Both the position numbers and the translations under genes were made by a program. A stretch of DNA of 64,000 nucleotides, taken from Arsukibacterium perlucidum DSM 18276 (GTDB taxonomy: Bacteria; Pseudomonadota; Gammaproteobacteria; Enterobacterales; Alteromonadaceae). Below the pieces are notes generated by a model. The model saw only the letters and a list, made by a program, of their open reading frames with translations, ran no database searches and was not told where the DNA came from. Where the stretch lies: contig NZ_KB907702.1 of assembly GCF_000382165.1 (NCBI RefSeq), positions 62,001 to 126,000 of the forward strand. The letters are read 5' to 3'. Below, piece by piece: positions 1 through 64,000 of this stretch; the stretch's first letter is position 1, and each line of letters opens with the position of its first letter.

Positions 1-1461
1 AGCTAACGACCAACTACCATTGTGCTGGCTAATTGCCTGTTGAATCATTTGTCGTTGCAGCTGATTAACTGCCTGCTTTAACGGTATAGCGCTTAATTGC
101 AACACACCATTTGTTTCATTGTGCGCAATGGCTGCCGGCACGGTGTCCAGATCAAGCAATGCCGCCTCAAGGGTAACAATGTCGGTGCGCAATGCGCCAT
201 GACTTAATGCTTTAATCGCCGCCCTGCTGATTACATGCTCCAGTTCACGTACATTGCCCGGCCAGTCGTAACTTAACAACGCCAGCTCGGCGTCGCTGGA
301 TAATCTGAGCGCCCGCAGCCCCAACCGGCTGCGGTTCAGTTCAAGAAAATGGCCGGCCAACAGCGGAATATCGTCCGGTCGCTCGCGCAGCGGTGGAATT
401 GGTAAAGGATAAACCGATAAGCGGTGATATAAATCGGCCCGAAACTCGCCACTTTTAACTTGCTGCTTTAAATCACGATTCGTTGCCGCAACCAGCCGCA
501 CATTTACCTGACGGGTTTTGTCTGAGCCCAGGCGCTGAATTTCACCGTCTTGCAGTACCCGCAGCAATTTGGCTTGCACCGAAAGTGGCAGCTCGCCTAC
601 TTCATCCAAAAACAGCGTACCGCCATCGGCTGCCTCAAAACGGCCGGCCCGCTCGCTGTGGGCACCTGAGAACGCACCTTTGTTATGCCCAAACAGCTCA
701 CTTTCTGCCAGGCTTTCCGGCAGTGCCGCGCAATTAATGTAAATCATCGGCTTAGTGGCGCGGGCGGAACTGCGGTGCAAATGACGGGCAAACAGCTCCT
801 TACCCACACCCGTTTCACCAAGCAACAAAACAGGCAAATCAGAGCTTGCCACCACCGTGAGCTCCTGCAAAATTTGTTGCAAAGCTTTACTCTGGCCAAT
901 CAGCTCGTAGCGTTGTTTGGCGGCCGGTTCATATTGCTGCTCGTCGGCCTGATGACTGAGCCGTAAAGCCCGGTTAGCTTGCTCCAGTTCCGTCATCCGC
1001 ACTGCGGCTTCTACCAGCAAACTGTAACGCTGCAGCTCGTATATCGCAGCCTGAGAAAAACTACCTGCCTGCAATGCGTCCAGCGTTAACACGCCCCAAC
1101 AGCGCCCCTCGATATAAAGTGCAATACCCATACAATCATGCACAAGCAGCGCCTGGCCGGGTTGCTCGGCTAACAGGCCATCGTAAGGGTCGGGTAATTC
1201 AGACTCAGGCTCAAACCTGACGGGGTTGCGGCTGGCAAGAATGGCTGCCAGCCGGGGGTGTTGGGCTACCACGAAGCGCCGGCCCTGGGCTTCACGCACC
1301 AGGCCATGCAATGCCACAGGTTTAAGCACATCATGTTCCAGCCTGAGCAAGCCTACTGCCCCGCAACTAAAGTGACTACGCAGGGTACTCACCAAACGCT
1401 GCAAACGAACGGCCGCAGGCAATTCTGTTACCAAATCAGCAATTAAACTTTCTTCCAGCAT
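1..1461 (-). CDS. norR: Nitric oxide-responsive sigma-54 activator NorR (partial, C-terminus off window)
   Basis: The reverse-strand reading frame starts at an ATG at 1461 and runs off the left edge after 487 codons. NorR is usually about 505 residues, so only the end of the Fis-type DNA-binding helix is missing. Visible in order are an N-terminal GAF domain that carries the iron-sensing stretch ending PDPYDGLL, then an AAA+ domain with Walker A GETGVGKE and the sigma-54 contact loop GAFSGA, then the start of the C-terminal helix-turn-helix. The family senses NO through a non-haem iron in the GAF domain and drives NO-detoxification promoters. It is divergent from the RIC gene, and the first of three predicted NorR sites abuts its own start codon, so autoregulation is likely (inference). 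Confidence 0.93.
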
Positions 1462-1516
1462 GGTATTTTTTACCCTTGGGTAGATATTACCCTTATTTAA
1501 CTGGGTGCAATTTACC
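1462..1516. promoter_or_regulatory. Three tandem NorR enhancer sites (GGT-N7-ACC)
   Basis: Three copies of GGT-N7-ACC lie at 1462-1474, 1479-1491 and 1504-1516. This is the inverted-repeat core known for NorR sites, and E. coli norVW also uses three sites. The middle copy extends to GGGTA-N5-TACCC. They lie about 70-115 nt upstream of the transcription start predicted from the sigma-54 promoter at 1558, a normal enhancer distance. The match is seen in the sequence; occupancy is inferred. Confidence 0.8.
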
Positions 1517-1557
1517 ACAGTGCATAATAAAGCTATATAAATCAAAGGAGGTAGTTT

Positions 1558-1573
1558 TGGCCTGACTCTTGCC
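1558..1573 (+). promoter_or_regulatory. Sigma-54 (-24/-12) promoter of the RIC gene
   Basis: The string TGGCCTGACTCTTGCC has GG and GC separated by exactly 10 nt, as required for sigma-54 promoters (consensus TGGCAC-N5-TTGC). Transcription should start near 1584, about 75 nt before the RIC start codon. Divergent norR, a sigma-54 activator, and its three sites upstream support the call. Confidence 0.8.
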
Positions 1574-1658
1574 ATCTTAGTCTTGTTAATAGCGGTTAAC
1601 CGCCCGGTTTAAAGCGGCCCCTTTAATCAATTAAGCAACTAAGTAAGCAGGAGCAAGT

Positions 1659-2372
1659 ATGTCATTCAACCATGTATCATTTTTAGACCAGTCTTTAGGC
1701 CAGATAGCTACTACCATTGCCGGTGCTACCGCGGTATTTCATCAGTACAAACTGGATTTTTGTTGTGGCGGCCAACACAGCCTGCGTGACGCACTGGCTG
1801 CAAAAGAACTGGATGCAACGCCTATTCTCAGTGCGCTCAGGCAATTACAACAACAAGAAGGCGAGATAACCGACTGGCGCAGTAAACCGGTAAAGGAGCT
1901 TATCGAACATATCCTGCAGCGTTTTCACCAGCGCCACCGTCTGCAACTGCCCGAGGTTATCCGACTGGCCCGGCGGGTTGAGCATGTGCATGCTGAGGAT
2001 CCGAATTGCCCGACAGGCCTAACACAGCACTTGGAAGACATGTATCAGGAGCTGGAAAGCCATATGGTAAAAGAGGAGCAGATTTTATTTCCGATGCTGG
2101 CAGGTGGCATTTATCCGGCCGGGCCGATTAGCGTAATGGAAGAAGAACACCTACAGCATGGGGATGCCCTGGAAACTCTGGATAAGTTAACCAATAACAT
2201 TACTTTGCCGGCCGATGCCTGCAATACCTGGACAGCACTGTATCTGGCATTGCAGGAGCTGAAAGAAGACTTAATGCAGCATATTTTACTGGAAAACCAA
2301 ATCTTATTTGTCCAGCCAAAAGCCAGTGCTAACGATGATGATCGCCAAATGTGCTGCGGAAGTTGTCAGTAA
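1659..2372 (+). CDS. ytfE: Iron-sulfur cluster repair di-iron protein RIC (YtfE/ScdA/DnrN family)
   Basis: This 237-residue cytoplasmic protein has the two-part layout of the RIC family, which repairs Fe-S clusters damaged by NO or oxidants. The N-terminal ScdA-type domain carries the CCGG motif (Cys35-Cys36). The C-terminal hemerythrin-like domain holds spaced His and Glu ligands, including ESHMVKEEQ, EEEHLQHGD and the closing HILLENQILF. An AGGAG sequence about 7 nt upstream supports the ATG. The C-terminus has a short extension ending CCGSC that is not needed by the family and might bind metal. It sits alone between a sigma-54 promoter and a terminator, opposite norR, so NO induction through NorR is the expected control. 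The E. coli homologue is instead controlled mainly by NsrR. Confidence 0.93.
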   Translation: MSFNHVSFLDQSLGQIATTIAGATAVFHQYKLDFCCGGQHSLRDALAAKELDATPILSALRQLQQQEGEITDWRSKPVKELIEHILQRFHQRHRLQLPEVIRLARRVEHVHAEDPNCPTGLTQHLEDMYQELESHMVKEEQILFPMLAGGIYPAGPISVMEEEHLQHGDALETLDKLTNNITLPADACNTWTALYLALQELKEDLMQHILLENQILFVQPKASANDDDRQMCCGSCQ

Positions 2373-2383
2373 CTCATTTTTTC

Positions 2384-2423
2384 ATCGGAACCATGCGCTA
2401 ATGCCTGGTTCCGATATCGTTTT
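2384..2423 (+). terminator. Rho-independent terminator after RIC
   Basis: Perfect 10-bp arms ATCGGAACCA (2384-2393) and TGGTTCCGAT (2406-2415) flank a 12-nt loop, followed by a T-run at 2419-2423. It lies 11 nt after the RIC stop codon. Confidence 0.8.
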
Positions 2424-2482
2424 TCAGCCATTTTTGAGCATTAGTTAATCGTCGATAAAGCACTAAAATGTGAGTTTATGCT

Positions 2483-2839
2483 TGGAAACTTTTAACTTGT
2501 CACAGTATTCTTTCTTATAAGCCTTTATCAAGCATTCCCCACAGGCTAAAATTGGGATCACATAACCTCTAAGACGTTAAACATGTTTAAAATCAACACA
2601 ATAAAACCATCCTTTCCTATGTTATAGATTCGTTCCCTTCTCAAGTACCCACCTAACCTAGTAGCGACCAGATTGTCTTCTAATAAGATCGCATTGATAT
2701 ATCAAAAACCATCAAACACACAATACACAGTGAGCACTGCAAGGCAAAAAGTGCGCAATATACTGATATTTATGCATTTATAGCGCACACTACCTTGCAA
2801 AAATTTGAATAATGGTCAATATGGAAACTTTTAACTTGT
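2483..2839 (+). repeat. 18-bp direct repeat pair, 339 bp apart
   Basis: TGGAAACTTTTAACTTGT occurs at 2483-2500 and again, identical, at 2822-2839. A weaker partial echo, CTAACTTG, occurs near 2891. Both copies are inside the AT-rich gene-free stretch. Function unknown; they could be recombinase arm-type sites or remnants of a duplicated insertion. Confidence 0.7.
2739..2798. repeat. Interrupted inverted repeat
   Basis: The arms GCAAGG (2739-2744) plus GTGCGC (2751-2756) are mirrored by GCGCAC (2783-2788) plus CCTTGC (2793-2798). The middle is AT-rich. A folded RNA or a recombination site would both fit; no T-run follows, so a terminator is unlikely. Confidence 0.55.
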
Positions 2840-2991
2840 GGCCTTTTAGTGACCAAATAGTATTCCAAAGGCTTTCAAAGCGACCAAAATCTAACTTGAA
2901 AAAATATTTTATAGTGCTATAGTCTTTATATTATAAGGCTTTCAGGCTACTTAGCCTTATTTCCAGTGTTATTCAAAGCATAAATATACCC

Positions 2992-3038
2992 CCTTGACAT
3001 GGTAGGGGTCGGTGGTTCGAGTCCACTAGGACGCACCA
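2992..3038 (+). tRNA. 3' half of tRNA-Val(GAC), 5' half missing
   Basis: The sequence from the anticodon loop TTGACAT through the T-arm (stem GGTGG, loop TTCGAGT) to the acceptor strand AGGACGC, discriminator A and encoded CCA matches the 3' end of a bacterial tRNA-Val with anticodon GAC. The match stops two bases before the anticodon loop: the preceding bases do not pair with GGTAG, and no D-arm or 5' acceptor strand exists upstream. It cannot give a functional tRNA. Tyrosine recombinases often use tRNA 3' ends from the anticodon loop to CCA as attachment sites, so this is best read as an att scar. Confidence 0.82.
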
Positions 3039-3046
3039 ACAAATTC

Positions 3047-3083
3047 AAACAACAACGCCGCTCACTGAGCGGCGTTGTTGTTT
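3047..3083. terminator. Long bidirectional terminator between the tRNA fragment and yfhL
   Basis: Two perfect 18-nt arms (3047-3064 and 3066-3083) form a GC-rich stem with A-rich and T-rich ends on both strands. It lies 8 nt after the CCA of the tRNA remnant and 4 nt from the yfhL stop, so it can end transcription from both sides. Confidence 0.85.
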
Positions 3084-3087
3084 CTGC

Positions 3088-3276
3088 TTAAACCAATTCA
3101 ATACAATCCAACGGGCATACCACAATGCAGGTTGGCTTATCGTAGTAACCGATACACTCGGTACACAGCTGCGGGTCAACCTGATAATGCTTGACGCCCA
3201 TACTGATGGCATCGTTCGGGCACTCGGGCACACACATATCACAATTAATGCAGCTAACTTCAATTACGGCAGGCAT
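3088..3276 (-). CDS. yfhL: YfhL-family 2[4Fe-4S] ferredoxin
   Basis: The 62-residue product has two four-cysteine clusters: C-x2-C-x2-C-x3-C near the N-terminus (CINCDMCVPEC) and a second set with the long insertion typical of YfhL-type ferredoxins (CTECIGYYDKPTC, then C-P). I chose the ATG at 3276. A longer frame from 3318 would read back into the upstream gene, and the family starts at this position. It begins 4 nt after the stop of the trhP-like gene, so the two are almost certainly co-transcribed. Small ferredoxins of this type feed electrons to Fe-S enzymes. Its direct service of tRNA hydroxylation here is inferred from the pairing. Confidence 0.9.
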   Translation of the reverse strand: MPAVIEVSCINCDMCVPECPNDAISMGVKHYQVDPQLCTECIGYYDKPTCIVVCPLDCIELV

Positions 3277-3280
3277 GCTA

Positions 3281-4609
3281 TTACACCACCCCAGCTGCCG
3301 CATTAATGGCGAGATCACTGCCTGCTGATGCCTCTGCAGGCAGCTGCTTTAACAGCATGGCAAAGCTGAGATTGTGCTGTGCAGGCAACTTAACCTTAAG
3401 CTGATAACAAGCGCCAGGCGCCAATACAATGGCGTTATCCTGCTTATCGCGCAGTGCTTGCAGGGTAAAGTTTTGATTGCCCTCTGGCGTCATCAGCAGC
3501 AGGCTATCGCCCACCGCAAACTGGTTTTTCACCTCCAGCAGGGCAAAGCCGTTACTGTCCTGGCCGCTAATAAACTCGCCAACCAAGAGTTGCTCGCCGG
3601 CACTGTGGCTGGTGGCGTAGTTTTGGGTATCCTGCGGTTTATGCCGGCGCAAAAAACCTTCAGTAAAACCGCGGTTGGCCATGCCATCAAGTTCATGTAA
3701 TAAAGCAGAGTCAAAGGTTTTACCGGCAACCGCATCATCAATAGCCTGCCGGTACACCTGAGCAGTGCGTGCCACATAATAAGGCGATTTAGTACGGCCT
3801 TCTATTTTAAGGGAATGCACCCCCATCGCGGTCAGGGCCGGTACATGCTCAACAGCCCGTAAATCTTTGGAATTTAATATATAAGTGCCATGCAAGTCTT
3901 CATCAATGGCCATCAGCTCGCCGGGGCGGCCTTGCTCTTCCAATAGCGCAGGGGTGCTTATTGGTTTGAACTGCCCTACTTCATCTTCCACAGCGGCATG
4001 TACCTGATAAGGCCAGCGGCAACTATTAGTACAGGCACCCTGGTTTGGATCGCGCTTGTTAATGTAGCCTGATAACAAACAGCGGCCGGAATAGGCCATA
4101 CAGAGCGCACCGTGCACAAAGACTTCCAGTTCCATCTGGGGTACTTCGCGGCGAATTTCCGCTATTTCTTCCACCGCCAGCTCGCGTGATAAAATTACCC
4201 GCTCAACGCCCTGTGCCTGCCAGAATTTGACCGCCGCCCAGTTAACAGTATTAGCCTGTACCGACAGGTGCAGCGGCATTTGTGGAAAATGTTGTTTTAG
4301 CAAATAAACCACACCAGGGTCGGATACAATAAGTGCATCAGGCTTTAACGCCACTACTGGCGCCATATCGTCAATAAAGCTTTTTAACTTACTGTTATGC
4401 GGCGCAATATTAACCACTACATACAGCTTTTTACCCAGCGCATGGGCTTCGTTAATACCGGTTTCAAGCGCGGCTAAATCAAACTCGTTATTGCGCACCC
4501 GCAAACTATAGCGTGGTTGACCGGCATACACCGCATCGGCACCGTAGGCAAACGCCAGGCGCAGGGCTTTTAAGCTGCCTGCAGGGCAAAGGAGTTCAGG
4601 AATAGTCAT
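3281..4609 (-). CDS. trhP: tRNA 5-hydroxyuridine synthesis protein TrhP (YegQ, U32 peptidase-like)
   Basis: At 442 residues it is close to E. coli YegQ (about 453). The N-terminus reads PELLCPAGSLKALR, followed by the U32 signature in EVFVHGALCMAYSGRC (around residues 162-177) and further conserved cysteines (GACTNSCRWPY), the likely Fe-S ligands. Despite its old peptidase name, this family is needed for prephenate-dependent 5-hydroxylation of uridine 34 in several tRNAs. It heads a two-gene unit with the ferredoxin gene 4 nt downstream. No regulator site was recognised upstream in the 80-nt gap to hemN. Confidence 0.92.
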   Translation of the reverse strand: MTIPELLCPAGSLKALRLAFAYGADAVYAGQPRYSLRVRNNEFDLAALETGINEAHALGKKLYVVVNIAPHNSKLKSFIDDMAPVVALKPDALIVSDPGVVYLLKQHFPQMPLHLSVQANTVNWAAVKFWQAQGVERVILSRELAVEEIAEIRREVPQMELEVFVHGALCMAYSGRCLLSGYINKRDPNQGACTNSCRWPYQVHAAVEDEVGQFKPISTPALLEEQGRPGELMAIDEDLHGTYILNSKDLRAVEHVPALTAMGVHSLKIEGRTKSPYYVARTAQVYRQAIDDAVAGKTFDSALLHELDGMANRGFTEGFLRRHKPQDTQNYATSHSAGEQLLVGEFISGQDSNGFALLEVKNQFAVGDSLLLMTPEGNQNFTLQALRDKQDNAIVLAPGACYQLKVKLPAQHNLSFAMLLKQLPAEASAGSDLAINAAAGVV

Positions 4610-4692
4610 GTATTTCTCTGTCGCGAGTAAAAAGCAGGTATTTTAGCGGCCGCAGCCAAGCCTGCTTTGATCTGCCGCAATACAGCGCAACA

Positions 4693-6054
4693 CTACACTA
4701 CTTTTGAATAGCGCTGCTGGCCCTGAGTTAAATAGGCATCAAAACAGGCGCAGATACTACGTACCCAAAGCCTGCCATTGTCAGTCACTTTTATTCGTCC
4801 GGCGTACACCTCAACCAGGCCGTCTTCCATAAAGGGTTGCAAGCGCTCTAACGCCCCGGCGAAATATTGCCAGAAGCCGCTTACCTGCCACTGCTGACTA
4901 AAAGCGTCGACATCCAGCTCAAAGTGACAAATAAGCTGGCTGATCAATGCGGCACGAAGTTTATCATCGTTATTTAAGCTAAAACCGCGCTCGGTTGGCA
5001 GTTGGCCGTTACTGATAGCCGCATAATAAGCAGGTAATTCTTTGCTGTTTTGCCACAGCACACCACTTACCTGGCTGATGCTGGATACGCCAAGGCCAAT
5101 TAACGCATCCTGGCCGGCGGTAGTATAACCCTGAAAGTTGCGCTGTAGCTTACCGGCTTGCTGCGCTTTGGCCAGGGCGTCATCAGCTTTAGCAAAGTGG
5201 TCCATACCGATAAACTGATAGCCGGCGGCAACAAAACGGTTGATGGCAAGTTGCATTAATTCAAGCTTTAACGGCGCATCCGGCAGGCTGGCATCACTTA
5301 TTTTGCGCTGAGCAGCAAAACGCTCAGGTAAATGTGCGTAACTAAATAACGATATACGGTCGGGGTTAAGACGGATAATTTCATCAACCGTTTGGGCGAA
5401 GCTGTCCGGTTGTTGAAATGGCAGGCCGTATATTAAATCCAGATTGATCGAGCTAAAGCCGAGCTCGCGGCTTAACTGCACCTGATGGCGGATAAGATCG
5501 GTATCCTGCAGGCGGTTAATGGCAATCTGCACTTTTTCATCTAAATCCTGCACCCCAAAGCTGACCCGGTTAAAGCCCAGTGTGCGCAAATGCCGCAGTT
5601 TATCGTCACTGCAGCTGCGCGGGTCTATTTCAATGCTAATTTCAGCATCAGCTTCAATAGTAAAGTGTTGCTGCAGCAGCGCCATAAGCCGGCTTAGCTG
5701 CACTTCTGTTAAAAAGGTTGGGGTACCGCCGCCTAAATGCAGCTGATTAATACTTTTGCCCTGCAGCAGCGGCTGATACAGCGCCATTTCCTGCGCTAAG
5801 GCATCCAGGTATGTATCGGCTTTATGCTGATGACGGGTAACCACTTTATTGCAGCCGCAGTAGTAACAAAGTTTATGACAAAACGGGATATGCAAATACA
5901 AGCTAAGTTGATTTGGGCTTTGGGTAATCGCGGTGTGAATGTGCGTACGGTCAAATTGGGGGCTTAACGCCAATGCCGTTGGATACGAGGTATAACGCGG
6001 GCCATTAATGTTGTATTTACTGATTAACCTGGCATCCCATTTAAACCCTTGCAT
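4693..6054 (-). CDS. hemN: Oxygen-independent coproporphyrinogen III oxidase
   Basis: HemN is a cytoplasmic radical-SAM enzyme that decarboxylates coproporphyrinogen III to protoporphyrinogen IX without oxygen. The 453-residue length is normal. The cluster motif is C59-x3-C63-x2-C66 followed by C68 in HIPFCHKLCYYCGC, and GGGTPTFL is the SAM-binding glycine motif. The N-terminal KYNINGPRYTSYPTA is also characteristic of true HemN, not of the HemW-like proteins. A perfect FNR box lies 63 nt upstream of the ATG, consistent with induction at low oxygen. Confidence 0.95.
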   Translation of the reverse strand: MQGFKWDARLISKYNINGPRYTSYPTALALSPQFDRTHIHTAITQSPNQLSLYLHIPFCHKLCYYCGCNKVVTRHQHKADTYLDALAQEMALYQPLLQGKSINQLHLGGGTPTFLTEVQLSRLMALLQQHFTIEADAEISIEIDPRSCSDDKLRHLRTLGFNRVSFGVQDLDEKVQIAINRLQDTDLIRHQVQLSRELGFSSINLDLIYGLPFQQPDSFAQTVDEIIRLNPDRISLFSYAHLPERFAAQRKISDASLPDAPLKLELMQLAINRFVAAGYQFIGMDHFAKADDALAKAQQAGKLQRNFQGYTTAGQDALIGLGVSSISQVSGVLWQNSKELPAYYAAISNGQLPTERGFSLNNDDKLRAALISQLICHFELDVDAFSQQWQVSGFWQYFAGALERLQPFMEDGLVEVYAGRIKVTDNGRLWVRSICACFDAYLTQGQQRYSKVV

Positions 6055-6116
6055 CTTGACCTCGTTTTATACTCTGACAATGCAGTGCAGTATAGGGGGT
6101 TAAGCCGCTTCAAATC

Positions 6117-6130
6117 TTGATATGCATCAA
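6117..6130. promoter_or_regulatory. FNR/EtrA-type box upstream of hemN
   Basis: TTGATATGCATCAA is a perfect palindromic match to TTGAT-N4-ATCAA. It sits 63 nt upstream of the hemN start codon, a usual place for an FNR activator site, and hemN is a known FNR target in other gammaproteobacteria. Confidence 0.82.
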
Positions 6131-6264
6131 GCCCTGGTCACAGTATACGTAGTGCACACCTGGCACATGGAGCTAACCACTCTGGGCTATAAAAAAACAC
6201 GACTATCAAAACTGTGGCGTGTAAGCTGATACCATACCCAGCATAATTTCGAGTGTGAAACACC

Positions 6265-7146
6265 TTGAAAACTAACTACAGCTTAATTCCTGAAAAAGCA
6301 CTACTGGCATCGTTACCTGAGCATCTGCAAAGACGTTTTGAGCAGGCGCTGCAGTCAATGCAGCAGAATTTAGAGCAGCAGCTAACATGGCAGCAAATTG
6401 CCCGGCAAAGTGCTATTTCGCCAGCGCATTTTCATCGTCAGTTTAAAGCGCTGTTTCACGAAACACCCGGGCATTATTTAAGCAGGATAAGGTTGCAATT
6501 TGCGACAGAGCAGTTACTTAGGTTTCCAGAGCGACCCATTACTGAAATTGCACATCAGGCTGGTTTCTCTGAGTCGCAGGCCTTTGCCAAAGCCGTAAAA
6601 CGAACACTTGGCTTAACCGCTAAATCGATAAAACACATGGCAAATAACGCCACACCTCAGCAAACTGCAGCGTTAGTCGCTAAACTATCCCAACCTTTTG
6701 CCCAGGGGAAACTGGAGCAAAACCTGGCCGAGAACATACCCGCAGAGTTAGTTTGGATAACGCAACGCACCGCTAAAACGGTTGCGGTGGACAATGCCGA
6801 TTGGGAGCTTTTGTTGGAAAAATTTGGTGCCGGCTGCGAGGACCTGATCGTGCTTACCCCGATACAACAACTAGACCGTGGCTGGCAACATATCGACATA
6901 ACAGTGTGCGATTGGCATGCCAGTAAAGACAGCCATGACGTGTTACTAAAAGAAGGTTACTTTTTATCTGCGGAGATAACCTTAAAAAGTGCCGCCTCCT
7001 ACTTCGCTGCATTTGACGGCCTGTTTAAAATTGCCAGGCAGCGTGGCCTGACAATTGATACAAACGGCTTTTTAACAGAGCAACTATTAGATTATTGCGA
7101 CGAAGCAGGTGCGACATTTTTATTTCAGCTGCCGATAGCCTGCTAA
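6265..7146 (+). CDS. AraC-family regulator with C-terminal GyrI-like ligand domain
   Basis: The 293-residue protein begins with two AraC-type helix-turn-helix units in the first ~120 residues (WQQIARQSAISPAHFHRQFK, then ITEIAHQAGFSESQAFAKA) and continues into a GyrI-like small-molecule-binding domain. This DNA-binding-first order is typical of Rob/SoxS-like regulators with effector domains. The first usable start is a TTG at 6265; an in-frame stop lies 9 nt upstream, so no longer form exists. It is convergent with the DUF418 gene. Effector and targets cannot be told from sequence. Confidence 0.82.
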   Translation: MKTNYSLIPEKALLASLPEHLQRRFEQALQSMQQNLEQQLTWQQIARQSAISPAHFHRQFKALFHETPGHYLSRIRLQFATEQLLRFPERPITEIAHQAGFSESQAFAKAVKRTLGLTAKSIKHMANNATPQQTAALVAKLSQPFAQGKLEQNLAENIPAELVWITQRTAKTVAVDNADWELLLEKFGAGCEDLIVLTPIQQLDRGWQHIDITVCDWHASKDSHDVLLKEGYFLSAEITLKSAASYFAAFDGLFKIARQRGLTIDTNGFLTEQLLDYCDEAGATFLFQLPIAC

Positions 7147-7170
7147 CGCGCACTTTCAGGCGTATCTGAC

Positions 7171-8283
7171 TTAAACACCGCTGATCTTTCGCAGCACAAC
7201 CTCCATCGGGCCCCGGCCAAAAAACTGTGCATACAGACCGACCAGCAACATCGCGGCAAGTGCAATGATGATTGCAATACCCAGTAAAGCAAACTGGCCA
7301 AATTGTCCGAACCAACCCAGGCCATATCCGGCAAACACAAAGCCCGCTAACACCCCCTGCAGCATATAGCTGGACAAGGAGTTTCGCCCTGCCAGCAATA
7401 AAATGTTGGGGATATGTGTTAGCCGCCGCGCTAAACGAACCAACAGATACAGATAAACCGCAGACAGCATAGGGGCACCTAAGCCAATACCAATAAACCC
7501 CAGAAATTGCAGCCAGTCTGTTTGCAAGTACCCCCTGACCACCAGCGCAAAGAGTATATTCAACGGTAAACCCAACACAAGCAACCAGGGCATGGCGTGT
7601 TCAAGCTGGGTAAACGCCTTATGGCCAGGTTGAAAAAAGTGGCTTTTACCTGCAGCGTAGCCGCTACTAAAAGCAGCGAAAACCAGCGGACCTTGCACAA
7701 AAATAAGCGCAACAAAGGTGACAGGCCAATCGTCAAGGCGTGACAGTACCGTTTCAGCATAGTTACCGCCCAGGCTATATGCCGGTGCCGGTATCTCCCC
7801 CTCGAGAGCTACAGCTAAAATAATTACCATAGCGCTTAGACAAACCACACTAAGCGGGAGCATCCACATAGCTATCTTAAGTAATTTTTTGCTGTCGGCC
7901 TCTTTTAAGCACCACAGTAAACTGCCAAAAAGGGCGTATAACACCAGAATGTCACCGCTAAACACCAAGGTGGCATGCAACAGCCCTAATAACAACAGCC
8001 CAACCATTCTGCGGCGGTAGCGTTGGGTAAAACTAAAACCTTTCGTAGCTGCCTGCTGCATTTGTATCGCCATACCCCAACCAAAAATAAAGGAGAACAG
8101 TAAAAAAAACTTCAACAGAAAAAAGGCCTCAACAAACAAAGTTGCCAGTTGATCCCAGCTGCTTTGCGGTGTGCTAAACATCTCGGTTACTGGAATAGCC
8201 ATAAAGGGCACATTGACGATACCTATGCCTATCAGTGCCACCATACGAATAACATCGACTTCAAAACTGCGTTGATTGGACAT
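7171..8283 (-). CDS. DUF418 family multi-pass membrane protein
   Basis: The 370-residue protein has about nine to ten hydrophobic segments and the DUF418 (YeiB-like) layout: an N-terminal motif SFEVDVIRMVALIGIGIVN, then SFIFGWGMAIQMQ, and a conserved C-terminal region with GRNSLSSYMLQG and FFGRGPMEVVLRK. The ATG at 8283 is chosen because GGAGG lies 6 nt before it; an upstream start ten codons earlier lacks this. The family is part of the acyltransferase-3/DUF418 superfamily of inner-membrane proteins, and its substrate is unknown. Confidence 0.88.
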   Translation of the reverse strand: MSNQRSFEVDVIRMVALIGIGIVNVPFMAIPVTEMFSTPQSSWDQLATLFVEAFFLLKFFLLFSFIFGWGMAIQMQQAATKGFSFTQRYRRRMVGLLLLGLLHATLVFSGDILVLYALFGSLLWCLKEADSKKLLKIAMWMLPLSVVCLSAMVIILAVALEGEIPAPAYSLGGNYAETVLSRLDDWPVTFVALIFVQGPLVFAAFSSGYAAGKSHFFQPGHKAFTQLEHAMPWLLVLGLPLNILFALVVRGYLQTDWLQFLGFIGIGLGAPMLSAVYLYLLVRLARRLTHIPNILLLAGRNSLSSYMLQGVLAGFVFAGYGLGWFGQFGQFALLGIAIIIALAAMLLVGLYAQFFGRGPMEVVLRKISGV

Positions 8284-8395
8284 GCGTTTCCTCCGGGTTA
8301 TTGGAGGGCACATTATGACAAAAGCTGAATGCCCAAACGTGTCCCAAACTGCTGTAAAAAAATTTTGTCGGGTTCAGTGTCAGTGAAGGCGGCTC

Positions 8396-8836
8396 TTACT
8401 CGCCAATATCTTCAAACCACAGCTGCGGCTTGGCGGCGATAAAATCCTGCATCAGCGCAATGCACTCGGCATTATGCTGGTTCTCCAGCGCAACGCCGCG
8501 GCTTTGCACATAAGCCTCTGGCCCCTGAAAGGTTTGGTTTTCACCAATCACCACCTTTGGGATGCCATATAGCAATACGGTGCCGCTGCACATATCACAG
8601 GGCGACAAGGTAGAGTACAGCGCAGCGCGGCGGTAATCGGCAGCGGTTAAGCGGCCGGCATTTTCCAGGCAATCCATTTCCGCATGCAGTACACAACTGC
8701 CCTTCTGTACCCGCTGGTTATGGCCGGCGCCAACAATTTTGCCGTCAATAACCAACACCGAGCCAATCGGAATACCGCCCTCAGCTAAACTTTTTTTCGC
8801 CTGGGCGATAGCCGCCTGCATATAGATATCTGTCAT
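8396..8836 (-). CDS. Cytosine deaminase of the fungal FCY1 type
   Basis: This 146-residue zinc hydrolase has the deaminase signatures HAE (His51, Glu53) and PCDMC (Cys80, Cys83). Its neighbourhood of residues, HAEMDCLENAGRL, TLSPCDMCSGTVLLYGIPKV and the terminal WFEDIGE, resembles yeast cytosine deaminase much more than bacterial CodA (a TIM-barrel amidohydrolase) or tRNA deaminase TadA. The likely reaction is cytosine to uracil plus ammonia. A guanine deaminase or other small nucleobase specificity is the main alternative. It stands alone, with about 110 nt to the DUF418 gene. Confidence 0.85.
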   Translation of the reverse strand: MTDIYMQAAIAQAKKSLAEGGIPIGSVLVIDGKIVGAGHNQRVQKGSCVLHAEMDCLENAGRLTAADYRRAALYSTLSPCDMCSGTVLLYGIPKVVIGENQTFQGPEAYVQSRGVALENQHNAECIALMQDFIAAKPQLWFEDIGE

Positions 8837-8882
8837 ATTTGCTCCTGTTGTTAGCCGTTACATCCATACAATACTGCACAAA

Positions 8883-9435
8883 CTATGCTGGCGGGCTAAC
8901 TTGATCAGCCTTAACAATAGTGATTCCCAAAACCTGATACAAATTAGCATGCTGATAATGTTTTGCCGGGTTAAATTCAAAATCCCATAATGCTTTACCC
9001 AGATCGAAGTGCCCGGCCACCGGCAGGGGCTCCATACCATCAATGTAGCGTTTAAAAAACAGCTGATAGTCCAGGCCGCTTGTGGCTTTTAGTACGGTGA
9101 CGATATCTTCACTACGGTACAGCTTTTTATTGCGGGGATAATGCTGATATAGCATCCGCATTGCATCATTCAGGCTATATCGGTTAGCCGTTCTCGTGCG
9201 AATATCATGATCCAACACCATGGCAGCAACCCAGCCACCGTGATAAACCAGAAAGTAATTATCAAACTTTAACTTATTAGTGCTGCCCGCTTCGCGCATC
9301 GGCAAACTCATAGTGTAAGGTGATATCGCCCAGCGTGATGGTTTGCTTAACGACACTAGTGGCATTATCGCTGGCATGGTTGCTGCAAAAAACTAGCAGC
9401 ATCAAGACGACCAGAATCCGAAACTTGTTGAACAT
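8883..9435 (-). pseudogene. Remnant of a secreted M61-like aminopeptidase
   Basis: Two pieces in different frames are visible. From an ATG at 9435 there is a signal peptide (FRILVVLMLLVFCSNHAS) and about 25 further residues. From about 9280 down to 8883 a different frame encodes the C-terminal part of an M61 glycyl-aminopeptidase-like protein (YHGGWVAAMVLDHDIR, SLNDAMRMLYQHYP, FFKRYIDGMEPLPV). The central catalytic part, with the zinc-binding HExxH, is absent. M61 proteins are about 600 residues, so most of the gene was lost by internal deletion with a frame change. The M61 assignment rests on the C-terminal piece only. Confidence 0.75.
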
Positions 9436-9469
9436 AGTAAAACCTTTTTGCGTTAGGGTTATTGAGGCA

Positions 9470-10153
9470 CTAACAAAAGCGCTGTTTGTACTGGCCTGGA
9501 GTGCAGCCAAAAGCGGTATTAAACAACCGGATCAAGCTGCGTGGGTCCTTGATACCCACTTCACTACAAATACGCTGCAGACTGTAACCGTCACACAGCA
9601 ACAAGCTACGGGCTTTGTCCAGCCGCAGTTGCTGCAGATACTGTACCGGCGCCATGGCAAACCGCTCGCCAAATACCCGGCGAAACTGGCGCTCGCTCAG
9701 CGCCACTTGTTCAGCCATATCAGCTACCGTTAAGGGTTGAGTTAAATTAGCCAGCAGCCATTGTTGTAATTGGATAAAACGCTGCTCGCCACTGTGCTGA
9801 ATTTTTAACGGACTGGCATATTGTGACTGATCGCCACTGCGACGCAGATACATCACCAGCTCCCGCGCGACCGCCTGAGCAATGGCTACGCCAAGATCTT
9901 GTTCAATCACCGCCAGACATAAATCGATACCCGCGGTCATGCCGCCGGACGAGTAAAACTTGCCCGATTTAACATAGAGCCCGGTGGCGTTTACCTGCAC
10001 TTTGGGATATCGCGTCTGTAAATCGGCGGCAAAGCGCCAATGTGTTGCCAGCGGCAAACCGTCAACCAAACCACTGTGCGCCAGCAGATAGGCGCCGGTA
10101 CAAATAGATAACACCTTTTCTGTGTCCATACTGCGCTGACGCAGCCAGTGCAT
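9470..10153 (-). CDS. N-terminally truncated GlxA/FtrA-type AraC regulator (probably decayed)
   Basis: The 227-residue frame starts in the middle of a DJ-1/PfpI-like amidotransferase domain (SICTGAYLLAHSGLVDG, HWRFAADLQTRYP) and ends with a complete AraC helix-turn-helix pair. Intact relatives are about 320 residues, so about 90 N-terminal residues are missing. Coding similarity seems to continue a few codons upstream of the ATG (LADDEDF) before an in-frame TAG, which suggests the 5' part was lost. It is adjacent to the M61 remnant; one decayed locus may hold both. The DNA-binding half could still be made. Confidence 0.72.
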   Translation of the reverse strand: MHWLRQRSMDTEKVLSICTGAYLLAHSGLVDGLPLATHWRFAADLQTRYPKVQVNATGLYVKSGKFYSSGGMTAGIDLCLAVIEQDLGVAIAQAVARELVMYLRRSGDQSQYASPLKIQHSGEQRFIQLQQWLLANLTQPLTVADMAEQVALSERQFRRVFGERFAMAPVQYLQQLRLDKARSLLLCDGYSLQRICSEVGIKDPRSLIRLFNTAFGCTPGQYKQRFC

Positions 10154-10408
10154 AAAATCCTCGTCGTCAGCTAATTTTGGCTACTGTAGCAAACAAAACT
10201 CCGACCGAAATGACATTAAATTCACTTTTTCGGCTATTTTGAGGTTTACCCCTAACGGAAGGCCCATAGCCGAGGCCGCAGCAGCTTGCGGCTATTCAAG
10301 TCGCGACGTCAGACATTTTAGTTATCAGACCTTATTTAATTCACAATATGTTTACTTGCTGACCAAACGCCTTTAGCATGACGGTGTTTATACCCGGTTG
10401 GAATAATA

Positions 10409-10915
10409 ATGAAATCTAAGTCGTATATTATCGATAGAGCGCTGCATTGGATATCAGCTTTATTGTTGCTTTTTATGCTGCTGAATTTATCGTCTCAGCT
10501 GCATAATGTGGACTGGGATATCAAAGGGCAACTCGAGCACAGGCAGGACGCCGTTGAACTTCATGCTGTTTTAGGCATTACTCTGCTGCTGTTCACCATT
10601 GCGCGTATCATTTTTCCGTACCTTAGCAAAACCAGTATTGAGCGCGTCACTCCTACCTCGAAAAAGCACTCGATATTTATCAAACTAACTCACCTTAGCC
10701 TTTACACCTGTATTTTTCTCTTGGCGGCGACAGGATTAGCGCTAATTAACAATTATCAAATCCCCCTTACCGTGTTTGGCATTGAGCTAAAACCAGACAA
10801 AGACGCTTTTTATCAGGTTTTTCCCGGAATTCATGATATCCATATGGTCCTTAAACAGTTAATTTGGTGGCTGATAGCTATTCATTTTTTTGGCATTATG
10901 TACGCCAAAAGATAA
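10409..10915 (+). CDS. Cytochrome b561 (CybB-like)
   Basis: The 168-residue protein has four hydrophobic segments and suitably placed histidines (His13, His52, His95, His145 and/or His159) for two b-type haems. It follows the cytochrome b561 family plan: RALHWISALLLLFM at the N-terminus, LHAVLGITLLLFTIARI and a closing IWWLIAIHFFGIMYAKR. Such proteins move electrons between quinol and periplasmic or soluble partners in the inner membrane. It is monocistronic with about 250 nt upstream and 210 nt downstream. Partner unknown. Confidence 0.88.
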   Translation: MKSKSYIIDRALHWISALLLLFMLLNLSSQLHNVDWDIKGQLEHRQDAVELHAVLGITLLLFTIARIIFPYLSKTSIERVTPTSKKHSIFIKLTHLSLYTCIFLLAATGLALINNYQIPLTVFGIELKPDKDAFYQVFPGIHDIHMVLKQLIWWLIAIHFFGIMYAKR

Positions 10916-11064
10916 AACCATCATTTCGACTTCGTGTTAAAGAGCGCCAATTGAGATGAAGTTTAATTTTGTTCTGACCCTAATAATCCGAATAATCTGT
11001 GAGTGACGAAGAGCCAAGCTTGTGCAACAGCATGCAAAGCTGACCGCGGTAATGAGTTGTTTGT

Positions 11065-11098
11065 TTTCACATCTGTTTCACGCCATGGCCGTTACGCT
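11065..11098 (+). promoter_or_regulatory. Promoter with TTTCAC-N5-TTTCAC response-regulator box (copy 1, ABC operon)
   Basis: TTTCAC at 11065-11070, a 5-nt spacer, TTTCAC at 11076-11081, an 11-nt gap, then a -10-like TACGCT at 11093-11098. The box ends 48 nt before the ATG of the ABC ATPase. An 11-bp direct repeat is the typical DNA target of an OmpR/PhoB-family dimer, and such a regulator is encoded in this cluster (15616-16311). Copies 2 and 3 have identical spacing. Confidence 0.8.
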
Positions 11099-11129
11099 TC
11101 GATGACTAAACCATTGAAGAGGTAACAGC

Positions 11130-11834
11130 ATGTCGCTATCCGCTTTAAGTACCATAGCACTGACGAATGTCAGTCAAAGCTTTAGCCATCACGGCCATCA
11201 GGTGCAGTTGTTTCAGCAGCTGAGCCTGCGCATTGAACAAGGCCGGTCTTATGCCATTACCGGGCCGTCGGGCTCGGGTAAATCCAGTTTATTAATGCTG
11301 ATGGCAGGGCTGGAGCCGCCAAGTGCCGGCCAGGTGGCTTACCTGCAGCAAGGGCGTAGCATGGCGCTGACGCAGCTGCGACAAGACATTGGCTTTGTGT
11401 TTCAGCAGTTTCATTTATTGCCGGAGCTGACCGCGCTGCACAATGTGGCCTTGCCGCTTAAATTACGCGGCGAAAAAAATGCCGAAGCCACGGCCAGCGA
11501 CTGGCTGGAAAAAGTCGGCCTGGGCCATCGGCTTAACCATAAACCACAGCAACTCAGCGGCGGCGAGCAGCAGCGGGCCGCTATTGCCAGAGCCTTAGTA
11601 TTTCAACCGAAGTTTATTTTTGCCGATGAGCCCACCGGCAATCTCGATAGCAAAAGTGCCGCCGACGTGGCCGATTTGCTATTTAGTTGCTGCCGGCAAA
11701 ACGGTGCGGCGCTGGTAATAGTAACCCATAGCCCGCCACTGGCCGCCCGGGCACAGCAGGTGCTGGCCTTTGACAATGGCAACTGTGCCGTGCTGGCAAA
11801 GCCGCAGAGTGAGGTGCAAGATGCGTGCTACTGA
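11130..11834 (+). CDS. ABC transporter ATPase, YbbA/LolD/MacB type
   Basis: The 234-residue protein has Walker A GPSGSGKS (residues 45-52), the Q-loop in GFVFQQFHLLPELT, the signature LSGGEQQR, Walker B FIFADEP and the downstream GNLD motif, so it should be an active ATPase. The sequence places it in the LolD/MacB/YbbA group that works with FtsX-like permeases and uses mechanical force rather than a classic pore. The permease gene overlaps its 3' end by 14 nt. It is the first gene of a unit preceded by TTTCAC box copy 1, and is therefore probably switched on by the two-component system downstream. Confidence 0.92.
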   Translation: MSLSALSTIALTNVSQSFSHHGHQVQLFQQLSLRIEQGRSYAITGPSGSGKSSLLMLMAGLEPPSAGQVAYLQQGRSMALTQLRQDIGFVFQQFHLLPELTALHNVALPLKLRGEKNAEATASDWLEKVGLGHRLNHKPQQLSGGEQQRAAIARALVFQPKFIFADEPTGNLDSKSAADVADLLFSCCRQNGAALVIVTHSPPLAARAQQVLAFDNGNCAVLAKPQSEVQDACY

Positions 11835-14346
11835 GCAATTACGGCATAACCTGCAGCTGGCCTGGCATTTTTATCAGCAGCAAAAGCGGCACAGCAAAGA
11901 GCGCGTGCTGAGCTGGGTACAGGGCATTCTGCTACTGTTTATTGTTACGCTAAGCCAGACCAGCGCCAGCATTCAGGCTTACCTGGGCCAGAACTTAGCC
12001 AACCTGCTGGGCGCCGATTTAGTGCTAAGCCAACCGCTTGCGCTAACGGCCAGCCAATACACCGAACTCGCTTCGATGGCAGAGCAAATCGTGCTAAGCC
12101 AAAGTTTAACCACTACCCTGACCCAAAACGACCAATGGCAACGGGCAACGCTAAAAGCTGTAGCCGAAGATTACCCGCTACAAGGTGAACTGCGCAGTGC
12201 GGCATTCCCCGGCGGGCCTGACAGCGCCAGCAGCCAGGGCCCGGCGGTTGGTGAAATATGGCTTGATTCGCGCTTACTGGCCGCTTTGGGGCTGCGCATT
12301 GGCGAACAACTGCGTATTGGCGGCCAGCAGCTGAGTGTAACGCGCATTTTACTGCATGAGCCAGACCGGCTGATGGAGGGCCACACCGTGGAAATGCGCG
12401 CGCTGCTGCACCGCCAGGATCTGCAGCAGTTTCGTGCTGCCGACGATATTATTCAGCACCGCTATCTGGTTGGCGCCAATGCGCAGCAAATCGCTACTAT
12501 CCGGCAGTGGCAAAAAACGCATTTGCCAGCGGCGCAGCTGCACCATAAGCACGGCGCCCACCCGCTTGCCTTGTTTTGGCAGCGTACCGAAAACTTTATT
12601 GGTTTAGCCTCGATATTATTATTTTTTATGGCCGCCATCGCCATGCAGCAGCTTAGCCGGGCGCAACTGCCGCAACAGCAGTTTTTCAGTGCGGTGTGTT
12701 TAAGCTTGGGTGCATCGAAACAAAGGGTGCTGCAAATTTCTGTGTTGAAGTGGCTGTTCGGCCTGCTGTTGCTATTACCGCCGGTACTGCTGCTGTCTGC
12801 GCTGTGTCACTACTTGGCGCTGCAATGGTTAAAGGCGCATGCCTTTGCCGGGCAAGAGCTGGCCGGCAGCTTCGCCACGTTAATCTGGCAGCCCGACATA
12901 GTGCTGGCGGCAAAAGCTGTGTTTGCCAGCGCGACGATTTTTTTTGTCTTCAACTTACCGTTGTGGCTGGCGCTGTGGCAATGCTCGGTGCGGCAGTTAA
13001 TTCAGCAACAGCAGCGCAGCATCAGTACCGCCGTGCTGTTTGGCTGCGCCTTGCTGGTATTGGGAGGCGTGGCGGCACATTACTCAGATAATGGCCTGCT
13101 GACCAGCATGCTGCTCGGCTCGATGTTGGTAAGCATTGCGCTGCTGTTAGCGCTGAGCTGGCTGGCATTGTCGCTGGGCGAAAAGCTGAGCCAGCCGTTT
13201 TCCGGTTTGCTGCCGTTTGCGCTGTATATGATGAAGCAGCGCCTGCTGAGCAAAACTACACAGATTTTAGGCATAGGGCTGGCCGCTTTCTTATTGCTGT
13301 TTACCCTGATGCTGCTAAAAGATTTGGGCGACAATATGGCGGCCCATCAGCGGGCGCATGATGGCAACCTATTGGTAACGCAGGCAAGTGCAGCGCAAAT
13401 GGCAGACATTGAGGTGTGGGCGGCGCAGCACAACATGACCATTCGCCAGCATAAGCCGTTTATCTACGCTCAACTTAGCCATATCAACGGCGGCCTGCTC
13501 TCTGACGTGATACAAAAACCCAGCGACAGTCTGGCAGCCTTTAACCGCCCGGTGCGGCTGCACTGGAGCGCAGATATGCTCGGCAATAACCGGCTGGTTA
13601 ACGGCCAATGGTGGCACAGCGCAGCTGACAACTGGCAGCAGTTGTCGGTGGAGCAGGAAGTGATGACCGACCTTGGTCTGCAGCTGGGCGATAAGTTAGG
13701 GCTGGTGATTGCCGGGCACTATATTGAGTTTAGCATTGTGGCCTCGCATGCCTACCAAAACGGCGCCGGCGCTATTACCTTCTGGCTGCAAATGCCGCCT
13801 GCAGCGCTGGCACATATCAGCGCGCCGCATTACAGCATGGCCAGCCTGGAGCTGCAGCCACAGCAGTTCTCGTTACTTGGCCAGCTGTGGCAGCAACACC
13901 CGTCGCTACGCATGGTATCGCTGCAAGAGCTAACCCAGCGCTTTGACAGCAGCCTTGCCATGGTAACCCGGCTTATCAGCGGCTTTGCCGGCTTAATTAT
14001 GCTGCTGGCAGCCATTGTGATGCTGTCTTCGGTGCATGCCGTTGAAGCCAAAGAGCAGAAAAAGAACAGCATTATTCTTAGTTTTGGCCTGTCAAAACGC
14101 ACCTGCCTGCAGCTGAACTGCATCGAGTGGCTGGTAACCGGCGCTATTGCTGCCTGTGGCGCCATTGTTGCCACCTGGCTGGCCGGATTACTGATTTATC
14201 AGTCGCAGTTCTCCCTGAGTTACCAGCCTGATATGGGCTGGTTGCTGGGCACTCTGGCCGTTATTGTCACGCTGGTGACGGCATTGGGTATGTTGCTGAG
14301 TAAACACAATTTGTCCGGCTCGGTGCGCCAGCTGTTGGCGGAGTAA
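11821..14346 (+). CDS. FtsX-like ABC permease, YbbP family
   Basis: The 841-residue inner-membrane protein has an N-terminal transmembrane helix after a short basic stretch, a large periplasmic domain, then two FtsX permease cores (about residues 260-470 and 680-840), matching the YbbP layout (about 800 residues). The ATG at 11821 is chosen because it overlaps the ATPase gene by 14 nt, and earlier in-frame starts would lie deep inside that gene. YbbA/YbbP-type exporters have poorly known substrates, perhaps lipids or lipoproteins. Here the partner genes (periplasmic DJ-1 protein, two-component system) suggest an envelope-stress role; that is inference. Confidence 0.88.
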   Translation: MRATEQLRHNLQLAWHFYQQQKRHSKERVLSWVQGILLLFIVTLSQTSASIQAYLGQNLANLLGADLVLSQPLALTASQYTELASMAEQIVLSQSLTTTLTQNDQWQRATLKAVAEDYPLQGELRSAAFPGGPDSASSQGPAVGEIWLDSRLLAALGLRIGEQLRIGGQQLSVTRILLHEPDRLMEGHTVEMRALLHRQDLQQFRAADDIIQHRYLVGANAQQIATIRQWQKTHLPAAQLHHKHGAHPLALFWQRTENFIGLASILLFFMAAIAMQQLSRAQLPQQQFFSAVCLSLGASKQRVLQISVLKWLFGLLLLLPPVLLLSALCHYLALQWLKAHAFAGQELAGSFATLIWQPDIVLAAKAVFASATIFFVFNLPLWLALWQCSVRQLIQQQQRSISTAVLFGCALLVLGGVAAHYSDNGLLTSMLLGSMLVSIALLLALSWLALSLGEKLSQPFSGLLPFALYMMKQRLLSKTTQILGIGLAAFLLLFTLMLLKDLGDNMAAHQRAHDGNLLVTQASAAQMADIEVWAAQHNMTIRQHKPFIYAQLSHINGGLLSDVIQKPSDSLAAFNRPVRLHWSADMLGNNRLVNGQWWHSAADNWQQLSVEQEVMTDLGLQLGDKLGLVIAGHYIEFSIVASHAYQNGAGAITFWLQMPPAALAHISAPHYSMASLELQPQQFSLLGQLWQQHPSLRMVSLQELTQRFDSSLAMVTRLISGFAGLIMLLAAIVMLSSVHAVEAKEQKKNSIILSFGLSKRTCLQLNCIEWLVTGAIAACGAIVATWLAGLLIYQSQFSLSYQPDMGWLLGTLAVIVTLVTALGMLLSKHNLSGSVRQLLAE

Positions 14347-14390
14347 AACCCATGGCCAAAAAACAGCGCCGCCATTTTTCTCATTCATTT

Positions 14391-14424
14391 TTTCACATTC
14401 GTTTCACAACGGCTTTGCCATGCT
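14391..14424 (+). promoter_or_regulatory. Promoter with TTTCAC-N5-TTTCAC box (copy 2, DJ-1/two-component operon)
   Basis: TTTCAC at 14391-14396 and 14402-14407 with a 5-nt spacer, then 11 nt, then CATGCT at 14419-14424 as the -10 candidate. The box ends 50 nt before the ATG at 14458. The operon downstream probably includes the response regulator itself, so positive feedback is expected. Confidence 0.8.
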
Positions 14425-14457
14425 GGCAGCGCAACCCTATTGTTAAGGAGCACTAAA

Positions 14458-15576
14458 ATGAAACAACTTAAAATTTATATACTGATTGTCGCTACCCTGC
14501 TTTGCGCGCTGGCCACTCAAACAGCAATGGCAGCAGCGCCCGACAGCAAGCGTATTATTATGGTACTGAGTGGCTATGGCCAGCCAGAGCAACAAGCGCC
14601 GGGCTATGAGTTTGATGAATTTGCCAAAGCGTATTTAGTCTTTCAGGCGCATGGCATTAGCGTTGATATTGCCAGCCCGCAAGGCGGCACTGTAGAGGCC
14701 GATAAATACGATGCGGCCAAACCTTATAATCAACAGGTGCTGAACGACGCGGCGATTATGGCGAAGTTACACAATACCCATAGTACAGCGCAGCTAAAAG
14801 CCAGCGACTATAACGGCATTTTTATTGTTGGTGGCAAAGGCGCCATGTTTGATTTACCAAAAGATGCAGCCCTGCAGCAACTGATCGCCGCTATTTATCA
14901 GCAGCAGGGTTCAGTGGCCGCGGTATGTCATGGCCCTGCGGCACTGGTTAACGTTACATTGGCAGACGGCAGCTATCTGGTGGCCAATAAAGCGGTAAAC
15001 GGCTTTACCAACGAAGAGGAGCGCTTATTTGGTAAAAAGTGGTTGGCCAAATTTGATTTTATGCTGCAAGACAAGCTGACTGAGCGCGGCGGCCGCTTTG
15101 AGCACAGCCCAATGATGCTAAGCCATGTGGCCGTGGATAACCGGCTGATCACCGGACAAAACCCGGCCTCGACGGTAGCGACTGCCAACGCGCTGCTGCA
15201 ATCGCTGGGCATTACCCCACAGCCGATGGCGCCGCACAAAGATGATGCCACCCTGGCGCTGGTGGCTGAGCTTTTAAACGGCAACATTACGGCAGCGCAG
15301 CTGTTAGCGGCCGATGCCGCGCAGTATCAACTTGAATTGCTCGGCATGTACGGGTATTACTACGTTAATACTGCCAAAGCCACACAAGCATGGCAGCATG
15401 CGCTAACGCTGATGCAAGCGGGCCAAAGCGCCATTAACAACCCGTCGCTGGACATGACTATTGCACAAACTCAGCTTAAACTGGGCGACATAGCCGCAGC
15501 ACGGGCCACCCTGCAGCAGATCTTGGCCGCTAAGCCCGATTTTGCCGCAGCAACAGCGCTGTTAGCGACTTTGTAG
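14458..15576 (+). CDS. Secreted DJ-1/PfpI-family protein with C-terminal TPR-like tail
   Basis: The ATG at 14458 follows AAGGAG by 7 nt and opens a clear signal peptide ending near residue 25. Residues about 31-250 form a type-1 glutamine-amidotransferase-like DJ-1/PfpI domain with the nucleophile elbow AAVCHGPAAL (Cys157, His158) and acidic residues at GYEFDEF (about 50-56), like Hsp31-type chaperone/deglycase proteins. Residues about 265-372 are helical with a TPR-like repeat (LDMTIAQTQLKLGDIAAARA). It should act in the periplasm. Export of a DJ-1 domain with a TPR tail is uncommon. It starts the unit that continues into the response regulator 39 nt later. Substrate unknown. Confidence 0.85.
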   Translation: MKQLKIYILIVATLLCALATQTAMAAAPDSKRIIMVLSGYGQPEQQAPGYEFDEFAKAYLVFQAHGISVDIASPQGGTVEADKYDAAKPYNQQVLNDAAIMAKLHNTHSTAQLKASDYNGIFIVGGKGAMFDLPKDAALQQLIAAIYQQQGSVAAVCHGPAALVNVTLADGSYLVANKAVNGFTNEEERLFGKKWLAKFDFMLQDKLTERGGRFEHSPMMLSHVAVDNRLITGQNPASTVATANALLQSLGITPQPMAPHKDDATLALVAELLNGNITAAQLLAADAAQYQLELLGMYGYYYVNTAKATQAWQHALTLMQAGQSAINNPSLDMTIAQTQLKLGDIAAARATLQQILAAKPDFAAATALLATL

Positions 15577-15615
15577 CTTTAAACTTTATTGATTTAGACC
15601 CGAATGGATTGAGTG

Positions 15616-16311
15616 ATGAACAAGCCCGCTGCCCTGCAGGTACTGCTGATTGAAGATGAGCTGAGTATTGCGAAAAACATTGCCGGCTATATGGAGCAAA
15701 AAGGCCATATCTTTGATTTTGCCAGCAATGGCAAACAGGGGCTGGCGTTGGCACTGCAACAGCATTACGACCTGATCATTTTAGATCTGAACCTGCCGGG
15801 TATGGACGGCCTGCAGTTATGCACAGCGCTGCGGCAACAGGCCGACCGCCATATTCCGCTACTGATGCTCACCGCCCGCGACAGCATCGATGACAAGCTG
15901 GCTGGTTTTCATGTTGGCACCGACGATTATCTGACCAAACCGTTTGCGTTACAGGAGCTGGAAGTGCGTTGCCTGGCGTTGTCGCGCCGTCATCTGTTGC
16001 AACAGCAGCACACGATAACTCTGGGGCCGTTAGTGCTGGATAAACAGCGCAGAATAGCCAAACGCGATGGCCAGCAGCTGGCACTCAATGCCATGGGTTA
16101 TAACATTCTGTTGCGCCTGGCCGAGGCTTATCCGCAAGTGGTCAGCCGCAGCGAACTAAGCCAGCATTTGTGGCGTGATGAGCCGACAGAGTCTGACGCG
16201 CTGCGCTCGCATATTTATCAGTTACGCACAGTGCTGGATAAGCCTTTTGCTTATCCGCTGTTAAAAACCGTATTTGGCGTCGGTTTTACGCTGGAGATAG
16301 CCGCAGCATGA
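15616..16311 (+). CDS. OmpR-family response regulator (QseB/PmrA-like)
   Basis: The 231-residue protein has a receiver domain with acidic pocket Glu13-Asp14, phospho-acceptor Asp57 in LDLNLPGMDG and the switch lysine in DDYLTKPFA, then a winged-helix DNA-binding domain ending in SHIYQLRTVLDKPF and GVGFTLE. I use the ATG at 15616; a GTG just before it is also possible. The histidine kinase gene overlaps its stop by 4 nt. OmpR-family dimers bind 11-bp direct repeats, exactly the form of the TTTCAC boxes upstream of three local units, so this is the probable binder (inference). Confidence 0.92.
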   Translation: MNKPAALQVLLIEDELSIAKNIAGYMEQKGHIFDFASNGKQGLALALQQHYDLIILDLNLPGMDGLQLCTALRQQADRHIPLLMLTARDSIDDKLAGFHVGTDDYLTKPFALQELEVRCLALSRRHLLQQQHTITLGPLVLDKQRRIAKRDGQQLALNAMGYNILLRLAEAYPQVVSRSELSQHLWRDEPTESDALRSHIYQLRTVLDKPFAYPLLKTVFGVGFTLEIAAA

Positions 16312-17708
16312 GCGCAAAAACCGCCAACAACAGCACCAAATTTCACAGTTTAAGCCGGCGTATCGTCGTGCAGTTCTGTGTTTTCACTCTGGTTATTTCT
16401 GCCGTTTACAGCCTTATTTCTTTTATCCTGATGTATACGCTGGAAGACAGTTTTATTGAACAGCAGTTGCAGCAGGAAGCGGCCTACCTTAGTACGCAAT
16501 ATCAGCAAACTAGTAGCTGGCCCGCGCCAAGAAGCCACTCAATGCAACTGCACTTTAACCGCGACACCCTGCCCGATGAAATACGCTACAAAGCACTGGC
16601 AGAGCCAGAGCGCAAAGAGTTTTTCGGCCAGCAGGGCTTGCATTATCATTTGTACACGGTGATTGCTCAGCCAGAGGTGTTGCTGCTGGCCGAAGTGAGC
16701 CAGCAGTTACTGGTGCGGCCTATTAGTGGTGGTGTGTTGCAATTTTTGTTTAGCAGCGCGCTACTTGTCAGCAGCATTGCCTGCCTTATCGCCTGGTTTG
16801 TCAGCCGCCGCACCACCCGGCCGCTGAAACAACTGGCAGCACTGGTCGATAGCGTTGCTCCACAGCAGTTGCCGCAGCAATTTTCCCACCAATTTGCCAA
16901 CCAATTCGCTAATGACGAAGTGGGCATTTTAGCCCGCACACTGAAGCAGAGCCTGAGCGGTATCGCCCGCGCGCTTGAGCGCGAAAAAAGCTTTACCGCC
17001 GATGTAAGCCACGAGCTGCGCACCCCGCTGGCCGTAATTAAAAACGCGGTGGAGCTATGGCAAAGCCAACAAACCGGCTATCAACAAACTACTCAGCAAC
17101 ACACTGCTCACACACGAACAGAACCTGACGCCGATCAGCTGCTAATAACGCGCATATACGATGCTGCGGTACAAATGGAAAAAACCGTACAAACCTTGCT
17201 TATTCAGGCCAGACAAGAGCATGCCGCCGACAAAAATAGCCGCACTGATTTGATGCCGCTGCTCGAACGGGCAATTTTAGATAACAGCATGCTACTGCAA
17301 GGTAAGCCAGTGACAGTGCAGCTGTGTGACAGTTGCCAGGTTAACATTAATGCCAATGCCGATATGCTAAAAGTGCTGCTGGATAATTTGCTGAGTAATG
17401 CCTTTAAATACACTGAAGCCGGTGAGGTAAGCATTGCCTTTAGTGATAACTGCCTGCAGATCCGCGACACCGGCCCGGGCATAGCGGCCGATATTTACCC
17501 GCATATTACCGAGGCTGGGGTAAAAGGCCGGCACAGTACCGGCTTTGGTTTTGGCTTAGCCATCGTCAAACGATTGTGCGAGCATCAGGGCTGGCAGATG
17601 AGCGTCAGCAGCGGTGGTCGTTTCGATCAGGGCAGCAGCGACCACGGTAACTGCAGCCCCGTTAGAATAAGTACGGGTACCATGGTCAGTGTCGGGTTTG
17701 GTCCGTAA
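16308..17708 (+). CDS. Membrane sensor histidine kinase
   Basis: The 466-residue kinase has a first transmembrane helix near residues 20-45, a short periplasmic sensor of roughly 90 residues, and a second helix near 140-165 with a HAMP linker after it. The phospho-acceptor is His235 in DVSHELRTPLAVIK. The ATPase part shows the N-box LLDNLLSNAFKYTE and G1 motif IRDTGPGI, so it looks active. Between H-box and N-box there is a low-complexity Gln/Thr/His stretch near residues 255-275. Its start codon overlaps the response-regulator stop, and its 3' end overlaps the convergent gene at 17686 by 23 nt. The signal is unknown. Confidence 0.9.
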   Translation: MSAKTANNSTKFHSLSRRIVVQFCVFTLVISAVYSLISFILMYTLEDSFIEQQLQQEAAYLSTQYQQTSSWPAPRSHSMQLHFNRDTLPDEIRYKALAEPERKEFFGQQGLHYHLYTVIAQPEVLLLAEVSQQLLVRPISGGVLQFLFSSALLVSSIACLIAWFVSRRTTRPLKQLAALVDSVAPQQLPQQFSHQFANQFANDEVGILARTLKQSLSGIARALEREKSFTADVSHELRTPLAVIKNAVELWQSQQTGYQQTTQQHTAHTRTEPDADQLLITRIYDAAVQMEKTVQTLLIQARQEHAADKNSRTDLMPLLERAILDNSMLLQGKPVTVQLCDSCQVNINANADMLKVLLDNLLSNAFKYTEAGEVSIAFSDNCLQIRDTGPGIAADIYPHITEAGVKGRHSTGFGFGLAIVKRLCEHQGWQMSVSSGGRFDQGSSDHGNCSPVRISTGTMVSVGFGP

Positions 17709-18453
17709 GGCCGACATAGCGATAATCAGAGAAGGTGTCGGTCGAAACTTCATCAATTTGCGTAAAAAAGGCAAAGGTGCCCTTCATCCTCATCTGCTGC
17801 TGTAGTGGCAGTATTGCGCTGTCGATTTTAGTAAAGCGTAACGTCAGGTTAAACTCGCGGATATTGGCACTAAACAGCGGCGAAAAGCGTGCCGTATTGC
17901 TAATCTCAATGCTGTCAATATAGTGCTGTGCTTTATCAAAACGCAGCGAGCCTTGCAGTTTTTTACTTACATCATCACCCAGCTGGCTAAGATACACCCC
18001 AAAACTGGCCTGCAGATACTGCGGGCTGTCAAACGTCAGTTGCAAGCTATCCAGTTGAATAAGCTCACTTAACTTCACAGAAAAACTCTGTTGCCCGGCG
18101 TCTTTGGCCTGCTGTTGTTTTGCCGAGGCAAACTTTCGCTGCTGTTTTTTATCCGGTGCGCGGCCATTAATGCTCAGCAACTGCCATTGTTCGGCAGGCA
18201 CTTTTGTCGGCTCAAACTGCTCGATACTGCTGCTGATATCGCCCTCTTCGTTTTCATAACGGCTGATGCGATATGCCCAATCCCGCCGCGATCGTTGCTC
18301 AAACTTTCTGATAGCTTCGGCAATAGCGTTTTGCCAATCTGCCGCTGCTGTGGGTAACACATCAATCGCTGCATGCCCTGTGCCACTGATATCTGCTGCC
18401 TGTAGCTGCACCGCGAAGCCAATGCAAAGCAAACCATAATATTTTCCAGCCAT
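17686..18453 (-). CDS. Secreted protein of unknown function, in the TTTCAC-box cluster
   Basis: I do not recognise this 255-residue protein. It has a signal peptide (KYYGLLCIGFAVQLQAAD) and no other hydrophobic segment, so it should be periplasmic or outer-membrane associated. A basic, Gln/Lys-rich segment near residues 95-115 divides an N-terminal part from a beta-rich C-terminal part. It has its own promoter with TTTCAC box copy 3 and is convergent with the histidine kinase (23-nt overlap). The shared box ties it functionally to the ABC exporter and DJ-1 units; it could be a target or a feedback partner of the sensor. Confidence 0.82.
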   Translation of the reverse strand: MAGKYYGLLCIGFAVQLQAADISGTGHAAIDVLPTAAADWQNAIAEAIRKFEQRSRRDWAYRISRYENEEGDISSSIEQFEPTKVPAEQWQLLSINGRAPDKKQQRKFASAKQQQAKDAGQQSFSVKLSELIQLDSLQLTFDSPQYLQASFGVYLSQLGDDVSKKLQGSLRFDKAQHYIDSIEISNTARFSPLFSANIREFNLTLRFTKIDSAILPLQQQMRMKGTFAFFTQIDEVSTDTFSDYRYVGLTDQTRH

Positions 18454-18486
18454 AAGGTACCTTTTTCGTTAACCAAATTGGCACTC

Positions 18487-18520
18487 AGCATAATGGCAAG
18501 CTTGTGAAACCGGCGTGAAA
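18487..18520 (-). promoter_or_regulatory. Promoter with TTTCAC-N5-TTTCAC box (copy 3, secreted protein gene)
   Basis: Read on the reverse strand, TTTCAC (18520-18515), 5-nt spacer, TTTCAC (18509-18504), 11 nt, then TATGCT (18492-18487). The box ends 50 nt before the ATG at 18453. Half-site sequence, both spacings and distance to the start match copies 1 and 2. Confidence 0.8.
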
Positions 18521-18541
18521 TCAACACAGCGGCTTTTAGCG

Positions 18542-19405
18542 TTACCTGGGCGTTAAATAATCCAGCGTATTGACCATGTCGAATTTGGGGCTGCGGCGCA
18601 TAAACTCTCTTAGCATAGCGGTATGGGCAGAGCCCATCAAAATCAGCACCCGATCATGTTTGTTCATCGGAATGCGGTTTAAATTGGTATAAATTTTCAT
18701 ATTGCGCAGATAAAACTGCGCCGCTTGCTCTGCCCCTTCAAAGCCATCGCCAATGCCGACGTAAAACAGTTTATCGGCATTGGTATTAAGTGAGTGATCC
18801 AGCATTAACGGATGATTGGTTAATTGTAACTGCTGCAGCAACGAGAGCTGCTCAAAGTGCTGATTAAGCTCAGCTAACCCGGGGTAATGTAAAAAAGGCT
18901 GATGGGTTAATTGCAGGTAAGTTTGTCGGTCAACGGCGTTTTCCAGCTCAGGGCTACGCTCGATAAAATCACCCAGGCTGTAGTTGTAGCCCAGATGGTG
19001 GTCGATGCCGTAAACTTTTTCCAAGCCACTTAACCTGGCAACATCAAAACCCAGCATACTCAGCTCACCATAGCGGGTATCTAAACGCGAAGGGGCGTCT
19101 AAAAATGCCTGATAGGCCTGATTGATGCGCGCTATATCCTCCGGTAAAAACTCCAGGCAAACGATAGTAGGTTTAAATCGGGCAATTGACTTTGCAATGT
19201 CTCTGACCGCTTGCTGGTTAGCCAGGCTGTGTTCGTCAAAATCAACGCTGTTGGCGTCACTGGTCGCACCAAAGTGAAAACTGCCTAGATTCAATACCTT
19301 AATTTTTTCGGCATTAACAGGCTCCGACTCAGCCAGTAAAACTGTGTCCGTTGCCGTGCTACAGCCAACAAGCCACAGCATCAGTATAAATAGGATAGTT
19401 TTCAT
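18542..19405 (-). CDS. DUF5694 lipoprotein
   Basis: The 287-residue protein begins with a lipoprotein signal ending in the lipobox LVGC, so it should be anchored in the membrane facing the periplasm. The body shows the DUF5694 pattern: VLNLGSFHFG near the start, TIVCLEFLPED, YGIDHH and a closing RVLILMGSAHTAMLREFM. Conserved His, Glu and Asp residues resemble TraB/ChaN-like hydrolases, but no activity is established. It lies upstream of the 17686 gene on the same strand, yet that gene has its own box, so co-regulation is not assured. Confidence 0.85.
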   Translation of the reverse strand: MKTILFILMLWLVGCSTATDTVLLAESEPVNAEKIKVLNLGSFHFGATSDANSVDFDEHSLANQQAVRDIAKSIARFKPTIVCLEFLPEDIARINQAYQAFLDAPSRLDTRYGELSMLGFDVARLSGLEKVYGIDHHLGYNYSLGDFIERSPELENAVDRQTYLQLTHQPFLHYPGLAELNQHFEQLSLLQQLQLTNHPLMLDHSLNTNADKLFYVGIGDGFEGAEQAAQFYLRNMKIYTNLNRIPMNKHDRVLILMGSAHTAMLREFMRRSPKFDMVNTLDYLTPR

Positions 19406-19787
19406 TGATATAGGCCAGATGCTGAAATTAGCATCAGCATAGCCAACATCAGCCGGTGCAGCAATCTTTAAGCGGTTGTCCAGGCTTGTGCGTTAAACTC
19501 AACCCCTTTGCCCTGCAAGTCTTAATAATCGCGCCAAAAATCGTTGGTGTGCAAAAACAAAAATACCCGGCCACCGGTTTATAAAGCTGGCGATGACAAC
19601 CGCCAAATATGCTGTGGCAGCTGCCAATAACTGATTTCCTCAGCTGCGCTCAGGCATTAATGCCTGGCGCTGCTTAGCATTCAATAATACGCTAACTAAA
19701 AAGCTCAGTGAGCGGCCATTTAGTCTAAAAGGCCGAGCAGTTAGCATGGCTTTGCCAGTGATCTAATATTTACGTCGATTTGTTGCC
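19406..19787. other. Gene-free stretch with palindromes
   Basis: No credible gene was found. The clearest structure is a palindrome centred at 19658: the inner CAGGCATTAATGCCTG is perfect and GCGC flanks it with one unpaired base each side (about 19646-19670). A second hairpin, GGCC/GGCC, lies near 19713-19734. They may act as a terminator for the efflux operon ending at 19788 or as an operator. Confidence 0.5.
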
Positions 19788-20165
19788 TTAAAAACTATAG
19801 CGCACTGTCATTACTTGCTGACTTTTATCCGTCAGGGTAACCACTACTTTAGCGCCATCCGGAATTTGCACATCTGACGCTACAAGTTTGCCTGTCCCGG
19901 CAGCAGTCAATCTGACTTCAGATTTTTTGCCGCCAGCCAATACCATGATCTGGCCAGTTATATCCGTTGTCGCAACTGGCTCACCGTGATCATCAAGGTA
20001 CAAGCTGACGCTGTCTGATTCACGCACCAGCTCAAAGTTAAGATCGTATTTGCTATGCACCACACCACCATGCTGCGGCTTAGCGGCGCTATGGCTAAGT
20101 GCCTGAGGAGACAACAACGCCATGGCGCCAACCATTAGCAATACCATTACTAACTGTTTTTTCAT
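19788..20165 (-). CDS. Small periplasmic protein of the metal efflux operon
   Basis: This 125-residue protein has a signal peptide ending near LSPQALS and a histidine-containing mature N-terminus (HSAAKPQHGGVVH) that could bind a metal ion. The rest is predicted beta-rich (ITGQIMVLAGGKKSEVRLT). It lies 67 nt downstream of the RND pump gene on the same strand, so co-transcription is likely. Similar small proteins accompany heavy-metal RND pumps, where a periplasmic metal carrier role like that of CusF is often proposed; this one is not a clear CusF homologue. Confidence 0.75.
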   Translation of the reverse strand: MKKQLVMVLLMVGAMALLSPQALSHSAAKPQHGGVVHSKYDLNFELVRESDSVSLYLDDHGEPVATTDITGQIMVLAGGKKSEVRLTAAGTGKLVASDVQIPDGAKVVVTLTDKSQQVMTVRYSF

Positions 20166-20232
20166 AACTTATCTCTCTGTTTATCAATGACAAACTTGCT
20201 ACAGGCGTTGTCAACATACCTCAATATAAACC

Positions 20233-23200
20233 TTACATTACTTCGTCAGAGTCCTGTTGCAGCCACTCATTGGTCGGCTTTTCACCAAACAACCAATACA
20301 ACAATGGTGTCAACAAGGTATCCAGTAGCGTTGAGCTAAGCAGCCCGGCAAAAATCACTACCGCTACCGGGTGTAAAATCTCTTTTCCCGGCTGATCAGC
20401 AGCCCACAGTAACGGCACCAGCGCAAAAGCCGTCACCATCGAAGTCATTAACACCGGCGCTAAACGCTCCTGGGCGCCGCGAACCACTAATGCCGGACTA
20501 AATACTTCAGCTTCATGCCGGCACAAATTCAGATAATGACTGATTTTTAAAATACCATTGCGCGCTGCAATACCGGTAAGAGTAATAAAGCCAACCACCG
20601 AGGCTACCGACAGCGGGGTATCAGTCAGCCACATGGCCACTAAAGCACCGGTCAGGGCCATCGGTAAACTACACATGATAATGCCGGCGAAAATCAGCGA
20701 CTGATAACGGACATACAGCACCAGAAAAATCAGGCTGAACGACAACACAGACAACAACACTAATAACTGCATAGCTTGCTCTTGCGCCAGAAACTGACCT
20801 TCAATGCTGACAAAACTGTCTTGTGGCAGCCCGGTATTGTTTACTATGCCTCGCACTGCGGCCAGTAACTCACTGACATCCGCATTCTCGCTGTTAGCAT
20901 AGATAACGATCCGCCGCTGGCCGTTTTCCCGGTTAACCTGATTTGGGCCATCCAGCATCTCTATATGCGCTATGGCCGACACCGGTATAGTGCCGGCTGG
21001 CGTATTTAATAACACCTTTGCCAGCTCATCAGGCGTGCGCCGCAGCTCTGGTAAACGTAAGATCAGCTCATATCTTTTAACGCCATCAATAATGTCGGTG
21101 ATATGCGCGCCGTCTGTCAACATTGCCAGTTGTCGCAGTGCTTCGCCGGGTGTCAGGCCATATTGCGCCAATTTAGCCTGATCCAGCCGCACGGTCAGTT
21201 GCGGGATTAACACCTGCTTTTCCACCGTCACGTCTACCAGCCCCGGCACCTGAACCAATTGCTGTCGCAACTGCTCAGCACTTATTCGCAGGCTATCCAA
21301 ATCATCGCCAAACACTTTAACCGCCAATTGCGCCCGTACCCCGGACAATAAATGGTCCAGCCGGTGCGAAATAGGCTGGCCAATAGCTACCTGGGCCGGC
21401 AGAACTGACAGTTTTTGCCGGATTTCGGCCAGTACCTCCTCGCGGGAGCGAGCTGATGCTATTAAATCAACGTCAATTTCAGAAGAATGTACCCCTTCCG
21501 CATGTTCATCCAGTTCCGCCCGCCCAGTGCGCCGCCCCACCTGATGTACTTCTGGTACTGTTAATAATAACGACTCAGCCAGCTGTCCCATCTGGTTGGC
21601 TTGCCCCAATGAGGTACCGGGTTGAAACAGCACGCCCAGTACTAAAGAGCCCTCATTAAATGCCGGTAAAAAGGCCCTTGGCAACGCCACTACAGTAACA
21701 GCTATGATCAACATTAGCGCCGTTGCTGCAGCAATCAGCCACTTTGCTTTTGGTAAGGCCCAGCTAAGCCAACGCTGCTGCGCCTGTTTCAGAATTTTAA
21801 GTAAGGCACTGTCACCCTGCTGTAATTGCTTCATTTTCGGCAGTAAGTAGTAGCACAGCACTGGTGTCAGGGTCATTGATACCAGTAAAGACGCCAGAAT
21901 AGCGACAATGTAGGCGATACCCAGCGGTGAAAACAACCGACCTTCAATGCCCGGCAAGGCAAACAGCGGCAGAAACACCAGAATAACAATAGCGGTGGCG
22001 TACACTATACCTGAGCGTACCTCGACACTGGCGCGCCAGATCACCTGCAATACCGGCTGAGGTGAGCTACTTTGTACATTTTGCTTTAAGCGGCGCAGAA
22101 TGTTTTCTACATCCACCACCGAGTCATCCACCAGTTCACCAATAGCAATGGCTAAGCCGCCCAGGGTCATCACGTTAATGGATAACCCCAACCACTGAAA
22201 TACCAGCATCGTTACCGCTAACGAGAGAGGTATCGCCAGTAACGAAATCAGGGTAGTACGCACCGATAACAGAAAAATAAACAAAATAAGCACCACCATG
22301 ATGGTGCCGTCGCGCAGCGCTTCAGTAACATTAGCAACAGATGCAGTAATAAAGTCTGCCTGACGGAACAACACCTGTGGTGCGGCTAAGCCCGCTGGCA
22401 GCGCCGCACTCATTTCATCCAGAGCCTGCTCGACCGCTGCGGTCAGCTGCACTGTATCGGCACCGGGTTGCTTTTGGACATTAACAATCACCGCCGGCAT
22501 CGCATTAAAACCACCATCGCCGCGCTTAACCGCAGCGCCGTAGTTAACATCCGCCAGCTGCGCCAGTTTTACCGGCACCCCATCATGCCAGCTGATTGCA
22601 AGCTGACGCAGATCTTCCAGGCTTTGGGTTCGGCCAAGATGGCGGATCAAATATTCCCGGTTACCCAGGTCGACAAAACCACCGCCTTTATTGGCAGCAA
22701 AATCAGTCAATGCCTGTTGCAATTGCTCCAGGCTTACCCCCAGCTGGCGCAATTTCAGGGTATCCGGCTCGACCCGCAGCTGGCGTACTTCACCACCAAT
22801 GGCAATAACCTGGGAAACGCCGGCCAGGGCCAGCAAACGAGGCCTTAACACAAAATCGGCATACTCTCTGGCCTGCATCGGGGTAGCCCCACCTTCGGCA
22901 GACAAGGGCAGCGCCAACAACATAATCTCCCCCATAATAGAGGAAACAGGCCCCATCGTTGGCACCACAGCCGGCGGCAGTTGCGCACTGGCCAGATTAA
23001 GCCGTTCAGCCACCAGCTGGCGATTGCGATAAATGTCGGTACCCCAGTCAAATTCAACATATAAAATGGATAAACCAATACCAGAAGTCGACCGAATGCG
23101 GGTTACGCCGGTAACACCGTTTAACATGTTTTCCAGCGGGAAGGTGATCAGTTGCTCCACCTCTTCCGGCGCCATGCCGCCGGTTTCGGTAAGAACGGTA

Positions 23201-23340
23201 ATAACCGGTTTGTTTAAATCCGGAAACACATCAACCGGCAGCCGGGGCGCTTGCCAGAGGCCATAGCACAGCATCATCAGCGCAGTGGCAATAACAAAAA
23301 TACGATGCCGTAAACTGGCACGAACCAACGCAGTAAACAT
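20233..23340 (-). CDS. Heavy-metal efflux RND pump (CzcA/CusA family)
   Basis: The 1035-residue inner-membrane proton antiporter has the RND plan: one transmembrane helix, a large periplasmic loop, six helices, a second loop and five helices. [11 protein letters not shown] at the start and the transmembrane-4 motif [17 protein letters not shown] with its acidic residues place it in the heavy-metal (HME) branch. [17 protein letters not shown] near the C-terminus also fits. The adaptor gene is 12 nt upstream. The metal cannot be decided from sequence alone. No outer-membrane channel (CzcC/CusC) gene is near, so it must borrow one or work differently. Confidence 0.93.
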
Positions 23341-23352
23341 AACGATGGCTCC

Positions 23353-24495
23353 CTAACGCACTTGATTAAGTAAGGACGCGCCATGCACAACCACGCGATT
23401 ATCTGCCCCTAAGCCCTGCACTATCAGCACATGTTCCGGGTCCAGCACTTTATATTGCACCTGCTGTGGTAAAAAACGCTCTGCCGACAGTTTTATCCAC
23501 ACCACCGCCAGATTAGCGCTATTTCGCACCACTGCCTGCGCGGGTAATACAATGCCCTGCTGTTGTTGCTTTAGCCTGGCTCGCAACCGCACAGGTTGTT
23601 CGAGAATAAGCGGCGTGCTGGCCGCCGTGCTTAGCAATGCCGGCTCAAAATACAGCGGGATCTGGCCTTGTTTTAACCGCGCACCATGGCCGGTATAAAG
23701 CAGGCTGATTTCAGGTGCATGCTCAACAACAGCAGTATCAATATCTGCCAATAAACGGGGATTAGCTGTTGCTGCTTCAATCATCAGTTGTGCCGGGTCA
23801 ATTATTTCAAACAAGGTGGTGCCGGCCTGCAGCCACTGGCCGCGACTGATATTTTCGCTGTGGATAATACCTGACATCGGTGCCAGCAATACCTCGGGCT
23901 TTTCCAACCCCTGCTGCAGCAATTGCTCTTGCTGCTGTATGCGTTGCAATTGGGTTTGCAACTGTTCCAGTTGCTGTGTAGGCGCCAGATCGCCCAGTGC
24001 TTCAAGCCGGCGGATATCCCTTAGCACTTGCTCAGCTTCACTGCGCAGGGCAATTAGTTCACTCTGTTGGCTGGCAAGTTCATACGCCGTGTCCTGATAA
24101 CGGATATACCCCAGCACGTCACCTGCCTGCACCCGCTGGCCTGAAACCGGTAAACCGTTAGGCCCGCTATCCAGCCTGCCGTCACTGCTTGGTTGTACCA
24201 CAGCTCTACCAGACGGATGATGCCGCACTACAGCGTCCAGTTGCATATACTCGGCTGTGATGCTGCTTTGCGCCAATTGGGTTAAAATGCCAAGCTGACG
24301 CTGGGTTGCCATTGGCATTTGCACTGAGCCATCGGCCTGGCGGCCCACACTATCGCCCTGGGCTGGGGCTGCCTCGGTTAAATGCTCACCATCCGGCCCA
24401 TGGGCGCCGGGAGCGGCAACTGCCAGTAAGCTGCTACCCAGCGTTAAGCCGCCAAATATTAATGCGCTTGTTAACGTGACTGTTATTTTGTTCAT
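23353..24495 (-). CDS. RND efflux periplasmic adaptor (HlyD/CzcB-like)
   Basis: The 380-residue adaptor starts at the ATG at 24495, which overlaps the upstream stop by 4 nt and opens a signal peptide; a longer frame from 24567 would lack one. The mature N-terminus carries the motif GAHGPDGEHLT, also found in the neighbouring 24492-25091 protein. After it come a barrel-sandwich/lipoyl half, a coiled-coil hairpin rich in Gln and Leu (about residues 150-215) and the second lipoyl half, then a beta-barrel. It links the RND pump to an outer-membrane channel. The shared His-containing motif may bind metal or a partner (inference). Confidence 0.9.
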   Translation of the reverse strand: MNKITVTLTSALIFGGLTLGSSLLAVAAPGAHGPDGEHLTEAAPAQGDSVGRQADGSVQMPMATQRQLGILTQLAQSSITAEYMQLDAVVRHHPSGRAVVQPSSDGRLDSGPNGLPVSGQRVQAGDVLGYIRYQDTAYELASQQSELIALRSEAEQVLRDIRRLEALGDLAPTQQLEQLQTQLQRIQQQEQLLQQGLEKPEVLLAPMSGIIHSENISRGQWLQAGTTLFEIIDPAQLMIEAATANPRLLADIDTAVVEHAPEISLLYTGHGARLKQGQIPLYFEPALLSTAASTPLILEQPVRLRARLKQQQQGIVLPAQAVVRNSANLAVVWIKLSAERFLPQQVQYKVLDPEHVLIVQGLGADNRVVVHGASLLNQVR

Positions 24496-25091
24496 TTGCC
24501 AGCTCCGCGACGACCAACCAACATACCGGCGCCAAATAGCAGCAGGCCTGGCAGAAGCAGGCTCCACCAGGGAAAGTGGCCATGATGATGATCTTCTGAA
24601 CCGTGGTCATCATTGGTTACAGCAGAGAAATCCAGGCTGGCGGTCAGCAAATCAGCATTATCGCTGCTTATGATGGTCAGAATAATTTCATGAAGGCCGG
24701 GTTGCTGCAAACCAGCCAGCAGCGCGGGGTCATCAATCACATAGTGATTTTTATCAGCAATGAAGTTCGCTGTGCTGCTCAGATTGGCAGTTTCAAGTTC
24801 TATTTGCGCATTAGCCAGTGGGCGATTGCTCTGATAATCATGCAGATGCAACACCAACGCATCCGGCTGCAATTCACCCACCAGTTCAAATACGTCGCTA
24901 AAGGCTTCAAAGCGTGGCAGCAGCGATAACGGTTGGCTGGTCTCGGTGGTCAGATGCTCACCATCCGGGCCATGTGCACCGGGCGCGGCATGCAACAGTG
25001 GCACATTTAAGGTAAAACCAATAATCAGGTACGGTATCAGCGCACGAATAAATAGCGCCATGCTAAATGGCTTACGGCAAAGCATTGTCAT
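24492..25091 (-). CDS. Membrane-anchored accessory protein of the metal efflux operon
   Basis: The 199-residue protein has a signal peptide, then the motif GAHGPDGEHLT right after the predicted cleavage site, a beta-sandwich-like domain of about 110 residues (FELVGELQPDALVLHLHDY), a His/Asp-rich stretch (DDHGSEDHHHGH) and one C-terminal transmembrane helix followed by RRGAGK. The topology puts a metal-binding face in the periplasm. Its stop overlaps the adaptor start by 4 nt, so the two are made together. I know no established function. A later ATG (residue 11) is an alternative start. Confidence 0.8.
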   Translation of the reverse strand: MTMLCRKPFSMALFIRALIPYLIIGFTLNVPLLHAAPGAHGPDGEHLTTETSQPLSLLPRFEAFSDVFELVGELQPDALVLHLHDYQSNRPLANAQIELETANLSSTANFIADKNHYVIDDPALLAGLQQPGLHEIILTIISSDNADLLTASLDFSAVTNDDHGSEDHHHGHFPWWSLLLPGLLLFGAGMLVGRRGAGK

Positions 25092-25169
25092 ATAAATTCC
25101 AGAGTGTGAAGCACAACCAACAAGTCCCGATACAAAAATAGCGGGCTTAACATGTTATGGATGGTATTC

Positions 25170-25520
25170 TCAGGCTCTGGGCGGAGGTGTAACGCGCTGT
25201 AAATAGGGCTCGGGTAAACACTGCAAACAGCTATTATCGGGCATCGTTTGCACCAGGCTGTTTTTTAGTATGCTATGTTGTAATAAAGCAGCTATAGCGC
25301 CATTAATATCACACGCCACGTGGTGTCGGGCTTCAGCTGAAAACCCCAACTCGATTTGTTCAGGATCTTCAGCATCATGGGTATGCGCCTCTCCCAAAAA
25401 GTGCAAAGCAGCATGAGAGTATGATTCAGTAGCGTGTGTTTTATCTGGATGCAACAATGCGCTCAGCGATTGAAAGCTGAGAGTAAAAACAATCAGAAGC
25501 AATAAAACGTTACGGTACAT
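25170..25520 (-). CDS. Small exported His-rich protein, CzcI-like
   Basis: The 116-residue protein has a signal peptide (VLLLLIVFTLSFQSLSA) and then histidine-bearing motifs HPDKTH, SYSHAALHF and EAHTHDAED, ending in CLQCLPEPYLQR. Small proteins of this shape head Czc-type operons (CzcI), where they are thought to modulate metal efflux. It lies about 80 nt upstream of the membrane-anchored accessory gene, same strand, and is likely the first gene of the operon. The CzcI relation is judged by shape and place, not by strong sequence identity. Confidence 0.7.
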   Translation of the reverse strand: MYRNVLLLLIVFTLSFQSLSALLHPDKTHATESYSHAALHFLGEAHTHDAEDPEQIELGFSAEARHHVACDINGAIAALLQHSILKNSLVQTMPDNSCLQCLPEPYLQRVTPPPRA

Positions 25521-25623
25521 ACTGACCTTCTAACCAGATTAGATAAATACCTTACCACGAAATAATAGCCGCTATCAGTCATTTTCTGCTGAAAACTTAA
25601 AATGTCATGAAAAAAACTACTGA

Positions 25624-26250
25624 TCACAAACCCTGGCTGGCCGCGGCTAATTTGATACGTCTTAACCTCAGCGCGTTAACAATGACGCTGACTGACGATA
25701 ACGACATCGCTGCCGGTTCCCATCGCCACGCATAATAAAGCTGCCTTGCTGGTTAATACTGCCGCCTATTACCTGGGCACCCGGTTCTTTTTTAACTGCC
25801 AGTGGCTCGCCGGTCACCATAGATTCATCAACATTTGAGCGGCCCTCAAGCAACTCGCCGTCTAACGGTATTTTGTCGCCAGGGCGAACTCTCAGCCTAT
25901 CCCCAACCTTTATCTGCTCAAGGGCGACATCCGACTCAGCCCCTTGCCCATCTATTCTGCGCGCGCTGGCCGGAGAGCCCCCCAGCAAGGCTTTAATCGC
26001 GCCAGAGGTTTTCTCTCTGGCACGTAATTCTAACACCTGCCCCAGCAACACCAGCACTACGATGACAGCAGCTGCTTCAAAATAGACCGCCACTGAACCG
26101 TCGGGTCATATCCTGCAGCTCAGCAGAGGGACCGTCTTCTAGGCTGACATCTTCTGGCTCCAGCGCCATACCACAGATTGGGCAATCACCAGCTTGCTGC
26201 TGGCGAATTTCCGGATGCATCGGACAGGTATAGGGTTCCGGGTAGCGCAT
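25624..26250 (-). pseudogene. copA: Gutted copper-transporting P-type ATPase (copA remnant)
   Basis: From an ATG at 26250 preceded by GAGGTG, the frame encodes the heavy-metal-binding YHS-like domain ([21 protein letters not shown]) and stops soon after FSGGLF. Another frame (26093 to about 25720) holds the middle transmembrane segment and actuator domain ([42 protein letters not shown]). A third piece ends at a TGA at 25624 with the typical CopA C-terminus ([16 protein letters not shown]). The first membrane helices and the whole catalytic region with DKTGT are missing. At least two deletions broke the gene. It follows the intact efflux operon on the same strand, upstream of it. Confidence 0.85.
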
Positions 26251-26624
26251 TTTGCACCTCAAAAGATAAATAATTAGCTTACTACTGACAGAGCGAGAAC
26301 CGTGCCAGTTCGCTGACTATCAATATTTTGGGGTGGTCAATGATAATTAGCGTATTGATATCAGACGTTTAAAAAGTTTGGATAGTTAAGCATTTGCCCA
26401 CTGTAGTCGTCTAAAAATGGCTGACTGCGGTAATAAATTCATTAAGTTGTACTTTCTTCCCGGAAGAAACCAACAATGCTACGCCTCGCCCACAAACAGC
26501 ACTCTGAAAGATTCATTATTTTTTCTAATGCTTAAGCAGCAATTTATCTCGTCTATCTTACACAGAACTGTCACCTTCAGCTTGTATGATCATCGCAGTT
26601 AAAACAAACCTGGTGAGACTTAAA
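26251..26624. other. Intergenic stretch with a 17-bp palindrome
   Basis: No gene is supported in this 374-nt stretch. At 26453-26469 TTTCTTCC-C-GGAAGAAA is a perfect inverted repeat with a one-base centre, like an operator for a dimeric regulator, about 155 nt before the start of the gene at 26625. No known consensus was recognised. Confidence 0.5.
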
Positions 26625-26990
26625 ATGAAATTAGCAATGGTAACTGCAGTAGTAACTCTGGCTCTGGCATCAATGAATAGTGAAGCAAGCATCAATACCT
26701 ATACTTATTCGAATACTGAATATTGCCAACTGGCTGCGGGCGATGCAACTGAAATGACATTAGCTGCCTACAGCCGTAAACTGGGTTTCACGCCTACTCA
26801 AACCGAATGTCGCGCTTTACTCCAGCCGCTTAATACCGCTGCAACAATGACTGAGGAACAAACGGCCAGACAACAGCTGGATCGCTTTCAACGTGGCTCG
26901 GTTATTCGTTTAAACCGGACGCTGGAGCAAAAACTGGCAGCACTGCCGGCGGCTGAACGGATAACGGTATTAAAGAATTTATTTAACTGA
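26625..26990 (+). CDS. Small secreted protein of unknown function
   Basis: I do not recognise this 121-residue protein. Starting at the ATG at 26625 gives a clean signal peptide (AMVTAVVTLALASMNSEAS) and a GGTGAG ribosome binding site about 8 nt upstream; an earlier in-frame ATG would spoil the signal. The mature part is helical and has two cysteines (YCQLAAGD, ECRALLQ) about 35 residues apart that could pair. A terminator lies downstream and it is convergent with the amidohydrolase gene. Nothing in the neighbourhood points to its role. Confidence 0.7.
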   Translation: MKLAMVTAVVTLALASMNSEASINTYTYSNTEYCQLAAGDATEMTLAAYSRKLGFTPTQTECRALLQPLNTAATMTEEQTARQQLDRFQRGSVIRLNRTLEQKLAALPAAERITVLKNLFN

Positions 26991-27021
26991 TTTCAACAGT
27001 TAATTCTGCTGATATTAGTTA

Positions 27022-27050
27022 AGAACAGCGCCATGGTGGCGCTGTTCTTG
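27022..27050. terminator. Bidirectional terminator
   Basis: Two perfect 13-nt arms (27022-27034 and 27038-27050) form a GC-rich stem flanked by A-rich and T-rich ends, between the convergent genes at 26625 and 27057. Confidence 0.8.
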
Positions 27051-27056
27051 TTAGGT

Positions 27057-28424
27057 TTACGCTTTACTTTCCGCCAGCCGTGCCTGAGCAATCTCTGCCA
27101 GCATAGCGTCAAGGGTTTCACGGCTTAACCACTGACCACGCACCATAACGCCGGCAGGTTGGTACAGCACGTTCAAATCGTCCAGTGGATTAGCGTCAAC
27201 CAGCAATAAATCAGCACGTTGGCCTGCTTTAACCTGGCCAAACTGGTCTTTATCAGCAAAATACTGGCCTACCAGCACGGTGCCACTGCGCAAAATGTCA
27301 TAATTACTGATGCCCGCTGCGGTCATTTTGGGTATTTCGCGTCGCAACGAGAAGCCTGGCACGCTGTATAACTGTGGCGCATCGGTGCCAAGCAAAATGG
27401 TTACGCCGGCGCGATATAACTCCGCCAAAAGCAATTTCCGATTTTCAGCATGTACCGCAGCCGTAGCACCGGTATAGTAGCTGCCACTGGCTGCCCGTAA
27501 ATAACGCTGCCAACCCGCTATTACCCGGGCTGGCATATATTGCAGCTCCGGATAAACCTGTAACTTTTCGCTATCAGCTGCGCCGATAATGGTTTGCCAT
27601 AGCGCTTCGGTAGGTACTACTGCGACATTATGTTCTTTAGTTAACGCTATCAGAGCTGCCATGTCCTTAGCCGTTAACACTTTATCAAAGCCGCCCAGCG
27701 CGGCCATATAACCATCCAGATGATCGATAGTGCGGCTGCCAAGCAAAATTGCCTGCTCAATGCCAACAGCCTCGGGCACATGGCCGGCGAAATCAATATT
27801 TTGCTTATTGGCTTCGTCAGCTATCGCCTGATAATGCTCCAGGCTTAAACCCGGGTGAATTTTCAGCAGGTCCCAGCCCTCGCGTTTGTGCTGTTGCACC
27901 CGCTCACGTGCCTGCTCTGTCGAAGTAACAGTGCGCTGATTAAAACTGGGGCCAGCCAGATATAAGGTGGGGCCCAAGCGTTTGCCACTGGCAATGTCGT
28001 CTTTTAAACGCAATTGCTGATCATGGCCCAGCATGCCGCGCACTGTGGTAACACCACCTGCCAGATAAAGGGTAAGAACATCGTTGAGATAGCGCTCTGG
28101 CATACCACTGAAATCAACCAGCGGCGGCACATGACCATGCATCTCGGCCAGACCGGGCAGTAAAAAGCGGCCTTGGCCATCAATCCGCATTGCCCCATCC
28201 GGAATTGCAACCTCTGTTGCTGAACCGACGGCAATAATCCGGTCCCCCTTTACCACTACCCTTTGATTACGCAGTACCCGTTGCTCCGGCGAAACCTGAA
28301 CCGAATTCATTGGCAACACATGCACCTGATCAAATACGATAATTTCGGCCCCGGCAGCCGGGGTTGACAGCGAAAATAACCAGCCAAGTAAGCTCGATAT
28401 GGCAATAGCCCTGCTTAATGACAT
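27057..28424 (-). CDS. Secreted amidohydrolase family protein
   Basis: The 455-residue protein has a signal peptide ending in STPAAGA and a metal-dependent amidohydrolase fold. Metal-site motifs are LPGLAEMHGHVPPL (first His pair), the KIHPG lysine/histidine stretch, FAGHVPEA and TIDHLDGY (later His residues) and LLGTDAP (Asp). C-terminal residues GQVKAGQRADLLLVDANPL are the usual closing beta-strands. Close relatives are imidazolonepropionase-like or prolidase-like enzymes of unknown substrate. It is monocistronic between a terminator and a STAS gene. Confidence 0.88.
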   Translation of the reverse strand: MSLSRAIAISSLLGWLFSLSTPAAGAEIIVFDQVHVLPMNSVQVSPEQRVLRNQRVVVKGDRIIAVGSATEVAIPDGAMRIDGQGRFLLPGLAEMHGHVPPLVDFSGMPERYLNDVLTLYLAGGVTTVRGMLGHDQQLRLKDDIASGKRLGPTLYLAGPSFNQRTVTSTEQARERVQQHKREGWDLLKIHPGLSLEHYQAIADEANKQNIDFAGHVPEAVGIEQAILLGSRTIDHLDGYMAALGGFDKVLTAKDMAALIALTKEHNVAVVPTEALWQTIIGAADSEKLQVYPELQYMPARVIAGWQRYLRAASGSYYTGATAAVHAENRKLLLAELYRAGVTILLGTDAPQLYSVPGFSLRREIPKMTAAGISNYDILRSGTVLVGQYFADKDQFGQVKAGQRADLLLVDANPLDDLNVLYQPAGVMVRGQWLSRETLDAMLAEIAQARLAESKA

Positions 28425-28557
28425 AACGATCTCTCCTATTATCCGATCTTTACTTTAATGATTCGGTATTTACCAGTCAGCATTCAAACCCGTTAGGGGT
28501 CAGATCCAAATGTTACAAATATTAAGTTAATCAACGAACATTTTACTGTGTTAGTAG

Positions 28558-29067
28558 TTATTTTAATTGTTGTTTTAGCAAGTTAACCACTGGCTGAAAT
28601 TCAGCTTTATTTTTGTCATTCAGCTCAATCAACGCTTGATGTGCCCGCAAAATCATACTGCCCTGCTGCTGCTCGCTGTATGACTGAGCGGCGATACTTG
28701 TTATATCTGCCGGCAAATTGCTTAGAGGTAAATTGGTCGGCTGCTGAATAATCTGAAAAGCCTGATCCAGACACAAACCAAACAGCAGTTCGTTTATTTC
28801 ACTTTGGGTAGAAAAAAGGGTGGGCTTTGGTAGCTGTTGCTGATGACAGTAGCGCGCCAAGCTGGCCAGTAAACCAACATAGGTACTGTCGATAAAGGTG
28901 GCCTGATTTAAATCGATCACAACCTGACCACATTGTATTGAGGTGCTGAACAGCCGTTCAATTAAATCATCCATGCCGGTGGCATTGGTATAGCGAAGCT
29001 CACCGCATAATTTGAAATAACAGCAGTTATTAATGCTGGCAAACAGGATCTGTTCTTGCTCGCTCAT
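28558..29067 (-). CDS. STAS-domain anti-sigma-factor antagonist-like protein
   Basis: The 169-residue protein has a STAS domain in its first ~110 residues. The segment VVIDLNQATFIDSTYVGLLA contains the serine/threonine after FID that is phosphorylated in RsbV/SpoIIAA proteins. About 60 extra C-terminal residues follow with no recognised motif. The upstream gene, 23 nt away, encodes a receiver-PP2C phosphatase, which is the enzyme that dephosphorylates such antagonists. A partner-switching switch is therefore likely. No anti-sigma kinase is encoded nearby. Confidence 0.85.
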   Translation of the reverse strand: MSEQEQILFASINNCCYFKLCGELRYTNATGMDDLIERLFSTSIQCGQVVIDLNQATFIDSTYVGLLASLARYCHQQQLPKPTLFSTQSEINELLFGLCLDQAFQIIQQPTNLPLSNLPADITSIAAQSYSEQQQGSMILRAHQALIELNDKNKAEFQPVVNLLKQQLK

Positions 29068-29090
29068 CTGTTACTCGCTTGATGGTTGCT

Positions 29091-30455
29091 TTACTGGTTG
29101 TTATTGCACCGGCTCACTTTAAGTATAGTCAGGTCATCAGGTAATGTCTGATCAGGTTTTACCTGCAGTGCCTGTAACAAGCCGGCAATATCAGCTGCAA
29201 CCGTGCTGTGCTCTTTCAGAAACTGCAGCTTCAGCTCAGTTGTCTGTTGTGGCAGCACATCTAACAGGCCGTCCGAGCACAGCAACAAACCACCGTCTTT
29301 TGGCATGAAAAGCGAGTGGTTCTGATACTCAGTAAAGTCGAACATCCCAACCGGGGTACTTTTCAGCTCAAGGTAATCTGCCTGGCGCTGTTGTTGCTGA
29401 TCATTATGAAGTAAAGGCCATGGATAAGCGCCGGCATTAGCATAGGTCAGCTGATGGCTTTGGGTATCAAGTACGGCATAAAACAACGCTATATATTTGG
29501 TTATATTTTCCCGCAATAATTCGCTGTTTAGCCCAGTTAGCATGGCTGCAGGGTCAAGTAAGGTATCAATACTGCCTCGTTGGTAACGTTCATAATAAGA
29601 GCTGATAAAACGTTTTAAATATACCGTGACAAAAGCAGACGCCACCCCGTGCCCCGAAACATCAGCAATGTAAAACACTACCTGATGCTGATCTGCATTA
29701 AAATAATCAACAAAATCACCGCTCATGTAGGCCGAGGGATACAACGCATGGCTGAAATGATAATCGCCACATTGGAAACTGGCAGCTGGCAGCATGTTAA
29801 ATTGGACCTGCTTACCCGCCCGTTGGCCAGCCTCCAGCTCTGCCAGCGACTGCTGTAACTGCTGATTGCTAACAGCCAGTTCGGCTGTTCTGGCCTGAAC
29901 CTTGGCTTCAAGGGTGTCATTTAATTTAGCCAGATCCGCAATAACAGTGTACGCACGAAGCGCCGACAACACGGTTGTGGTTAAGCGTTGGACAGTCAGT
30001 TCAGTTTTCGCCCGGTAATCGTTAATGTCATAGTCCTGCACAATTTTTTGCTCCGGCGCCTGACCTGGCTGACCGGTCCGAAGGACAATGCGTACCAGAT
30101 GGTTTTGCAGGGTATCCCGGATATAGTGCACCAGGGTCAGGCCTGCATCATCGGTTTCCATCACCACATCCAGCAATACCAGCGCGATGTCGCTATTGTT
30201 AGCCAGGATCGGTTTTGCTTCAGCGGCACTGTAGGCACTGATAAATTTAAGCTTATGATTTTGAAAATTAAAATCGCGCAATGCCAGCAATGTTACCTGA
30301 TGAATTTCAGGATCATCGTCCACAATAAGCACCGTCCAATATTGATAGTCAACCTCTGGCGTGCTCCTGTCATCGGCAAAGACCATTACCCCATCAGCTG
30401 GATCTGCCTTGTCCTGAACTTTGATGTTGTCCGCAGCAGCAACGTGGTGTGCCAT
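29091..30455 (-). CDS. Response regulator with PP2C-type (RsbU-like) phosphatase domain
   Basis: The 454-residue protein has a receiver domain (VLIVDDDPEIHQVTLLALRD; phospho-acceptor Asp in LVLLDVVMETDD), a coiled-coil linker rich in Gln/Ala/Leu, and a SpoIIE/RsbU phosphatase domain (FYIADVSGHGVASAF, LTYANAGAYPWPLL, LLLCSDGLLDVL) whose aspartates should bind two metal ions. I use the ATG at 30455; the frame could extend to 30509. An input kinase would phosphorylate the receiver to control the phosphatase, which acts on the adjacent STAS protein. The sensor kinase and final output are not in the window. Confidence 0.88.
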   Translation of the reverse strand: MAHHVAAADNIKVQDKADPADGVMVFADDRSTPEVDYQYWTVLIVDDDPEIHQVTLLALRDFNFQNHKLKFISAYSAAEAKPILANNSDIALVLLDVVMETDDAGLTLVHYIRDTLQNHLVRIVLRTGQPGQAPEQKIVQDYDINDYRAKTELTVQRLTTTVLSALRAYTVIADLAKLNDTLEAKVQARTAELAVSNQQLQQSLAELEAGQRAGKQVQFNMLPAASFQCGDYHFSHALYPSAYMSGDFVDYFNADQHQVVFYIADVSGHGVASAFVTVYLKRFISSYYERYQRGSIDTLLDPAAMLTGLNSELLRENITKYIALFYAVLDTQSHQLTYANAGAYPWPLLHNDQQQQRQADYLELKSTPVGMFDFTEYQNHSLFMPKDGGLLLCSDGLLDVLPQQTTELKLQFLKEHSTVAADIAGLLQALQVKPDQTLPDDLTILKVSRCNNNQ

Positions 30456-30674
30456 CCGGCCATTCCTAAGATTAATGAAGATGCCTACTGACGGTAGCAT
30501 AGTTAACATTGGCCGGAAACACCCAACTTTCGAACGCAGCTAGTAGTAAAAACCTGTTGGTAAAACTTACCGGTTTGTTAACGAAAACATGAAAAATATG
30601 CGTTGCTACGCCAAAGCTGGCAACAGTTAAGTTTAACTGACCAGCATTAGCTGTAAAGGCCGCTTTGTGCCGTA

Positions 30675-31616
30675 TTAGGGTAACTCTGAGATTTCTGCAT
30701 CGTCCTGTTCAGGGGGCGGCAACATATCTTCCCGGCTAATGCCTAATACCTCAGCAATAGCACTGGCCACATACACTGAAGAGTAAGTACCGATGGCAAT
30801 ACCGAACAACAGCGCCGTGGCAAAACCATGAATTAACGCGCCCCCCATAAAAAACAGCACCAGCAACACCAGCACTGTGGTAAGCGAGGTTATCACGGTG
30901 CGGTTTAACGTAGAGGTAATGGCGTGGTTAATAGTTTCATCGACTGTCGCATCGCGCAGCTTACGAAAACTCTCCCGCAGCCGGTCAAACACCACTATGG
31001 TATCGTTAATTGAATAGCCAATCAGCGCCAGAATAGCGGCCAGAACGGTTAAATCAAACTCCAGCTGCAACACTGAAAACAGCCCCAGCGTCAGGATCAC
31101 ATCGTGCCCCAGTGCCAGCACTGCGCCAACAGATAGGCGCCATTCAAAGCGCACAGCCACATACAGTAGAATACCAAGCAGTGCCACCAGCATTGCCATG
31201 CCGCCGTCTTGTTTTAACTCCTCGCCGACACTCGGCCCGACAAACTCTACCCGACGCAGACTAACCGGTTCAGCCAGCTCACCGGTTAGCGCCTGCAGGA
31301 CTGCTTGCCCTACTTTAGCCTGCTCCAGATCGGGCCGCAGCGGAATACGGATCAGCACATCTTTACTTGAACCAAACAATTGGATAACTGCATCAGGGTA
31401 GCCTGCGCCGGCCAGCATCTGGCGCATCGCTGTCAGGTCTGCTGTTTCACTCAGCCCCACTTCGATCACGGTGCCGCCGGTAAAATCGAGGCCCCAGTTA
31501 ATACCCTGGCTGAACATTGACGCAGCAGAGCCAATAAGCAATAACACGGATAACAGCAACGCCGGCCATTTAAGCCGCATAAAATTAACCGGCTGGCTAA
31601 AATTAAATATTTGCAT
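30675..31616 (-). CDS. secF: Protein translocase subunit SecF
   Basis: The 313-residue inner-membrane protein has six transmembrane helices and the SecF hallmarks: GLDFTGGTVIEVG near the N-terminus, YSINDTIVVFDRLRE in the middle and STLNRTVITSLTTVLV in helix four. With SecD it uses the proton gradient to help SecA/SecYEG complete export. It lies 10 nt downstream of secD. yajC is not adjacent. Alteromonadales often carry two SecDF sets; whether this is the main or second set cannot be told here. Confidence 0.95.
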   Translation of the reverse strand: MQIFNFSQPVNFMRLKWPALLLSVLLLIGSAASMFSQGINWGLDFTGGTVIEVGLSETADLTAMRQMLAGAGYPDAVIQLFGSSKDVLIRIPLRPDLEQAKVGQAVLQALTGELAEPVSLRRVEFVGPSVGEELKQDGGMAMLVALLGILLYVAVRFEWRLSVGAVLALGHDVILTLGLFSVLQLEFDLTVLAAILALIGYSINDTIVVFDRLRESFRKLRDATVDETINHAITSTLNRTVITSLTTVLVLLVLFFMGGALIHGFATALLFGIAIGTYSSVYVASAIAEVLGISREDMLPPPEQDDAEISELP

Positions 31617-31626
31617 ACCTTACTCC

Positions 31627-33480
31627 CTACAACGGCAGCGACTGCAAACGACGGCCGCCCCAAATTAAATTAACCAGTAGACGGCTGCCGACCACAGCAG
31701 TAAAAATTGAGGTGATAATGCCAATTGCCAGGGTAATGGCGAAGCCTTTAACCGGCCCCGTTCCCACCCCAAACAGAATAAGAGCGACCAGCAAGGTGGT
31801 AATATTAGAGTCAGCAATAGTGGCAAAAGCCCGGTCATAGCCCTGATGAATCGCCTGCTGAACCGAGCGGCCTTCAGCAAGCTCTTCGCGTATTCGCTCA
31901 AAAATAAGCACATTGGCATCTACCGCCATACCAACGGTAAGTACAATGCCGGCCATGCCAGGCAACGTAAGGGTTGCCCCCGGGATCATCGACATAATGC
32001 CAATCATCAGGATCAGGTTGGCGCCAAGCGCAATATTGGCCACCAAGCCAAATGCTTTGTAATACACCACCATAAACAGCAGCACTGCTACCAGGCCCCA
32101 CTGAATAGCGCTGATCCCAAGTTCAATATTCTCTTTACCCAGGCTGGGGCCTATGGTGCGCTCTTCAATAATCTGAATTGGCGCTATCAGGGCGCCAGCC
32201 CGCAATAAGCTGGCAAGATGCTGGGCTTCTGCAGGTGAGCTTAAGCCGGTAATGTCAAAATCCCGGCCTAAGCGCATCTGAATAGTTGCGTCGTTAATCA
32301 CTTCCTGCTGTTTTACCAATACAGATGTGCCATCAGCATTTAGCTCACTGCCGGGTTTGTATTCGATAAACACTGAGGCCAGCCTGCGGCCTACAACATC
32401 TTTTGACGCGTCGGACATTAAGCTGCCGCCAGCGGTGTCCAGCTTAATACTCACCTTGGGCTGACTGTATTCGTCATAACCTGACGTAGCATCAGTAATA
32501 TGATCACCGGTTAACAGTACTCGTTTATCCAGCAGTAAAGGCGTGCCATCATTGTGGTAATATAATTCAGCATTTACCGGCAACTGCCCCGCTAACGCCG
32601 CGGCCAGATCGCTATCGGTGTCTACCAGGCGAAACTCCAGCGTAGCGGTCGCGCTCAGGATCTCTTTAGCCAGCACGGTGTCCTGGACGCCAGGTAACTG
32701 CACCACGATACGATCGGCGCCGTGACGCTGCACGACCGGCTCGGCGACACCAATTTCATTGACCCGGTTACGCAGGATGGTGATGTTTTGCTCCAGTGCG
32801 TAATTACGGATTTCGCGCTGGCGTTGCTCACTTAAGCTAACTTGCAAGCTCAGCTTGTCCTGGCTTTCAGTAAGCAGCAATTCGCGATCCTGCCCACTCA
32901 GCAGCAACACTGCAGCATGCATATCGTCAGCTTGCCGGAATTTAATTACCACCTGTGCTAAAGCCGGCCCGGCGTTAACACTAAGATAGCGAATTTGTGC
33001 CTGACGTAAATCGGTGCGAAAACGACTAACCAGATCAGTCAGGTGTTTATCAAGCGCAGCCTGCATATCGACAGCCAGCAGAAAATGGACACCACCGCGC
33101 AAGTCCAGCCCAAGCTTCATTGGTGTTGCGCCAATTGCGGCCAGCCAGTCAGGGGTGGCCGGTGCCAGGCTAAGCGCGGTAATGTAATTGCTACCCAGTA
33201 CATTTTTTGCCAGATCGCGCGCTTGCAGTTGTTGCTCGGCACTGGCGAACCGGGCCAGCACTTTACCATCCAGCAGTTGCACCGATTTAACCGCAATATC
33301 TGCTTTGGCAAAAGCTTGCTCCAGCTCTACAACACTGTGCTCTGCAACCACAGCACCGCGGGCGGCACTGATGTTCAGCGCCGGATCTTCCGGATATAAA
33401 TTAGGCAACGCGTATAACATACAAATCAATAGCATGGCGATCACGACCAGATAGCGCCAGGCCGGGTTTTTATTTAACAT
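31627..33480 (-). CDS. secD: Protein translocase subunit SecD
   Basis: The 617-residue SecD starts at the ATG at 33480, 8 nt after AGGA, giving the usual NKNPAWRYLVVI start. GLDLRGGVHFLLAVDM is the conserved first-loop motif, and MAVDANVLIFERIREEL lies in the transmembrane core. The long periplasmic part is the P1 domain. It is translationally linked to secF (10-nt gap). A small exported protein is encoded 90 nt upstream on the same strand. Confidence 0.95.
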   Translation of the reverse strand: MLNKNPAWRYLVVIAMLLICMLYALPNLYPEDPALNISAARGAVVAEHSVVELEQAFAKADIAVKSVQLLDGKVLARFASAEQQLQARDLAKNVLGSNYITALSLAPATPDWLAAIGATPMKLGLDLRGGVHFLLAVDMQAALDKHLTDLVSRFRTDLRQAQIRYLSVNAGPALAQVVIKFRQADDMHAAVLLLSGQDRELLLTESQDKLSLQVSLSEQRQREIRNYALEQNITILRNRVNEIGVAEPVVQRHGADRIVVQLPGVQDTVLAKEILSATATLEFRLVDTDSDLAAALAGQLPVNAELYYHNDGTPLLLDKRVLLTGDHITDATSGYDEYSQPKVSIKLDTAGGSLMSDASKDVVGRRLASVFIEYKPGSELNADGTSVLVKQQEVINDATIQMRLGRDFDITGLSSPAEAQHLASLLRAGALIAPIQIIEERTIGPSLGKENIELGISAIQWGLVAVLLFMVVYYKAFGLVANIALGANLILMIGIMSMIPGATLTLPGMAGIVLTVGMAVDANVLIFERIREELAEGRSVQQAIHQGYDRAFATIADSNITTLLVALILFGVGTGPVKGFAITLAIGIITSIFTAVVGSRLLVNLIWGGRRLQSLPL

Positions 33481-33570
33481 TATTTTGTCCTTCACATACT
33501 CAGCACCACTACAGCAAGGCCATAGCGGGGCAGAAACAATGGCAACAGACCAGCTGTTGCGGTTTAAGTA

Positions 33571-33897
33571 TCAGGGTGAAGGTACGCCGGGAGGCGCTCT
33601 TGCCGGATGGCCGTTACGGGTAAAGGTTACCAGGTCACAAGTAACGACAGGTGCAGCAGGAAACAGGACATCAGCACAACTGCTGTTAGCAGCTGGCAGC
33701 GCCGCTTTCGGTTCGTCGTCCGCGGCATTGTCTGCCAGCAGAGCGTGCTGGTTAAGGGTTGAATTAATGGCAGGGTTAAGCCCCTGCAACTGGGTGTCTG
33801 CCAGAGGTGATAAACGACTATCATGCACAGCCAATGCTTGTGGCGAGCATAATAAGCTTAAGTAAACCAGTATGGCGAAACTACTGAACCAACGCAT
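33571..33897 (-). CDS. Small exported hypothetical protein upstream of secD
   Basis: I do not recognise this 108-residue protein. It has a signal peptide (FAILVYLSLLCSPQALA) and a mature part rich in Ala, Leu and Asn with two cysteines (SSCADVLF, VVTCDLV). It ends in a Pro-rich tail (ARAPPGVPSP). The same-strand position 90 nt before secD suggests, but does not prove, one transcript. Codon use is like its neighbours. An opposite-strand frame across the same DNA (33485-33865) is less convincing. Confidence 0.5.
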   Translation of the reverse strand: MRWFSSFAILVYLSLLCSPQALAVHDSRLSPLADTQLQGLNPAINSTLNQHALLADNAADDEPKAALPAANSSCADVLFPAAPVVTCDLVTFTRNGHPARAPPGVPSP

Positions 33898-33977
33898 AAC
33901 ACCTCGTTAAAGTCTGTCTGCTATGTGTTAGTGCAGCGACTAATCAATATGATGAGGTGTATACCAGATCAATACAA

Positions 33978-34008
33978 GCCATCAGCCGATAAATAGTTGG
34001 CTGATGGC
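33978..34008. terminator. Hairpin after the GNAT-nitrilase gene
   Basis: Perfect 10-bp arms GCCATCAGCC (33978-33987) and GGCTGATGGC (33999-34008) flank an AT-rich loop, 38 nt after the stop of the gene at 34046. It lacks a clear T-run, so it is a weak terminator candidate. Confidence 0.55.
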
Positions 34009-34045
34009 ATAGGTTATAAACCCAGTGATACGAACTGGAAAAGTG

Positions 34046-35584
34046 CTATTTTTTCTTTTTGGGTGGGTTGAGTAACGACAATTGATAAACATCATGCCGG
34101 CGGTCTTTCATGGTGTGGACACTGCCATGTGTATGCAGTTCTTTTAGTAAATCCAGATTAACATCAACAATCAGCAACATTTCTGAATTTGGGGTAGCTT
34201 CCGCTTTAATACCAGTGGTGGGAAATGAGAAGTCTGATGGGGTAAACAACGCTGACTGCGCATACTGAATGTCCATGTTGTTAACCCGGGCCAGGTTGCC
34301 CACCGCACCGGCAATCGCCACATAACATTCGTTTTCAATTGCCCGGGCCATTGCACAATGCCGCACCCGGGTATAACCATTCTGGGTGTCAGTTAAAAAC
34401 GGCACAAACAAAATATTCATTCCCTGATCAGACAACAAGCGGGCGTATTCCGGAAACTCGACATCGTAGCAAATCATTATGCCAATTTTGCCACAGTCGG
34501 TGTCAAACACTTCAACCTTACTGCCACCTGTCATCGCCCAGTTCCGTTTCTCTGCCGGAGTAACATGTACTTTGTCATACTGCTCCCAGCTACCATCACG
34601 CCGGCATAAAAAGCCACTGTTATATAGCTTACCGTCGATTAAATACGGCATGCTGCCGGTAATAATATTGATGTTATAAGCGATGGCAAAGTCGACAAAT
34701 TTGTCGCGGATGGTTTCAGTATATTTGGCCAGCTGGCGAATACTTTCGGTGACGCTTAAATGATTGTAGTGTGCCATTAACGGCGCGGCGAACAGCTCCG
34801 GAAACAGAATAAAATCACTTTTGTAATCCGACACGGCATCAACAAAAAACTCCATCTGCTCAAACAGCTTGTCAATGTTCTCCATGCTGCGCATTTGCCA
34901 TTGCACCAGGCCTAACCGCACGTCGGCTTTTGGCGCATTAATCAGCTTTACCGACTTGGTGTAATAAATATTTAACCATTCCAGTAAGGTGGCATATTCC
35001 TGCGATTCCACATCGCCCGGAATATAACCTTTAAGCAACTTACGAACGTGGAAACCATTGGCCAACTGAAAGCTCAGTACCGGATCGTACAGCTCTTTGC
35101 GTTTTACTTTTTCGATATATTGTTTAGCTGTCAGTGTAGCGGCATGCTGCTCATAATTCGGCATTCTGCCGCCAGCCATAATGGCCCGTAAGTTCAGGTT
35201 TTCACATAATTCTTTGCGCACATCATATAAACGACGGGCCAGGCGCAGACCGCGATAATCCGGATGAATAAACACTTCGATGCCGTACAACACATCACCG
35301 TTAGGATCGTGATTATCAAAAGAAAAACCGGAAATTATCTGCTCGTAAGTGTGATCGTCGCTGAATTTACTGTAATCAATAATGAGTGAAAAAGCACAGC
35401 CAACAACCTTGCCATCGACACAAACACAAATCTGGCCGTCAGGAAACTTGGTTAACAGGGTATCAACTATATCAGCAGTCCAGGTGAGTAACGGGCCGGT
35501 TTGATACACTTGCTCCGACGCTGCGCGAAGTTCAGCCATATCCTGATTGGTAAGATGGCGAATTTCGACGTGATTGGCTTCCAT
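34046..35584 (-). CDS. Bifunctional GNAT acetyltransferase-carbon-nitrogen hydrolase
   Basis: The 512-residue protein has an N-terminal GNAT domain (about 1-200; VLYGIEVFIHPDYRGLRLARRLYD is interrupted by its acetyl-CoA loop) and a C-terminal nitrilase-like domain (about 220-500). The nitrilase triad is visible: Glu in FILFPELF, Lys in YDKVHVTPAEKRNW and Cys in MICYDVEFPEYA. A basic tail (PPKKKK) closes it. Fusions of this type are known in many proteobacteria, but substrates are not settled; an amine could be acetylated and an amide hydrolysed. It sits 19 nt downstream of an RluA-type gene on the same strand. Confidence 0.9.
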   Translation of the reverse strand: MEANHVEIRHLTNQDMAELRAASEQVYQTGPLLTWTADIVDTLLTKFPDGQICVCVDGKVVGCAFSLIIDYSKFSDDHTYEQIISGFSFDNHDPNGDVLYGIEVFIHPDYRGLRLARRLYDVRKELCENLNLRAIMAGGRMPNYEQHAATLTAKQYIEKVKRKELYDPVLSFQLANGFHVRKLLKGYIPGDVESQEYATLLEWLNIYYTKSVKLINAPKADVRLGLVQWQMRSMENIDKLFEQMEFFVDAVSDYKSDFILFPELFAAPLMAHYNHLSVTESIRQLAKYTETIRDKFVDFAIAYNINIITGSMPYLIDGKLYNSGFLCRRDGSWEQYDKVHVTPAEKRNWAMTGGSKVEVFDTDCGKIGIMICYDVEFPEYARLLSDQGMNILFVPFLTDTQNGYTRVRHCAMARAIENECYVAIAGAVGNLARVNNMDIQYAQSALFTPSDFSFPTTGIKAEATPNSEMLLIVDVNLDLLKELHTHGSVHTMKDRRHDVYQLSLLNPPKKKK

Positions 35585-35603
35585 AGTATATTCCTATAAT
35601 TAG

Positions 35604-36272
35604 TTAAAATTCTGCTGGGTAACTTAAATCTATCTGCTCAGCTGTTAGCGGATGCTTAAAGCTGATGCTACAAGCGTGCAACAGCAGGCGTTCTGCTTTG
35701 GCAATAACAGCCTGATTGCCGTATAAAGTGTCGCCCAGAATTGGATGGCCAATTGCTTGCAGATGCAACCTCAGCTGATGTGAGCGCCCTGTCACCGGCG
35801 TTAATAACACACGACTTTGCTGGTGGGCGTCATCTCGTTTTAGTACCTGATAATAAGTCAGGGACGGTTTACCACTGTCGCAAATTTTATAAAGTGGCCG
35901 GTTTGCCGGATCCGCCGTAATCGGCAGATTAATGTCACCCTGCTCATTTGCAAGCAGGCCTGCCACCACGGCCTGATACTGTTTATTGATAGTGCGGGCC
36001 TGAAACTGCTTACTCAGCTCAGAGAGGGCTCTTTTGGTCAGCGGCAACAATACAATGCCCGAGGTGTCATAATCCAGGCGGTGGACTACCGTTGCCCCCG
36101 GCCACTCCCTCTGCACCCGGCTGATCAGGCAGTCTTTATTTGCCGGATGCCGGCCGGGGACTGTCAGTAGTTTGGCTGGCTTACTGACCACCAGCAGTTG
36201 TTCGTCCTGGTACAGGATGTCAAAAGGCTGGTCGGTTGCCGGCAGTACTGCCAGTTCAGTTATATCTGCCAT
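35604..36272 (-). CDS. RluA-family pseudouridine synthase (first of a divergent pair)
   Basis: The 222-residue enzyme has the RluA catalytic motif VVHRLDYDTSGIVLL with the nucleophile Asp in HRLDYDTSG, plus the RNA-binding loop GRSHQLRLHLQAIGHPILGD. It isomerises uridine in rRNA or tRNA; the exact target cannot be read from sequence. I use the ATG at 36272 (GGGTG 8 nt upstream); a GTG five codons earlier is less likely. It is divergent from a second RluA homologue, only 129 nt away. Confidence 0.88.
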   Translation of the reverse strand: MADITELAVLPATDQPFDILYQDEQLLVVSKPAKLLTVPGRHPANKDCLISRVQREWPGATVVHRLDYDTSGIVLLPLTKRALSELSKQFQARTINKQYQAVVAGLLANEQGDINLPITADPANRPLYKICDSGKPSLTYYQVLKRDDAHQQSRVLLTPVTGRSHQLRLHLQAIGHPILGDTLYGNQAVIAKAERLLLHACSISFKHPLTAEQIDLSYPAEF

Positions 36273-36401
36273 TAAAATTACACCCACTATTTGAAATTTC
36301 AGAATTCGGTATCCGGATAGCGGCCATTATGCCTGATAAGCAGTTTGTCTGCAGGGCAAAATCCGTTATGCTGCAGGCCTGATTTTTGCTAATACTGCGC
36401 T

Positions 36402-37109
36402 ATGGTCAATACATTCTGCTACATGCCCCCCACAGAGCCGTGGCTTGATATTTTATATCAGGACAAAGACATTATTGTCCTGAACAAACCCAGTGGCTTA
36501 TTGACCAACCCCGGACGCGATCCAGAACTGGCAGACAGTTTATTCAGCCGGGTTAAAGCGGATTTTGAGCTGGCGCAACTGGTGCACCGGCTGGATTTAA
36601 GCACATCAGGCGTAGTTGTTATCGCGCTGAGGCGCAAAGCAGAACGTGAATTGAAACGTCAGTTTGCTGAGCGACTGGTGAAAAAGCGTTATCTGGCGGT
36701 AGTCGCCGGCAAGCCGGCCCCGGCAAGCGGCAGCATCGACTGGCCACTGACGGTCGATGCAGAACAGGCTCCGCGCCAAAAGGTCTGCCTGCAGACAGGT
36801 AAAGCCGCTGTCACTCATTATCGCGTATTACAGCAACTGGCTGCTGCCGCTCTGGTAGAGCTATTGCCGGTTACCGGCCGCTCACATCAATTACGGGTAC
36901 ATATGCTGACATTAGGCCACCCCATTCTAGGTGATGCATTCTACGCCCCATCCCCGGTACTAGTTGCGGCTCCCCGCTTGCTTCTTCACGCCGCCAGCTT
37001 ACAGATACAACACCCCTACTCTGGTAAAACGCTTGAATTTACAGCAGATACTGACTTTGTAACAGCCAGTGGCAAGCTTAACTGGCCAGAGCCACAATTT
37101 AATTTTTAA
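36402..37109 (+). CDS. RluA-family pseudouridine synthase (second of a divergent pair)
   Basis: The 235-residue enzyme shows LVHRLDLSTSGVVVIAL with its catalytic Asp, and GRSHQLRVHMLTLGHPILGD. It has the same short, S4-less layout as its divergent neighbour at 35604 but differs clearly in sequence, so the two are old paralogues with separate targets, not a recent duplication. The start is uncertain: the ATG at 36402 lacks a strong ribosome binding site, and an ATG at 36423 would also keep the fold. Likely substrate: 23S rRNA or tRNA. Confidence 0.87.
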   Translation: MVNTFCYMPPTEPWLDILYQDKDIIVLNKPSGLLTNPGRDPELADSLFSRVKADFELAQLVHRLDLSTSGVVVIALRRKAERELKRQFAERLVKKRYLAVVAGKPAPASGSIDWPLTVDAEQAPRQKVCLQTGKAAVTHYRVLQQLAAAALVELLPVTGRSHQLRVHMLTLGHPILGDAFYAPSPVLVAAPRLLLHAASLQIQHPYSGKTLEFTADTDFVTASGKLNWPEPQFNF

Positions 37110-37210
37110 GCACACTGGTAAATTAGCAACAGCTGTCTATAGTGATTTTAGCTGCCTGGCACCACAACGCGTCCCGGCAGCTAATAACGATAATAAAACA
37201 GGAGTTAAAA

Positions 37211-37612
37211 ATGAGTGTGCTAAGTGAATTTAAAAGTTTTGCAATGCGTGGCAATGTTGTGGATATGGCAGTAGGGATTATTATTGGCGCCGCTTTTGGC
37301 AAAATTGTTTCGTCTTTTGTTAATGACGTTATTATGCCGCCAATTGGTGTACTGCTGGGTGGGGTTAACTTTCGCGATTTAGCATTGGTAATTCAACAAG
37401 CCACCGAAAGCCAGGCTGAAGTCGTTATTAAGTACGGCATGTTTGTGCAAACCGTTATTGATTTTATCATTATTGCTTTTGCGGTATTTGTCGGTGTTAA
37501 AGCAATGAATTCGATGAAAGCCAAAGAAGAAGCCAAGCCGGCAGCGGTGGCCGAAGTACCGGAAGATACTAAGTTACTGGCAGAAATCCGGGATTTGTTG
37601 AAAAAGTCGTAG
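37211..37612 (+). CDS. mscL: Large-conductance mechanosensitive channel MscL
   Basis: The 133-residue protein starts at the ATG at 37211 after AGGAG (7 nt). It has the MscL N-terminal amphipathic helix [16 protein letters not shown], the pore helix [22 protein letters not shown], a periplasmic loop and a second helix, then a charged C-terminal tail ([10 protein letters not shown]). It opens under membrane tension and saves cells from osmotic down-shock. The gene is monocistronic with a terminator 25 nt after its stop. Confidence 0.95.
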
Positions 37613-37637
37613 CAGTGTTTAATTAAGTTATCGAAGT

Positions 37638-37663
37638 AAAAACGTCTCAACAGAGACGTTTTT
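37638..37663 (+). terminator. Rho-independent terminator after mscL
   Basis: Stem AACGTCTC (37641-37648) with GAGACGTT (37653-37660) and flanking A/T pairs, followed by a T-rich run. It lies about 25 nt after the mscL stop codon. Confidence 0.85.
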
Positions 37664-37669
37664 TATTTA

Positions 37670-37860
37670 CCTCAGCACAAAGATTTCGCCAGCAATACCC
37701 GATTGTGCTCGTCGCAGCAACTATGCCGGTCTGTCCTGCCCGGCACCTGAGGCCAGCTAAAGCTGTTCAAAATCGTTCCTGACAATTTTGTCGCCCTGCT
37801 GCCTGCGGCAGGGCTCAGACACTCTGCGCCGACAAAATCGGGTTTCCTGCCTCATCTCCG
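37670..37860. repeat. Possible REP-like element between mscL and the S9 peptidase gene
   Basis: About 190 nt without a gene. It holds the hairpin CCCTGC/GCAGGG (near 37794-37813) set between ATTTTGTCG (near 37781) and CGACAAAAT (near 37831), which mirror each other. Another TTTTGTC follows near 37861. The mirrored arms around a GC hairpin look like a repeat unit. Only a genome-wide search could show other copies. Confidence 0.4.
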
Positions 37861-37873
37861 TTTTGTCTGTGTC

Positions 37874-40345
37874 TTACAAGTTCTCCTCAAACAACTTATA
37901 GATCCGCCGGTATTCGTCCAGCCAACTGCTTGGCTGGCGGAAACCATGTGGCTCTACCGGATAAATCGCCGTCTCAAAATCCTGCTTTTCCTGTTCAATT
38001 AAGCGCTGTACCAGGCGCACCACATCCTGAAAAAACACGTTATCATCCACCATAGGCGCGTTAATCAGCAGTGGCTTGTTTAAGCCCTGGCTGAAGTAAA
38101 TGGGCGAACTGCGCTGATAAGCAATCGGGTCGATATCCGGGGTGTTCAGAATATTAGAGGTATAAGGGTGATTATAATACGCCCAGTCACTTACCGGCCG
38201 CAGTGCAGCGCCCGCCTGAAACAACTCAGGCTGTTTAAACAGTGCCATAAAGGTCATAAAACCGCCGTAAGAGCCACCGTAGGTGCCAACACGCTTGCGA
38301 TCAACATTAGCATTTTCGACCAGCCAGTTTACACCATCAGCTAAATCTTCAATTTCCGGCGTCCCCATCTGCCGGTAAATAGCTGTGCGCCAGTCGCGGC
38401 CGTAGCCTTTTGAAGCCCGAAAATCCATATCCATCACCACATAACCCTGCTGCACTAACAAGTTGTGGAACAGAAACTCGCGGAAATAACCAGACCATCC
38501 CAAATCACTGTTCTGCAGATAACCGGCGCCATGGTTAAAAATAACAGCCCGGCGTGACTCACCCTGCTGATAATCAGCAGGATAATACACTTTACTGTAT
38601 ACAGGTTGCTTGGTATGGCTGGACGGCACTGCCACAACCTGCGGCGCCACTAACGGCAGTTGTTTAAACTCAGCGGATACGGTATCGGTAAGCCTGAGCA
38701 CATCAGCACCTGGCTTAGCGGCCATCAGATATAAATCTTCCGGCATCAGATTGGTTGAATGGGTAAGTAGTAACTGTTGCTCATCTGGTGACAGGGTGAA
38801 GTCTGTCATACCGCCTAAGCGAGTTAGTTGCTCAGTTTTAGTATTAGCAAGATTTAATCGGTAAACCTCGTATATCCCTGGGTGCGAGACATTCGCTTTA
38901 AAATATATATGGTTATCATCGGCGGTTAATGTAGGATTGCTGACTTCAAAGGTACCAGAGGTTAACTTTTTAGCTTTACGGCTGGTTAATGCTTTAGTGT
39001 ACAAATGCGAGTAACCGCTTTCTTCAGACAGAAAATACAAAGTCTGGTTGTTGTTTAACCAGCCAAAATCATTAAAAGCATAGTTTACCCAGGCTTTGTC
39101 ATGCAGACGATGCTGCGGCACCAGGGCTTTTTTGGCAAAATCAACGGTGGCTATCCAGCGATCTTTATTATCAAAGGCTTTCAGCATTATGGCCACCTGT
39201 TCGCCACTATTGTGCCAACGCATCGCGCTCTGACTCCAGTACCAGTCAGTCATCAGGCCGATATCCCGGATCACATTAGCACTTTTGTACTTTTCGCCTT
39301 TTGCTTTAGCGTTTTCAGCCTTTACCTCAGCCAGCACATCTTCGTTGTAGCCTGGCAAGCTGGTATAGCTTAATGGATGCTGGCTACCGTCGGTTAAGGA
39401 CACCAGCAACAGACGTTGTGGTTCAGGTTTAAAATCGTTAACCCGCCATCTTACCGGTTGCGCCGCAATATCACCGTTTGCGGTAATATAATTGGGCATA
39501 ATATCTTTTTCATTACGCGGCTTGGCTTTACGCACTGCCACCAGCAAATAATCGGCTTTAGGCGATAAACTGGCGTCGACAATTTGTTGATCTTTGCCAA
39601 AATAAGCAGCAACAGCTGCCATTGACGGGTTTGCCGCACGCAACGCATTTTTCGCTTGATACTGCTCATTTTTATCACGTTGGCTTTTCGCCACATATTC
39701 AATCAGCTTATGTTGTTCCTGTGCCAGGTAACCGCTTGGTATGGCTGGTGCAGTTGGCTTATCTGCTGTTTTCAGGCTAATTAACTCACTGCTCAGCCCG
39801 CTACTTAGATCAACACTGAAAAATGTCCAACCCTGACGATAAACCAGGCGGTTATCCAGCAGAAACTGAGGGTGACTAAAACCTGCATTACTGCGGGTTA
39901 CCTGAATGAGCTGGCCATCGGCTTTGCGGGCAAAAATATTGCCCTCAAATACCCATGCCTGCAATTGCCGGTCAGCGCTATATTGCACATTTGTGCTGCC
40001 AATCTGGTGCAATTGCGATAAAGCCACCGCTACCCCATTGTCACTGCCATCTAACGGTCGCTGATATAGATCCCGCAATTCACTACCAGCACGTTTTTGC
40101 TGATAGAACACCTTGCTGCTGTCAAACGCCCAAAATGCATCCTGTGGCGAGCGCCCCAGCCAGTCAGGATCAGCCATGATCTGTTCAAGTGTCAGCTTAA
40201 TAGCTGGATTAGTCTGATAAACCGATTGCGCGGTAACAGGTGCACTGTTCCAGGTTTGCGGTTCTGTTTTGGCTATTGCCAGACCACTGGTAAGCAGTAA
40301 ACCGGCGGTCACTGCACCAAGCAGCGGGTGATGGAATATGTTCAT
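37874..40345 (-). CDS. Secreted S9 prolyl oligopeptidase family serine peptidase
   Basis: The 823-residue protein starts at the ATG at 40345, which gives a signal peptide ending at GLAIA. An N-terminal beta-propeller (DPP4-like, with repeated W-x-D and Tyr motifs) is followed by an alpha/beta hydrolase domain from about residue 590. The catalytic triad is visible: Ser in GTYGGSYGGFMT, Asp in INAPMVDDNVF and His in EPHGFRQPSSW. It should cut short peptides, perhaps after proline, in the periplasm. It is monocistronic, with about 225 nt to azoR. Confidence 0.9.
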   Translation of the reverse strand: MNIFHHPLLGAVTAGLLLTSGLAIAKTEPQTWNSAPVTAQSVYQTNPAIKLTLEQIMADPDWLGRSPQDAFWAFDSSKVFYQQKRAGSELRDLYQRPLDGSDNGVAVALSQLHQIGSTNVQYSADRQLQAWVFEGNIFARKADGQLIQVTRSNAGFSHPQFLLDNRLVYRQGWTFFSVDLSSGLSSELISLKTADKPTAPAIPSGYLAQEQHKLIEYVAKSQRDKNEQYQAKNALRAANPSMAAVAAYFGKDQQIVDASLSPKADYLLVAVRKAKPRNEKDIMPNYITANGDIAAQPVRWRVNDFKPEPQRLLLVSLTDGSQHPLSYTSLPGYNEDVLAEVKAENAKAKGEKYKSANVIRDIGLMTDWYWSQSAMRWHNSGEQVAIMLKAFDNKDRWIATVDFAKKALVPQHRLHDKAWVNYAFNDFGWLNNNQTLYFLSEESGYSHLYTKALTSRKAKKLTSGTFEVSNPTLTADDNHIYFKANVSHPGIYEVYRLNLANTKTEQLTRLGGMTDFTLSPDEQQLLLTHSTNLMPEDLYLMAAKPGADVLRLTDTVSAEFKQLPLVAPQVVAVPSSHTKQPVYSKVYYPADYQQGESRRAVIFNHGAGYLQNSDLGWSGYFREFLFHNLLVQQGYVVMDMDFRASKGYGRDWRTAIYRQMGTPEIEDLADGVNWLVENANVDRKRVGTYGGSYGGFMTFMALFKQPELFQAGAALRPVSDWAYYNHPYTSNILNTPDIDPIAYQRSSPIYFSQGLNKPLLINAPMVDDNVFFQDVVRLVQRLIEQEKQDFETAIYPVEPHGFRQPSSWLDEYRRIYKLFEENL

Positions 40346-40503
40346 ATTAATAGTCTTGTACTTAATTAACGACGCCCTGTTATACAAAGCCTTGCAGCCG
40401 AACGCAACTGGATGCGGCTGATTAGCAAAGATATGAGCCAGATTTACCTGTAGCTACTGTTATTTAGGCTGTCAGTAAGCCAGATTAGTGAGCGGATTTT
40501 ATG

Positions 40504-40540
40504 AAAAAAAAATGCGCGGAATAAAGCCGCGCATTTTTTT
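40504..40540 (-). terminator. Terminator after azoR
   Basis: A-run, stem TGCGCGG (40513-40519) with CCGCGCA (40527-40533), then a T-run. It lies about 33 nt after the azoR stop on the reverse strand; the mirror A/T runs make it work in both directions. Confidence 0.85.
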
Positions 40541-40572
40541 CAGGAGCTTTTGATATTCAATACAACAGCAGA

Positions 40573-41178
40573 TTATGCCGCCACTTTATTGCTTAAGCGG
40601 TCTAATTGTTGGCGGGCTGCTGTTAATGCTTTGTCTGCAGCCTCTTCACCCATATTTAAACCCTCTGCATAGACAAAGTGCAATTGGGTTAAGCCAATAA
40701 AGTTAAAAAAGCTGGTTAAGAAAGGCGTCTGACTATCTGCTGTCGTGCCTTGGTATACCCCACCGCGGGTTGCCAGAATGATCACTGGTTTATCAGCAAG
40801 CAGGCCAACCGGGCCATTTTCAGTATATTTGAAGGTAATTCCGGCCCGGGCCAGCCGGTCCAGCATTGATTTAAGTTGAGACGGAATACCAAAGTTATAC
40901 ATCGGCACGCCAAAAACAATAACATCAGCTGCTTTTATCTGTTCAATAACTTGTTCAGATAAACCAGCCAACTGCACTTGTTCAGCAGTACGCTCTGTGG
41001 CAGGTGTCATCCAGGCCGCTATTTCTTTCATATCCAGATGAGGAAGCGGCGCAGCACTGAGGTCAACTTCCGTCAGGTTTATGTCATTGCCAAGCTTTGC
41101 CAGAAACGCTTTGCTTAACTTATTTGAGTGACCGTTGTCACCACTTATTGAACTGTTTACCACCAGAACATTTTTCAT
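40573..41178 (-). CDS. azoR: FMN-dependent NADH-azoreductase AzoR
   Basis: The 201-residue flavodoxin-fold oxidoreductase has the N-terminal phosphate-binding loop NSSISGDNGHSNKLS and the flavin-binding FGVPMYNFGIPSQLKSMLD. It matches the length of E. coli AzoR. It reduces quinones and azo compounds with NADH by two-electron transfer and so protects from quinone stress. It is divergent from an ECF sigma/ChrR pair with about 190 nt between, but no shared operator was recognised. Confidence 0.93.
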   Translation of the reverse strand: MKNVLVVNSSISGDNGHSNKLSKAFLAKLGNDINLTEVDLSAAPLPHLDMKEIAAWMTPATERTAEQVQLAGLSEQVIEQIKAADVIVFGVPMYNFGIPSQLKSMLDRLARAGITFKYTENGPVGLLADKPVIILATRGGVYQGTTADSQTPFLTSFFNFIGLTQLHFVYAEGLNMGEEAADKALTAARQQLDRLSNKVAA

Positions 41179-41370
41179 ATTTTTTCCTTAATGCTTTCGC
41201 CCAAATGTCCGCCGATGATACATCAAATTTATAGGATGTTAATTGCAATAAAAAGCAAAATCCTTTCGATTTTATGAATAAATAAATTACAAACCGACAT
41301 CAGCACTGCTGCGTATAAACAGCCAATCGCTAATACAGTAAGTAACTTCACAAAGCCGGGATATACAAAT

Positions 41371-42030
41371 ATGTTGGAAACTACCGTGCTATCAGGGCAT
41401 CATGATGCTTTATCCAAGCAGAAGCGAAATAGCCAGCTTATGACTATCAGTACTGATAACGAGCTACGAACCGGTCAATGGGAAGACGCCCTGACGCTGG
41501 TTGCGATAAACCAGGACAAAGCAGCATATGCTGAATTGTTCAAGTATTTTGCACCAAGACTGCGGGCCTTCGGCATTAAAATGTTCGGCAATGAACAGCA
41601 AGCGATGGAGATGGTACAGGACGCAATGCTGAACGTCTGGCGTAAAGCCAGGCTGTTTGATGCCAGCCGTGGTTGCGCTTCAACCTGGATTTTCACCATA
41701 GCCCGAAACGTTCGCTTTGATATGTTACGCAAAAAACAAAGCCGCAAAGACGATATCAGTGCTGACGATTTATGGTTTGATGGCGATTATCCGGAGCAGG
41801 AAAGCAACAGCTCTGATAATTGGGATACCATGTTGATGAGTGAAAAACTGGCTCCTCATTTTGACGCCCTGCCACCGGCGCAACGTATGGTTATGCAAAA
41901 AGTTTACCTTGAAGAAAAATCCCATCAGGAAGTTTCTGACGAATTAGCAATACCCTTAGGCACAGTGAAATCCCGGATAAGACTGGCTCTGGACAGATTG
42001 AGAGGCGCATTAGATGACACACGCAGTTAA
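41371..42030 (+). CDS. ECF sigma factor of the RpoE/ChrR-partner type
   Basis: The 219-residue protein has sigma region 2 (YAELFKYFAPRLRAFGIKMF, then QDAMLNVWRKARLFD) and region 4 (LPPAQRMVMQKVYLEEKSHQ, GTVKSRIRLALDRLR). It overlaps by 17 nt a gene for a ChrR-type anti-sigma factor, which marks it as an ECF11-like sigma factor. In Rhodobacter and Shewanella relatives these answer singlet oxygen or organic peroxide stress. The start is uncertain; an internal ATG at 41440 would shorten it to 196 residues, nearer the family norm. Confidence 0.9.
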   Translation: MLETTVLSGHHDALSKQKRNSQLMTISTDNELRTGQWEDALTLVAINQDKAAYAELFKYFAPRLRAFGIKMFGNEQQAMEMVQDAMLNVWRKARLFDASRGCASTWIFTIARNVRFDMLRKKQSRKDDISADDLWFDGDYPEQESNSSDNWDTMLMSEKLAPHFDALPPAQRMVMQKVYLEEKSHQEVSDELAIPLGTVKSRIRLALDRLRGALDDTRS

Positions 42031-42703
42031 ATTTCACCCAGGTTTAATGTTACTGGAACAATATGTTGAAGGGTCACTATCTGCTGACGTTGCACTAGCG
42101 GTTTCAGCTCACATTGATTTATGCCCGCATTGCCAGCATTTGAGTAAAGATATTACTAATGATCAGGCAGCAGAGCTAACAGAGCAGCAAGTTAGTAGTC
42201 GGGACGCTGAGCAAGAGTGGCAGAGTATGTTGGATTTTATTACCAGCCAGCCAGCATTGTCGCCGTCGCGTGCAGGGCTTGCCAGCACTTCGCCTCAGGT
42301 ATCCAGTGTTACTGTCAATGGCAGAACCTTCGAGATCCCCAGAGCGCTGGCAAGGTTGGCAGAAAAGCAAAACAAGTGGCTGCAGCTGGGCGGTATTGCA
42401 ACAGCTAAGCTACCAACAGCTGATAAGCAGCATGTTTCGTTGCTTTATATCGATAAAGGAACCGAGGTACCAAATCATACCCACCTTGGTTTGGAAATGA
42501 CATTAGTACTGGCAGGCAAAATAGTCGATGAGAATGGCGAGTATGGTGTAGGTGATTTGCTGATTAATTCACCGGACGACACCCACACACCCAGAACACT
42601 GGCAGACGAAGATTGTTTGTGTTTATCAGTGCTAAGCGCACCGTTAAAGTTTAATAAAGGTTTGACGCGCTTATTAAATCCGTTACAGCAATTTTTCTAC
42701 TGA
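42014..42703 (+). CDS. ChrR-family zinc anti-sigma factor with cupin domain
   Basis: The 229-residue protein has the zinc-binding N-terminal anti-sigma part (FHPG, then HIDLCPHC with His33, Cys37, Cys40) and a C-terminal cupin with its metal motif (NHTHLGLEMTLVLAG ... DDTHTP). In the family, damage by singlet oxygen or similar agents frees the sigma factor. The gene overlaps the sigma gene by 17 nt, the usual translational link. It holds the sigma factor inactive in the cytoplasm. A terminator follows it. Confidence 0.92.
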   Translation: MTHAVKFHPGLMLLEQYVEGSLSADVALAVSAHIDLCPHCQHLSKDITNDQAAELTEQQVSSRDAEQEWQSMLDFITSQPALSPSRAGLASTSPQVSSVTVNGRTFEIPRALARLAEKQNKWLQLGGIATAKLPTADKQHVSLLYIDKGTEVPNHTHLGLEMTLVLAGKIVDENGEYGVGDLLINSPDDTHTPRTLADEDCLCLSVLSAPLKFNKGLTRLLNPLQQFFY

Positions 42704-42735
42704 TCAGGAAGTAAAAGCTTGGTGGAGCAAACTTG

Positions 42736-42761
42736 GCGCCGTGCAAACGGCGCTTTTTTTT
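42736..42761 (+). terminator. Rho-independent terminator after the ChrR gene
   Basis: Stem GCGCCGT (42736-42742) with ACGGCGC (42747-42753) and an 8-T run (42754-42761), 33 nt after the anti-sigma stop codon. Confidence 0.9.
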
Positions 42762-42786
42762 GCCTTTTACTGCAGCCCTGGCGGGT

Positions 42787-45063
42787 TTAAACCAGCATCG
42801 CCATGCCACCATTTAAGTTATACACTGTTGCAAAGCCAAACCGGCGCAGCACCTTGCATGCCAGCAAACTACGATTGCCACTGCGACATACCAGCAGTAA
42901 CGGCCTCCCGGGTGTCAACTGCCCGCTAATTAACGCATCGCATAGCTTCGATAAAGGCACAGCCAGCACTTCTGTTACGGCAGGCAGATGCTGTTGCAAA
43001 GGCCCGGCTGTTTGTTCATGTGGCTCCCGCACATCAACCACCTGCAGCGCTGGTTGTTGCTGCAATACGCCGGCAAGCTCAGTTTTATCCAGCAAACGAC
43101 TGGCATCCGTTACGGCAACCTCGACCAGGCCGCAATAATAATGGCTGGCTTGTTGCAATAAGGCAGTCTGGGCGTTTAATTGCTGCTGCCAGTTTGCTGC
43201 AGCTTGCCCCGCCAGTACTTTATCGAATAATTCACTCTCCTGCCGCGCCAGCTGCAATGTAGTGGCAAAACGCTGGGCGTAATCGTGACTGGATAACAGT
43301 AAAGTATCTGGCTCGACTTGTTCTGCCAGCTTGCGAATACTGTGTTGTAACACCGTAGCATTGCCATCGGCTAAATCAGTGCGGCCAATGCCTCCTGGTA
43401 AAATAACATCTCCGACAAAAGCCGCTATCGCTTTTTGCTGCCGGCGCAGAATAATGCTGATGGCATGGGCACAATGACCGGGCGTAGCCAGCCGGCTCAA
43501 CTGTAAATTTGCCAGGTTAAGCTGCTCTGTGCCAGTTGGCCAGCCAAATTCATCACAATCATCCTGGTTAAAGTTTAACGCCTGACGCAGCAATAGCGCT
43601 GCGCTTTGTTGCTCTGGCTGTTGCTCTGGATGCTGATGCGTTTCCAGAATGGCCAACAACTGTAACTGCCGCCCCTGAACGATATTAATAATCCGGTTTA
43701 CCAGCGCCGCAACCGGATCTATAACCAATGCCTGGCTACTGGCCGCATCAATTAAAAGGTAACTGCAGCTATCTTCATGCTTCAGTTGCACCAAACCATT
43801 GGCGTGGATCTCCAGAGTTGGCGTTGCATCTGTTACCACCAGACAATGTTTATTTACCACTGATTTTAATGCCCGGATAGCGTTACAGGCATCTGCACAT
43901 TCCATCGCCGTCATCGCCGGACCAAATGACAAACGAATAGCACCCTGGCTGCGCCAGGCAGCTAAGCCCATCGCATCCAGTACAAAACTGCTGGGTACTT
44001 TTGAGCTACAGGCGGAGCCGGAACTTATCCGGATCCCCGCGGCGTCAAACAAATCCATAATGTCTTTACTGTAAAAACCCGGCACTGAAAAATTCACCGT
44101 GGTTGGCACGATATAAGGCTGCTCACTGTTCAGCAGCAGCTGCGGAAATACGTAGCGTAGTGCCGCAACTAAATCGGCCCGGTAATCCCACAGCGTTTGC
44201 TCTGGCTGAAATATTTTACTATCAGTACGTTGCAGCTCGGCCAGTACAGCCCCCAGCGCGGCAATACCCGGTAAATTCTCGGTGCCGGAGCGCAAGCCGC
44301 CCTCCTGACCGCCACCTGTAATAAACGGCTGATAAGGCGCACTGGCTCTGACATACAAAAAGCCTATACCTTTGGGTGCATAAAGTTTATGGCCACTAAA
44401 AGGCGCATAATCGATAGTGGTATCGGCCAGTTTAAGCGACATTTTACCCAGTGCCTGCACGCAATCCACTAACCAATATACAGCTGGATTTGCAGCACGA
44501 ATGCAGTTCTCAAGTTCAGTTAATTGCTGTTTAATGCCGGTTTCATTGTTAGCGGCCATGGTACAAATAAGCCCGGCAGCCGGAGCATGTTGGCGAATAA
44601 ATGCAAAATCCAACTGACCATTCTGATCAACCGGAATAGCTTTTATTGTTGCGTTAAGCTGCAACACACTGTTCCAGTGTTTCAAGCTCTCTGGCACTGC
44701 TTTGTGCTCAGTAGCACCGAACAGCAGCAGGGTTGCCGGCCCGCCTTTTCCCTGCTCCCGCAACGCCAGCAAAGCAGATACCACCGAGCTTTGAATACCC
44801 TCAGTGGCACCCGAGGTAAACAAAATACGGCCATCGCCGGCACCGGTAACCCGCCGGGCGAGGCTGCGGGCATGCTCGAGGGTTGCTTTGGCTTTAATGC
44901 CGGTGGTATGGCTGCTACTGGGGTTGCCAAACTGCTGCTGCATACATTGCATTGCCGCCGCCGCCGCGACTGGCAGCACCGGTGTGGTGGCATTATTATC
45001 TAAATAAATATCCAGATAACTAGCTGCAGGTTTGGTTTGGGGGCTTACTGGTGCTTGTTTCAT
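42787..45063 (-). CDS. Three-domain fusion: cysteine desulfurase, metallo-beta-lactamase-like, rhodanese
   Basis: The 758-residue protein combines three sulfur-related domains. Residues 1-405 are an IscS/NifS-like PLP cysteine desulfurase with the PLP lysine in SGHK (Lys226) and the active cysteine in SSGSACSS (Cys352). Residues about 415-645 resemble a persulfide-dioxygenase-type metallo-beta-lactamase domain: THQH (475-478) is present but the D-H of the usual HxHxDH is replaced by E-Q; GH530, D552 and H593 are kept. Residues about 655-758 are a rhodanese with active Cys726 in CRSGNRS. Persulfide made by the first domain could pass to the rhodanese directly. It stands alone, convergent with the ChrR gene. 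Function as a whole is inferred. Confidence 0.88.
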   Translation of the reverse strand: MKQAPVSPQTKPAASYLDIYLDNNATTPVLPVAAAAAMQCMQQQFGNPSSSHTTGIKAKATLEHARSLARRVTGAGDGRILFTSGATEGIQSSVVSALLALREQGKGGPATLLLFGATEHKAVPESLKHWNSVLQLNATIKAIPVDQNGQLDFAFIRQHAPAAGLICTMAANNETGIKQQLTELENCIRAANPAVYWLVDCVQALGKMSLKLADTTIDYAPFSGHKLYAPKGIGFLYVRASAPYQPFITGGGQEGGLRSGTENLPGIAALGAVLAELQRTDSKIFQPEQTLWDYRADLVAALRYVFPQLLLNSEQPYIVPTTVNFSVPGFYSKDIMDLFDAAGIRISSGSACSSKVPSSFVLDAMGLAAWRSQGAIRLSFGPAMTAMECADACNAIRALKSVVNKHCLVVTDATPTLEIHANGLVQLKHEDSCSYLLIDAASSQALVIDPVAALVNRIINIVQGRQLQLLAILETHQHPEQQPEQQSAALLLRQALNFNQDDCDEFGWPTGTEQLNLANLQLSRLATPGHCAHAISIILRRQQKAIAAFVGDVILPGGIGRTDLADGNATVLQHSIRKLAEQVEPDTLLLSSHDYAQRFATTLQLARQESELFDKVLAGQAAANWQQQLNAQTALLQQASHYYCGLVEVAVTDASRLLDKTELAGVLQQQPALQVVDVREPHEQTAGPLQQHLPAVTEVLAVPLSKLCDALISGQLTPGRPLLLVCRSGNRSLLACKVLRRFGFATVYNLNGGMAMLV

Positions 45064-45192
45064 CCTCGGACCTATTGCGCACGGCTCTGCCGCTTATAGC
45101 TAAAAGAGATATCTTATAACCTGATATCATAAATGGCAGCGCCTAAAACAACAAGCTTAGCAAGACGCTATCTGGCCGAATAACGCTCACAA

Positions 45193-45217
45193 AAAAGGCT
45201 GCAATGAGCAGCCTTTT
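45193..45217 (-). terminator. Terminator after fadR
   Basis: Stem AAAAGGCTGC (45193-45202) with GCAGCCTTTT (45208-45217), about 24 nt after the fadR stop on the reverse strand, with T-rich flanks. Confidence 0.85.
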
Positions 45218-45240
45218 GTCTTACGTAAGCAGATCTGACG

Positions 45241-45957
45241 TTATTCAATCAGGTCTTTAGGTATATCCGGCCTTAACTCCTGCCAAATCTTACCGCTCTC
45301 AATCCCGTATTTACGCACTGCCATTACCACTTCATCGTGTTTACCAGCTTCAGCATATTGTTTTAGCTGTGCATAGTATTTGCGGGCCAGCTCACGTGCT
45401 GCCGGATGCGAAAAGTAAAAGCGGGCAATTTTGTTATACAAGCCACGAAAACCATTTAAGATCAGGACATATATCCGATTTGATGAATGCAACGCCATTT
45501 CATGATTCAGATTGTAATCAAACTCAGCAAAAGCAGCCGCCGAATCATCCAGCACTTCAGCACCAGTAAATGCGGCTATCACCTCTTGCTGATGCGTTTT
45601 AATAGCACCACGAATATAAATAGCGCTGATATTAGTCCGTGCTGACAGCAAATCATCGACCAGTTTTGGCATTTGGTCTTCGTCCAGCCGGGCCAGCGTT
45701 TCCAGAATATTCAGGCCTGAGGTTTCCCAGTAATTATTCACTTTGGTAGGTTTACCATGCTGAATAGTAAGCCAGCCATCGCGGGCCAGACGCTGCAGTA
45801 CTTCGCGCAAGGTGGTCCGGGTTACACCAATCAATTCAGACAGTTCGCGCTCTGCCGGTAAAATTGATCCAGGCGCAAATTTGCCGTTCCAGATCGAATC
45901 AACTATATACTCTTCTGCAAAACCGGCAGGGCTTTGCGCTTTAATCAGATTGGTCAT
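45241..45957 (-). CDS. fadR: Fatty acid metabolism regulator FadR
   Basis: The 238-residue GntR-family protein starts at the ATG at 45957, matching E. coli FadR (239 residues); a longer frame from 46098 adds about 47 residues that do not fit. The winged-helix includes [20 protein letters not shown] and the all-helical acyl-CoA-binding domain follows. FadR represses beta-oxidation genes and activates unsaturated fatty acid synthesis; long-chain acyl-CoA releases it. fadJ at the end of this window is a likely target. A FadR-like palindrome lies 34 nt upstream. It is divergent from dsbB. Confidence 0.93.
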
Positions 45958-45990
45958 GCCAAAAAATCCGTCAGGGTCATCATACAAGTT

Positions 45991-46007
45991 GACTGATTGT
46001 ACCAGAG
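45991..46007. promoter_or_regulatory. Candidate FadR operator in the fadR-dsbB gap
   Basis: GACTGATTGTACCAGAG resembles the FadR consensus AACTGGTC-N-GACCAGTT in ACTG and ACCAG halves (about 11 of 16 informative positions). It lies 34 nt before the fadR start, fitting self-control. This is a moderate match by eye. Confidence 0.5.
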
Positions 46008-46129
46008 CGCTGCCAGTTAACAAGTCGGCACTTAAAAATAGCCAGACTGAACTAACACAACAATTGTGTAATGTTGATAAATCCCTTAAATTAGCCAATT
46101 AGCTGATTGTTATACCAATAGGAACATCT

Positions 46130-46663
46130 ATGCTGGCTACAATAAAAAAAATATCACGCCATCGCCTGTCCTGGTTTTTACTGATTGTAAGTGCCCTGGC
46201 TTTGCTGGCCTGCGGCTTATATTTTCAATATGTGCTTAATCTGCAACCCTGCATAAAATGTATTTATATCCGGGCCGCCTTTGCCGGTGTTCTGCTTGCG
46301 GGGCTTATTGGTGTAATGGCTCCGCAACAAAGCAGTATTCGGGTGCTGGCTATCGCCCTGTGGCTGAGCTGTGCGGCCATCGGGCTGTATCATGCGGTTG
46401 AACTGGTTAATATTGAACAGACTCTGGCTGCGGGTGGTTTTAGCAGCTGTGCTTTATTTGCTGATTTTCCTGCCTGGCTGGCTCTGGATAAATGGTTGCC
46501 GGGGGTATTTGAAGTAACGGGTAGTTGTGGCGCAGTAGACTGGCAGTTTTTAGGCCTGAGTATGGCATATTGGAGTATGCTGATTCTGGCAGCCTATTTG
46601 CTGACAGCCGTTGTGGTGTTAATTGGCCAGCTCGGCCGGATTTCAAATAACCCCTACCGCTAA
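46130..46663 (+). CDS. dsbB: Disulfide bond formation protein DsbB
   Basis: The 177-residue inner-membrane protein has four transmembrane helices. The first redox pair is CIKC just after helix one, and a second cysteine pair lies in the second periplasmic loop (SSCALF ... TGSCGAV). It reoxidises DsbA using quinone. The gene is divergent from fadR and convergent with the FKBP gene; a hairpin follows. Confidence 0.94.
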   Translation: MLATIKKISRHRLSWFLLIVSALALLACGLYFQYVLNLQPCIKCIYIRAAFAGVLLAGLIGVMAPQQSSIRVLAIALWLSCAAIGLYHAVELVNIEQTLAAGGFSSCALFADFPAWLALDKWLPGVFEVTGSCGAVDWQFLGLSMAYWSMLILAAYLLTAVVVLIGQLGRISNNPYR

Positions 46664-46706
46664 GGCTCTTGCTAAAAGGCCCTTGCTAAAAGCCTCATAC
46701 AAAAAG

Positions 46707-46724
46707 CCCTGCTATGGCAGGGCT
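46707..46724. terminator. Terminator between dsbB and the FKBP gene
   Basis: Stem GCCCTGC (46707-46713) with GCAGGGC (46718-46724). The A-run before it (46702-46706) reads as a T-run on the reverse strand, so it best serves the FKBP gene; on the forward strand the T-tail is weaker. Confidence 0.75.
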
Positions 46725-46750
46725 CAGTTTACTTTCAACTGCAGTTATCG

Positions 46751-47368
46751 TTACAGAATAGCCAGCAGTTCTACATCAAATACCAGAGTGCTGTATGGGG
46801 CGATTGCATTACCTGCGCCGCGCTCACCATAGGCCAGGTTCTGCGGCACAAATAAGCGCAGCTTTGAACCAACAGCCATTAATTGTAACGCTTCAGTCCA
46901 GCCGGCAATAACGCCTGAAACCGGAAATTCTGCCGGCTCGCCACGCTGATAAGAACTGTCAAACACCGTGCCGTCAATCAGGGTGCCATGGTAATGCGTT
47001 CGTACGGTTGAGGCAGTTGTTGGCTTCTCGCCTTCAGCAGCTACCAGTACTTCATATTGCAGACCAGAAGCGGTAACAGTCACTTCGGCACGCTTGGCGT
47101 TTTCTGCCAGGAACATTTCCCCTGCTTCGGCCAGCGCTTTGGCTTTTTCCTGCTCAGCTGCCTGCATCCGCTCGCTGATCACCCCAAATGCCGCCCGGAT
47201 CTGATCTTCACTTACCTCAGGCTCCTGCTCGTTATAAGCAGCTGCTAAGCCAGCGGCCACCGCAGTAATATCTAAGCCGTCGAAAGGGTTGTCAGCCAGT
47301 TGCTGGCCCATCTGTAAACCAATACCATAGCTGGCGTGTTGTTCTAGCGTTGCATATTTATCAGACAT
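46751..47368 (-). CDS. fklB: FKBP-type peptidyl-prolyl isomerase (FklB-like)
   Basis: The 205-residue enzyme, starting at the ATG at 47368, has an N-terminal dimerisation domain (ASYGIGLQMGQQLADNPFDG) and a C-terminal FKBP domain (TVRTHYHGTLIDGTVFDSSY, GWTEALQLMAVGSKLRLFVP, LAYGERGAG). No signal peptide is seen, which fits cytoplasmic FklB rather than periplasmic FkpA. It catalyses proline cis-trans isomerisation and helps folding. It is monocistronic. Confidence 0.92.
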   Translation of the reverse strand: MSDKYATLEQHASYGIGLQMGQQLADNPFDGLDITAVAAGLAAAYNEQEPEVSEDQIRAAFGVISERMQAAEQEKAKALAEAGEMFLAENAKRAEVTVTASGLQYEVLVAAEGEKPTTASTVRTHYHGTLIDGTVFDSSYQRGEPAEFPVSGVIAGWTEALQLMAVGSKLRLFVPQNLAYGERGAGNAIAPYSTLVFDVELLAIL

Positions 47369-47473
47369 AAATTCCACTTTTGCTGGGCTGCCGGCAGAAA
47401 TAGTGTGCCAGGCAGTAATTAAATTCGGCGAACATACTAACCTATCGCGGCGCGAATGTCTTGCCAGTGAAGC

Positions 47474-47758
47474 TTATAGCAGCTGCAACCGCTGCCACAG
47501 CTGCTGCACATGTCGCTGATCATCTGTGGTCAGTTCACCTGCTGCTATCGCCTTTGCCAGACTTTGCTCCACCCAGTGACACAACAGGGGTTTATCAAAG
47601 GGCTCAGCCATGACCTCGAGGCTGCCCACAGCCAAATCGAAATGACCGCGTAAATAACCGGCAGCAAATAACTGATCGTCAGTGGCTTGTGGGATCAGAC
47701 TATCAAAATAATCTGCTGCGGCATCAATATACTGCTCTGGTTTCGCCAGTTGACTCAT
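47474..47758 (-). CDS. yfcL: YfcL family protein
   Basis: The 94-residue soluble helical protein starts at the ATG at 47758, one nucleotide after the stop of the upstream ATP-NAD kinase gene; this favours the short form over a start six codons earlier. It resembles E. coli YfcL in length and in segments such as YFDSLIPQATDDQLFAAGYLRGH. Function is unknown. In E. coli yfcL lies in the mepA-aroC-prmB neighbourhood, and the same genes follow here a few kilobases away. Confidence 0.85.
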   Translation of the reverse strand: MSQLAKPEQYIDAAADYFDSLIPQATDDQLFAAGYLRGHFDLAVGSLEVMAEPFDKPLLCHWVEQSLAKAIAAGELTTDDQRHVQQLWQRLQLL

Positions 47759-47759
47759 G

Positions 47760-48890
47760 CTATTCCTCATCCTCATAACCTAAGCGGTAAATAACATAAT
47801 CGTTATAACCGGTCAGCACATTTAGCAGACCATGCAGAGCTTTATCCAGTGCCTGATCACCGGTATCTGCCAGCAATGGCCTGCCATTCAATTGTTGTAA
47901 CTTGGTTTTGGTGGCCAGCAGCATAATATTCTCACGACCAACCGCTTTAATCACTGCGGGTGACAACTGCTGGTTACCCCGCCCAAAAACATGGCCCTGG
48001 CCACCGATCAGGGTAATTACCAGTTTGCTCGGATAATCTGCAACCAGTTCCAGCAACCGGGTTGCCGTCACATCACTGGCTATCAGCTCACCATTCTCTA
48101 CCACGTCAACACCCAGCAGAGTATTGGCCAGGCCGAGCTCTGCCATGACTGCCGCGACAGTGCTGCCAGAGCCCATCACATAACGGACATTATCTTCCAT
48201 TAAACCAGCGACATAAGCGGCCAAATCGTCCAGCACTAATTCTTCAGATTCCGTACCCGCGGCTTTAACACTCTGCACATAGCGCAGCTCTGCCGGAATC
48301 CGCATTTCGCCGTAGCGACGGGCTTTTACCACACCATCCCGAAATGCTGTTTCATCAATATCCATTACCGGCGCCTCAGCCAGGGTAACTAACTGGCCAC
48401 TAATCAGCCGTTGTACCAGCTTGCCTGCGGCCTGCGGTGAAATAGCATAAACTCCGGAATGAATTTTACAGCCGGCCGGAATACCCAGCACTGTGGTATT
48501 ACTGCCAATAACACTACATAAATTCCGCGCTGTACCATCGCCACCAGCAAACAGCAGCAAATCAACACCCTGCTCTGCGATTGCCAGCGCCGCCTGCTCA
48601 GTATCTGCAGCCGTGGTGGCAACTGCTGGCGGGGTATAACATACCTGATAATTCAGCCCTAATTGCTGACACAAATCAGCGCCCATTTCGCCAGCAACGG
48701 TAACTACCTGAAACTGCTCTTTTAAAGCCAGCAGTTGCTGCAGTGCCACGGCTGCCCGTTCACCGGCCATCGGTATGGCGCCCAACGCCAGGGCTTCTGT
48801 CGCCATACCGTCACTACCTTTTAGGGCAACACTACCGCCCAGGCCCGCCAACGGATTAATAATAAGACCTAAGCGAAATAGATTAATCAT
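47760..48890 (-). CDS. ATP-NAD kinase family protein
   Basis: The 376-residue protein has the NAD kinase/diacylglycerol kinase-like fold: an N-terminal GLIINPLAGLGG, the nucleotide motif FAGGDGTARN and IPAGCKIHSGVYA. It is longer than NadK (about 295 residues) and belongs to a separate ATP-NAD kinase family found in proteobacteria whose exact substrate is unsettled. It is one nucleotide from yfcL and co-transcribed with it. It is divergent from the aldehyde dehydrogenase gene. Confidence 0.88.
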   Translation of the reverse strand: MINLFRLGLIINPLAGLGGSVALKGSDGMATEALALGAIPMAGERAAVALQQLLALKEQFQVVTVAGEMGADLCQQLGLNYQVCYTPPAVATTAADTEQAALAIAEQGVDLLLFAGGDGTARNLCSVIGSNTTVLGIPAGCKIHSGVYAISPQAAGKLVQRLISGQLVTLAEAPVMDIDETAFRDGVVKARRYGEMRIPAELRYVQSVKAAGTESEELVLDDLAAYVAGLMEDNVRYVMGSGSTVAAVMAELGLANTLLGVDVVENGELIASDVTATRLLELVADYPSKLVITLIGGQGHVFGRGNQQLSPAVIKAVGRENIMLLATKTKLQQLNGRPLLADTGDQALDKALHGLLNVLTGYNDYVIYRLGYEDEE

Positions 48891-49083
48891 GGAGTCAGTT
48901 GCGTCCGGATGACTGTTAACGAATGGCGCGCATTGTAACGATTTCCGTTGTACTTGCCCAGTATTGCCAGCCGATGTCTATTGTCATCCGACTTATTCGT
49001 CACCCGGGCGACACGTGCTTGCCGCACTGGTCTGACTGGTTTAGAGTACAGCCAGATAGCTAACACGACTGAAAGGGACACCA

Positions 49084-50496
49084 ATGTCAGCACTCGAGCT
49101 GCAATTTAAGCAACTACAACAGGCTTACAGCCTCCGCCCTTATCCGGAACTGGCGCAGCGCCAGCAACAACTAAAAGCGCTGCGCCAGGCTATCCGGCAA
49201 TACAGTGAAGCGTTATGTGACGCAGTAAGCAGTGACTTTGGTTATCGCAGCAGTGACGAAACCCGTTTGCTGGAAATTATGCCATCCTTAAGCGGCATTG
49301 ATTACCATATAAAGCAGTTAAAAAACTGGCTAAAGCCGGAAAAACGCCATGTCCATTACAGCTTTTTGCCTGCCAGCAACAAAGTTATGCTGCAGCCGTT
49401 AGGCGTTGTAGGCATTATCGTGCCATGGAACTACCCCATTTACCTGGCGCTTGGCCCGCTAATGGCCGCCATTGCCGCTGGTAATAAAGCTATGCTGAAA
49501 CTATCGGAATATACCCCGGCGACCAATAAGGTGCTAAGCCAAATATGCCGGCAGGCATTAGCGGCTGAGGTTATTGTCATTGAAGGAGAAGCAGAGATTG
49601 CCGCTGAATTTTCCCGCTTGCCGTTTGATCATCTGCTGTTTACCGGCTCGACCGCGGTCGGCCGTAAAGTCATGCAGGCCGCTGCTGCAAACCTGACGCC
49701 GGTAACCCTGGAGCTGGGCGGCAAAAGCCCGGTGCTGATTGCACCTGATGCCGACATACCACAGATAGCGAAACGTATTTTATTCGGCAAAACCGCCAAC
49801 GCCGGTCAAACCTGCGTTGCGCCCGACTATATTCTGGTTCCCGCTGCCAAGCTGGAACTGTTGATAACCGAACTTTGCCAGGCTTTTAGCGGGTTTTACC
49901 CGGATTTTGCCACTAACCCGGATTACAGTGCAGTGATTAACCCGGCCCAGTATCAGCGGCTGATGACAATGCTTGAACATGCCCAAAGCAGCGGCGCCCG
50001 GGTAGTTAACTGTGCTGATAGCAGTGGTAATAATGAACCCGTGCGGGCCAACAGTGAGCGGCGGTTGGCGCTGCAGTTAATTATCGGCGCTGATGATAAT
50101 AGCAACTTAATGGAGCAGGAAATATTTGGCCCTTTGCTGCCGTTAGTTCCCTACAAAACACTTAATGATGCCCTTAACTACATTCAGCAGCGGCCAAGGC
50201 CACTGGCGCTATATTTAATGAGCAATGATAAAGCGGTTCAGCAACAGGTACTACAGCAAACCCATGTCGGGGGCGTGTGTATTAACGATACCCTGGTGCA
50301 CGTGGCACAAGACGACCTGCCCTTTGGCGGCATTGGTCCGTCGGGGTTGGGTAACTACCATGGTAAAGAAGGCTTTTTACGGTTCTCGCACCAGAAAGCC
50401 GTCCATCAGAAAGGCCGGTTCAACAGTGGCCAGTTTATTTATCCGCCGTTTAACCGCAAAGTGTTTAAAGCAATACTTAGCTGGTTGACTCGCTAA
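49084..50496 (+). CDS. Aldehyde dehydrogenase, coniferyl-aldehyde dehydrogenase type
   Basis: The 470-residue NAD(P)-dependent enzyme shows the ALDH class 3 plan: GVVGIIVPWNYPIYL, catalytic Glu in TLELGGKSPVLI and catalytic Cys in NAGQTCVAPDY, followed by IFGPLLPLVPY. A C-terminal hydrophobic stretch may touch the membrane as in fatty-aldehyde dehydrogenases. It oxidises aromatic or long-chain aldehydes to acids. It is monocistronic; a structured non-coding stretch follows its stop. Confidence 0.9.
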   Translation: MSALELQFKQLQQAYSLRPYPELAQRQQQLKALRQAIRQYSEALCDAVSSDFGYRSSDETRLLEIMPSLSGIDYHIKQLKNWLKPEKRHVHYSFLPASNKVMLQPLGVVGIIVPWNYPIYLALGPLMAAIAAGNKAMLKLSEYTPATNKVLSQICRQALAAEVIVIEGEAEIAAEFSRLPFDHLLFTGSTAVGRKVMQAAAANLTPVTLELGGKSPVLIAPDADIPQIAKRILFGKTANAGQTCVAPDYILVPAAKLELLITELCQAFSGFYPDFATNPDYSAVINPAQYQRLMTMLEHAQSSGARVVNCADSSGNNEPVRANSERRLALQLIIGADDNSNLMEQEIFGPLLPLVPYKTLNDALNYIQQRPRPLALYLMSNDKAVQQQVLQQTHVGGVCINDTLVHVAQDDLPFGGIGPSGLGNYHGKEGFLRFSHQKAVHQKGRFNSGQFIYPPFNRKVFKAILSWLTR

Positions 50497-50497
50497 A

Positions 50498-50645
50498 GCT
50501 TACCTTAGGATGGTAAGTCAGGACTCAAAAGCGAGAATCGGAATGCCCTAAGCCGACCGTTGAAGCCCTGGACGGGCGGAAACGAGCCTACATGGATGTA
50601 TTTACGGCGTGTCGGCGTGGGCAATCCGGTTCGACGCCCTCAGCA
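50498..50645 (+). ncRNA. Structured non-coding stretch after the aldehyde dehydrogenase gene
   Basis: Three hairpins occur in line: CTTACC/GGTAAG (50499-50517), GCCC/GGGC (50565-50577) and GGCGT/ACGCC (50614-50638). The last has a GGTTCGA-bearing loop like a tRNA T-arm, but no tRNA fold is complete. It lies between two convergent genes. It may be a repeat unit or an unrecognised RNA; I cannot name a family. Confidence 0.35.
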
Positions 50646-50656
50646 AATAACTGTTT

Positions 50657-51817
50657 TTATTCTATATTCGCTATATTTTTTGGCAGTGTTAACACCAACA
50701 GACACGCCAGCAGCGCGAAGCCGGCGGCGAAGATAAAAGTTTCTGTCGCACCCGCGCCATTTTGCCAGCTAAAACCAGCCAGATAAGCACCGATAGCCCC
50801 ACCACCGCCAAAAATCAGCCCGGCATAAATGGCCTGACCCCGGCCACGCTGCGCTTTGGGAAATACCTGCTGAATAAACTGCATGGCGCAGCTATGGGCA
50901 ATAGCAAAACTGCCGGCATGCAGCAACATACTCAGCGCCAGCCACCAGGCTGAATGGGCCAATAAGGCGACCATTAACCAGCGAATGGCGGTTAAGCCAT
51001 AGCAAATGCCGAGTAACAGGCGATAGCTGCGATTGCGCATAAGGCGCCCCGCGTAGTAAAAGGCCACAATTTCAGCGGCTACCGCCAGGCTGATCAACAA
51101 ACCGGTCTGGCTGCCGGAATAGCCTAAATCGCGGCTGTACAGAGTGAAAAAACCGTAAAAAGGCGCAAAGCTGATTTGCATCAGTAGTGCTGCGCCCATA
51201 AAAACCCACAATACCTTGTGTTTAGCCAGCTGCCGGTAAGACAATACTGTGGTTGTGGCGTCGTGTGTTGGGGTCAGGGCTGGCAGGTTGAACAGACAAA
51301 ACACTAACAGTAACAAAAATGCCAGCGCAGTGGCCGGCATAAACTCACTGCCATACAGCTGATAAAACCAGCCGCCCAGCATCACCAGCACAATATAGCC
51401 AACACTTCCCGCAGAACGGATCCGGCTGTATTGCTCAGTGTTATTATTCAGAAATAAAAAAGTGGAGACTTCCAGTTGCGGTAATATGGCGGTCCAGAAA
51501 AAACTGAACAACGCCAGTGCGGCCAGTAACAGCCCAAAACCAGCATCGATAAAACTGCCTAACCAGCCAATGCAGGCCAGTACGGCACCTAGTTGCATCA
51601 CCCTGAGTGGCTTACTGCTGCGCTCTGCTAAGCCGGCCCAGATAGCTGGTCCGACAATCCGGGTCGCCGTTACAATGGCCAGCATCAGGCCTATCTGGCG
51701 GGAGTCAAAACCGCGACCATCCAGAAACAGCCCCAGGTAAGGTACAAAAATACCCAGCACACCAAAATAGGTAAAGTAGGCCAGCGCTAACGCTGGCCTG
51801 GCGGCGATTAATGTCAT
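50657..51817 (-). CDS. MFS transporter, HcaT-like
   Basis: The 386-residue protein has twelve predicted transmembrane helices and the MFS_1-like pattern of the 3-phenylpropionate transporter group: FGVLGIFVPYLGLFLDGRGF at the start, and a charged loop AERSSKPLRVM between helices two and three. It probably moves a small aromatic or sugar-like solute; the substrate cannot be set. It lies 40 nt downstream of aroC on the same strand, so it could be at the end of the prmB-aroC unit. Confidence 0.88.
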   Translation of the reverse strand: MTLIAARPALALAYFTYFGVLGIFVPYLGLFLDGRGFDSRQIGLMLAIVTATRIVGPAIWAGLAERSSKPLRVMQLGAVLACIGWLGSFIDAGFGLLLAALALFSFFWTAILPQLEVSTFLFLNNNTEQYSRIRSAGSVGYIVLVMLGGWFYQLYGSEFMPATALAFLLLLVFCLFNLPALTPTHDATTTVLSYRQLAKHKVLWVFMGAALLMQISFAPFYGFFTLYSRDLGYSGSQTGLLISLAVAAEIVAFYYAGRLMRNRSYRLLLGICYGLTAIRWLMVALLAHSAWWLALSMLLHAGSFAIAHSCAMQFIQQVFPKAQRGRGQAIYAGLIFGGGGAIGAYLAGFSWQNGAGATETFIFAAGFALLACLLVLTLPKNIANIE

Positions 51818-51857
51818 AAGGTCATAGGGTCATAAGATCCTGACGAGTGCCGTTTAA

Positions 51858-52958
51858 TTATCGGTTAGCGCTGGCAATATCAGGCGTGCTTACACTGACC
51901 CCGGCATTTTGCGCCCGGTGACGCAATAAGTGATCCATTAACACTATAGCCAGCATGGCTTCAGCAATGGGTACCGCCCGGATCCCAACGCAGGGGTCAT
52001 GCCGGCCTTTGGTTACGATATCAACCACTTCGCCGTTAACATTAATACTTTTACCCGGGATACTGATACTGGAAGTCGGCTTTAAGGCAATACTGACTTT
52101 AATATCCTGCCCCGACGATATACCACCCAGCGTGCCGCCAGAATGGTTGGAGCTGAAACCCTGCGGCGTTAACTCATCACGATCAGTTGAACCGTGTTGT
52201 TCCACAACGGCAAAGCCGTCACCTATTTCCACCGCCTTTACCGCATTGATGCTCATCATGGCATGGGCAATATCAGCGTCCAGCCGGTCAAACACCGGCT
52301 CTCCCAATCCGACAGGCATGCCGGTTGCAACAACATTAACCCGGGCCCCTACTGAATCACCCGCTTTTTTAAGCTGGCGCATATACTCATCCAGCTCGGC
52401 AATTTTATCCGGATCCGGGCAAAAAAACGGATTGTTTTCAACTTCATCCCAGTTTAGCTTTTCCGCCTTTACCGGACCTAATTGCGCCAGATAACCGCGA
52501 ATGTCGATACCGCAGTGCTCTTTTAAATATTTTTTAGCAATAGAGCCTGCCGCTACCCGAATTGCAGTTTCCCGCGCAGAAGAACGACCGCCCCCCCGAT
52601 AGTCACGAATACCAAACTTATGCCAGTAGGTATAATCGGCATGGCCAGGCCGGAATAAATCTTTAATATTGGAATAATCCTGCGAGCGCTGATCAGTATT
52701 TTCAATCAGTAAACCGATGCTGGCACCTGTAGTAGTATCTTCAAACACACCAGACAATATCTTTACCAGATCGTCCTCGCGCCGGGCTGTGGTGTAACGT
52801 GAGGTGCCGGGCTTGCGACGATCTAAATCAGTTTGTAAATCTTCAGCCGTTAACTGCATTCCCGGCGGGCAACCATCAACAATACCGCCAATCGCAGGGC
52901 CATGGCTTTCACCAAAAGTGGTAACTTTAAATAACTGACCAATGCTGTTGCCGGCCAT
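51858..52958 (-). CDS. aroC: Chorismate synthase
   Basis: The 366-residue enzyme converts 5-enolpyruvylshikimate-3-phosphate to chorismate, using reduced FMN. Family motifs are [18 protein letters not shown] near the N-terminus, the central [11 protein letters not shown] and C-terminal [13 protein letters not shown]. The start codon directly follows the prmB stop (TAA then ATG), so translation is coupled. The order prmB-aroC is the same as in E. coli. Confidence 0.97.
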
Positions 52959-53909
52959 TTAGTTCTCCTCAAACAAGTGTTGGTGGGCAATAAGCTGAGC
53001 TTTACTCAGCGCAAACACGCCAAGGCCACCGGCAGTAAACTCAAGCCAGTTAAATTGGACGTCTGGATATCTATCCTGCAATTCAACCATACTATTGCCC
53101 ACTTCACAAATTAAATAACCGTGCTCGGTCAGATGCGCTGCCGCCTGGGCCAGAATTCGCCGGGTTAACTCCAGGCCATCATGGCCGGATGCCAGCCCCA
53201 GCTCCGGTTCATGCCGGTATTCCTCTGGCAAATCAGCCATATCATCAGCATCCACATAGGGTGGATTGGTAACAATAAGATCGTATTGCTGGCCAGCAAG
53301 CGCATCGTACCCATCAGATAAAATCGGATATACCCTGTCCAGCAAACCATGCTCGTTAATATTGATATCGGCCACGGCTAATGCATCCGGGCTAATATCT
53401 ACCGCATCAACCTGAGCATCAGGGAAGGCATAGGCACAGGCGATGGCAATACAACCTGAGCCAGTGCATAAATCGAGGATCCGCTCTGGCGGCGCAGCAA
53501 GCTCAAAGCGGCTGAATTTTTCGTTTATTAGTTCGGCAATCGGTGAACGCGGCACCAGCACCCGTTGATCGACATAGAAAGGTAACTGACAAAAATAGGC
53601 CTGATGGGTCAGATACGCCGCAGGTATCCGCAACTCTATACGCTGGGTCAGCAGGTCAATAAAGGCCCGCCGCTCGGGCATCGTTAGCCTGACCCCAAGC
53701 AATTTATCATCAGTTAGCGGTGGTAAAAACAGACAATGCGCCAGCAGGGCTGCGGCTTCGTCCCAAGGGTTGTCGGTGCCGTGACCAAGATATACCCCGG
53801 CTTCATTAAAACGGCTTACCGCAAAACGCAGCCAGTCATGCACGCTGACCAGCGCCTCGAGCGCGTCATTAATCTCTGATTCTGAAAACATCGGGTTATA
53901 ATCGGCCAT
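52959..53909 (-). CDS. prmB: 50S ribosomal protein L3 glutamine methyltransferase
   Basis: The 316-residue SAM-dependent methyltransferase starts at the ATG at 53909; a longer frame would extend into the smrB promoter and start region. Motif I is [13 protein letters not shown] and the catalytic NPPY motif is [12 protein letters not shown]. It methylates a glutamine of ribosomal protein L3. It is immediately upstream of aroC and divergent from smrB with 50 nt between. Confidence 0.95.
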
Positions 53910-53959
53910 AACAGTATTCGCTCTTTGTAAAAAATGGGCAGATTGTATAGACTTGCGCG

Positions 53960-54523
53960 ATGCAACGAAAGAAGCTTTCTGCACCAGCCCACTTATCAGC
54001 CGAAGACAGCGACCTTTTTCGCCAGTCGGTTACTGGCGCACGCCCGCTATTGCAAGACAAGATAGTCCCTGTCAGTAAAGCCAGCAAGAAAAAAGCCCGG
54101 CCAGGGTCAAATATGCCGGATAACGAGCAGAACTTGTTCTTTTTCTCAGATGGCTATGAAGGTTTCGTTACTGACGGCGGCTCACTTTCTTATGTCCAAC
54201 CGGGTGATGATCCCCGCCTGGCCGGACGCTTAAAGCGGGCAGAGTTTCAACCGCAGGTGGTGCTGGATTTACATGGCTTAAGCCAACAGCAGGCTAAAAC
54301 CGAACTGGCGGGCTTACTTGCCTACTGCCAGCAGCAGCAGTTTAATTGTGCCTGCGTGGTGCACGGTAAAGGATTAGGTATCCTGGCGCGTAAAGTACCT
54401 AACTGGCTAATCCAGCATCCCAATGTACGGGCGTTTCATACCGCACCAAAAAGTTGGGGCAAACATGGCGCCTTATTACTGCTGCTAAAAATTAATCAGC
54501 CTGAATTTGAGCTACGCCAGTAG
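53960..54523 (+). CDS. smrB: Ribosome rescue endonuclease SmrB
   Basis: The 187-residue protein has the C-terminal Smr domain with [14 protein letters not shown] and HGKGLGIL; the family cuts mRNA between collided ribosomes. The basic N-terminal region binds ribosomes in relatives. It is divergent from prmB and convergent with sixA, the conserved gammaproteobacterial order. Confidence 0.92.
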
Positions 54524-54570
54524 CACTGGCGTGGTAATCCTGGTGTTGCAGTTATCGTGTATTGAGGGAG

Positions 54571-55059
54571 TTAATGTGATAGCAATGCCAGATCCTGCGG
54601 CGCAATTTTTTCCAGTAAACGACCGCCTTTTGCCGGTTGATAATCGATGCAACATAATGAAGCGGTACTAAAAACCGGTGTTTGTCCCCGTTGCGTCAGG
54701 GCTTCAACCATAAAGCTTACCAAAGGCATGTGAGATACCAGCAAAATTGTGGCATCGGGTTGCTCGCTTAATCTGGCATCAATTAAATCAAGCATAAGCG
54801 TCGGGTTACCGTCAGGTACCAGCTCAGCCTGAGTCTGCAACTGACAAACGGTTCCTTGCTTACTCAGCAAAATTTCGGCAGTCTGAGTAGTACGTAAATA
54901 AGGACTGACCCAAACGTTGCTAAAGGAGCTGTAGCAATTTTGCAGCCACTGCGCCATTTGCAATGCCTCGCGTTTACCTCTGACGGTAAGCGGACGCTGA
55001 CTGTCTTGCGTCGTCAACGGCTCAGCTTCACCATGACGCATAATAACAATGTTAACCAT
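54571..55059 (-). CDS. sixA: Phosphohistidine phosphatase SixA
   Basis: The 162-residue histidine-phosphatase-fold protein has the catalytic RHGE motif (MRHGEAEP) at the N-terminus and later SHMPLVSFMVE with the second histidine. SixA removes phosphate from histidine phosphotransfer domains, known for ArcB and PtsN-type systems. It is divergent from the M16 peptidase gene with about 205 nt between. Confidence 0.93.
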   Translation of the reverse strand: MVNIVIMRHGEAEPLTTQDSQRPLTVRGKREALQMAQWLQNCYSSFSNVWVSPYLRTTQTAEILLSKQGTVCQLQTQAELVPDGNPTLMLDLIDARLSEQPDATILLVSHMPLVSFMVEALTQRGQTPVFSTASLCCIDYQPAKGGRLLEKIAPQDLALLSH

Positions 55060-55264
55060 TTATATTGATACCGTACTACTTAGTCAGTGTGTTTTTGTGT
55101 GCCATTGTTAAAAAGCATACGCCGGGCAAAAATTGTGCGCTATGATAAATAAAGTCTGGCACTAACGTAACTGCTATTAACGCATAACAAATAGCCTGTT
55201 TATTACTAAATGCTATCAAAGATCGGCTATCTTGCAGTACTACCATACCGACATAGGATAATTC

Positions 55265-58027
55265 TTGGAAAAAGTACATATAAAGCAAAGCCCAAACGAT
55301 AACAGAGCCTATCAACACCTGACACTCGACAATGGTCTAACTGTATTGTTGGTAAAAGATAACAGCGCCGAAAAAGCTGCTGCCGCGCTGACCATTAACG
55401 TCGGCCATTTTGATGACCCGGCTGATTATCAGGGAATGGCACACTTTTTGGAACATATGCTGTTTCTTGGTTCAGAAAACTTCCCCGATCCCGGTGAGTA
55501 CCAGCAATTTATCAGTCAACATGGTGGCAGCCATAACGCCTGGACCGGCACAGAGCATAGTCATTTTTACTTTGATATCGATCCGCCGCAGCTGCAACAA
55601 GCCATTGCCCGCTTTGCAGATATGTTTTGCCGCCCTCTGTTTACTGCAGCCTATGTTGAAAAAGAACGACATGCGATTGAGGCTGAATACTCGTTGAAGC
55701 TTAAAGATGACAGCAGGCGAATTTATCAGGTACATAAAGAAACCATTAATCCTGCTCATCCTTTTGCCAAGTTTTCTGTAGGTAACCTAAATACACTCAA
55801 TGATAAACCTGAACAAACGCTGCGTGCAGCCTTGTTGCAGTTTTATCAGCAGCAATACAGCGCCAGCAGAATGAGCTTGTGTCTGGTTTCGTCCAGCTCA
55901 TTAATGACCATGGCGCAGTGGGTAAAACAGTATTTTTCCGCCCTACCCGCAGAGCTACCGGCAAAAGCACCATTGGCCGAGCCCCTTTATCTGGCAGAGC
56001 ACCAGGCAATTTTACTGAATATCAAACCACACAAAGACTCCGACAAACTGGTTGTCAGCTTTGCGTTACCTGACATTCAACCCTGGTATCCGCATAAAAT
56101 AGTCAGTTTTCTGGCCTCAATTCTCGGGGATGAAAGCGACGGCTCATTACTCAGTTACCTGAAAAATGCCGGACTGGTAAACCAACTTAGCGCCGGTGGT
56201 GGTATTGATGGCAGTAATTACAAAGACTTTACGGTGTCTTTTGAACTGACCAAAGCAGGCCGTGCCAACACAGAAGCTGTATTACGCGCGCTTTACAGTG
56301 CTTTGGCCAGAATAAAGCAGCACTCACTACCACAAAGTTTATTTTTTGAACGACAAAAACTACTACACTGGTCCTTCATTTATCAGGAACCCGCTGATGC
56401 CCTGCAAACAGCCAGTCAGTTATCGGTAAATCTGCAACATTATCCGGTTGAAGATACTATTTTTGGTGACTATCGGATGGAGTTACCTGCTGAGTCAGTT
56501 TATCAGCAGCTGTTGAGCTGGTTCAGGCCGGACAATATGCGGCTGATGCTGATAGCACCCGACGTGCCGGTGCTGTCAGAAGCAAAATGGTACAACACAC
56601 CCTATTCCGTCACCAGATTAAATGATGCACTATTGCACAGCTTACAGAATACCGGCCCGATTGCTGAGATTACGCTACCCGGTACCAACCCTTATCTGAC
56701 CGAGCAACTTAGCTTACTGGAAAAAAATCAGCATATGGCTGTGCCAGAGCAAATCTGCAATAAACCGGGGTTAAGTATCTGGTATAAAGCCGACACTGAA
56801 TTTAATACACCTAAAGGCCATATATTTTTGCAGCTTAGTTTGCCGCAAAGCATTGCCAACAATGGCCAGCTGGCTACCAGCAGGCTTTGGCTGGAGTTAT
56901 TTCAGGATCATATTAATCAACAGTTTTATACCGCAACCAATGCCGGGCTCAGTTATAACCTGCATGTGCAGAAACAAGGTATCAGCATCCACACCTCAGG
57001 CCTGGCGGCTAACCAGATCCAACTTTTGCAGAATATTTTACTGCAAATAAATGATGTGACATTTTCTGAGCTACGGTTTACTGAGCTTAAACAACAACTC
57101 TGCAGGCACTGGGCCAACAGTAGTAAAAGTAAGCCTGTTGCCAGATTATTCAGCCAGCTGTCAGCGCTGCTCCAGCCGCTTAATCCGGAAATTGAAGTAT
57201 TAATCGAACAATTGGAACTGCTGAGCTTCAGCCAATTCTGTCACTTTTCAGCACAATTATTAAAAGACGTTCATCTGGAGGCGTTACTGATCGGCAACTG
57301 GCCAGTAAGCAGTGCTGCTGATCTGGAGCTTATGCTACACAACTGGCTGGCACAACAAGCCGGCACAGGCAGTAAAATTCCGGCTAAAACTTACAGCATC
57401 AAAGGCACAGGCCCGGTCTGGCTGCACACCGAGACAGATAGCACTGATCACGCAATAGTAGTATACCTTGCAGCCGGGCAGGCCAACGCCAGCCAAATGG
57501 CATTGTTTATGCTCGCTAACCATTTAATGTCACCCCATTATTTTCATCAGTTGCGCACCGAACAACAAATGGGTTATTTAGTCGGCACCGGCTATGTGCC
57601 GATTAACACCCTGCCCGGTATTGCTTTTTATATTCAGTCTCCTAACTACGAGTGCACCGCGTTATATCAGGCCACTTTGATTTTTTTCCAGGATTTTCTG
57701 GCACAGATTGAAGATATGACAGAAGCTACTTTCGTTGATCTGAAGCACGGTTTAACAGCCCAGCTGACTGAACGTGACAGCAGCCTTGGCTCACGGGCGA
57801 AACGACTGTGGCTGGCGCTGGGTCAAGACGACACCAGTTTTGACCTGACTCATAAAATAATCAGCGCACTCAATAAATTAGATAAACAGCATTTTATCGA
57901 TCTGCTGAAACAGCTGTTAGCAGATGATTATGATATGTTGTTGCTGGCTTCCGGCCCCAACAACGGGATCAGTCACATCAAAACAATGAGCAGAGCTGAA
58001 CTCCAGCGAAAAATTGCGGTAGCGTAA
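55265..58027 (+). CDS. M16 (insulinase/pitrilysin-like) zinc metallopeptidase
   Basis: The 920-residue protein has the inverted zinc motif HFLEH (His60 to His64) with the third ligand Glu downstream, and the M16A/insulysin layout of four homologous domains. The later domains keep the RTEQQMGYLVGTGY and YIQSPNYE motifs. No signal peptide is seen, unlike E. coli PtrA, so it is probably cytoplasmic. It starts with TTG, preceded by AGGAT at 5 nt; no upstream ATG is better. It degrades short polypeptides. Gene order places it between sixA and the GGDEF-EAL gene. Confidence 0.9.
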   Translation: MEKVHIKQSPNDNRAYQHLTLDNGLTVLLVKDNSAEKAAAALTINVGHFDDPADYQGMAHFLEHMLFLGSENFPDPGEYQQFISQHGGSHNAWTGTEHSHFYFDIDPPQLQQAIARFADMFCRPLFTAAYVEKERHAIEAEYSLKLKDDSRRIYQVHKETINPAHPFAKFSVGNLNTLNDKPEQTLRAALLQFYQQQYSASRMSLCLVSSSSLMTMAQWVKQYFSALPAELPAKAPLAEPLYLAEHQAILLNIKPHKDSDKLVVSFALPDIQPWYPHKIVSFLASILGDESDGSLLSYLKNAGLVNQLSAGGGIDGSNYKDFTVSFELTKAGRANTEAVLRALYSALARIKQHSLPQSLFFERQKLLHWSFIYQEPADALQTASQLSVNLQHYPVEDTIFGDYRMELPAESVYQQLLSWFRPDNMRLMLIAPDVPVLSEAKWYNTPYSVTRLNDALLHSLQNTGPIAEITLPGTNPYLTEQLSLLEKNQHMAVPEQICNKPGLSIWYKADTEFNTPKGHIFLQLSLPQSIANNGQLATSRLWLELFQDHINQQFYTATNAGLSYNLHVQKQGISIHTSGLAANQIQLLQNILLQINDVTFSELRFTELKQQLCRHWANSSKSKPVARLFSQLSALLQPLNPEIEVLIEQLELLSFSQFCHFSAQLLKDVHLEALLIGNWPVSSAADLELMLHNWLAQQAGTGSKIPAKTYSIKGTGPVWLHTETDSTDHAIVVYLAAGQANASQMALFMLANHLMSPHYFHQLRTEQQMGYLVGTGYVPINTLPGIAFYIQSPNYECTALYQATLIFFQDFLAQIEDMTEATFVDLKHGLTAQLTERDSSLGSRAKRLWLALGQDDTSFDLTHKIISALNKLDKQHFIDLLKQLLADDYDMLLLASGPNNGISHIKTMSRAELQRKIAVA

Positions 58028-58094
58028 ATTGATTTTGACACTTTTCCCAAACTTGGTTACTTTAGACGTAATAACAATAAAAATGTTGTAATTT

Positions 58095-60335
58095 GTGGGC
58101 ATTCGTCAGTTTTTTAGCGCTAAATCTACTTTTTTACTGCTGGCTGTTTTTCCGTTCGGGCTTTCTGCGCTGAGTTGGGACGGTGTGCAGCCCTATGTCT
58201 TTTCTGCGGTATTAATTTTTGCCTGTGCCGCTTTGCTGCTGGCCCATGCCAGCATTGTCAAAATGCGGCGCTACCATAAGCGTTTGGCTAAAAGTGAAGA
58301 GCGGCTGCGACTATCACTATGGGGCAGCGGTGACGAACTATGGGACTGGCGAATTCTGTCTGGAGAATTATATCGCTCCAGTTCCTGGTTAAAACCGGTG
58401 GAACTAACCCCGGAAACCCGTGACTTCCCCCCCAATAAACAACAAATTCATCCTCAGGATTTGGGGCGGGTTATCAATTTGCTGAATAACCACCTCAATG
58501 GTGGTAGTGCTTTCTTTGAAGCGACATACCGTTTACGCACTGCTGAAGGCCTTTATATCTGGGTGCTTGACCGCGGCAAGGTCGTTGCCTACGCCAGTAA
58601 TGGCAGCCCAAGCCGGATGACAGGTACCCTGAAAAACATTCATCAGTTAAAAGAAGCTGAAGGCAGAATGCAATTATTTGCCCGCTGTCTCGAAAATATA
58701 TCTGATGCCGTTCTGGTTTGTGATACCCAGTTTCATATTATCGAGGTTAACCCGGCTTTTAGCAGCATTACCGGCAAAAATCGCGCAGAAGTAATCAACA
58801 GCCGTTTTGAGTTATCCCTCTATCCCAGCCGCTTTATGCAGGATATTCAGCTCCAGCTGGCTAAACATGGCCGTTGGAGCGGTGAAATTCGCGAACAGAA
58901 AGACAATGGCGAGATATATCAGGCCGAGCTGGCCTTTGACGTTATTAAAGACGAGGAAGGCAACCCGCAGCAGTATGTAGGCGTCTTGTCAGACATTACT
59001 GAGCGCAAACTGCGGGAAGCAGAATTAAGCAGGCTGGCTAACAACGACACCCTGACCGGTTTGCCAAACCGCGCAGTATTTATGACTAAACTGGCCAGCC
59101 TGGTAACCATTGATGCCGTGCACGCGTTGCTGGTGTTCGATTTAGACAACTTTAAGAAAATAAATGACTCTCTGGGCCATGAACTGGGTGATACGCTGCT
59201 GTGTAAGTTAGCACAACGGCTGCATACCGACCCCCGCTATCAGCATAAGTTGTACCGGCTTGGTGGCGACGAATTTGCAGTTTTACTTAACGACACTAAC
59301 GATATTCATACCATCACCTCGATGGCGAAAGGCTTACTGGAACAAATTAACCGGCCGTTTTTTATCAGCCAGCATGAGCTGGCAGTAACCAGCAGTATTG
59401 GTATCGTGTTGTTTCCGGACGACGGCAACGATCCGCAGGCACTGCTGCGAAATGCCGACACAGCGATGTACCATGCGAAGAACGATGGCGCTAACCGTTA
59501 TTTGTTTTTTAATGACAGCATGAATAAACAAGCGGTAAAACGGCTGCAAGTCGAAAATTTAATTCGCTATGGTTTAAAAGAAGATTACTTCAGTGTGTTC
59601 TATCAGCCGAAAATGGATATTCTGACCGGTAATATTGTCGGCATGGAAGCATTGGTGCGGTTTATTACCCCTAAAGGCGGCCTGGTTAGTCCAGCCAGTT
59701 TTATCCCGGTGGCAGAAGAAACAGGCCAGATTGTTGAGATTGGTGCCGTAGTGCTGCGCAAAGCCTGTGAAGATGTTAAAAAGTGGCTGGCACTGGGCTT
59801 GTTTCAGGGCCGGGTTGCGGTCAACCTGTCAGCCAAGCAATTTATGCTGCCAAACCTATGCCAGCAAATCGATGACGTACTGGAGCAATGCGAGCTACCT
59901 TCTTACCATCTGGAACTTGAGATCACCGAAGGTACAGTAATGCAGTCGCCTAAGCTGGCGATAGATACCATGAAAAAGTTACGGGCTCGCGGCATTCATC
60001 TGGCGATGGATGATTTTGGTACCGGCTATTCATCACTGGCCTATTTAAAGCAATTCCCACTTAACACGCTGAAAATTGATAAAGCTTTCATCGATGATAT
60101 GGATAATGCCCGTGGCCGGAATATGGTGGATACCATCGTCACCATCGCCCACAATTTAAGTTTAAATGTGGTAGCCGAAGGGGTCGAAACCAAAGATCAG
60201 TTGGATATGCTGCGCAAATTACGTTGCGAAACTATTCAGGGGTATTATTACAGCAAACCACTTTCTGCAGCAGATTTTGCCGCATTTTTAGCAGACCAGA
60301 AACAGCGCACCCGCTTAACAGCCATTCCAGGCTAA
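58095..60335 (+). CDS. Membrane PAS-PAS-GGDEF-EAL cyclic-di-GMP enzyme
   Basis: The 746-residue protein starts with two transmembrane helices in the first 60 residues, then two PAS domains (about 75-200 and 205-315), a GGDEF domain (RLGGDEFAVLL near residue 390) and an EAL domain (MEALVRF near residue 517; DDFGTGYSSLAYLK, LKIDKAFI). Both active sites look intact, so it may make and break cyclic-di-GMP, with one activity dominant. The PAS domains sense an unknown signal. The start is a GTG at 58095. It is followed by a terminator. Confidence 0.9.
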   Translation: MGIRQFFSAKSTFLLLAVFPFGLSALSWDGVQPYVFSAVLIFACAALLLAHASIVKMRRYHKRLAKSEERLRLSLWGSGDELWDWRILSGELYRSSSWLKPVELTPETRDFPPNKQQIHPQDLGRVINLLNNHLNGGSAFFEATYRLRTAEGLYIWVLDRGKVVAYASNGSPSRMTGTLKNIHQLKEAEGRMQLFARCLENISDAVLVCDTQFHIIEVNPAFSSITGKNRAEVINSRFELSLYPSRFMQDIQLQLAKHGRWSGEIREQKDNGEIYQAELAFDVIKDEEGNPQQYVGVLSDITERKLREAELSRLANNDTLTGLPNRAVFMTKLASLVTIDAVHALLVFDLDNFKKINDSLGHELGDTLLCKLAQRLHTDPRYQHKLYRLGGDEFAVLLNDTNDIHTITSMAKGLLEQINRPFFISQHELAVTSSIGIVLFPDDGNDPQALLRNADTAMYHAKNDGANRYLFFNDSMNKQAVKRLQVENLIRYGLKEDYFSVFYQPKMDILTGNIVGMEALVRFITPKGGLVSPASFIPVAEETGQIVEIGAVVLRKACEDVKKWLALGLFQGRVAVNLSAKQFMLPNLCQQIDDVLEQCELPSYHLELEITEGTVMQSPKLAIDTMKKLRARGIHLAMDDFGTGYSSLAYLKQFPLNTLKIDKAFIDDMDNARGRNMVDTIVTIAHNLSLNVVAEGVETKDQLDMLRKLRCETIQGYYYSKPLSAADFAAFLADQKQRTRLTAIPG

Positions 60336-60346
60336 CAGCTATAAAA

Positions 60347-60364
60347 AAAGCCCCGCAGGGCTTT
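60347..60364. terminator. Terminator shared by the GGDEF-EAL gene and maoP
   Basis: Stem AAAGCCC (60347-60353) with GGGCTTT (60358-60364). It overlaps the last two bases of the maoP stop. An A-run at 60343-60349 gives a T-run on the reverse strand. Confidence 0.75.
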
Positions 60365-60710
60365 AGTCAGTGTCTGTTTCGACGTATGAAAAATCGTCGG
60401 CACCATCTGCGATGCGTTTTTTACCAAAAACAGTATGAAATTTGCGTTTTTCATTCAGACGCTGTTTGTATTTAACCCAGGTTTTTTCAAAGGCAGAACT
60501 TGCTTCAGCCTCCCCCCGGCAAACCAGAATAAACCGTTGCTCTTCCTCGTTCACCGGTTCACGCGCACCTTGTTCCAGCTGCTGCATCGCGAAACCATGT
60601 TTTTCCAGCAGGTTACCCTCTGCCAGTGTAAAGCGCCCGGACCGCGTAAAACCACGAGGGAAATTGCGGTCATCGAAAAAGCGACGAGTAGCGACAAAAC
60701 TTTGCTGCAT
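60363..60710 (-). CDS. maoP: MaoP family protein (DUF413)
   Basis: The 115-residue protein resembles E. coli MaoP (YifE): TRRFFDDRNFPRGFTRSGRF near the start and EPVNEEEQRFILVCRGE later. MaoP takes part in organising the Ori macrodomain of the chromosome. I use the ATG at 60710; a GTG just before it is also served by the same GAGG. As in E. coli it is divergent from hdfR. Confidence 0.9.
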   Translation of the reverse strand: MQQSFVATRRFFDDRNFPRGFTRSGRFTLAEGNLLEKHGFAMQQLEQGAREPVNEEEQRFILVCRGEAEASSAFEKTWVKYKQRLNEKRKFHTVFGKKRIADGADDFSYVETDTD

Positions 60711-60839
60711 CACTTTTTTCCTCTAATGTCGTTGAATATAAAGCCAGCCTGTTTAAACTGTGCGGAGTATGGTTAACAAAATTCCAGTCGTAAAACAAAT
60801 ATTTTTTATTGACACGATAAATAACTTTAAGGCTCTCCC

Positions 60840-61700
60840 TTGGATACTGAACTGTTAAAAACCTTTCTGGAAGTACAGCGTACCCGCCATTTTGGTAAGG
60901 CGGCTGAAAACCTGTATTTAACTCAATCTGCTGTTAGTTTTCGCATTCGCCAGTTAGAACAGCAACTTGGTGTTAATTTATTCAGTCGCTATCGTAATAA
61001 TATTCAGCTTACCGCCGCCGGGGAACGTTTATTACCGCATGCTCAGGCCATGCTGACTGCCTTGCAACGTGCTAAACAAGAGGTGGCATTAAGCAACAAA
61101 CAAGCTCAGCAGCTTTCAATCGCGGCAACTGCTAATGTATGGGATAGCTTCCTGCTGCCAGGCTTTATCCAGGTGCAGCAGCAATATCCTGAACTGGCCT
61201 GGCGTGCTGAATCATTGGGCAGAGAACAGATAGGCAGATTATTGCTGGAACGCAACCTGGATTTGGCTGTGGTGTTTGACCCACCCAAGGTTGACGAAAT
61301 ACAGGTAGAAAAACTGGACGATATTAAACTGATAGCAGTGACCAGTGGCAATCATACTGAGCCAAACACGGCCATGGCGCAACATTACATCCTGGTCGAC
61401 TGGGGCACGTCATTTGATATTCAGCACGCCAAGCACTTTGCCGATATGCCACCACCTTTTCTGCGAACCGGCAGTGCGAAAATTGCCCTGGAGATGATGC
61501 TGCAAAGCCCTGCAACAGCTTACTTGCCGCAAGTGATGGTACAGCCATTATTACAGAGCAATAGCCTCAGAAAAGTGGACAGCGCGCCCCAGATGAGCAG
61601 AGAGTTATTTGCTGCGACATTACATCAGGCAACCAATGAGCCTTTGCTGCAACAGATTATTCAACAGTTGCGCCGGCATATTAACCGCCTGGCAGCTTAG
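60840..61700 (+). CDS. hdfR: LysR-family regulator HdfR
   Basis: The 286-residue protein starts with a TTG and has the LysR winged-helix (TELLKTFLEVQRTRHFGKAA, LYLTQSAVSFRIRQLEQQLG). The N-terminus resembles E. coli HdfR, a repressor of flagellar master genes and activator of glutamate synthase in E. coli. The divergent maoP-hdfR order is the same as in E. coli. The ligand is unknown, and targets here may differ. Confidence 0.9.
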   Translation: MDTELLKTFLEVQRTRHFGKAAENLYLTQSAVSFRIRQLEQQLGVNLFSRYRNNIQLTAAGERLLPHAQAMLTALQRAKQEVALSNKQAQQLSIAATANVWDSFLLPGFIQVQQQYPELAWRAESLGREQIGRLLLERNLDLAVVFDPPKVDEIQVEKLDDIKLIAVTSGNHTEPNTAMAQHYILVDWGTSFDIQHAKHFADMPPPFLRTGSAKIALEMMLQSPATAYLPQVMVQPLLQSNSLRKVDSAPQMSRELFAATLHQATNEPLLQQIIQQLRRHINRLAA

Positions 61701-61711
61701 AGCGGGTTCAA

Positions 61712-61909
61712 TTATGGCCGGAACAAGCCACTATTTTTGCCGCGAACTTTACATAGTAACAACCGCTTATGACTATTAAACAACGGTAATAAAAACGGCC
61801 CGGTAAAAAGTGCAGCCAACGCCCATTGTAACGCCTGCATGCCACTGCGCAGTGCCGCAACATAAACCCCAAACGCAACAAACAGCCAGACAACAGGTAC
61901 TAATAACAC
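61712..61909 (-). CDS. Small two-helix membrane protein
   Basis: I do not recognise this 65-residue protein. Its first 45 residues form two hydrophobic segments (VVWLFVAFGVYVAALRSG, ALQWALAALFTGPFLLPLF), followed by a basic tail. A GTG at 61909 has GGGGAG 6 nt upstream, a strong ribosome binding site, which makes it a real gene. It is convergent with hdfR (11 nt gap) and downstream of fadJ on the same strand, but a strong hairpin separates the two. Confidence 0.7.
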   Translation of the reverse strand: MLLVPVVWLFVAFGVYVAALRSGMQALQWALAALFTGPFLLPLFNSHKRLLLCKVRGKNSGLFRP

Positions 61910-61930
61910 CGGTAACTCCCCAATAAATAT

Positions 61931-61976
61931 GTTAACGCAGTCGCCGGATATTATACCGGCGACTGCTGCTGTTAAC
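61931..61976. terminator. Terminator after fadJ (long inverted repeat)
   Basis: GTTAAC plus GCAGTCGCCGG (61931-61947) are mirrored by CCGGCGACTGC (61956-61966) and GTTAAC (61971-61976), forming a strong stem with one bulge of four bases. It lies 30 nt after the fadJ stop. No T-run is clear. Confidence 0.65.
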
Positions 61977-62006
61977 TGTTAAGCTTTAGTTGAATTTTTG
62001 CAAAAA

Positions 62007-64000
62007 CTATTGATAAAAGCGGCTGTTTTGCTCCGCCATTGCCAATAAGCGCGGACAAGGTGCAAAACGCTCACCATGTTCAGCTTGCAACTGACGCAGG
62101 GTTGCCACCAGATTAGTGACACCCAAGGTATCGATATAACGGAACGGCCCCCCCAGAAACGGTGGGAAACCAATACCAAAAATGGCACCAATATCACCAT
62201 CACGGGCAGAGGCAATCACCCCCTCATCCAGACAACGTACTGCTTCGTTCAGCATTTGCGCAGTGCAACGACTGGCGATGGCGTCACCAGCAAGCTTGCC
62301 ACCCGGCGTAACGCCAAGTACGTTATACACGCTGCTATCGACCGTTTTAGCACCTTTTTTCGCCGCTTTGCCATACGCATAAAAGCCTTTGGCCGATTTT
62401 TTACCTTTACGGCCATCGGCCAGCAACTTGTCAAAGGCGGCTGGAGGTGCAAAGCGCTCGCCAAGTTGCTCAGTCAGGATGGGTGAAATTTTGGCGCCAA
62501 CATCAATACCCACTTCATCCAGTAAGGTGATGGGGCCGACCGGGAAACCGAACTTCACCAGTGCCTTATCGATTTTTTCGACTGGCTCACCCGCCAGCAA
62601 CAGGTTGGCGGCCTCGTTCATATACAGCGCCAGAATACGATTAACATAAAAACCGGCGCCGTCTTTAACCACTATTGGCGTTTTCCCCTGCTTACGCGCA
62701 AAAGCAACGGTAGTGGCAATAGTCTGCGCTGAGGTTTTATCGTGGGCGATAACTTCGACCAACGGCATTTTATCAACGGGTGAAAAATAATGCAGGCCAA
62801 TTACGTTTTCTGGGCGCGCCGCTTTAGCGGCAATCTGACCAATAGGTAATGAGCTGGTGTTGCTGGCAAAAATGGTATGCTCTGCGCAGTGCTGCTCAAT
62901 ATCCGCTACCATTTGCTGTTTTAACGCCAGATCTTCAAATACCGCTTCAATGACTAAATCGACATCATGAAAACCGCTGTAATCTGTCGTACCGGTTAAT
63001 AACAGTAACTGCTTTTGCATTTCAGCTTTACTGATAAAGCGGCGTTTAAATTTCTTCTGCAGCAAATCATAGCTATATTTCAGCGCATTACTGATGCCCT
63101 GCTGGTTGATATCTTTAATTCGTACCGGTACTCCGGCCTTAGTACTACTGACGTTAGCAATACCACCGCCCATCAGACCGCCACCTAATACCGCAGCCTT
63201 GCGTACTTTCTGAGGCTGAGTATCACCGGCCCCGGTTTCTTTTTTCATCTGAGTCGTCGCAAAAAACAAACTGCGCAGCGCGGCCGACTCTTTGGTCATG
63301 CATAGCTGGCCAAAGGCTTTAGCTTCTGCTGCCAGGCCTGCGGCATAGCCACTATCCTGGCCTTTGCGTACCACCTCAATAATCCGCACCGGCGCCGGAT
63401 AATTGCCCTGGGTTTTCTTTAACGTTTGCTTCAGGGCCTGAGAGAATAATAAATTACGGCCAGGGCCGGTATTCTCCAGCAATTTCGCCAGCATACCTTT
63501 GTCTTTGGCAACGCTTTTAGCTTTACCCTGCAACGCACGTTTTACTGCAGCGTCCAGTAAAATAGTTACCGGTACGACTTCGTCGATCAGGCCGGCTTTC
63601 TTAGCCTGCGAAGCCCGTAATTGTTTACCTGTCAGCATCATATCCAGCGCTTTTTGCACGCCAACCAGCCGCGGTAAACGCTGGGTGCCACCGCTACCCG
63701 GCAGCAAACCTAACTGCACTTCCGGCAAACCAAGTACCGTTTTTGCCGAATCAGTAGCAACCCGGGAATGACAGGCCATCGCCAGCTCCAGGCCACCGCC
63801 CAGACAAGGGCCATTGATCGCTGCTACCACCGGTATTTTCAGTTGCTCAAGCCGGTCAAACATCTGCTGGCCCATCCGGGCAATGTCTTCGGCCTGCTCT
63901 GCTGTTTCGCAGCTATCAAGCATAGAAATATCAGCACCGGCAATAAATGAATCTTTTTTGCCGCTGATAATCACCACCCCTTTGACCGCGCTGTCGCTTT
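62007..64000 (-). CDS. fadJ: Fatty acid oxidation complex alpha subunit FadJ (partial, N-terminus off window)
   Basis: The frame runs off the right edge; about 664 residues are visible and some 40-50 N-terminal residues are missing (family 705-720). It has an enoyl-CoA hydratase domain ([32 protein letters not shown]) followed by 3-hydroxyacyl-CoA dehydrogenase ([15 protein letters not shown]-binding motif; [19 protein letters not shown]). It carries out the two middle steps of beta-oxidation, with FadI. Neighbours (sixA, smrB, prmB, aroC) are those of fadJ rather than fadB in other gammaproteobacteria. FadR in this window is its likely repressor. Confidence 0.92.

Follow-up and report, generated by a model that had tools for sequence, protein, structure and literature searches.

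The 64,000-nucleotide stretch of Arsukibacterium perlucidum DSM 18276 DNA analysed here (the window) carries a gene in which a cysteine desulfurase, a domain resembling persulfide dioxygenases (PDO) and a rhodanese are joined in one polypeptide. The family to which this protein belongs is widespread among bacteria and little described. We propose, with our confidence evenly balanced, that the family degrades L-cysteine in air with little release of sulfide, the persulfide being relayed in cis and converted to sulfite or thiosulfate. Active persulfide oxidation by the window copy itself would be a narrower claim, which in our judgement falls just short of an even chance.

Three domains in one reading frame

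That a single chain combines these domains, as the sequence-only reading had it, is confirmed by a 758-aa reading frame that runs without interruption on the minus strand and by matches to Aminotran_5, metallo-beta-lactamase and rhodanese families. Start codons were chosen mechanically. The features are:

42787..45063, minus strand: whole gene, 758 aa, cysteine desulfurase, persulfide-dioxygenase-like domain and rhodanese
43873..45009, minus strand: cysteine desulfurase domain, residues 19-397 (Aminotran_5 19-388, 4.3e-52; family profile 18-397)
44386..44388, minus strand: Lys226, predicted PLP lysine (equivalent in 182/182 classified proteins, the window's included)
44008..44010, minus strand: Cys352, predicted persulfide-forming cysteine (equivalent in 182/182)
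43228..43791, minus strand: ETHE1/PDO-like metallo-beta-lactamase domain, residues 425-612 (sequence, family profile, fold)
43636..43638, minus strand: His476, putative iron ligand 1, equivalent to H57 of the A. caldus PDO (alignment)
43474..43476, minus strand: His530, putative iron ligand 2, H113 equivalent (alignment)
43408..43410, minus strand: Asp552, putative iron ligand 3, D130 equivalent (alignment)
43606..43629, minus strand: PEQQPEQQ, residues 479-486, in place of xDH of HxHxDH (Asp-His pair gone, four-residue insertion)
43132..43134, minus strand: Cys644, equivalent to A. caldus PDO C224 and ETHE1 C247 (alignment to BpPRF)
42793..43092, minus strand: rhodanese domain, residues 658-757, active loop CRSGNR (PF00581 668-754, 4.3e-08; family profile)
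42886..42888, minus strand: Cys726, predicted rhodanese catalytic cysteine (equivalent in 182/182)

The one annotated record examined labels the gene simply 'aminotransferase class V-fold PLP-dependent enzyme'. The desulfurase domain shares with the group I cysteine desulfurases NifS and IscS, which provide its closest solved chains, the aminotransferase class V fold (Z about 40 to A. fulgidus IscS), the PLP lysine and the catalytic cysteine, but differs from them in being fused to PDO and rhodanese domains, and the family forms a branch separate from nine outgroup desulfurases (SH-aLRT 100). No NCBIfam desulfurase model (NifS, IscS, SufS, CsdA) reached its cut-off, the best being NifS with 257.2 against 530.75 bits, and we therefore do not file the protein as NifS or IscS; judged by its sequence, it probably strips sulfur from cysteine. 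The rhodanese, of the single-domain TST type, exceeds the PF00581 cut-off (34 versus 22.2 bits), presents the Cys-x-x-Gly-x-Arg loop as CRSGNR and gives fold matches spanning positions 243-349 of a model of the C-terminal half. Lys226, Cys352 and Cys726 all lie where they had originally been placed.

An altered PDO-like middle domain

The middle domain matches Pfam Lactamase_B just below the curated cut-off (20.8 versus 22.7 bits); by sequence and model, it appears closest to ETHE1-type PDOs. In a fold search with the whole model, desulfurase relatives filled the match list, so the C-terminal half was folded alone. Its best solved relative, both by sequence and in Foldseek (E 3.6e-21), is the PDO-rhodanese fusion BpPRF of Burkholderia phytofirmans (5ve3, 5ve4, 5ve5), followed in Foldseek by other metallo-beta-lactamase-rhodanese chains, ETHE1 and further PDOs. 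Structure comparison gave Z 18.5-21 for PDO chains and 17.4-18.3 for glyoxalase II, ranges so close that fold alone separates the two weakly.

The domain had originally been described as keeping only part of its metal ligands. This holds for the HxHxDH string, which has lost its Asp-His pair, but not for the iron triad: each of the PDO iron ligands (2-His-1-Asp) has a matching residue, His476, His530 and Asp552 being the counterparts of the H57, H113 and D130 reported for the A. caldus PDO (PMC6060420), and we therefore reject the reading of the changed string as a lost metal site. A. caldus positions were mapped via the BpPRF alignment and motifs, the A. caldus sequence itself not being used. 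On this mapping the PDO active-site network is kept as well, with Arg561, Asp563, His593, Tyr595 and the essential C-terminal Cys644 standing for R139, D141, H171, Y173 and C224, and a GRTD motif is present.

At the second-sphere THxHxDH position the window protein reads THQHPEQQPEQQ, in which His476 and His478 are kept and Asp-His is gone. In type III PDOs, Phe or Tyr takes the place of the last His of this motif. The window protein lacks the counterparts of both D61 and H62, and since alanine at either residue is reported to make activity of the A. caldus PDO undetectable (D61A and H62A; PMC6060420), oxidation by the window copy is unproven. The type I glutathione contact R190 corresponds, by position count, to Leu612, and the same count finds Leu or Val there in 90 of the 101 family members with an iron triad (the other 11 being unaligned); for the K212 contact, the BpPRF alignment offers no clear match. 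With both contacts unmatched, the substrate may be something other than glutathione persulfide. We call the domain PDO-like rather than a proven PDO.

A graded series within the family

Full-length homologues occur in the window's own genome and in all 30 same-genus genomes examined. Across the order, 43 of 394 genomes gave matches at E <= 1e-90, 40 of these along nearly the whole length; a phylum-level sample gave matches in 10 of 398. The 226 loci collapse to 188 distinct proteins, counting that of the window. Of these, L174, L226 and the outgroup desulfurase L144 were too short to classify, and L080 and L084, which run off contig ends, as well as L207, which has no rhodanese match, were excluded from the state counts, leaving 182. 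Their architecture and middle-domain ligands form a graded series from full PDO via loss of Asp-His and loss of the triad to absence of the middle region: 101 proteins have the iron triad (74 of them with the full THxHxDH motif), 73 have a triad-less middle region and eight have none. Whatever this state, the desulfurase and rhodanese catalytic cysteines are kept in all 182.

In the first alignment each iron ligand was kept in 103 of 107 proteins and all three in 102; L084, cut by its contig end, is one of the five exceptions. Equivalents of H59, H171 and D30 are found in 101/101 triad-bearing proteins, as are, by definition, those of His476, His530 and Asp552. A CG with Cys644 precedes the rhodanese in 101/101 triad-bearing and 8/73 triad-less proteins, five of the latter looking by eye like true Cys644 remnants; the CG seen before the rhodanese in 7/8 two-domain proteins is a different one, situated where the desulfurase ends. 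In the triad-less set, L147 has a single altered ligand, and L096 has two ligands changed and a good PDO score.

A first, quick tree (108 thinned family rows plus nine outgroup rows, LG+G4) came with warnings about L142, L231 and L234, all long rows, and was repeated without these and two more. A single origin of the Asp-His loss is rejected (p-AU 0.0003); phylogenetically, then, relatives have lost the pair more than once. The main triad-less group excludes the triad-less rows L147, L158, L160 and L169, and L096, L140 and L142 sit in other lineages, so that repeated loss of the triad is probable. The eight two-domain proteins nest among triad-less ones, so that, on the tree, the two-domain desulfurase-rhodanese layout arose within the window's family by loss of the PDO. 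The tree counts four to five changes to this layout, but a single clade is not rejected (p-AU 0.116), and we thus make no claim of separate origins or of how often the loss occurred, only of the nesting.

The dN ratio of middle to desulfurase domain was 2.17 in the Asp-His-less group versus 1.87 in the full-motif group (p = 0.41) and below the 3.23 of triad-less proteins (p = 0.019), as calculated from pairs picked greedily (28, 10 and 26). In some of these dS is saturated, and two full-motif pairs (L050/L060, L055/L072) were retained despite odd desulfurase distances. Relatives with a normal motif had been named as a sign that the window copy is damaged; such relatives exist, as the 74 full-motif proteins attest, but the other tests do not establish damage. 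Since Asp-His was lost more than once without detectably faster evolution, we regard the middle domain of the window copy as altered and not demonstrably damaged.

Genome neighbourhood and a possible cysteine-responsive regulator

Neighbours of the window gene encode FadR, DsbB, a ChrR-type anti-sigma factor with an ECF sigma factor, and an azoreductase-like protein; in agreement with the sequence-only reading, neither isc nor suf is among the neighbours examined. Elsewhere in the family, a divergent DecR/CyuR-like gene lies 17-213 bp upstream in 87 of the 179 loci whose upstream DNA was long enough, an arrangement found head-to-head in 87 of 95 Burkholderiales-type loci, i.e. the named Roseateles/Variovorax-like rows together with family f213, which branches beside them and whose order is inferred. 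Two representative regulators share 47-48% identity with E. coli DecR and 34-36% with Lrp. CyuR/DecR is reported to be a cysteine-dependent activator of cysteine degradation (PMC11408624), and it is this divergent gene in Burkholderiales-type relatives that suggests a role in cysteine catabolism. Against the proposal, the regulator pair is found in 0/26 other Asp-His-less loci, and a search for a close DecR-like gene in the window's genome returned only two 34%-identical homologues; a PDO-like protein whose motif is intact is, moreover, already encoded separately in that genome. The genome has at least two further desulfurase-like genes, one IscS-like by similarity.

A 23-base CyuR-type binding motif, sought in 87 divergent intergenic regions, had 5-9 mismatches at its best site per region versus 6-9 in shuffled sequence (one shuffle each), a difference too weak to use. 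In high-GC loci, clusters of neighbours based on open reading frames contained many spurious frames, and only the regulator, rechecked by tblastn, was used. On one Pseudoalteromonas plasmid, a TusA-family gene lies two genes upstream of the family gene.

Proposed function and known systems

In the proposed route, PLP on Lys226 would desulfurate cysteine, giving alanine and a persulfide on Cys352, from which sulfur would pass to rhodanese Cys726 and/or a small thiol; a mononuclear iron held by His476, His530 and Asp552 would then use O2 to oxidize persulfide to sulfite, which the rhodanese would join with a second persulfide to yield thiosulfate. The first two steps draw on conserved catalytic residues and on a characterized two-domain enzyme of the same layout. 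Fold, iron ligands and constraint suggest the oxidation, which is the least certain of the steps for the window copy because the second-sphere Asp-His pair is missing. The last step is modelled on PDO-rhodanese fusions.

The two-domain enzyme is CD-Rhd of Pseudorhodoferax sp. Leaf274 (WP_056898193.1; PMC8931425), reported as desulfurase and rhodanese in one chain with Cys334 and Cys466; unlike the window protein it has no PDO domain. The eight two-domain family members have its layout; the likeness is one of layout, the sequence of WP_056898193.1 lying outside the collections compared, and their cysteines are spaced 140-152 residues apart versus 132 in published CD-Rhd, which is described as part of the CyReB cysteine biosensor (PMC12319549). 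Mutating the rhodanese cysteine of the desulfurase-rhodanese fusion reportedly lowered apparent kcat by a factor of six, with a parallel change in KM (PMC8931425); together with the conservation of both cysteines in 182/182 proteins, these data support the earlier suggestion of a persulfide relay from cysteine via Cys352 to the rhodanese.

BpPRF has the PDO-then-rhodanese order of the C-terminal half, is 26-28% identical to the window protein and carries a full THVHADH motif, but lacks the desulfurase that the window protein has at residues 19-397; superposition over both domains gave an rmsd of about 15 Å, the window model thus having a different domain arrangement. S. aureus CstB and the Blh/bigR-type enzymes are likewise described as multidomain persulfide dioxygenases with sulfur-transfer domains, and are not known to include a desulfurase; the Blh model scores far below its cut-off on the window protein (24.9 of 625 bits). 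The open-access literature searched yielded no description of a desulfurase-PDO-rhodanese fusion.

Alternative explanations

To the reading that the middle domain of the window copy does not oxidize, leaving a two-part desulfurase-rhodanese relay with the middle as scaffold or as binder of persulfide or iron without turnover, we grant a substantial minority share of belief. It would accommodate the absence of an Asp-His pair that is essential in A. caldus (PMC6060420), the 81 of 182 proteins that keep both sulfur-transfer cysteines without triad or domain, and the two-domain Pseudorhodoferax enzyme, reported to function without a PDO (PMC8931425). A scaffold, as first suggested, indeed fits the 73 triad-less proteins better; the window copy, however, keeps the triad and most catalytic PDO residues, all five network equivalents included, and the middle domains of Asp-His-less relatives evolve at a rate like that of full-motif ones and lower than that of triad-less ones. 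An active PDO has its own difficulties besides the missing pair, namely the unmatched R190 and K212 contacts and the D141 equivalent, which is Asp in the window protein and Asn or Gln in 16/101 triad-bearing proteins.

Desulfurases and rhodaneses often serve as biosynthetic sulfur donors, and the fusion might steer persulfide to a partner protein for Fe-S clusters, tRNA thiolation or cofactors, which the TusA-family gene of the Pseudoalteromonas plasmid would suit. Such a role seems improbable in view of the absence of isc and suf from the neighbours examined, the further desulfurase-like genes of the same genome, the patchy distribution in order and phylum, and the DecR/CyuR-like gene adjoining Burkholderiales-type loci. 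A hydrolase of the glyoxalase II kind instead of an oxygenase is more improbable still. The hydroxyacylglutathione hydrolase model, at 54.5 bits, outscores the Blh dioxygenase model at 24.9, both staying below their cut-offs (200.8 and 625), and the weakest PDO row (Z 18.5) ties with the best glyoxalase II (18.3); but the top sequence and Foldseek matches are PDOs or PDO-rhodanese fusions, and GRTD and Cys644 are PDO features. In glyoxalase II, moreover, the Asp-His pair helps to hold the second metal, and with this pair lost a dinuclear site is unlikely in the window copy.

A broader scenario built on the oxidizing enzyme is tentative and, in its entirety, somewhat unlikely: one chain would turn cysteine aerobically into alanine plus sulfite or thiosulfate while sparing sulfide, with control by a cysteine-sensing DecR/CyuR-like protein in the Burkholderiales type; the window lineage would do the same without the Asp-His pair that other PDOs are held to need, using protein-bound persulfide in cis; and the two-domain layout, perhaps including the biosensor enzyme, would be what is left of this enzyme once its dioxygenase has decayed.

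Implications

Sulfide, a frequent product of cysteine breakdown, can be toxic to respiration. With desulfurase, persulfide dioxygenase and rhodanese fused, a single chain would offer a route that avoids having to set it free, and the window enzyme may oxidize sulfur on the spot. In some lineages, as the tree has it, the middle part is worn away, leaving a two-part form like the studied enzyme. The graded natural series lays both the residue requirements of a PDO and the possible route to a two-domain fusion open to direct test.

A persulfide dioxygenase-like domain between desulfurase and rhodanese

That a single polypeptide joins cysteine desulfurase, metallo-beta-lactamase-like and rhodanese domains, as the sequence-only reading had proposed, is borne out by an unbroken reading frame and by Pfam matches to Aminotran_5 (residues 19-388) and rhodanese (668-754), with the metallo-beta-lactamase region scoring slightly under the curated cut-off; NCBIfam cut-offs were reached by none of the 25 models listed for the protein (26 matched). 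The gene and its neighbours in the window are:

42787-45063, minus strand: fusion gene, uninterrupted ORF, 758 aa
45241-46098, minus strand (that of the fusion gene): FadR gene
41371-42703, converging on the fusion gene: paired genes for an ECF sigma factor and a ChrR-type anti-sigma factor

DsbB is a further neighbour; the sigma/anti-sigma pair lies on the opposite side. Of 111 loci examined, 20 have a FadR homologue and 21 a ChrR homologue next to the family gene; on a quick view these are the Rheinheimera-like loci. Elsewhere in the window, two adjacent, divergent genes (35604-36287, minus; 36402-37109, plus) resemble RluA-like pseudouridine synthases, name and likeness being assigned by eye only.

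In sequence, the C-terminal half is closest to BpPRF, the persulfide dioxygenase (PDO)-rhodanese fusion of Burkholderia phytofirmans, and then to ETHE1-type enzymes. With the predicted structure of residues 410-758 (mean pLDDT 91.5, pTM 0.91) as query, Foldseek ranked BpPRF first (E 3.6e-21), ahead of other MBL-rhodanese chains, ETHE1 and additional PDOs; in a second structural comparison PDOs reached Z 18.5-21 versus 17.4-18.3 for glyoxalase II, so that the weakest PDO and the strongest glyoxalase II are level. Fusions of desulfurase with rhodanese and of PDO with rhodanese are already known; the accessible portions of the open-access literature searched yielded no description of all three domains in one chain.

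In the A. caldus PDO, mutagenesis as described in the available parts of PMC6060420 assigns the iron ligands H57, H113 and D130, network residues T56, H59, D61, H62, R139, D141, H171 and Y173, and an essential C224, the D61A and H62A variants being inactive; in type III PDOs the last His of the motif is replaced by Phe or Tyr. Placed via the BpPRF alignment and motifs, the window equivalents are T475 (T56), H476 (H57), H478 (H59), H530 (H113), D552 (D130), R561 (R139), D563 (D141), H593 (H171), Y595 (Y173) and C644 (C224), with D61 and H62 lost. The motif HxHxDH is thus indeed changed, in its Asp-His pair, but residues for all three iron ligands, which the earlier reading held to be kept only in part, are present. 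The inactivity of D61A and H62A counts against oxidation by the window copy. Since the glutathione contacts of type I enzymes are not kept (the R190 equivalent is Leu612), oxidation may act on a protein persulfide or on a different thiol. Cys433 (43765-43767, minus), at the start of the PDO-like domain, is Cys in 101/101 triad-bearing proteins and in 37/72 triad-less ones with a profile match; BpPRF has Tyr.

A second PDO-like protein, of 287 aa and with its THAHADH motif intact, is encoded separately in the same genome (G000:C29:27085-27951; L240:1498-2361, minus), so that the fusion is not the cell's sole candidate; the rhodanese-type ORF beside it probably starts with a signal peptide, judged by eye.

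Distribution and probable erosion of the family

Full-length copies occur in the own genome and in all 30 same-genus genomes examined, and in the same sample in 0/5 genomes of other genera of the family and 3/24 of other families of the order. Order-wide, 43/394 genomes from 13/114 genera match (E <= 1e-90), 40 of them over nearly the whole length; phylum-wide, 10/398 match (E <= 1e-70), nine over nearly the whole length, the match in genome G1036 ending at residue 519. Among the best 80 of 390 stretches, the closest named relatives are Arsukibacterium proteins (79-88% identity), which points to an Arsukibacterium host, and other named matches come from Rheinheimera, Alishewanella, Alkalimonas, Thalassotalea, Roseateles, Mitsuaria, Pelomonas and Variovorax; a further search added Pseudoalteromonas. 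One annotated record names the gene 'aminotransferase class V-fold PLP-dependent enzyme'. On an 801 kb Pseudoalteromonas plasmid, a TusA-family sulfur carrier gene (L145:4448-4666) lies two genes upstream of the fusion.

In f213, a family of the same class, 81/245 genomes hold a relative (E <= 1e-50); from their tree position beside Roseateles and Variovorax rows we infer that these are Burkholderiales. Here PDO profile scores range from 161 bits to no score at all, and desulfurase scores stay at 543-606 (uncut rows); the IscS-like protein of the own genome scores 234. A desulfurase tree built from 108 thinned family rows plus nine outgroup rows recovers the family as one group (SH-aLRT 100) and nests the eight two-domain forms in a 40-row group without the triad of iron ligands (SH-aLRT 99). 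The sister of that group consists of 11 Roseateles/Variovorax-type rows that bear the triad (support 88, not starred); triad-less f213 loci L147, L158, L160 and L169 branch outside the 40-row group. Because homologous remnants lie in between, loss of the middle domain is the simpler direction; a single two-domain clade is not rejected (p-AU 0.116), so that the middle may have been deleted once or several times.

Is the middle domain altered or simply damaged? In a first alignment of 107 distinct members, 103 keep any given one of the ligands and 102 keep the full set of three; one of the remaining five is cut by a contig end. Among 182 classified proteins, in all of which equivalents of the catalytic Lys226, Cys352 and Cys726 picked out from sequence are present, 74 have the full motif, 27 keep the triad but not the Asp-His pair, 73 have a middle without the full triad and 8 have none. 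A single Asp-His-less clade is rejected (p-AU 0.0003) and the tree implies 4-5 changes, which means repeated loss of the pair. Median middle/desulfurase rates, taken over close pairs, are 1.87 (full motif, 28 pairs), 2.17 (Asp-His-less) and 3.23 (triad-less, 26 pairs); full-motif and Asp-His-less do not detectably differ (p = 0.41, with only 10 Asp-His-less pairs), whereas triad-less differs from both (8e-5 and 0.019, respectively). CG with Cys644 is found in 101/101 triad-bearing proteins and a CG in 8/73 triad-less ones, and in the window's own clade dN/dS is 0.08-0.10 for the middle domain versus 0.04-0.06 for the desulfurase (six pairs). We therefore say that the middle domain is still held to something needing the triad; turnover does not follow from these tests.

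Proposed reaction and physiological role

By established desulfurase chemistry and with the residues in place, the window protein would convert cysteine to alanine, leaving a persulfide on Cys352; its sulfur could be relayed to Cys726, as the two-domain enzyme suggests, the iron site might oxidise the persulfide to sulfite (for the window copy possible only), and the rhodanese would, by analogy to PDO-rhodanese fusions, form thiosulfate. The two-domain CD-Rhd of Pseudorhodoferax has both activities and is a very efficient desulfurase, mutation of its rhodanese Cys lowering the apparent kcat sixfold with a compensating KM (PMC8931425, available text), and has been made into a cysteine biosensor (PMC12319549, likewise in part). 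It may plausibly belong to the clade of our two-domain forms, although its cysteines are 132 residues apart, outside their range of 140-152.

Of 179 loci with enough upstream DNA, 87 have a divergent Lrp-type gene whose start lies 17-213 bp from the family gene: 15/73 full-motif, 64/72 triad-less, 8/8 two-domain and 0/26 Asp-His-less. Among the testable Burkholderiales-type loci alone, this head-to-head DecR/CyuR-like gene is present in 87/95 (within L092-L225), accompanying 15/18 full-motif (not L098, L109, L113), 64/69 triad-less (not L147, L149, L158, L160, L169) and 8/8 two-domain loci. Two representatives share 47-48% identity with E. coli DecR (CyuR) and 34-36% with Lrp; CyuR is, in the accessible text of PMC11408624, a cysteine-responsive activator of cysteine degradation. 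The pair is absent at the window, and only two homologues, both distant, turn up in the own genome. The DecR/CyuR-like neighbour thus points to cysteine catabolism as the role in the Burkholderiales-type branch, and by analogy this role may extend to the window protein.
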